Origin: a virus
Strand: one strand, 5' to 3'
DNA length: 23,757 nucleotides
Virus record (IMG/VR): IMGVR_UViG_3300020186_000091
Coordinates: 1 to 23,757 of that record
Part shown: positions 1-23,757 of the stretch, one piece after another
Layout of the letters: each line of letters begins with the position of its first letter
How positions within the stretch are numbered: the first letter of the stretch is position 1
Notes under the pieces: model-generated
The model's database searches: none
Seen by the model: only the letters and a program-made list of their open reading frames with translations
What the model was told of the DNA's origin: nothing
Translations under genes and position numbers: made by a program

Positions 1-123
1 CCCCCCACCCCTGTCGTCGTGTCTGAACCAAAGCTGAAGGTTAGGTTCGCCAACGCCAAGCGCGTGAACGGTAGTGAGGGCGGAGAGCAACCCAGACCCA
101 ATGGAACTACTGGTCAACACTGA
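1..123 (+). CDS. C-terminal end of an upstream gene (partial)
   Basis: A frame is open from the first base to a TGA at 121-123, giving the last 40 residues of a protein that starts outside the window. The tail is hydrophilic, basic in its first half and rich in Gly, Pro, Gln and Asn towards the end. Its stop overlaps the ATG of the large terminase (TGATG), which implies translational coupling. By position it could be the small terminase subunit, since small and large subunits are usually adjacent, but nothing in the visible 40 residues proves this. Confidence 0.5.
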   Translation, partial: PPTPVVVSEPKLKVRFANAKRVNGSEGGEQPRPNGTTGQH

Positions 124-1694
124 TGAGCAGCACCATTAGCACGGAGGCAATAGCGGCCTTGATGAAGGAGGTCAGGGACCCAATCAAGTTCGCCCGTATC
201 TGCTGGCCGGACGTACATTTCTACAAGGATCAGCGGGACATCATCTACTCGGTAGAGGACAACGACCAGACCTACGTCACCGCTGCTCACCAGATGGGTA
301 AGGACTTCGTAACCGCCTTCATAGTGCTTCGGTTTTTCCTGACCAGACACCCCGTGCGCGTAATAACCACCTCGGTCAAGGACGATCACCTTCGTGTGCT
401 CTGGGGTGAACTAGGCCGATTCATTGACACCTCCCGCGTACCGATGCTCCACAAGAAGGGGGGGCCGTTGATCGTCAAGCATCACGACATCCGCAAGGTA
501 GTGGAGGGCACTCAGTGTAAGATCAGCTACCTGCGTGGCATGGTCTCTGAGAAGAGTGAGAGCATGGCGGGTCACCATGCCCATCACACTCTATGCGTCG
601 GCGATGAGGCAAGCGGCATAGATGATGCCATCGAGCAGAAGGCGGATACGTGGGCCAAGAGGATTCTCATGATCGGCAATCCCTACCCATGCCAGAACTT
701 CTTCAAGCGGGGCATCAAGGCTGGTAACGTCAAGTCGCCAGTGGGTAACCATCTCTTCAGGAGAGTCATACGGATCAAGGCTCAAGACAGCCCAAACGTC
801 CGTCTAGCCCTGGAGGAGATCCGTCGTGGCCTACCCCCCAGCTTCAAGGAGGTGGTGCCGGGCGTCATCAGCTACGCCGAGTACATGAAACGCCGTGCGG
901 TATGGGACAATGTTCGTCAGTGCGTGGGCTTGGATGCCCAATTCTGGGAAGGCGCTGAGGAGCTGCTATTCCCACCTGACTGGCTTAATCGCGCCGCTGA
1001 ACGTGCCCGTGCCCTACGCTCCATGCACCGTAGGACGGCGAAAGCCATAGGTATTGATCCAGCGGCGGGGGGTGACAAGACTGCCATGGCAGCGGTCGAT
1101 GAGCTAGGGATTATTGAGCTGGTAAGCAAGCGGACACCTGACACTGCTCAGATACCCAATGAGGCCATCGCCTTCGGTCGTAAGCATGGCGTACCCCCGG
1201 ATAGGTGGTTCTTCGATCTTGGAGGTGGGGGCAAGCAACACGCTGACTATCTTCGCAATAGGGGATTCAAGGGGGTGCAGACCGTGGGCTTCGGTGAACC
1301 AATCACACCAGAGCCTCGTCGCGGAATGGTGACCATCGAGCGTAAGATAGAGAGGTCCGAAGAGCGGTATGCTTACAAGAACCGTAGGGCGCAGATGTTC
1401 GGACTTATCCGGGAACTGCTGGATCCTGACAACGAGATGGGTTTCGGCATACCGGACGATGGTGAGGTGTACGAAGAACTTCGTCGGCAACTAAGCCCGA
1501 TCCCCCTGATTTATGATAGAGAGGGTAGGTTGAGTCTGCCTCCAAAGCACAAGACCGGCGGTATGAAGGAGAACTCCGCTATCAAGTCCCTAGAGGAGCT
1601 AATAGGCCATAGCCCCGACGAGGCGGACGCCGTGGCTCTGGCGGTCTATGGTGCGTTGAAGAAGCCAAAGAAGTCCAAGGCTGGGGTATTCTAA
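123..1694 (+). CDS. terL: Phage terminase, large subunit
   Basis: This is the ATP-driven DNA packaging motor with a nuclease that cuts concatemeric phage DNA and docks on the portal. The 523-residue length is normal for the family. Visible motifs: a Walker A-like loop AAHQMGKDF at residues 54-62 (Lys60), a Walker B-like strand LCVGDEAS with Asp161-Glu162, and a C-terminal RNase H-like nuclease with acidic residues in GIDPAAGGD (Asp312), WFFDLGGGG (Asp365) and SPDEADAVA (Asp499-Asp502). The start overlaps the upstream stop (TGATG) and has no strong Shine-Dalgarno, so coupled translation is likely. The stop overlaps the next ATG (TAATG). The motif set and the portal downstream make the call firm. 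Confidence 0.96.
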   Translation: MSSTISTEAIAALMKEVRDPIKFARICWPDVHFYKDQRDIIYSVEDNDQTYVTAAHQMGKDFVTAFIVLRFFLTRHPVRVITTSVKDDHLRVLWGELGRFIDTSRVPMLHKKGGPLIVKHHDIRKVVEGTQCKISYLRGMVSEKSESMAGHHAHHTLCVGDEASGIDDAIEQKADTWAKRILMIGNPYPCQNFFKRGIKAGNVKSPVGNHLFRRVIRIKAQDSPNVRLALEEIRRGLPPSFKEVVPGVISYAEYMKRRAVWDNVRQCVGLDAQFWEGAEELLFPPDWLNRAAERARALRSMHRRTAKAIGIDPAAGGDKTAMAAVDELGIIELVSKRTPDTAQIPNEAIAFGRKHGVPPDRWFFDLGGGGKQHADYLRNRGFKGVQTVGFGEPITPEPRRGMVTIERKIERSEERYAYKNRRAQMFGLIRELLDPDNEMGFGIPDDGEVYEELRRQLSPIPLIYDREGRLSLPPKHKTGGMKENSAIKSLEELIGHSPDEADAVALAVYGALKKPKKSKAGVF

Positions 1695-1882
1695 TGAAAG
1701 ACCATGAAGAGATTAGCGGTAGTGCGGAGCACCGGGCTTTATGCCCTAGCGATGCGAGTAGCATTGAGGAAGGCTTCGACGTCCTATGTCTAGTGCGAAG
1801 CACCGGGCTTAATGCCCTAGTGCTGCTCTCCATCTCCATTGGCAGCCCCATATTCTGGCTCATCACTTACCTTACGAGGTGA
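1694..1882 (+). CDS. Small ORF built largely from repeat elements, possible membrane segment
   Basis: This 62-residue ORF begins in the terminase stop (TAATG) and ends in a GTGA overlap with the next frame, the spacing expected of a real operon gene. Much of it is encoded by hairpin repeats: residues about 10-23 come from a family A element plus part of a family B element, and residues about 33-42 (RSTGLNALV) from a second family A copy. The C-terminal 20 residues are hydrophobic and could span a membrane. I do not recognise a family. It may be a genuine small protein shaped by repeat insertion, or a spacer that merely stays open. The tight junctions favour the first, the repeat content the second. 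Confidence 0.4.
   Translation: MKDHEEISGSAEHRALCPSDASSIEEGFDVLCLVRSTGLNALVLLSISIGSPIFWLITYLTR
1720..1749 (+). repeat. Family A hairpin repeat, copy 1 (inserted in a family B unit)
   Basis: This copy reads TAGTGC, GGA, GCAC, then CGGGC, TTTAT, GCCC, TAG. The first stem is GTGC/GCAC closed by the triloop GGA. The second is GGGC/GCCC. It is preceded by ATTAGCGGTAG (1712-1722) and followed by CGATGCGAGTAGCATT (1750-1765), which together make one family B unit, so this element sits inside a B unit with TAG on both sides. Confidence 0.85.
1790..1820 (+). repeat. Family A hairpin repeat, copy 2
   Basis: This 31-base copy starts and ends with CTAG, with a GTGC-GAA-GCAC hairpin followed by GGGC-TTAAT-GCCC. 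It is identical base for base to the copy at 9986-10016. It lies inside the small ORF after the terminase and encodes the RSTGLNALV peptide there. Confidence 0.9.
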
Positions 1883-1884
1883 AC

Positions 1885-2157
1885 ATGCTAGGACCCATTA
1901 GCGGTAGCGATGCGAGTAGCATTAGCGGTAGCGATGCGAGTAGCATTAGCGGTAGCGATGCGAGTAGCACTCCCACGGCCAGCGATACCCAGTCTGGCCA
2001 GTGCCAGTTGACCGAGCGCATAGTGATCGCGCGCATTGAGTCTGCCATAGCCATTGTGGGGATGGCGAACAGGTTCAACGACACGGGCAAGCTCGACGCT
2101 ACTCTGGTCACTGAGGCCACTGAGTACCTACGTTCCCACTTCGGTAAGACCCGATAA
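1885..2157 (+). CDS. Small protein with a Ser/Gly/Asp repeat N-terminus
   Basis: About 90 residues lie between terminase and portal. A GAGGTGA Shine-Dalgarno at 1876-1882 favours ATG 1885; GTG at 1879, overlapping the previous stop, is the alternative. Residues about 4-27 are three copies of ISGSDASS, each encoded by an identical 24-base family B repeat. The C-terminal 60 residues look like an ordinary folded helical protein (charged and aliphatic residues, ending LRSHFGKTR). The stop lies at the AAGGAG that serves the portal start. Family not recognised. A small unassigned head-module protein is the safest description, with the repeat-coded part probably a disordered extension added later. 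Confidence 0.65.
   Translation: MLGPISGSDASSISGSDASSISGSDASSTPTASDTQSGQCQLTERIVIARIESAIAIVGMANRFNDTGKLDATLVTEATEYLRSHFGKTR
1897..1968 (+). repeat. Family B hairpin repeat, three perfect 24-base tandem units
   Basis: Three identical units lie at 1897-1920, 1921-1944 and 1945-1968. Each begins ATTAGCGGTAG and continues CGATGCGAGTAGC. With the next unit's AT, each forms an ATGC/GCAT stem with a GAGTA loop, preceded by GGTAG. The 24-base period keeps frame in the gene, giving three ISGSDASS repeats. Identity at synonymous sites suggests recent amplification. Confidence 0.93.
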
Positions 2158-2167
2158 GGAGTTCCCG

Positions 2168-3919
2168 ATGGCAACCTCTGCCTCCAGTGCTAGTGCCTTA
2201 CCTAGCATTAGCTCTAGTGATGCGAGTAGCAATGGGAAGCGTAAGGCTGACCCACGCATGGTCAAGGCACTGAGAAGCCTTGCCGTAGCCAGCTCCCAGA
2301 TAATGTCGCGACGCCGTAACCTGTCTAGCGAGATAGACGGCCCTACCCGTGACCTTGACGAGGATTGCGGGTATCCCAAGACCGGGGAGCTGGATGCAAA
2401 ATACTATCAGGAGCTATTCGACCGTGAGCCATTAGCAGCACGGGTGGTCGAGGTCATGGCGAAGGAGTCATGGCAGGTGCAGCCACGAGTCTACGAGGTG
2501 AACGACCCCAGCAAGAGAACCCCATTCGAAGACGACTGGGACAACTTGGGTAGGTCACTACGGGGCAAGAGCTACTATCAGGACGAGCAGGGAAGCCCTA
2601 TCTGGGAGTACCTACTGCGAGCAGATATCCTCTCAGGGATCGGGCACTATGGGGTTCTGTTGTTCGGCTTCGATGACCTTCGTGCCGGTGAAAGCCTGGA
2701 GACGCCAGTCACTCCCCAGCCCCTTCGCAAGCTGCTCTACCTGCGAGTATTCCCCGAGTCGCAGGCGGCCATAGCGGCGCGTGAGGTGGATCCAATAAGC
2801 CCACGGTACGGACAGCCCACTTATTACAACATCACCTTCGACGATCCTCAAACTGCTTCCCCCGGTGGGTTCGGTGCCTCGTCCTCCACGCGCAAGGTTC
2901 ACTGGACCAGGATTCAACACCTTGCCGATGAGCTGGAGTCAAGTGAGATCTTCGCACGCCCACGGATGAGGCCGGTGCTGAACCCCCTGCTCGACATCCG
3001 CAAGGTCCGAGGGGGTAGCGCCGAGATGTATTGGCAGGGGGCACTTCCCGGCCTTAGTATCGAAACGCTGCCCCAGCTAGGCGGTGACGTCGAGATTGAC
3101 GAAGACGCCATGCGGGACATGATGGAGGACTATATCAATGGCCTTCAGCGGTACATAGGTCTACAGGGGCAGACGGCACGGGTTCTCTCACCTACCGTAG
3201 TGGATCCTACCGGTCAGCTGAAGGTACAGATCGATGCCATCTGCATCAAGCTAGGAATTCCGGTGCGCATCTTCATGGGCAGTGAGAGGGGTGAGCTTGC
3301 CAGCAGTCAGGACGATGACGCATGGAACGATCGGGTCATAGCCCGTGAGTACAACTACCTAACCCCTCGGGTGGTGGTGCCGTTCGTGGACCGACTGATA
3401 TGGGCAGGCTGCCTGCGCCCTCCAACGGGATTCAGTGTAGAGTGGCCCGACATCACCAGTCGATCCGAGGCTGAAGAGGCAACCGTCGGCCTAACCCTGA
3501 CCCAGGCACTAGCGACCTACGTCGGCTCGGGAGCCATGTCCCTAGTCCCCCCCATCGACTTCTTAACGCGCCTACTGAAGATGAGTGACGAGGACGCACT
3601 TGCCATCCTTGATAAGGCGAGTGAGCAGTCCGAACAGGTGGGTGACACTGGTGGGACGCCTAGTCCGTTGTTGGGGCTGGTCGGTGGCATTGGGGCCATG
3701 ATCGAATTGTTCAAGATGGCAAAGGAAGGGGGACTAACTGAGGAGCAGCTCAAGCAACAGATCATGCTCTTCTTCAAGGTGTCCGACGAGCAGGCAACCG
3801 CACTTATCTCGGAAGGGCTTGCCACTCCCACGACTCCCTCACTCCCCGGATCCCCGGATCCCACCACTAGGGCACAAGACCCGGTGCTACGCACTAGCGA
3901 TACGAAGGGGGCACTCTAA
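2168..3919 (+). CDS. Phage portal protein (DUF1073 / Acb1-N-like family)
   Basis: The portal forms the dodecameric ring at one capsid vertex through which DNA is packaged and ejected. ATG 2168 is preceded by AAGGAG at 2156-2161 and gives 583 residues; an upstream in-frame start at 2054 has no such signal and runs through the previous gene. Evidence is position between terminase and the Mu F-type protein, length, and family-like segments: DREPLAARVVEVMAKESWQ (85-103), a hydrophobic GIGHYGVLLFGF stretch, and MGSERGELASSQDDDAWNDR followed by VPFVDRLIW. The N-terminal 25 residues are a Ser-rich, repeat-derived extension, and the last 15 or so are partly encoded by a reversed family A repeat. The stop overlaps the next ATG (TAATG). 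Confidence 0.88.
   Translation: MATSASSASALPSISSSDASSNGKRKADPRMVKALRSLAVASSQIMSRRRNLSSEIDGPTRDLDEDCGYPKTGELDAKYYQELFDREPLAARVVEVMAKESWQVQPRVYEVNDPSKRTPFEDDWDNLGRSLRGKSYYQDEQGSPIWEYLLRADILSGIGHYGVLLFGFDDLRAGESLETPVTPQPLRKLLYLRVFPESQAAIAAREVDPISPRYGQPTYYNITFDDPQTASPGGFGASSSTRKVHWTRIQHLADELESSEIFARPRMRPVLNPLLDIRKVRGGSAEMYWQGALPGLSIETLPQLGGDVEIDEDAMRDMMEDYINGLQRYIGLQGQTARVLSPTVVDPTGQLKVQIDAICIKLGIPVRIFMGSERGELASSQDDDAWNDRVIAREYNYLTPRVVVPFVDRLIWAGCLRPPTGFSVEWPDITSRSEAEEATVGLTLTQALATYVGSGAMSLVPPIDFLTRLLKMSDEDALAILDKASEQSEQVGDTGGTPSPLLGLVGGIGAMIELFKMAKEGGLTEEQLKQQIMLFFKVSDEQATALISEGLATPTTPSLPGSPDPTTRAQDPVLRTSDTKGAL
2214..2233 (+). repeat. Degenerate family B repeat in the portal N-terminus
   Basis: CTAG at 2214-2217 is followed by TGATGCGAGTAGCAAT, matching the family B core apart from the flank. 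A shortened TGC/GCA stem with a GAGTA loop remains. It encodes SSDASSN in the portal, similar to the ISGSDASS peptide upstream. Confidence 0.7.
3868..3897 (-). repeat. Family A hairpin repeat (reverse) at the portal C-terminus
   Basis: Read on the minus strand this is CTAGTGC, GTA, GCAC, then CGGGTCTTGTGCCC, TA. The triloop GTA again fits GNA. In the portal frame it encodes TRAQDPVLRTS just before the C-terminus, so the repeat has become part of the protein. Confidence 0.88.
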
Positions 3920-5745
3920 TGCCGAAGAGCAAGCGTCGCCCCAGTCGCACTAGCGGTCCGGCTAAGGGAAGGGGGAATGCCCGCACGGATGCAGCCCCTA
4001 ACCCATTGCGAAAGGACCCATCCCGTACCCTGGACCTACGCAAGAAGTTCGAGGCATCCCTTCGCAAGAAGTTCAACCGGGTGCGGTTCCTAGTTCTGGA
4101 GCTGATAGTCAAGGAGGACGCCTTCGGGCTGGGTAAAAAGCCGGACACCTTCGCCAATGCAGGCATCGTAAATGCTACTCGCATCGCTAGCGCTAGCCTT
4201 GAGGTAGCTGAGGCATACCTTGACGCTATGTGCGGGGGACCGGGCAGTGGCGTTCCAGGCCCATGTCCATCCGGTAAGGTGGGATTCATTGGTCGCATGG
4301 GGGGCAAGGTAAGCGCCATCGCTGACAAGGTGCCTGGAGTAGCACAGGTCAAGGCCGGTATGCAGAAGGCTATGAAGGCCGTACACTCCAGGCTAGAGGC
4401 GAGGTATGGGGCTAAGGTAGCCACGACCATCATGACGAGTGGGGCGCTCGGGGGTTATGGAGTAGCGGGTGCGGCCTTCCTTGTCACTGGCGTACCGGGC
4501 ATCCCGGTGGTAAACGACATCATCTCCATCGCTGCTCATACAGCCGTCGCCGAGGTCGCCTATAGGCTCGGCTTTATCAAGCCCGCCCGTAGTGGGAACC
4601 ACCGCTACGCTAACGCCAATGCCCTCACCCAAGTCCCTGTAGCGACAGCCCCGGACGCCGCAACTATAGCTCTGCTCAGTTGGCAGGCCCGCATTACTCT
4701 CACCCGTGAACTTCAACGCATAGAGACAGCGGTCTCAAAGGACGTGGAGGCAACCCTACGCAATGACCCGGCACTGGTAGACGAGGTCAAGGGGGTCATC
4801 AAGGCGTACCGAGACGAGGACGGCATAGTCCCCAGCCCCATCACCGAGGTGACGAATACCAGATGGGCGTTTAGACCTAACCCAGACAAGCTACGCGCCT
4901 TCCAGGAGTGGCTTCGTAGTACCATCGACAATGAGGTACTCAGCGACCGCCAACTCTGGGACGAGTACATCCGTCAGGGGTTCGAGCGTGGGGGAGCACG
5001 CGCCTTCGACGATACTCGTGGAGTAAGGCAATTCACCGACAGTCCCGACTTCTACCGTGGCAGTCGGTCCGAGTTCCTTCGAAGCTCCTTCAACCGCCCC
5101 ATTTCCTTGGAGCGGGTACAGATGCTGGCAGGTCGTACCTTTACAGAGATGGAGGGGCTGACGGAGGAGATGGTTCGCACGATGTCTCGCACCCTAACCG
5201 ATGGGCTAGTGCAAGGCATCAACCCCCGTGAGCTAGGGCGTACCCTCGCTGATAGTGTGGGCATCAGCCGGTCCCGTGCCACAACCATAGCCAGGACTGA
5301 GATCATCCGTGCCCATGCGGAAGGGCAGCTGCAATCACTTGAGGATCTAGGCGTTGAGGAAGTAGGAGTCATGGTGGAGTGGTCCACTAGCGGACTGGGT
5401 ATAACTGCGAAGGGAAACGAAAGTCCATGCCCCCTATGCGCGCCTATGCAGGGAGTGGTATTAAGGATTGATGAAGCCAGGGGTATGATCCCTCGTCATC
5501 CGAACTGTATGTGTGCCTTCGTGCCAGCTAACGTGGGGGAGGCAACCGACGAGCAGAAGCGTGGCAAGGATTCAGTCGAGCGGGCACTCAAGCAATCTAA
5601 GGATGAAGGCGCTACGGAGTGGGGGCCGAACACGCCAATCAGCCGGTCACGGCCTGAGAGCATAGTGGATAACACCAATATCATCACTAATGATAGCAGT
5701 ACCTTACGCGCCATTCACGCATTCAGCAGATGGCTAACGAACTGA
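3919..5745 (+). CDS. Mu F-type minor head / head morphogenesis protein
   Basis: Proteins of the Mu gpF / SPP1 gp7 family are minor head components packaged with the portal. This one has 608 residues and starts in the portal stop (TAATG). The C-terminal part carries the family signature: RSRATTIARTEIIRAHAEGQ near residue 455-470, then CPLCAPMQGVV near 503 and a closing HPNCMCAFVP near 528, a Cys/His set that could bind metal. Before it lie charged helical segments (WQARITLTRELQ onward). Unusual features are a Gly/Pro/Cys motif starting CGGPGSG (residue 105) and a strongly hydrophobic stretch at about 169-218 that could insert into a membrane. The N-terminus is basic. Function assigned from family signature and position after the portal. 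Confidence 0.86.
   Translation: MPKSKRRPSRTSGPAKGRGNARTDAAPNPLRKDPSRTLDLRKKFEASLRKKFNRVRFLVLELIVKEDAFGLGKKPDTFANAGIVNATRIASASLEVAEAYLDAMCGGPGSGVPGPCPSGKVGFIGRMGGKVSAIADKVPGVAQVKAGMQKAMKAVHSRLEARYGAKVATTIMTSGALGGYGVAGAAFLVTGVPGIPVVNDIISIAAHTAVAEVAYRLGFIKPARSGNHRYANANALTQVPVATAPDAATIALLSWQARITLTRELQRIETAVSKDVEATLRNDPALVDEVKGVIKAYRDEDGIVPSPITEVTNTRWAFRPNPDKLRAFQEWLRSTIDNEVLSDRQLWDEYIRQGFERGGARAFDDTRGVRQFTDSPDFYRGSRSEFLRSSFNRPISLERVQMLAGRTFTEMEGLTEEMVRTMSRTLTDGLVQGINPRELGRTLADSVGISRSRATTIARTEIIRAHAEGQLQSLEDLGVEEVGVMVEWSTSGLGITAKGNESPCPLCAPMQGVVLRIDEARGMIPRHPNCMCAFVPANVGEATDEQKRGKDSVERALKQSKDEGATEWGPNTPISRSRPESIVDNTNIITNDSSTLRAIHAFSRWLTN
4171..4188 (-). repeat. Family B repeat (reverse) inside the Mu F-type gene
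   Basis: The minus strand reads AGCGATGCGAGTAGCATT, a full match to the family B core including the ATGC-GAGTA-GCAT hairpin. It is flanked by the palindromic GCTAGCGCTAGC. Read in the gene it encodes NATRIAS, so it is tolerated as coding sequence. Confidence 0.75.
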
Positions 5746-5775
5746 TCATACAACTTCCAATTTAAGGGGCGAGGC

Positions 5776-6015
5776 ATGAAGTTCTCAGGGGTTCAGCAAC
5801 GCATGTTAGACGTACTGTCTGACGGGTTATCTCACACGCCGAAGGAGCTCCAGGCTTGCCTTCATGATGAGCTAGGTAGTGTAAGCAATATCCACGCCCA
5901 CCTTACCGGCCTGCGAAAGAATCTGAGGCCGAAGGGTAGTGACGTACTATGTGAGCTGCTCAACGGGTCTACCACGTACAGGCAGGTACGGGTAGTACGC
6001 CCTAGTGAGGAGTAA
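5776..6015 (+). CDS. Small winged-helix-like DNA-binding protein
   Basis: These 79 residues resemble a lone winged helix-turn-helix domain: a first helix (QQRMLDVLSD), a turn and second helix (HTPKELQACL), a recognition-type helix (SNIHAHLTGLRKNL) and a beta-wing ending in TYRQVRVV. AAGGGGCGAGG just upstream supports ATG 5776. It is a separate gene between the head morphogenesis protein and the protease/scaffold gene, right before the tandem family A repeat. It may be a regulator of late genes or of a site nearby, but its target cannot be read from sequence. No effector or oligomerisation domain is present. Confidence 0.75.
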   Translation: MKFSGVQQRMLDVLSDGLSHTPKELQACLHDELGSVSNIHAHLTGLRKNLRPKGSDVLCELLNGSTTYRQVRVVRPSEE

Positions 6016-6052
6016 GAATTCGTATGACCTATCGCTAATCCAATTCCCACCG

Positions 6053-6109
6053 TAGGGCACAAGACCCGGTGCTCCGCACTAGGGCACAAGACCCGGTGCT
6101 CCGCACTAG
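6053..6109 (-). repeat. Family A hairpin repeat (reverse), two perfect tandem 27-base units
   Basis: Two identical 27-base units occupy 6053-6079 and 6080-6106, ending in TAG. The minus strand shows GTGC-GGA-GCAC and then CGGGTCTTGTGCCCTA. The second stem carries a G:T pair where other copies have G:C, keeping the hairpin. They fill much of the 165-base gap before the DUF2213 gene. The rest of that gap shows nothing I can name. Confidence 0.92.
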
Positions 6110-6180
6110 GTCATAAAGCAGCCTTTAATCTTTGACCACTTCGGCAAGACATATCTCCCCCGAGTGTAACATATCCCTCT

Positions 6181-8169
6181 ATGAACCTTGAAATCCTAAG
6201 AGTCAATTCCGTTGGGAAGGTGCGTAGGGCGACGCTCCATGGGCGTCCGTTCCTAGTGGCTCCGATGACCCTAATCGTGCCGGGTGTACTGCATGGCAAC
6301 CGAGGGCCGATGTACTACCCACTGGAGGAGATCGAGAAGAACCCCGACGACTGGAACGGGATGCCACTGGTGAACGGCCATCCCCGCAAGGATGGTGAGT
6401 ACATCAGCGCCCGTAGCCCAGAGGTCTATGACAAGCACGGTCTAGGCTTTGTCTTCAACGCCACGGTGGACGGCAAGCTGGTCGCTGAGGCATGGTTCGA
6501 CGAGGAGGTAGCCGGTAAGGTTGACTCTCGGATCGTGGCCAACCTCAACGCGAGTAGGTCTTTCGAGTTGAGTACCGGCCTAAACACCACTCACGACCAG
6601 GTCAAGGGGGAGTTCAACGGGCGGAAGTATGATGCTATTGCCCGTGACTACCGTCCAGATCACCTGGCGGTACTGCTCGACGAGGTAGGTGCCTGCTCCA
6701 TCAACGATGGTTGCGGGGTGCTAGTCAACTCCTTGGAGGTGGATCAGTTCAAGGTGGGCACTCGTGCTGAGCTGATCGAGGTGGACGGCAAGCTGGTCTG
6801 GCGAGTGGTCAACGACGACCCCCTGCTCCAAGTCACCACCATGGCGGGATGGCTAAGCAAGAACGGGGGAATGACTGGGTATGGGCAGGTCTTCGCACGA
6901 GTGGACGCCCGTGACCAGTTGGAACTCTGGTATGTTGGCGGTGATGGGGATGAGCCGGGCTTCGACACCGTAGTCAATGACAAGCTGGGGGTATTGCCCA
7001 GCGTGGCCTCAGTGACGTACAAGGCAACCTCATTCCCTCCAGAGGACAAGGGGTGGAAGCAGGTCTACCCCGATAACGTGGACGTGGTTGCCAACTATGA
7101 CTACAGCCTTGTGAGTCAGCTGCGCCTAGCCCTTACTCTGCTCGGCCCGGACGAATGGATCGAAGACGCTAAGGACGGCTTCGTGGTGTTCAAGAAGGCT
7201 GGCAAGACGTTCAAGCAATCGTACACAATCACTGACGGTGAACTGGTTGTGGGTCCCGCTGCTACCGAGCTGATCACAGTTAAACCCTACTATCGTAGAA
7301 TCCCTACCCAATCTAAAGGAGAGCCTGACATGGCAGGTAACGTAAAGAAGATGACCGATGCCCAGCGCAAGGGGCAGGTTGACTACATCACCAGCAATTG
7401 TGGCTGTTGGAAGGACGGCAAGGATACGCTCTCCAAGTTCAGCGACCCCCAGCTCATCACCTTGTACAACGCCACGAAGTCCGAGAAGATGGGCAGGAAG
7501 GTGAATCCCACCCTCAACGCCGAGGACGAGATTGTCCAAGGCATCAGTATCGGTGAACTGGCCGAGTTCCTTAGCGTGGCGGCTGACCCGGCGAATGACC
7601 CGGCTGGCTTCATCAAGGAGATCAAGGCTAAACTGGACGAGATCCAGGCATCCCTTGATGGCAGCGCTGATCCCGCCGAACCCACCGACGAACCAATCGT
7701 CGATGAGCCGGTAGCCTCTTCGGTCAATCGGGGCAGAGTGCAACCCCGCAACGGTGATCAGGGGCGTAAGCCCCAGACCGTGGCCGACTGGCGCAAGTTC
7801 GCCCCTCGTGAGGTAGTCGAAGCCTTCGACAACGCTGCCACGGTGGTCAACAGTCAGAAGGATCAGCTCATTGCCAAGCTGGTCGCCAACGTGGGTGACG
7901 ACGAGAACCGCAAGAAAACCCTCGTCACCCTGTTCCGCAAGAAGGACCTTGCCGAGCTGAAAGCACTCGCCAGCCTGATTCCCAGTCAGACCGCGCATAA
8001 CCACGAGGTCGATGACTCCTCCCCCAGCTGGGAAGGCGCGGCCGGTGGTACGTCCAATTCCGGGGAAGGCGTGGACACTCTGAACTCGGCCGACTCCGAC
8101 AGTCTGCCTCTGCCTCGTATGAATTATCAGGATCTGGCGTATACCGCCAACGGCAAGGCGAAGAAGTAA
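6181..8169 (+). CDS. DUF2213-type protein: probable head maturation protease fused to scaffold
   Basis: The 662-residue product sits between portal/minor head genes and the capsid genes, where protease and scaffold belong. Residues 1-185 match the DUF2213 type (RATLHGRPFLVAPMTLIVPG, LVNGHPRKDG, FELSTGL, HLAVLLDEVGACS, NDGCGV). His67 and Ser131 lie where HK97-type (S78) head proteases have His and Ser, so a serine protease role is plausible but inferred. A middle region of about 190-375 is unassigned. From residue 384 the protein is acidic and helical with a low-complexity D/E/P linker near 490-515, typical of a scaffold. ATG 6181 lacks a clear Shine-Dalgarno. An internal start at 7330 is described separately. 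Confidence 0.82.
   Translation: MNLEILRVNSVGKVRRATLHGRPFLVAPMTLIVPGVLHGNRGPMYYPLEEIEKNPDDWNGMPLVNGHPRKDGEYISARSPEVYDKHGLGFVFNATVDGKLVAEAWFDEEVAGKVDSRIVANLNASRSFELSTGLNTTHDQVKGEFNGRKYDAIARDYRPDHLAVLLDEVGACSINDGCGVLVNSLEVDQFKVGTRAELIEVDGKLVWRVVNDDPLLQVTTMAGWLSKNGGMTGYGQVFARVDARDQLELWYVGGDGDEPGFDTVVNDKLGVLPSVASVTYKATSFPPEDKGWKQVYPDNVDVVANYDYSLVSQLRLALTLLGPDEWIEDAKDGFVVFKKAGKTFKQSYTITDGELVVGPAATELITVKPYYRRIPTQSKGEPDMAGNVKKMTDAQRKGQVDYITSNCGCWKDGKDTLSKFSDPQLITLYNATKSEKMGRKVNPTLNAEDEIVQGISIGELAEFLSVAADPANDPAGFIKEIKAKLDEIQASLDGSADPAEPTDEPIVDEPVASSVNRGRVQPRNGDQGRKPQTVADWRKFAPREVVEAFDNAATVVNSQKDQLIAKLVANVGDDENRKKTLVTLFRKKDLAELKALASLIPSQTAHNHEVDDSSPSWEGAAGGTSNSGEGVDTLNSADSDSLPLPRMNYQDLAYTANGKAKK
7315..7321 (+). 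promoter_or_regulatory. Internal ribosome binding site for a nested scaffold start
   Basis: AAAGGAG lies 8 bases before an in-frame ATG at 7330, inside the DUF2213 gene. This is among the strongest Shine-Dalgarno matches in the window, whereas the full-length gene's own start has none, so the internal start is likely used and may be the more productive one. Confidence 0.75.
7330..8169 (+). CDS. Nested in-frame scaffolding protein (279 residues)
   Basis: An internal start in the protease gene would make only its C-terminal scaffold part, an arrangement known from lambda C/Nu3 and similar phages. The start has AAAGGAG at ideal spacing and lies where the sequence changes character: MAGNVKKMTDAQRKGQVDYI begins a new charged, helical domain. 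The product has a CGCW motif, an acidic D/E/P-rich linker and a basic Arg/Lys-rich helical region ending in LASLIPS, followed by a polar tail. It would assemble with the capsid protein and then be removed, probably by the protease in the longer product. The nested start is seen in sequence; its use is inferred. Confidence 0.65.
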   Translation: MAGNVKKMTDAQRKGQVDYITSNCGCWKDGKDTLSKFSDPQLITLYNATKSEKMGRKVNPTLNAEDEIVQGISIGELAEFLSVAADPANDPAGFIKEIKAKLDEIQASLDGSADPAEPTDEPIVDEPVASSVNRGRVQPRNGDQGRKPQTVADWRKFAPREVVEAFDNAATVVNSQKDQLIAKLVANVGDDENRKKTLVTLFRKKDLAELKALASLIPSQTAHNHEVDDSSPSWEGAAGGTSNSGEGVDTLNSADSDSLPLPRMNYQDLAYTANGKAKK

Positions 8170-8209
8170 TCCCGACCAATATTCAATCACCGATATCAGG
8201 AGAGTAGAC

Positions 8210-8701
8210 ATGGCCCGTGGAAATGAGATCATCGTAAACTCCAATCCCCGTGGGGTCTTCGAGGAGGGGTACGTCACCACTGGGGAAACCTTTATACCCG
8301 GGATGGTTGTACAGCGTGACCCCACCGTGGCTCTACAGGGTGGGCGGCATACCTACAAAATCTACAACCGTGACGCCGATGGTGACCGGCCTGCGGGAGC
8401 CTTCTGGGTAGTGACCAATCTTCTCGGAACCTTGCTTGGCAAGACCGTGACTGAATCCATCGCAGCCGGTGGTCGTGTGGCCTTGTACTCTCCAATTCGT
8501 GGTGAGGAGATCAACCTGCTCGTCGGCAACCTGTCCGGCACTAGCGACGACCATGTGGCAGGTGAGATCCTCATGGTCGACGACGGTACCGGCAAGCTGA
8601 TCGCTACCGCCGGAACTCCGGAGACCGAGGTTGCCCAGCTGCTCGAAGCCATCACCGATCCCACCGAGGATACTCTGGCGTGGTGCCAGTGGTCGGCGTA
8701 G
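8210..8701 (+). CDS. Probable capsid decoration / stabilisation protein
   Basis: These 163 residues lie directly upstream of the major capsid gene, the usual place for decoration proteins. CAGGAG a few bases upstream supports ATG 8210. The sequence is beta-rich with many Gly, Val and Thr, as in small beta-barrel head-decoration proteins (GETFIPGMVVQRDP, AGGRVALYSPIRGEEINLLV, VAGEILMVDDGTGKLIAT). There is no signal peptide or membrane segment. The call rests on position, size and composition rather than on a sharp motif. Confidence 0.7.
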   Translation: MARGNEIIVNSNPRGVFEEGYVTTGETFIPGMVVQRDPTVALQGGRHTYKIYNRDADGDRPAGAFWVVTNLLGTLLGKTVTESIAAGGRVALYSPIRGEEINLLVGNLSGTSDDHVAGEILMVDDGTGKLIATAGTPETEVAQLLEAITDPTEDTLAWCQWSA

Positions 8702-8712
8702 CTCACACCTTC

Positions 8713-8759
8713 TAAGTGAGGGTAGGACTAGTCCCACCCTCCTTATCGCGACTCACTTA
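8713..8759 (+). promoter_or_regulatory. Overlapping inverted repeats between decoration and capsid genes
   Basis: Two pairings are possible. An inner hairpin pairs GAGGGT (8718-8723) with ACCCTC (8736-8741) around the palindrome GGACTAGTCC (8725-8734). An outer stem pairs TAAGTGAG (8713-8720) with CTCACTTA (8752-8759). The arms share GAG at 8718-8720, so they compete in part. No T-run follows, so this is not a classical terminator. It could tune capsid expression or protect mRNA ends. Confidence 0.6.
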
Positions 8760-8789
8760 CCGTACTTCCTGACCTAGGAGAATCAATCC

Positions 8790-9962
8790 ATGTTTGTTGA
8801 CTTCGTAATCAATGGTCCTGGCGGAATCACCGGGGGCGGTGAAGTGGGTGAGGCGTTGCAAGCCACTCGCTTCGATCCCGGCTTCATGCGCCCCTTCCTC
8901 AACCGCAAGCGCCAGAAGTGCGTCACGGTACATACCGGACGACAGACGCTGAATGAAAAGGGTGAGCTGACTCCCGAGTACAAGACGGTACTGGTCAGTG
9001 ACCTGATGCGTCGTGGCTACGAGATGCCAGTGTACAACGCGATGACTCTCCGCCGGGATGAGTGGGTGATGTTCGATCAGGCCGTTACCCGTGCCGGTCG
9101 TGGACGTCTCCGAGCATGGAGCGATCTGGCTGCTTCCAGTACCTTCGGCGGCTTCGACGGTATGGCGAAGTTGACCCTGGAATATGAAAGCATGTCCGAT
9201 CCGGGTGAGGCCATCGTCGACATGGAGGGTCTGGCGGATGGTCGTACGGATAGCTCGCTGTTCAAGACTCGGTCCATCCCGCTGCCCATAATTCACTCGG
9301 ACTTCTGGTTCAGCCGTCGGCGTCTGGCGGTCAGCCGCAATAGTGGCACCCCGCTGGACACCACCATGGCCGAGGCAGCCGGTCGTCGGGTTGCCGAGAT
9401 GATCGAGAAGATCACCATCGGTGTGGAGGCAGGCATCAATTTCGGCACCGACAGCAATCGTCACGAGGGGAACAGTCAGGTGTACGGGTACACCAACTTC
9501 CCCCAGCGCATGACGAAGACGGATCTCACCACGCCAAACGGCACCAACGCTTCCAGCATCATTGGCGATATCATCGAGATGCGTGAGGAGATGTACGCCT
9601 CGAACTTCTTCGGGCCGTTCATGGTGTACCATACTCCATCGTATGACGCCTACCTGGACATGGACTATATCCTGACCGGTGGCAACGTGGCCACGCAAAC
9701 ACTTCGGCAGCGCATCGAAGCCATCGACGGCGTTCAGGGTATGCGCCGCCTGGACTTCTGGACTGGCAGCTCCTTCCAGATGATCATGGTCCAGATGCAG
9801 CCCGAGACGGCCCGTGCCATCAACGGCATGGACTTCACCACGGTCCAATGGGAGTCGCAGGGCGGGATGCGGCTGAACTTCAAGGTGATGGCCATCCAGC
9901 TGCCTCAGCTCCGTACGAACTATGCCGGGGACGCGGGCATCATCCACGCTACGACCGCGTAG
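8790..9962 (+). CDS. Major capsid protein (HK97-fold inferred)
   Basis: The 390-residue protein follows protease/scaffold and decoration genes, the position and length of the major capsid protein. TAGGAG upstream supports ATG 8790. Residues visible include an N-terminal arm (residues 1-60), a long helical stretch (TMAEAAGRRVAEMIEKITIGVEAG, about 190-213), a YGYTNFPQR segment, a helix EMREEMYASNFF, and a C-terminal beta region (QMIMVQMQPE, MRLNFKVMAIQLPQLR). These fit an HK97-like core with spine helix and peripheral domain. The call rests on synteny and overall features. I see no way to tell crosslinking chemistry. A family A repeat lies just after the stop. Confidence 0.87.
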   Translation: MFVDFVINGPGGITGGGEVGEALQATRFDPGFMRPFLNRKRQKCVTVHTGRQTLNEKGELTPEYKTVLVSDLMRRGYEMPVYNAMTLRRDEWVMFDQAVTRAGRGRLRAWSDLAASSTFGGFDGMAKLTLEYESMSDPGEAIVDMEGLADGRTDSSLFKTRSIPLPIIHSDFWFSRRRLAVSRNSGTPLDTTMAEAAGRRVAEMIEKITIGVEAGINFGTDSNRHEGNSQVYGYTNFPQRMTKTDLTTPNGTNASSIIGDIIEMREEMYASNFFGPFMVYHTPSYDAYLDMDYILTGGNVATQTLRQRIEAIDGVQGMRRLDFWTGSSFQMIMVQMQPETARAINGMDFTTVQWESQGGMRLNFKVMAIQLPQLRTNYAGDAGIIHATTA

Positions 9963-9985
9963 GCATAACGCCGGGCACTCCGACC

Positions 9986-10016
9986 CTAGTGCGAAGCACC
10001 GGGCTTAATGCCCTAG
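9986..10016 (+). repeat. Family A hairpin repeat after the capsid gene
   Basis: This 31-base copy is identical to 1790-1820, with CTAG at both ends and the GTGC-GAA-GCAC and GGGC-TTAAT-GCCC hairpins. It lies 23 bases after the capsid stop and before the next gene's Shine-Dalgarno, where a hairpin could define an mRNA end. Confidence 0.92.
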
Positions 10017-10083
10017 TACGAGAGTGCCTATTGTTCAACCTCCACCCATTCCCATCCAAGTAATAACGCTCAAGGAGAGACTG

Positions 10084-10560
10084 ATGGCTCGGTTCAAGTT
10101 GATCGCCGGGAAGCACACTGCGCGGGAGAAGCCCAAGAAGGAGGGTGAGCGAGGTGCCCTTGTCCACTACAGTCGGGGGGACGTTGTCGAGTCCGATCGG
10201 GACCTGGTCAAGCAGTTCGGCAGTGAGAAGTTCCAGTTCCTGGGGGGTAAAGTCGAGGAGTTCGATACCCCTGCCAATGCCCGTGAATTCCCCCATGGGC
10301 AGGTCCATTCGGGGATGCAGAAGGCTACCCCCAAGGGTGAGGCCCCCCACCGTTCCACCGTTGACCAGGAGCTGACCGATGATCTGCCCCCGGTCAACGA
10401 GGATGCCATACCGGAGGGTGAGGCCGATGACGGTCTCGAAGAGTTGAAGCTGGACGAACTCAAGGAGCTTGCCAGCGAGCAGGAGATTGACCTCAGCGGC
10501 GCTCACAAGAAGGTGGACATCATCAACCGAATTCGCCAGTCCCGTGAGGAGGATGCGTAG
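10084..10560 (+). CDS. Small protein with a C-terminal SAP/HeH/Rho-N-like helical module
   Basis: AAGGAGAG at 10071-10078 fixes ATG 10084 and gives 158 residues; a GTG 60 bases upstream is in frame but overlaps the spacer after a family A repeat. The N-terminal third (FKLIAGKHT, GALVHYSRGDVVESDRDLVK) resembles small phage proteins that follow capsid genes and carry a short beta-rich module. An acidic linker follows. The C-terminal 35 residues (ELKLDELKELASEQEIDLSG, then HKKVDIINRIRQ) have the helix-extended loop-helix pattern of SAP/HeH/Rho N-terminal domains, which often bind nucleic acid. The role is unknown; a head-associated or DNA-contacting protein is possible. Confidence 0.7.
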   Translation: MARFKLIAGKHTAREKPKKEGERGALVHYSRGDVVESDRDLVKQFGSEKFQFLGGKVEEFDTPANAREFPHGQVHSGMQKATPKGEAPHRSTVDQELTDDLPPVNEDAIPEGEADDGLEELKLDELKELASEQEIDLSGAHKKVDIINRIRQSREEDA

Positions 10561-10586
10561 TACGAAGTGCGGGGCTTCATGCGATG
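10558..10586 (+). repeat. Degenerate family A repeat at a stop codon
   Basis: TAGTACGAAGTGCGGGGCTT then CATGCGATG aligns with family A at most positions. Stem bases have drifted. The initial TAG is the stop codon of the preceding gene, so the repeat begins exactly at the gene end. Confidence 0.6.
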
Positions 10587-10650
10587 TATGGAGTCCCGGA
10601 ATTCCCCCCCACTCTCCACGAGTTAACCCAATGATGCAGGAGTACGCAGG

Positions 10651-11007
10651 ATGGTGGAGGTACTACTCGCTGCCATCGCTTCGCCTTTCCTATGGGAGTT
10701 CATCCGGTATCTGATTGGGTTCGCCAGGAAGAAGGAGTACCTAGAGTTCACCCATGAGCAATACGTCAAGGATGTTCAGGGACTGTACGAGCGGCTGGAA
10801 AAGCAAGAGCAACACGTCGACAGTCTTGAAGTACAAATCAAAGACCTGATCAAGAGTGATATGGTCAAGTCATCGCAACTTATTAGAACTCAGCTGGATC
10901 TGGAGTTTTCCCAAAGGGAAAAGCGGCGCTTGCAGTCCGAGCTGAAACTATTGAAGGGAGGTGCGGGTGATGATCAACATTCGCCGTCGCAGGATCCTGA
11001 TAGTTGA
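10651..11007 (+). CDS. Membrane-anchored coiled-coil protein
   Basis: AGGAG at 10638-10642 supports ATG 10651 and gives 118 residues. Residues 4-24 form a hydrophobic helix (LLAAIASPFLWEFIRYLIGF) followed by Arg-Lys-Lys, which predicts an N-terminal anchor with the rest in the cytoplasm if the positive-inside rule holds. Residues about 40-100 are a charged heptad-like coiled coil (LYERLEKQEQHVDSLEVQIK). The polar tail overlaps the receiver gene that follows by 38 bases in another frame. It could be a spanin- or holin-like lysis protein, a structural anchor, or a partner of the receiver. No kinase motifs are present. Not a recognised family. Confidence 0.72.
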   Translation: MVEVLLAAIASPFLWEFIRYLIGFARKKEYLEFTHEQYVKDVQGLYERLEKQEQHVDSLEVQIKDLIKSDMVKSSQLIRTQLDLEFSQREKRRLQSELKLLKGGAGDDQHSPSQDPDS

Positions 11008-11449
11008 GGATGACATTGCTAGTGCCCGCAACTTGGCGGAATGCCTGCCCTGCTTTGAAGTGGATGGTGCTGACACGTTCAGGGATGCCCGGCGAAAACT
11101 GGTATCCAGCATTGATGATCCCTATAGTGCCATCATCTTAGACCTGCAACTGCCTGACGCTCATGGCTCCGCGTTAGCTGCCATTGTCCATGACAAATGG
11201 ACTGAGATACCAATCATCGTTGTCACGGGCATGTCGGCCAAGGAGGAGTCATCAATCAAGTTATACCGGGCTGGGGCGCAGAAGATCCTACGCAAGCCAT
11301 ACGATCCCGAGGAGTTGAGGCAAGCACTGCTCGAGATGATCTCCAAGAAAGAGGCATCCAATCTAGTGTCCCCAGCCAGGCAAGACATCCAAGAGACCAA
11401 AGAAATGGTTAGCAAACTGGCAAACAAGAGTATCAGCGATAAGGCGTGA
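10970..11449 (+). CDS. Stand-alone response-regulator receiver protein
   Basis: Receiver domains take a phosphoryl group from a histidine kinase on an Asp and switch conformation. ATG 10970 has GGGAGG 8 bases upstream (10956-10961); a GTG at 10961 is less likely. In the 159-residue product all key residues are present: the acidic pocket in ILIVEDD (Glu13, Asp14), phosphoacceptor Asp58 in IILDLQLPD, Thr86 in IVVTG, and Lys109 in LRKPYD. After the receiver (to about 127) only a charged helical tail follows, with no DNA-binding or enzymatic output domain. It overlaps the membrane coiled-coil gene and is followed 5 bases later by a haem protein gene. No cognate kinase is visible here, so a host kinase is the likely donor. 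Confidence 0.9.
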   Translation: MINIRRRRILIVEDDIASARNLAECLPCFEVDGADTFRDARRKLVSSIDDPYSAIILDLQLPDAHGSALAAIVHDKWTEIPIIVVTGMSAKEESSIKLYRAGAQKILRKPYDPEELRQALLEMISKKEASNLVSPARQDIQETKEMVSKLANKSISDKA

Positions 11450-11454
11450 ACTAA

Positions 11455-12972
11455 GTGCAAAGAACCCTACTATGCCTGATCGCGATGGTGAGCGCGGTTC
11501 CCGTGCAAGCCCAGCGGATGCCTTTTCTATTCCCCAAGGAACCCGAGGCAGTATCTCCAGCGCAGGTCGCCGTACTAGTCCATAAGGATCTCCAGCAGTA
11601 CTCAGACTCTGACAGGTATTACCTACGCTACTTGTACCTTCATAACCTCCCCACCTCAGCGGCTAGGTTCCGTATGGCAAGAGTGCTGGCAGGTCACAAC
11701 AATGGCATGAGCTGCGAGCCTGATCTAAAGGCTCCCCAGCCAATAACTCCCAGCGGTGCGGTCTACCGTATTGACCTTCGATGGTACGGTTGGAATATCA
11801 AGACCTGGGACCTTCTCCTAGACCCCTACTCCACCATACAGTCGGTGGTATTCATACAGAAGGCAGGTGTACCTTGGAAGGAGGGGGATGGCAAGACGTA
11901 TGACTACGACTTCAAGTACATCAAGAAAGGGGAGAAGTATATAGCCCCTCACCTGTCGCAGCCCCCATCCAGTCCTCAGGTGATGGATGATATCTACAAG
12001 TGGACTGGATCATTCGTACCCATGGTGCGGGGGGATTGGTTCCTGTCACAGACCGCCACGCAGGAGGACAAGGTGCCAGGGTACTACGACTTCCTGGGGG
12101 TTAAGGACGAGAAGACCTTTGAGGAGCTGGTACGTTTCGATCGCAAGCTGAGTAAGAACACCGAACATGTCAGGGGTCACATATTCTCAGGCATCGTCAG
12201 CCAACCCCGTAGGACCAGTCGTAAGAACACCGTGTTCGGGGGGTACAGGGAGAGCTTCGACAGTCTCAAGGCGGTAGGGCTGAAGAACCCATTGATATTC
12301 CTGGATGACCAGTTTGAGTTTGACATCTCGGAGAAGTATGCACCCCTACCCAATGGCTTCCCGGCATGGTTCCTCGGGGACAACAAAGGCAATAGGGCTG
12401 ACAAGGCGTTGGACGGCATAGTTGGCGCTGATATGTTCGGTGCCCAATACGCACCCACTGGAACCAAGGTAAACGACAACCGCCTCCAGATCAACGTATC
12501 CTGCATCAGCTGCCACTACGCCAGCCTGGATGAGAATGGGGTGAAGAACACTGGGGCAGCCGCTATCAGCAAGATCAACGAGCCGGACTACTACATCCTC
12601 CAAGACCTCACCCGCAAGTATCTCCGCGACATTGAGCTGCCAACCAAGATTGACCGACTGGGATATTACTCGACCATCAAGTCCGCAACGGGGTGGGAAC
12701 CTGCCGAATACGCCGTGGAGTATCGAACCGCCCACAGTCTGTATGAGTTTGGAAAAATAGGGCTGAAGACAGCGGCGAGGGAGATGGGCGTAAACTACGT
12801 CGAGATGGGGGTCAAGCTGGCTGGCTACGACTTGGCGACTGGAAACAAGCTGCATCCAATGCTCTCCTTCATTCGTGACGGGGGTGAGATCCCCAGACGC
12901 CAGTGGGAGGAAGCATTCCCGGAAGCCATGCGGGTCTACTATTCAACGACCCTAATTCCTAAGGAGAAGTGA
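11455..12972 (+). CDS. Large exported mono-haem c-type cytochrome-like protein
   Basis: A 505-residue protein with an N-terminal signal peptide (hydrophobic core about 4-14, AQA-like cleavage near 19). GTG 11455 has a weak AAGG at 11441-11444 and lies 5 bases after the receiver stop, so coupling is likely. A CISCH motif at residues 350-354 is the classic CxxCH haem c attachment site. Candidate distal Met residues lie in the C-terminal part (for example HPMLSF). The long N-terminal region (20-340) is rich in Tyr, Trp and Lys with no family I recognise. Such large one-haem proteins are common among exported planctomycete proteins, so host origin of the gene is likely. Being in a phage late operon is unusual. 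Confidence 0.75.
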   Translation: MQRTLLCLIAMVSAVPVQAQRMPFLFPKEPEAVSPAQVAVLVHKDLQQYSDSDRYYLRYLYLHNLPTSAARFRMARVLAGHNNGMSCEPDLKAPQPITPSGAVYRIDLRWYGWNIKTWDLLLDPYSTIQSVVFIQKAGVPWKEGDGKTYDYDFKYIKKGEKYIAPHLSQPPSSPQVMDDIYKWTGSFVPMVRGDWFLSQTATQEDKVPGYYDFLGVKDEKTFEELVRFDRKLSKNTEHVRGHIFSGIVSQPRRTSRKNTVFGGYRESFDSLKAVGLKNPLIFLDDQFEFDISEKYAPLPNGFPAWFLGDNKGNRADKALDGIVGADMFGAQYAPTGTKVNDNRLQINVSCISCHYASLDENGVKNTGAAAISKINEPDYYILQDLTRKYLRDIELPTKIDRLGYYSTIKSATGWEPAEYAVEYRTAHSLYEFGKIGLKTAAREMGVNYVEMGVKLAGYDLATGNKLHPMLSFIRDGGEIPRRQWEEAFPEAMRVYYSTTLIPKEK

Positions 12973-13640
12973 TGAAGACCGTTCTATCTTGTACCCTGCT
13001 CACTTTACTTCTGCTCAGCGATACCACCAACGTAGAGGGTGGTGATTGTGCTAGGTTCGGCACCTACCGTATTCAGCAACGTCATGGTTACGCCGTTCAG
13101 TCCTACGCCACCCATCAGTACGTTGCCCCTCAGCAAGCCGTATACGTTGCTCCAGTCGTGGCCGTATACGTGCCTCTCTATACACCGACGTACAACGTGA
13201 CGTACGACCCTACAGGGGGTGCGGCTGGTCTGGCATTACTCGAACGGCTACAGTCGCTTGAGAACAAGGTAGACCGCATCAACGTGGCACCCACTGTCGA
13301 GCCGGTAGCCCCCGGTCCAATAGACCCTCCCACGTTCCTGCCACGCCGTAAGGCACCACCACCGAAAGCCCTACTCCCAGGTAGTGGACCAACCCTCAGC
13401 GGCGCTAAGTTGTTCATCACGAAGTGTGCTAGCTGCCACGATGGGAAGAAGGGGGGCAACCCGGTTCTATTCGACAAGGGTGGTCTCATCAATCGTGATG
13501 GTGTTCCTGAGTCCATAATGCAGGCATTGCGTACAGGTAAGATGGGAAAGCAGAAGCTGCCCCTGTTGACCGATGCTCAACGATTGGAGATGACTTACCA
13601 TCTGTTCGACCTTCCGCCCCCGCTTATGGCAAAGAAGTAA
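12972..13640 (+). CDS. Exported small cytochrome c-like protein
   Basis: AAGGAG at 12961-12966 and a TGATG overlap with the previous stop support ATG 12972 (222 residues). Residues 1-17 form a signal peptide, perhaps lipid-free since no lipobox is clear. Residues 40-80 are Tyr/Val/Ala/Pro-rich (YVAPQQAVYVAPVVAVYVP), a short coiled coil at 88-104 (LLERLQSLENKV) and a Pro-rich linker follow. Residues 140-215 form a cytochrome c domain: LSGAKLFITKCASCHDGKKG with CASCH at 152-156, and a probable axial Met191 in TGKMGKQKLPLLTDAQ. The product should act outside the cytoplasmic membrane as an electron carrier or redox sensor. It pairs with the larger haem protein upstream. Confidence 0.85.
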   Translation: MKTVLSCTLLTLLLLSDTTNVEGGDCARFGTYRIQQRHGYAVQSYATHQYVAPQQAVYVAPVVAVYVPLYTPTYNVTYDPTGGAAGLALLERLQSLENKVDRINVAPTVEPVAPGPIDPPTFLPRRKAPPPKALLPGSGPTLSGAKLFITKCASCHDGKKGGNPVLFDKGGLINRDGVPESIMQALRTGKMGKQKLPLLTDAQRLEMTYHLFDLPPPLMAKK

Positions 13641-13684
13641 TGTGGAAGGGTATTATCGTCAGTCCGTTTCAAAGGAGGTTCACC

Positions 13685-14167
13685 ATGCGTTTCTTATGTG
13701 CCCTTGCATCCCTTGTCCTAGTCGGTGCGTCCGCTCAGGCGTGCGACTATGGCCTGGTGATGAGCCGGTTCAATGCACCGGCCTTCGACATCCCCCAGTA
13801 CGCACCGTGCGGGGTGAGTAGCTCGCAGACCCCCGTATACTACGGTCAGCAACAGTTCCAGGCGGGATACGGTCAACAGTTCCAGGTGGGATACGGTCAG
13901 CAACAGTTCCAGGCGGGATACGGCCAATCCAGGTTCTTCGCACCGAGAGCCTTCGCCCCTAGCTATGCTCCAGCGTTTGCACCTAGCTATGCTCCAGCGT
14001 TTGCACCTAGCTATGCTCCAGCGTTTGCACCTAGGCAGCGGTTCTTCGCTCCACAAGTGCCGGTATATGTCCCCTCCCATGGGATAGGTGGGGGTGGATC
14101 ACTGTTCAATTTCAACTTCATTCGCAACCGCCAACCACGACAGCTCGGCGGGCTGCTCGGTAGGTAG
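13685..14167 (+). CDS. Exported low-complexity Tyr/Gln/Ala/Pro repeat protein
   Basis: AAAGGAGG at 13671-13678 fixes ATG 13685 (160 residues), not the in-frame start 45 bases earlier. Residues 1-18 are a signal peptide with a good cleavage site (ASAQA). The mature protein has a QQFQAGYGQ-type repeat three times, then three exact copies of an eight-residue unit containing SYAPAFAP, a RQRFFAPQVPVYVPS segment, and a Gly-rich, Arg-rich tail. Two Cys occur near the mature N-terminus. There is no enzymatic motif. It is probably an exposed, unstructured or fibrous surface protein. Planctomycete cell-surface proteins show similar composition, so it may act at the host envelope. Confidence 0.75.
   Translation: MRFLCALASLVLVGASAQACDYGLVMSRFNAPAFDIPQYAPCGVSSSQTPVYYGQQQFQAGYGQQFQVGYGQQQFQAGYGQSRFFAPRAFAPSYAPAFAPSYAPAFAPSYAPAFAPRQRFFAPQVPVYVPSHGIGGGGSLFNFNFIRNRQPRQLGGLLGR
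13958..14029 (+). repeat. Three identical 24-base coding repeats
   Basis: Units at 13958-13981, 13982-14005 and 14006-14029 are identical at every base. Each starts CCTAGCTATGC and ends TCCAGCGTTTGCA. A partial fourth begins at 14030. Perfect identity, including wobble positions, indicates recent expansion by slippage or recombination. Confidence 0.95.
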
Positions 14168-14175
14168 ATCCATCC

Positions 14176-14232
14176 CTAAGCGTAGCGATACGCTTAGTCA
14201 CTATGGCAAGGGGATGTCCAGTTCCCTTGTCA
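14176..14232 (+). promoter_or_regulatory. Two tandem hairpins before the protease gene
   Basis: The first pairs CTAAGCGTA (14176-14184) with TACGCTTAG (14189-14197), closed by GCGA, a GNRA tetraloop. The second pairs TGGCAAGGG (14204-14212) with CCCTTGTCA (14224-14232) with one G:T pair. A weak TTTCT follows. They fill the 93-base gap and may act as a terminator, processing site or 5' protection of the protease mRNA. Confidence 0.6.
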
Positions 14233-14260
14233 TTTCTAACCCCTTCAATGTGTGGAACCC

Positions 14261-15367
14261 ATGCCAAAGACCAAAGTAAAAACGCAGTTCATCCCATGCA
14301 CCCCGGTTGAACTACCCAAGTCCAGCATCGTCCAGTCCGCATTAGAGGCTGTCAGGGTGAACCCCTGCAATGCCCCTGCCATTACGGGCATCATTCCCTC
14401 GATCCTGACGGCGCTGCACGTTCATACCCTACCTGTCATCGAGCCGATGAAGATTGCCGTACTGACCTCCAAGTACTGGGGAGCGCAAGGCATAGACCTG
14501 ACCGTTGGGTTCATGGAGCAGACGCCGAATGATCTCCGTGATCGCATACTGAGTCACATGAATGCAGTAGGCGGCACTGCCCCACGGTTCGCCAACATAA
14601 AGTTCAGGTGGAGTCCCACCACTCCTGACGTAAGGATCACGCGCAGTGGTGACGGGTATTGGTCCTACCTCGGTGTGGACGTGAGGTCCATCCCACGAAG
14701 TCGGCCGACGATGTGCCTTCAAGGATTCACGATGAGTACCCCCGAAAGGGAGTATCGGAGAGTAGTGCGGCACGAGACTCTCCATACTTGCGGCTGCCCC
14801 CATGAGCATCTTCGGAGGCAATTGGTGGACCGTATCGACCCGGCAAAGGCCATTACGTATTTCAGGCAGATGGGATGGGACGAGGCTACCACTCGTAGTA
14901 ATGTCCTCACTCCCTTGGAAGAACGCTCGATCATGGGCACTCCCCATGCCGAGGAGACCTCCATCATGGCGTATCAGCTGCCTGCCAGCATTACCCGTGA
15001 TGGCAGGCCGATCCAAGGCGGTAGCGATCTCACCCCTCTTGACAAGGAGTTCTTGGGTAAGATATATCCCGTGACTGACGTACCGCCCCACCACCTCCCT
15101 CCGACTGCATCCAAGGTCCGGTTCGTCATTGAGACGGATGGCAAGGTGACGGGGGCGAGACTTCTTACCCTTGATCCACCGCGTGGCCTAGGGGACTTGT
15201 CCATCGTCGACCTAGTGGAGACTGGTAAGTTGCTACTCAAGTTGCTGGAGCTGCTAGGCATCAAGTTGGGGGGCAGTGGTGGTACTGACCCAGCCCCCAC
15301 CACGAAGTCCCGCATTACGTTGGAAGCAGACGTTCATCCCGGTGCGGTACGGGTAGTATCCGTGTAG
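14261..15367 (+). CDS. Astacin-like zinc metalloprotease (metzincin, M12A type)
   Basis: This 368-residue protein carries the extended zinc motif HETLHTCGCPHE at residues 171-182 (His171, Glu172, His175, His181 of HExxHxxGxxHE) and a Met-turn SIMAY at 234-238, both defining astacin-like metzincins. The segment at 120-142 (DVRITRSGDGYWSYLGVDV) fits the strands before the active site. Residues 1-60 are an N-terminal extension with no signal peptide. Residues 275-368 form a C-terminal region with a hydrophobic helix (LLLKLLELLGIKL). ATG 14261 has no strong Shine-Dalgarno; GTG 14252 is an alternative. Without an export signal it may reach its substrate through lysis or as a virion part. A role in digesting host surface protein is inference. 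Confidence 0.85.
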   Translation: MPKTKVKTQFIPCTPVELPKSSIVQSALEAVRVNPCNAPAITGIIPSILTALHVHTLPVIEPMKIAVLTSKYWGAQGIDLTVGFMEQTPNDLRDRILSHMNAVGGTAPRFANIKFRWSPTTPDVRITRSGDGYWSYLGVDVRSIPRSRPTMCLQGFTMSTPEREYRRVVRHETLHTCGCPHEHLRRQLVDRIDPAKAITYFRQMGWDEATTRSNVLTPLEERSIMGTPHAEETSIMAYQLPASITRDGRPIQGGSDLTPLDKEFLGKIYPVTDVPPHHLPPTASKVRFVIETDGKVTGARLLTLDPPRGLGDLSIVDLVETGKLLLKLLELLGIKLGGSGGTDPAPTTKSRITLEADVHPGAVRVVSV

Positions 15368-15418
15368 AGTTGCTGCCCACCGCGCCACGTTCGCCCCTAC
15401 CTTAGTTTGGAGTACACC

Positions 15419-15646
15419 ATGGCAAAGTCCAAATCTCAGATGCCGAAGTTCAACAGTGACGAGCAGGAGCAGCTTCGGCAGATGGGCATCGATGACCCCC
15501 AGAACTTGAGTTTGGGTGACCTCGGCAGCCTGCTCCCCAAGCTGATAGGATTCCTCAAGACTGCTACCAGTCTGCTTGAGAAGCTGGGTCCGCTGTTCGA
15601 AAGGGCGGCCGAGCAGAAGGCCGACGAGGAATCCGAGGAAGAGTAG
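15419..15646 (+). CDS. Small acidic protein, unknown function
   Basis: GGAG at 15409-15412 supports ATG 15419 (75 residues); a TTG 12 bases earlier is unlikely. The protein has a polar N-terminus (FNSDEQEQLRQMGIDDPQ), a moderately hydrophobic amphipathic region (LGSLLPKLIGFLKTATSLLE, about 36-55) and a very acidic tail. There are no Cys and no recognisable domain. It lies between the metalloprotease and the connector gene and is followed by a strong hairpin. It could be a small virion or chaperone-like protein, but no function can be assigned. Confidence 0.72.
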   Translation: MAKSKSQMPKFNSDEQEQLRQMGIDDPQNLSLGDLGSLLPKLIGFLKTATSLLEKLGPLFERAAEQKADEESEEE

Positions 15647-15673
15647 GTCTAAGGATAGTAGACCGAGGGTGAT

Positions 15674-15707
15674 ATGGGGGGTAAGTCTTTCACTACCTAC
15701 CCCCCAT
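15674..15707 (+). terminator. Strong hairpin before the connector gene (terminator-like, no T-run)
   Basis: ATGGGGGGTA (15674-15683) pairs perfectly over 10 bases with TACCCCCCAT (15698-15707) across a 14-base loop, plus one flanking T:G pair. The sequence after it is GATTTGAAGGG, so a U-tract is missing. It lies between the small acidic gene and the connector gene, whose Shine-Dalgarno follows at once. It may pause transcription or stabilise an mRNA end. Confidence 0.55.
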
Positions 15708-15724
15708 GATTTGAAGGGTAGACA

Positions 15725-16150
15725 ATGCCAGTTCACACTAATGCAACTGCCGTGGAACTACTGCTAGGCGACGACTACGATGCTCAGCGTGTCGGCGGCC
15801 TACAGCCTTTCATTGACACGGCCAATGCCATCATTGACAGCGTGGAGGCATGCGCTGGGACTACTCTTACAGAGAGTAGGCTGGAATTGATGGAGCGATG
15901 GTTATCTGCTCATTGCTATTGCCAGTCGGACCCTACCTACGCTAACGAAAGCAAGGGCGGAGCTAGTGGTGCATACACGGGGCAGACCGGCATGTTCCTT
16001 GAGAGTACTCGCTATGGGCAGATGGCGCTAAGTCTGGATAGTACGGGGTGCCTTGCTGAAGTAACGAAGCCTGAGGGCCGTCCAGTGGCAGGGGGGTTCT
16101 GGATGGGTAAGCGTACCAGTACCCGTCGTACTTATCGGGAGCGTAACTAA
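15725..16150 (+). CDS. Head-tail connector (adaptor) protein
   Basis: This 141-residue protein begins the head-tail joining block. AAGGGTAG precedes ATG 15725. The N-terminal half is helical (VGGLQPFIDTANAIIDSVEA, then ESRLELMERWLSAHCYC), as in gp6-like adaptors that bind below the portal. Next comes a loop region rich in Gly, Ser and Tyr (GGASGAYTGQTGMFLESTRY), and a C-terminal basic tail. The stop overlaps the next ATG (TAATG). Adaptor-type proteins of similar length with the SDPTYANES-like bend occur in siphoviruses. The call depends on synteny (adaptor, closure, gp10-like, terminator) plus helical pattern. Confidence 0.78.
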   Translation: MPVHTNATAVELLLGDDYDAQRVGGLQPFIDTANAIIDSVEACAGTTLTESRLELMERWLSAHCYCQSDPTYANESKGGASGAYTGQTGMFLESTRYGQMALSLDSTGCLAEVTKPEGRPVAGGFWMGKRTSTRRTYRERN

Positions 16151-16542
16151 TGCCATCGGTGGAGCGCCGCAACCTGAAGCAGAAGGCACTCCTATGGACG
16201 CCCGTAGGTCTAGACGTCAATGGTGAGGTGGTAGTGGTGAATGACCCAGTGGAGTTGGAGGTTCGCTGGGTAGATGGTCGTAGTGAGAGCACGGATGCTC
16301 AGGGCAACCCCGTTGCTCTAGACGCCAAAGTGATCGTGAAGCAGGACATCGCCATCCATTCCATCATGCTGCTAGGATCCCTTGACGACTGGTACGGCAC
16401 GGGCAGCGGCTCAGGCTGGGATGAGAACAACTTCATGATCGTGAAGAGCTTCTCCAAGATCCCCGGCCTAAAGGGCCGCAGATTCTTCCGTGAGGTATCA
16501 TTAGCCCGGTATAGTTCAACACTCCCGGTGCCCAGTGGCTGA
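16150..16542 (+). CDS. Head closure / head-tail joining protein
   Basis: At 130 residues it has the length and position of head-closure (stopper) proteins. The sequence is beta-rich (ALLWTPVGLDVNGEVVVVND, ELEVRWVDGR, KVIVKQDIAI), which suits the small beta-barrel of SPP1 gp16-like stoppers, with a Gly/Ser loop (GTGSGSGWDENN) that could be the flexible element. It starts in the previous stop and ends in an 8-base overlap with the next gene, so it is part of a tightly coupled set. There is no enzymatic motif; assignment rests on position, size and fold pattern. Confidence 0.75.
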   Translation: MPSVERRNLKQKALLWTPVGLDVNGEVVVVNDPVELEVRWVDGRSESTDAQGNPVALDAKVIVKQDIAIHSIMLLGSLDDWYGTGSGSGWDENNFMIVKSFSKIPGLKGRRFFREVSLARYSSTLPVPSG

Positions 16543-16885
16543 GATCCAAAGACTGCAGCAAGTAGTGGACGCCTTACGCAAGAAGGCAGCGCGGATAGAT
16601 CGTGAGAACGTCAGCGTCATAGTGGGCTATACGGCGAACTACAGCGTGTTCGTCCATGAGGACTTAGAGGCTAATCACCCAGTAGGGCAGGCGAAGTTCC
16701 TTGAGCAGCCTGCCCGTGAACATGCCGGAGAGATAGCTCGCATAGCAAGGACAGCCTTATCCCAAGGCAAGACGTTGTCCGAGGCGTTACTGTTGGGGGG
16801 ATTGCGGCTACAGCGTGAGAGTATGCTGTTGGCTCCAGTTGATACCAGCGCCATGAAGAACAGTGCGTTCACGAGGATCGAATAA
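16535..16885 (+). CDS. HK97 gp10-like tail-completion protein
   Basis: The 116-residue product starts at GTG 16535, eight bases inside the previous gene, with its Shine-Dalgarno likely within that gene. The segment YTANYSVFVHEDLEANHPVG is typical of the HK97 gp10 family (ANYAxxVEEGT-like), and KFLEQPAREHAGEI resembles the conserved FLxxAxxE region. A helical C-terminal half ends in APVDTSAMKNSAF, again a family trait (PVDTGxLxxS). This family sits at the head-tail interface and helps tail completion. The stop overlaps the next ATG (TAATG). Confidence 0.82.
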   Translation: MAEIQRLQQVVDALRKKAARIDRENVSVIVGYTANYSVFVHEDLEANHPVGQAKFLEQPAREHAGEIARIARTALSQGKTLSEALLLGGLRLQRESMLLAPVDTSAMKNSAFTRIE

Positions 16886-17328
16886 TGGCTGGCACACTGG
16901 CTCACTCACCTGCGGAGATAGTACGTCAGCTGCTAGTTGACCTGGAGCTGGGAGTCAATCCACCTTCAGCCGGTTGGCAAGCCTACTCCACTAGCGAACC
17001 CACCTCGCCTGACAACGTCATAACCGTTTACGATACCGCCGGTCGTAGCCATGGTAGGGACTCGGTCATCAACGACCGGCAAGAACACCATGGCATCCAG
17101 GTGCGAGTGAGGTCGGCAACCTTTAGGGATGGCTGGCTGAAGAGTAATATTATTGCTCAGGCTCTAGACCGCGTAATACGTGATATGGTAGTGATTGGCA
17201 GTGCAACCTACCTAGTCAACAACCTAGTCCTATCTGGCGAATCCCTGCCCATAGGCTACGAGGCAGGCGTAAGTAAGCGCCGCATATTCGTAGTGAATGG
17301 TCTGATCACGGTTCGCCAGCAATCCTAA
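16885..17328 (+). CDS. Tail terminator / minor capsid (Gp17-like) protein
   Basis: This 147-residue protein completes the head-tail block. Tail terminators cap the tube and set its end. Features are an N-terminal helix (SPAEIVRQLLVDLELG), a strand pair around NVITVYDTAGRSHGRD, and a second strand region with HHGIQVRVRSATFRDGW, then the helix SNIIAQALDRVIRDM and the strands VVIGSATYLVNNLVL, GYEAGVSKRRIFVVNGLITV. This alpha/beta order, with VTxYDTxG and IQVRVRS, matches Gp17-like minor capsid proteins. It follows the gp10-like gene directly, as in many siphoviruses. A tandem family A repeat follows. Confidence 0.8.
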   Translation: MAGTLAHSPAEIVRQLLVDLELGVNPPSAGWQAYSTSEPTSPDNVITVYDTAGRSHGRDSVINDRQEHHGIQVRVRSATFRDGWLKSNIIAQALDRVIRDMVVIGSATYLVNNLVLSGESLPIGYEAGVSKRRIFVVNGLITVRQQS

Positions 17329-17340
17329 AGTGAATCAGAC

Positions 17341-17399
17341 CTAGTGCATGCACCGGGCTTTATGCCCTAGTGCATGCACCGGGCTTTATGCCCTATAGT
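17341..17399 (+). repeat. Family A hairpin repeat, two perfect tandem 26-base units
   Basis: Units at 17341-17366 and 17367-17392 are identical, followed by CTATAGTG. Each begins CTAG and carries GTGCATGCAC in place of the GNA-looped stem, then GGGC-TTTAT-GCCC. The loop variant is one base shorter than other copies. They lie in the 123-base gap before the tail-tube gene. Confidence 0.93.
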
Positions 17400-17451
17400 G
17401 ACCTAATCCCTCCCAGAATCCCTTGTCCCTAAACTCTAAGGAGAACGTCCC

Positions 17452-17931
17452 ATGGCCGTACCCGCAACCACTGCCAGAGTGACCCCCAATGGCTTGAAGC
17501 TGGACGATGGGCATTCGACAAAGATTGCTTTCGCCGGTGCTCCCAGCCTAGACATCTGGGAGCGCACTGTCACACCACCGGGTGCTGAGGCAGGGGATGC
17601 CATCGACACCACCACGATGCACAACGTACGAGTCAGGACGAAGGCGTCCAAGACCCTCATGGACATCACAGACATGTCGGGCACGGCTGCCTACGACCCC
17701 GAGGCATGGGATGACATCGTTGCGCAGATCGGGGTTGAGCAAGCAATAACCTGCCACTACCCCACGGGTGCCACGCTTGATCTGTTCGGCTTCCTCAAGA
17801 CGGCAACCCCAAGCGAGTTCACCGAAGGCGAGATGCCAACGCTAAGCTATACAATCGTGGCCACGAACTGGGATCCCACCAATCGTGTGGAGCAGTTGCC
17901 AGTATTCACCCCCGGAACTGGCACGGCCTAA
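17452..17931 (+). CDS. Major tail (tube) protein
   Basis: AAGGAG at 17438-17443 supports ATG 17452, giving 159 residues. Tail tube proteins form stacked hexameric rings through which DNA passes. The sequence shows a beta-sandwich pattern typical of the lambda gpV / HK97 tube type: IWERTVTPPGAEAGDAIDTT (a loop and strand region), VRVRTKASKTLMDITDMSG, a helix (DPEAWDDIVAQIGVEQ), then TCHYPTGATLDLFGFLKTAT, and PTLSYTIVATNWDP near the C-terminus (TNxDP-like end as in tube proteins). It precedes the tail assembly chaperone genes and the tape measure. No sheath gene is adjacent, which suggests a non-contractile tail. Confidence 0.85.
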   Translation: MAVPATTARVTPNGLKLDDGHSTKIAFAGAPSLDIWERTVTPPGAEAGDAIDTTTMHNVRVRTKASKTLMDITDMSGTAAYDPEAWDDIVAQIGVEQAITCHYPTGATLDLFGFLKTATPSEFTEGEMPTLSYTIVATNWDPTNRVEQLPVFTPGTGTA

Positions 17932-17975
17932 GTCATGCACGAGTCTTTCCCCCGTCCAATAATAGGAGCATAACC

Positions 17976-18470
17976 GTGGACAACGATCTCGGCGACGTAG
18001 CCATTACCAACGAGATGGTCTTCGACGACCTTTCCCTAATCGAAGTGTCGGTTAGGATCAAGGACGTTCAGTATGTTCTCCGTGAGGGTACAGCGGAGGC
18101 AGTCAGGCAGTACCGTAACTCCATTGTACGGTCAACAAAACTAGGGGTCGATGGCAGACCCACGAGCATCGACGGGATTGCCGACTGCGACCTGCTCATC
18201 GTATCCCTATGCCTGTTCGAGCATTACAAGAAAGGGGATAAGGACTATGAGCGCCCGGTGCCTCTCGCCGCGTTAAGGCTATGGCCTGACCGGGTCGTGA
18301 AGAACTTGTGCGAACGTGCCAAGCTGATCACGGGTATCAAGGAGCAGGATGATAGCGAGGAGACTCTGGTCAGCCGTATCGAGCGTGACCAGCGTAGGTT
18401 GGAACTCCTTCGAGCGGGTAAGAGTCCGGCAAAAAACGGGCAAGAGGGTGGGACGAGTGGTTCCGAGTAG
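17976..18470 (+). CDS. Tail assembly chaperone (gpG-like, zero-frame product)
   Basis: A GTG start at 17976 has AGGAG at 17964-17968. The 164-residue product lies between tube and tape-measure genes and acts, like lambda gpG, as a chaperone that holds the tape measure during tail assembly. It has a folded N-terminal region (SLIEVSVRIKDVQYVLREGT), the helix EAVRQYRNSIVRS, an IADCDLLIVSLCLFE region and a charged helix near the end (LVSRIERDQRRLELLRAG). It ends with KNGQEGGTSGSE. Near the end a slippery heptamer and hairpin (18431-18480) allow ribosomes to shift by -1 into the next frame, producing a 269-residue fusion. Both forms are expected in fixed ratio. Confidence 0.87.
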   Translation: MDNDLGDVAITNEMVFDDLSLIEVSVRIKDVQYVLREGTAEAVRQYRNSIVRSTKLGVDGRPTSIDGIADCDLLIVSLCLFEHYKKGDKDYERPVPLAALRLWPDRVVKNLCERAKLITGIKEQDDSEETLVSRIERDQRRLELLRAGKSPAKNGQEGGTSGSE

Positions 18471-18480
18471 CGTCCCACCT
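18431..18480 (+). promoter_or_regulatory. Programmed -1 ribosomal frameshift signal (slippery heptamer plus hairpin)
   Basis: A AAA AAC lies at 18431-18437 in the zero frame (codons GCA AAA AAC), a canonical X XXY YYZ heptamer. After 9 bases, GGTGGGACG (18447-18455) pairs perfectly with CGTCCCACC (18471-18479), with an extra G:T pair at 18446/18480. The zero-frame stop TAG (18468-18470) lies in the 15-base loop. The -1 frame is open from here into the next ORF. Confidence 0.88.
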
Positions 18481-18484
18481 GAAA

Positions 18485-18784
18485 ATGACCGTGGCTGAGT
18501 GTCAGAAGCGCATGTCCTACAGGGAGTTCCTGACGTGGGTTGCCTGGCTGGATCTGCAGTGGGACAACCCCAGTCGTACCGACTCCTACCTGATGCAGAT
18601 AGCCTACGAAGTGCATCAGGTACTAAGGGCTAGGAAGAACGTCAAGGTGAAGAACTTCAAGCTCAAGTTCAGCAAGGAAACCCGTAAGCCACTGACTCGG
18701 CAAGAGTCGGGCAGGCGTAGCGAGTCCGCATGGCTGGCAGCTATCGGGGAGTACATCGTAAAGGAGCCTAGCAATGGCCGCTGA
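18485..18784 (+). CDS. Tail assembly chaperone T part, made as a G-T fusion by frameshift
   Basis: This frame encodes the T-like C-terminal part of the chaperone (RMSYREFLTWVAWLDLQWDN, then basic NVKVKNFKLKFSKET). The first ATG is at 18485, but the frame is open from 18437 and the intervening segment (RGWDEWFRVASHL) looks like a real part of the protein. No Shine-Dalgarno stands before 18485 and the site is close to the frameshift hairpin, so independent initiation is unlikely. The stop overlaps the tape-measure start by 11 bases. In lambda, G and GT act in tail assembly and are not in the virion. The 269-residue fusion is the expected product. Confidence 0.83.
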   Translation: MTVAECQKRMSYREFLTWVAWLDLQWDNPSRTDSYLMQIAYEVHQVLRARKNVKVKNFKLKFSKETRKPLTRQESGRRSESAWLAAIGEYIVKEPSNGR

Positions 18785-21014
18785 AGTAGAGCTGGAACGG
18801 ATGGTGGTCAGGCTGCTAGGGGATGGCAGCGACTACAAGAAGATGCTGGATCAAGCCCAACAGAGCAGTCAGCAGGCCGCTCAGCAAGTGGAAGCGGCCA
18901 GCAAGCGCATAGAGGGGATGAGCAACGGACTACAGGGCTTCGCCAGTGCTGCCACTAGCGCCCTAGCTGCCATGGGGCTAGGCGGGCTATTGCAACGTGC
19001 GTTCGGTGAGTTCACCACCATGGAGGATACCGCCATAGGCTTGACCGCTGCCTTGGAAGCCAATGGCAGGGCCGTGGAACCCTTACGTGCAAGGTATCAA
19101 GCGTTCGCATCCGACATCCAAAATATCACAACGGTCGGCGACGACACTACTCTAGCCATGCTTGAACAGATCGAGCTGATGGGGTTGACCGGTGATGCAG
19201 CTGAGCGAGCAGCCCGCAACGCTATAGCCCTGGCGAAAGGCAATGGGGAACTCGCACCATCATTCGTTCGCATAGCCGCTGCCTTGGAGGAAGGTAATAC
19301 GGACATGCTGATGCGTCAGCTGCCAGCTAACATCAGAGCAATTGAGGATGAGACTCAACGAGCAGCGGCGGCGCAGAACTACCTGGCGAGTCAGTTCAGC
19401 GTGGCTCAGGCAAAGGCCCAGTCCGCATCAGGGCAGATAGCCCAGCTCAAGAACGCCTTCGGTGACTTCCTGGAAGAGATAGGTGCGGTGGTAGCCGACG
19501 GCATAAAACCCCTAGTGACGTGGCTGGGTGAGGCGGTCAGGTGGTTACAAGCCCTAAGTCCTGAGACGAAGAAGTACATAACTATAGCCCTCGCACTCGT
19601 TACAGCCGTGGCGGGACTAGGGCCGGTACTGTCCATAGTGCAAACGCTGCTCGGTGGGGTAGCGGGTGCGCTCGGTAAGGTTGGGATGCTGGCTAGTCTA
19701 GCCTTTAGTCCCATTGGCATTGCCATAGGACTAGCAGTGGCCGCGATTGCCATATTCGTACAGAACACGGGGGGCATATCGGCTGCCTTCGAGCAAGTGA
19801 GCGCCGTGGTAGGCGTGGTATGGGATTGGATAACCGAACGCGCCGCCGAGTTCATGGAATGGATCCAGCCATTGCTTGACGCCCTAGTGGGATTCTTTCA
19901 GTCGGCATGGTGGGGAATCTCAACCATCGTGGTAACGGTGTGGAACACTATCAAGTCGGTCATCACCACGGTGGTAGGCTTCGTCACCGGCATCCTCGAC
20001 TCCATGGGCGTAGACATCGGGGCCGTATTCACCGACATACGCGATACTGCCATTCTAGTCCTTGACTTCATGAGTTTCACCTTCGAGAACTTCGGGCAGG
20101 TAGCCGGATACGTTTGGACCAGCATTCAACTAGCGGCGGTCGTGGTGTTCGATTGGTTGCGCGTGGCCTTCGTTACCGTGGCAGGGGTTGCCTCAGGTTC
20201 CTTCCAAGCCATCCTTGCCACAATCTCAGCCATCTGGCAGAACATACGGGCAGGGGCTGAGAGACTGTTCAACTTCCTACGGGCAGGGTTCAGCGCTATC
20301 GGTAGCGCCCTCAGTGCGGCCTTCCGTTTGCGAAACCCTCTCACCGCATTCAGGGAGTCATTCAGCCGGGAGCTTAATAGACTAAACAGTGAGTCTACGG
20401 GGTTCCGTAACGTAGGTGAGGCAGCGAGTACCGCCTACCGTGAAGGCTTCGCTTCCACTACCAGTGCGCTAGGTGGTACTGACCCAAGCGATCTCCAGAC
20501 TAGGTTGCGGGCACAATGGGAAGCTGAGGGCAGGGCGCTAGGACAGTCGTTCGAAGAGTGGAGGGCAGCGCGTGCCACGGCTGGTGAGGTAGCAGTTGAC
20601 GAGGAGGGAGCGGCAGCGGAAGGAAGGGCTGGCGCGGTAGGCAGCAACATCGGTCGTTCAATGACCAGAGGCATAGAGAAGGAGACCAAGAAGCTCGACG
20701 CCGTGCTGGTAGGCAGCGCCGACTCCATTGCCCGTATCAACGAGTTTGCCGAGAAGGTCATGAGTATGTCATCGGGCCGTCCAGCATCTGGGAGACCCAC
20801 TACTGTTGGATCTACACCTACGACGTCACCTGCTCCAGCGCCAACCGGGTCTTCCATAGTGCCATCAAGTGGACCAGCAGTGGCTAGACCTACCAGTGGT
20901 CCCGCTTCAGGTGGTGACGCTGCCATATTGGGAGTGCTTAGGAGCATCAATGGACATCTGGCGAACCTAGCTGGCAGGCCCGGAGTCACCATAACCGGGG
21001 CAAGTATTTCATAA
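18774..21014 (+). CDS. Tape measure protein
   Basis: The 746-residue protein sets tail length and is ejected at infection. AAGGAG at 18761-18766 supports ATG 18774. Layout: helical Gln/Ala-rich N-terminal coiled-coil (YKKMLDQAQQSSQQAAQQVE); a domain with GEFTTMEDTAIGLTAALEAN, VGDDTTLAMLEQIELMGLTG and PSFVRIAAALEEGNTD (about 75-190), typical of tape measures; hydrophobic transmembrane-like segments at about 265-335; Trp-rich amphipathic helices (about 345-500); and a Ser/Thr/Pro-rich low-complexity region near 670-715 followed by a short folded end. By the usual rule of roughly 0.15 nm per residue, a tail of about 110 nm is expected (inference). It is flanked by chaperones and tail-tip genes. 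Confidence 0.93.
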   Translation: MAAEVELERMVVRLLGDGSDYKKMLDQAQQSSQQAAQQVEAASKRIEGMSNGLQGFASAATSALAAMGLGGLLQRAFGEFTTMEDTAIGLTAALEANGRAVEPLRARYQAFASDIQNITTVGDDTTLAMLEQIELMGLTGDAAERAARNAIALAKGNGELAPSFVRIAAALEEGNTDMLMRQLPANIRAIEDETQRAAAAQNYLASQFSVAQAKAQSASGQIAQLKNAFGDFLEEIGAVVADGIKPLVTWLGEAVRWLQALSPETKKYITIALALVTAVAGLGPVLSIVQTLLGGVAGALGKVGMLASLAFSPIGIAIGLAVAAIAIFVQNTGGISAAFEQVSAVVGVVWDWITERAAEFMEWIQPLLDALVGFFQSAWWGISTIVVTVWNTIKSVITTVVGFVTGILDSMGVDIGAVFTDIRDTAILVLDFMSFTFENFGQVAGYVWTSIQLAAVVVFDWLRVAFVTVAGVASGSFQAILATISAIWQNIRAGAERLFNFLRAGFSAIGSALSAAFRLRNPLTAFRESFSRELNRLNSESTGFRNVGEAASTAYREGFASTTSALGGTDPSDLQTRLRAQWEAEGRALGQSFEEWRAARATAGEVAVDEEGAAAEGRAGAVGSNIGRSMTRGIEKETKKLDAVLVGSADSIARINEFAEKVMSMSSGRPASGRPTTVGSTPTTSPAPAPTGSSIVPSSGPAVARPTSGPASGGDAAILGVLRSINGHLANLAGRPGVTITGASIS

Positions 21015-21025
21015 TACTAATCTCA

Positions 21026-21041
21026 TCACTAGCGCTAGTGA
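21026..21041 (+). promoter_or_regulatory. 16-base perfect palindrome before the distal tail gene
   Basis: TCACTAGCGCTAGTGA is an exact inverted repeat in the 35-base gap after the tape measure gene, just ahead of the next gene's Shine-Dalgarno (GAGGTAGG). It could bind a dimeric protein or be a short repeat relative; CTAG occurs in both arms. Confidence 0.45.
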
Positions 21042-21049
21042 GGTAGGTC

Positions 21050-22414
21050 ATGGCGGTCGTATTGCGTGGCGGTCCTAGAACATGGTCTGGCTCACGGGAT
21101 GACGAAGGTCACCGCGAGTACAAGATCACTCACATCGTGGATTGTGAGCGGGCTGATGGACCGGCTAATGCAATGCAATGTCCGGGGCTGCCAGTGCCGG
21201 GATCGCCATGGGTGTTCGGTGATGATACAGACGTATGGGCGTGGTGTAGGACGACCACGTCCGTAACGCCATTCACCGCGGACGGGGCACCGAACAACCA
21301 CTTCGAGGTCACCCAGACGTTCAGTACTAAGCCCCCAGAGAGGGATAAGCAAAGGTGTGCAGACCAGAAGATAGAGGATCCCCTGCTTGAACCCCCAGTC
21401 ATCAGCGGCTCGTTTGTGAAGTTCATGGAGGAGGCAACCCATGACCGCTTCGGTAGTCTGCTACTCACCTCCTCATACGAACAGATACGGGGCACTCAAG
21501 TGGAGTTCGATAACAATCGACCCACCATCAAGATCTCGATGAACGTCAGTAGCTTGGGGCTGTCATTGCTCAGCAGTCTGGTGGATACGGTGAATGGCCA
21601 CGTACTCTGGGGACTTCCACCTAGAACCGTAAAGCTGTCCAACGTATCATGGGAGCGCAAGTTCCATGGGCAGTGCTACCTTTACTATACTATAGGACTG
21701 GAGTTCGACATCAATTTCCGAACGTTCGACAGGCTTCTATTAGATGAGGGGACGAAGGTGCTGAATGGCCACTGGGACGAAGGCACCACCGAATGGGTCA
21801 CGGACGTGGTAGGTGATGCCGATCCTGACGACCCCACTCCTAACCCTAACCCTGACAACCCCACGCACTTCATCCGTGCCACTGACCGCAACGGCGAGCC
21901 AATGCGGGTCATCCTAAACGGTCGTGGAGTGCCGTTCAACCCGGTAAGTAATATCCTGATGGGGGGTGAGGCAACCCCCGTCCTCAGCTGCAACCCGGCG
22001 AGCAGCATCGAAGAACTTGAGCTCAACCGTACCTACGACGTCATAGACCCACCGGAGGGCAGCCACTATTTCAGGGTCAAGTCAGGCGGCGCAAGAGGGG
22101 TTCATGTAGAGTTCGCCGAGATGGCATCCATATTTGGAGCTGAGTCCGTTGAGGGCGTGGAGATCTTCTTCTTGGACGGCGCGTGCGGGGCAACCACTGA
22201 ACCTGAGGATCCCACCTTTGACGGGTCTGGGGGCATCTCAACAATAGTTCCTTCTGTTGATACTCCGTACATGGTTATCAGCGTCAATAACTCAGTGGGA
22301 TCGTACACAATCCGCGTATCCGGCCTAGTTCCAGGTTCATCCCCCGGTCAACGATTGGTGCAGAAGTATCCCAGCGCTGATTTCCTACTCCTCGGCATCC
22401 CTCTATCATTCTAA
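21050..22414 (+). CDS. Distal tail / tail-tip protein, unassigned
   Basis: This 454-residue protein is the first gene after the tape measure, where distal tail proteins are usually found. GAGGTAGG upstream supports ATG 21050. The N-terminal 250 residues form a beta-rich domain (VVLRGGPRTWSGSRDDEGHR, FEVTQTFSTKPPERD, LYYTIGLEFDINFRTFDRLL) that could be a distal-tail ring domain. A Pro/Asn/Asp linker (DPDDPTPNPNPDNPTH, about 256-272) leads into a second beta domain (FIRATDRNGEPMRVILNG) and a C-terminal region ending in LLLGIPLSF. No catalytic motif. Cys residues occur in the first domain (ERADGPANAMQCPG and WCRTT). Family not recognised; the tail role is from position. Confidence 0.68.
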   Translation: MAVVLRGGPRTWSGSRDDEGHREYKITHIVDCERADGPANAMQCPGLPVPGSPWVFGDDTDVWAWCRTTTSVTPFTADGAPNNHFEVTQTFSTKPPERDKQRCADQKIEDPLLEPPVISGSFVKFMEEATHDRFGSLLLTSSYEQIRGTQVEFDNNRPTIKISMNVSSLGLSLLSSLVDTVNGHVLWGLPPRTVKLSNVSWERKFHGQCYLYYTIGLEFDINFRTFDRLLLDEGTKVLNGHWDEGTTEWVTDVVGDADPDDPTPNPNPDNPTHFIRATDRNGEPMRVILNGRGVPFNPVSNILMGGEATPVLSCNPASSIEELELNRTYDVIDPPEGSHYFRVKSGGARGVHVEFAEMASIFGAESVEGVEIFFLDGACGATTEPEDPTFDGSGGISTIVPSVDTPYMVISVNNSVGSYTIRVSGLVPGSSPGQRLVQKYPSADFLLLGIPLSF

Positions 22415-22435
22415 GGGCAGAAACCCGGTACTAGG
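22412..22435 (-). repeat. Truncated family A-like repeat at a stop codon
   Basis: On the plus strand TAAGGGCAGAAACCCGGTAC then TAGG matches the reversed family A pattern (GGGCA, ACCCGGT, CTAGG), but the GNA hairpin is reduced to GTAC. It overlaps the TAA stop of the preceding gene. It may be a decayed copy; chance cannot be excluded. Confidence 0.4.
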
Positions 22436-22446
22436 ATTGGTGACCC

Positions 22447-22878
22447 ATGGCCAATGAAGCTACAGTACGATGCAGTCTGAACATCCGCAAGGGGCATCTC
22501 AACTACGAGAGTCGCCCCAGTGAGTTCAGGGCTACGGTCAGCGGAACTAAAGGTCCGTCGCCAGCTGCCATCACTATTACTCAGACTGGTACAGACGTTG
22601 ACCTGAGCCAGCTGGAGGATCCCGGTCTATGTCGCTTGATAAACCTTGACACGATCAACTACGTCGAGTATGGCATCTGGGATCCCGAGACTGAAAGGTT
22701 CTACCCGCTGGGCGAGATACTGCCCGGTGAGTTCTATGTTCTGAGGCTGTCACGGATGGTGGGGTTCGAAGTAGCCACTGGTACCGGCACTGCTGATGCA
22801 GGTGGTGGAACTAATCGCCTTCGCATACGGGCTAACGTGGCCTCTTGCATAGTCTCAGTGGAAGCGTTTGAAAGGTAG
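22447..22878 (+). CDS. Tail-region protein, unknown function
   Basis: Of 143 residues, it starts at ATG 22447 (CCCATGG) with only weak Shine-Dalgarno. The sequence is beta-rich with alternating hydrophobics: VRCSLNIRKGHLNYESRPSE, FRATVSGTKGPSPAAITITQ, then CRLINLDTINYVEYGIWD, FYPLGEILPGEFYVLRLS and a C-terminal NRLRIRANVASCIVSVEAFE. This alternating pattern and Gly-rich loops suggest a small jelly-roll or beta-sandwich tail protein. It lies between the distal-tail gene and another unassigned gene, with its stop just before the next start. I do not recognise a named family. Confidence 0.68.
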   Translation: MANEATVRCSLNIRKGHLNYESRPSEFRATVSGTKGPSPAAITITQTGTDVDLSQLEDPGLCRLINLDTINYVEYGIWDPETERFYPLGEILPGEFYVLRLSRMVGFEVATGTGTADAGGGTNRLRIRANVASCIVSVEAFER

Positions 22879-22886
22879 TGAAACCC

Positions 22887-23414
22887 ATGGAAGATCCTGT
22901 CGTTATTGATATCCCCAAGAGATCGGCTGAGGACTTGAAGATTCGTGCCCGCATAGTGGTAGTGGAGCAGGTCTGCCATCAGCTACCGGGGAATGAAGAC
23001 CCCACTGCCATCGAGAGTAGGTTCGCCAAGTGGCTTACTAACGACGAGGTGCCATACGTTCGCAAGCCACGCATAGGCGTCCAATGGGTCCCGCTAGAAA
23101 CGGGGTGGCTCAGCTCCGTAAGCCTGCTCTGCCTCAGTAACGATGAGGGTAAGTCCATGCGGGTCTATCCTACTGAGCAGGAGAAGGAGGCACTGGCTAA
23201 CCGTGTCATCCAGGTAGGCGTCTCCAGCCATGCCATCTCACCCGGTATGCCCATTGGCGAGCCTACCATCTTTACAGAGATCCATCCGGGGGAGTCATGT
23301 AGGTTCACCCCCCATGACCTGAGCCGACTGTTCATACGTTGCCGAGAGGTTCCAGGTATGAAGCTTGAGAGTGACTCTAGCGCCAAGATAACCATCACCG
23401 CTTTCCCACTTTGA
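22887..23414 (+). CDS. Tail-region protein, unknown function
   Basis: This 175-residue protein probably starts at ATG 22887, 11 bases after GAAAGG; GTG 22878, overlapping the previous stop region, is an alternative. The sequence has an N-terminal stretch with charged residues (VVIDIPKRSAEDLKIRARIV), a region with aromatic and hydrophobic strands (RIGVQWVPLETGWLSSVSLL), and a C-terminal region (PTIFTEIHPGESCRFTPHDL) with a final IRCREVPGMKLESDSSAKIT. It looks like a second beta-sandwich tail protein, perhaps paralogous in fold to the preceding one, since both have CR and strand-rich ends. No enzymatic motif. Confidence 0.68.
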   Translation: MEDPVVIDIPKRSAEDLKIRARIVVVEQVCHQLPGNEDPTAIESRFAKWLTNDEVPYVRKPRIGVQWVPLETGWLSSVSLLCLSNDEGKSMRVYPTEQEKEALANRVIQVGVSSHAISPGMPIGEPTIFTEIHPGESCRFTPHDLSRLFIRCREVPGMKLESDSSAKITITAFPL

Positions 23415-23421
23415 GACCCTC

Positions 23422-23757
23422 GTGGCCGAACTTCTCACATTCAGCAGGTCAGATATATCCGTCATGAGATGGATGGTTGACCGAGCGCGCAAAGACCTAA
23501 TCAACGAACGTTCGGTGCGCGAACAGCCGGAAGTTCCACCCCACTCTCCCGACACTTACCTAGCCCGTACTCCAGTCAGTGGCATAGATGGCATATCTGG
23601 GATCATGCCGGGATACGCGGACTGCTATGTATACCGGCTGATCAGGGTTGCCGGGGTTAGACAGATACAGAAGGTGACACACCTATTCAAGAGAGTGCAT
23701 AACTTCGGTGGAGAACCTATACCCGGCGACTCATGGGTTCTCACCCATAGAGACAAG
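23422..23757 (+). CDS. 5' part of a gene running off the window (tail region)
   Basis: A frame is open from GTG 23422, eight bases after the previous stop, to the last base (112 codons, no stop), so the C-terminus is beyond the window. The visible part starts VAELLTFSRSDISVMRWMVD, then RARKDLINERSVREQPEV, and a Pro-rich stretch followed by YLARTPVSGIDGISGIMPGY and ADCYVYRLIRVAGVRQIQ. An alternative start is the ATG at 23464. The YLARTPxxGIxGISG segment is the only notable motif. It belongs to the tail-tip operon by position; no function can be given from 112 codons. Confidence 0.7.
   Translation, partial: MAELLTFSRSDISVMRWMVDRARKDLINERSVREQPEVPPHSPDTYLARTPVSGIDGISGIMPGYADCYVYRLIRVAGVRQIQKVTHLFKRVHNFGGEPIPGDSWVLTHRDK

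Follow-up and report, generated by a model that had tools for sequence, protein, structure and literature searches.

Two adjacent genes in the late region of a phage genome were found to encode predicted exported haem c proteins, and this redox pair may be the centrepiece of an accessory module that phages carry among their late genes, a reading in which our confidence falls somewhat below even. Attachment of haem c takes place outside the cytoplasm and relies on the maturation system of the host; thus the pair, if it bears haem, would act in the periplasm or the envelope. It would represent an undescribed viral tool, probably for electron transfer in the host cell envelope, and it leads one to ask how viruses make use of electrons there.

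The window, that is, the whole analyzed stretch of 23,757 nucleotides, is the phage record IMGVR_UViG_3300020186_000091 in IMG/VR, in which terminase, portal-like, capsid and tail genes are all present. The first gene of the pair (11455-12972, + strand, GTG start) encodes a 505-aa exported protein with one CxxCH motif (CISCH, residues 350-354), and the second (12972-13640, + strand, ATG start) encodes a 222-aa exported protein with CASCH and a C-terminal His/Met cytochrome c domain. The two open reading frames share the stop/start overlap TGATG at 12970-12974. Their products alone carry CxxCH among those of the 24 predicted genes of the window, and when their residues were shuffled, the motif arose in 0.05% (505-aa protein) and 0.15% (222-aa protein) of the shuffles. 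On simple inspection, the N-terminus of each shows a charged start, a hydrophobic stretch and then plausible cleavage sites. The pair is flanked by a capsid gene, an HeH/Rho_N-like gene and a connector-like gene. The left structural neighbor is the capsid gene (8790-9962, +; a PHROG virion structural protein, phrog_771, E = 1.5e-15), and the right one is the connector-like gene (15725-16150, +). Between the capsid gene and the pair lies a gene for a membrane and coiled-coil protein (10651-11007, +), and a similar gene type occupies the same place in a related contig (L003, 8013-8528). The late operon also contains, directly 5′ of the pair, a gene for a stand-alone response-regulator receiver protein (10961-11449, +; Pfam PF00072, E = 1e-16), which is missing from the module of L003.

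Downstream of the pair, three further genes were assigned to the module: one for an exported Tyr/Gln/Phe/Ala-Pro repeat protein (13640-14167, +; the start is probably at 13685), one for an astacin-type (M12A) metalloprotease (14252-15367, +), and one for a small amphipathic-helix protein of 75-79 aa (15419-15646, +), whose window copy has no family match. A sequence-only reading of this DNA had described two adjacent exported haem c proteins with the TGATG overlap in a phage late operon; that description of the predicted pair is well supported, and it missed the rest of the module, namely, the protease, the helical protein and the exported repeat protein, as well as the bacterial fusions described below.

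The 505-aa protein gave no match in Pfam, PHROGs, NCBIfam, PADLOC or the PDB sequences. Its AlphaFold model, built on a 42-sequence alignment, has a pLDDT of 82.8 and a pTM of 0.83, and Foldseek returned no match at E ≤ 0.001 for this model in either the PDB (best E, 1.4) or BFVD (best E, 0.66). Eight residues are invariant over the 42 phage and bacterial sequences: Y210, S245, R252, D269, E293, C350, C353 and H354. The large protein appears, from these residues and the alignment, to belong to a haem-c domain family that has yet to be described and that is found in bacteria too, in some of them beside caspases and a NOX-like protein. No further invariant Met or His exists in the 42-sequence alignment, and therefore the far side of the putative haem may be open or may be ligated by another residue. 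Known enzyme classes were also considered. A di-haem cytochrome c peroxidase or MauG was rejected, since the phage proteins have no such Pfam or NCBIfam match and each phage chain contains one CxxCH. The respiratory families fail likewise: among the NCBIfam equivalogs, the 505-aa protein has no match and the 222-aa protein has weak matches far under the cut-offs. The literature searched, whose coverage of subscription journals is scant, contained no paper on this haem-c family or module.

The 222-aa partner is easier to classify. Its residues 143-206 match Cytochrome_CBB3 (PF13442) with 28.2 bits against the Pfam gathering cut-off of 27, and two of the partner proteins exceed the Pfam cytochrome cut-off. 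In the 17-sequence partner alignment, C153, C156, H157 and M192 (P0002 numbering) are invariant, so that the probable Met ligand pointed out from the sequence alone holds as Met192. The N-terminal part of the protein is rich in Tyr, Pro and Val. This long exported Tyr/Pro-rich region is an addition of the phage protein to the Cytochrome_CBB3/PSCyt1 type (PF13442, PF07635), which the protein otherwise matches, as do the N-terminal domains of the bacterial homologues. The structural model is poor (pLDDT 62.5, pTM 0.35). Among nine weak PDB fold matches of this low-confidence model, all with E > 1, eight are c-type cytochromes or cytochrome complexes. The best of these weak matches is to PgcA, an extracellular protein of Geobacter with small cytochrome c domains, from which the partner differs in having a single haem domain.

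Scans with single proteins gave no match to close relatives, and three-member alignments were therefore used for scanning. A search based on the capsid led to two contigs from other metagenomes (L003 and L004; 55% capsid identity), and both carry the same pair in the same place, a point that the sequence-only reading had proposed to check in related phages. By contrast, in a third contig with a related capsid (L005, 54% identical), the HeH gene is followed directly by the connector homologue, without the module. The 505-aa protein was next detected in the huge phage LR756511 (595 kb), and the alignment scans added IMG/VR contigs, which brings the family to about 20 phage contigs besides the window; all phage contigs of the family are metagenomic. 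Exactly one CxxCH is present in every phage copy of the large protein (23/23), and the motif is kept in the bacterial homologues, so that the doubt voiced earlier about its conservation does not hold. CxxCH and the Met ligand are retained in all 18 aligned phage partners. The partner adjoins the large gene wherever the contig is long enough, except at an additional copy of the large gene in LR756511; it is lost to contig ends in L075, L078 and L079/L080 and lies one gene further off in L076. That extra copy (LR756511.1, 361715-362878; L008) has no cytochrome partner nearby and sits beside an exported C39-like cysteine protease.

In the tree, the 20 phage sequences fall together on a single side of a branch supported at 100/100. 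The inner order of this clade is uncertain because the branches are long, including that of the window. The picture is of one phage clade of the haem-c domain whose members retain a cytochrome partner and, in most cases, a protease, on contigs ranging from short fragments to the 595-kb genome. Acquired cargo, one of the roles proposed in the sequence-only reading, is too weak a description, since the clade is specific to phages, has kept its partner gene and occurs in many unrelated phages. The pair may also influence host respiration or serve as a sensor, the other two roles that this reading had put forward. Among 294 Planctomycetota genomes, no prophage relative of the window capsid was found. 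The N-terminus KLENLETRETPAQV of the product of L017:10562-11485 resembles a segment of Gemmata-type planctomycete proteins, which may hint at the host.

Distant homologues of the large domain were found in Planctomycetota, Myxococcota, Verrucomicrobiota, Acidobacteriota and Alphaproteobacteria. They are rare, occurring in 4 of the 199 Planctomycetota genomes, the group that had been proposed earlier for searching, and in 2 of 96 Myxococcota genomes, and several copies are possible within single genomes. The bacterial chain consists of an N-terminal cytochrome c domain (PF13442, Cytochrome_CBB3, or PF07635, PSCyt1) and then the large domain, often with FGE, TPR or DUF4384 parts. Like the phage pair, it contains the two domains with their two CxxCH motifs (in L023 the first motif is degenerate) and the invariant Y/S/R/D/E residues, and in some cases it has a protease or NOX-like neighbor. 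It differs from the phage pair in being one chain with the reversed order, often with extra C-terminal parts, and in forming a separate clade, whereas the phages have separate genes. The fusion in cells, together with the adjacency in phages, is strong evidence that the two predicted haem proteins work together.

The homologues of Rhodobacteraceae and Rhizobiaceae adjoin caspases as well as a NOX/ferric-reductase-like protein, and that of one Planctomycetaceae contig adjoins a caspase; the caspase neighbors in Rhodobacteraceae and the Planctomycetaceae contig were typed as Peptidase_C14 or as PADLOC 'caspase'. At most of the bacterial loci outside the alphaproteobacteria, no caspase neighbor was seen. 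Literature that joins caspases and cytochromes consisted of papers on host-cell apoptosis alone. Two alphaproteobacterial loci (L033:7269-18420 and L041:7070-19269) each combine a NOX/ferric-reductase-like protein, a four-CxxCH fusion and at least two exported caspase-like proteases, and this operon looks like an undescribed envelope redox-protease system. Relatives of this four-CxxCH fusion in L027 and L039 have a DUF4384-like part. Two bacterial large-domain paralogues without CxxCH, which are possibly haem-free, were also observed (L047:7916-9592 and 9701-11239).

Around the pair, the phage modules contain a protease, often a small helical protein, and exported low-complexity proteins rich in Tyr, Gln, Pro and Val; counterparts of the Tyr/Gln/Phe/Ala-Pro repeat type follow the pair in most relatives. 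The protease is of variable family. It is an astacin (M12A) in the window, L003 and L011, a matrixin (M10) in L017 and L072, a papain-like enzyme in L006, L012, L018, L069, L071 and L075, and a subtilase (S8) in L016 and L078. Besides the C39-like enzyme at the second LR756511 copy, exported C39-like proteins lie about 3 kb off in L070 and L074, all with weak or no Pfam support. No protease was seen near the pair at L010, L015, L073, L076, L079 and L081, some of which are contig edges. Since unrelated protease families replace each other in the modules, proteolysis itself may matter. In two of the papain-like proteases (L018:7983-9965 and L071:4651-6555), an intein is inserted at an SSC segment that probably contains the catalytic Cys, and an additional papain-like gene was found elsewhere in the L012 contig.

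The window protease is 53% identical to its L003 homologue and is homologous to myroilysin, an astacin (M12A) enzyme (phmmer, E = 4e-18). Its score for Pfam Astacin lies under the cut-off; the HExxHxxGxxHE zinc motif (HETLHTCGCPHEH) and the Met-turn SIMAY are kept. Myroilysin has a cysteine-switch latch. In the window protease, Cys16 in the N-terminal segment may hint at such a switch, and, as a further difference, no signal peptide was seen on inspection. An N-terminal Cys occurs at approximately aligned positions in the three phage astacins, the alignment of L011 being only approximate, and the L017 matrixin aligns with the PRCG-type cysteine-switch segment of procollagenase. Most of the module proteases likewise lack a signal peptide on inspection.

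With regard to the other module genes, the counterparts of the small protein in L012 and L069 match SapB_2; the window copy has no such match, and it is possibly a counterpart of these saposin-like/helical proteins of other modules. An exported family of about 250 aa with a conserved FHVTFVLDLN-type C-terminal domain and without a Pfam family was seen to precede the pair at eight phage loci (L006:9535-10290, L012:7872-8627, L018, L069, L070, L071, L074 and L075). When four common peptidoglycan hydrolase families were looked for in 10 phage records, mostly fragments, Amidase_2, Phage_lysozyme and SLT were absent and M23 was present in one; these absences are compatible with a possible replacement of the usual endolysin by the module, for which they are weak evidence.

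These observations can be arranged into a mechanism, which we propose with graded confidence. The small His/Met cytochrome c domain, whose ligands are those of an electron carrier, would pass electrons to the large protein's haem or accept them from it. The large protein, which has a large conserved domain, would be the likely working partner, with Y210, S245, R252, D269 and E293 forming a working site. That the pair sets the redox state controlling the module's protease is a tentative extension, which we regard as possible and rather less than probable. Papain-like, C39-like and caspase enzymes use a catalytic Cys, and in most modules the protease is thiol-dependent or probably thiol-latched; a redox pair could hold or release such enzymes. 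The protease would lie dormant in the host cell until it reached the periplasm or the exterior; there it would become active and help to degrade a protein-rich host envelope at release. Since most of the module proteases have no signal peptide, they would gain access to the envelope when the membrane opens or later, but not before, which fits a role in release. Subtilases need no thiol, and their presence in two modules, together with the protease-less loci, counts against the redox-protease link, which is directly testable. The full picture, a redox-armed lysis system in many environmental phages in which a two-haem relay with a new haem-c fold switches on a thiol-latched protease outside the cytoplasm, akin to bacterial cytochrome-protease (including caspase) envelope modules, is speculative, and we doubt that every part of it is right. 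Cross-linking of the exported Tyr-rich proteins through dityrosine by the haem pair was also considered.

The same pair might instead serve auxiliary metabolism, as an electron sink or shunt in host periplasmic transport that sustains respiration without any tie to the protease. Phages with a c-type cytochrome gene are on record: two metagenome datasets are reported to contain viral SoxD, in which some motifs are lacking (PMC8190135), and such occasional capture of a host respiratory gene is the only precedent found for phage c-type cytochromes. The usual His/Met ligands of the partner cytochromes and the NOX/ferric-reductase-like protein adjoining the alphaproteobacterial homologue point the same way. 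The pair differs from viral SoxD, however: it has no SoxC/SoxD match, every copy has intact motifs, and no respiratory family matches the large protein. Moreover, the neighbors of the pair are late structural genes and genes for exported repeat proteins and proteases, and a single phage clade has been retained across unrelated phages; we therefore consider a purely metabolic role rather unlikely. That location among structural genes could also mean that the haem proteins and the exported Tyr/Pro/Gln-rich proteins are carried by the virion or make up a conductive or adhesive layer outside the cell, as the long Pro/Tyr-rich linkers of the partners and the weak fold matches to extracellular PgcA cytochrome domains might suggest. 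Nevertheless, N-terminal export signals are at odds with virion assembly in the cytoplasm, and L005 lacks the module despite its related capsid, so that the module is not essential to the particle; a virion or surface component is improbable.

The caspases beside the bacterial homologues in Rhodobacteraceae and the Planctomycetaceae contig allow another view, in which the bacterial fusions and caspases provide envelope suicide or defence, against which the phage copies would serve as decoys or inhibitors. The bacterial family is, however, rare, absent from PADLOC and mostly without a caspase neighbor outside the alphaproteobacteria, PADLOC gave no defence-system match for the two haem proteins or the window protease, and the phage copies have an intact haem motif and come with a protease of their own, which makes counter-defence quite improbable. 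Because haem binding is predicted here from sequence, and the large protein has a fold that resembles no known cytochrome, the CxxCH motifs could in principle be disulfide or metal motifs of exported structural proteins. The exact CxxCH in all phage copies, the invariant Met of the partners, the two partners over the Pfam cytochrome cut-off and the bacterial fusion to clear cytochrome domains render this very unlikely. Finally, the existence of distant bacterial homologues might raise the suspicion of an artefact or chance passenger, that is, host DNA assembled into a phage contig, as the sequence-only reading had cautioned. This is scarcely credible and was rejected: the same genes stand in the same place in related phage contigs of independent metagenomes, a huge-phage genome carries the family, the clade is phage-only, and GC is uniform across the window. 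An exported redox pair as the centrepiece of an accessory module among the late genes is the reading we prefer.

Apart from the module, a small open reading frame at 1879-2157 of the window was observed to carry N-terminal in-frame SGSDASSI repeats and to overlap the upstream end of the portal-like gene.
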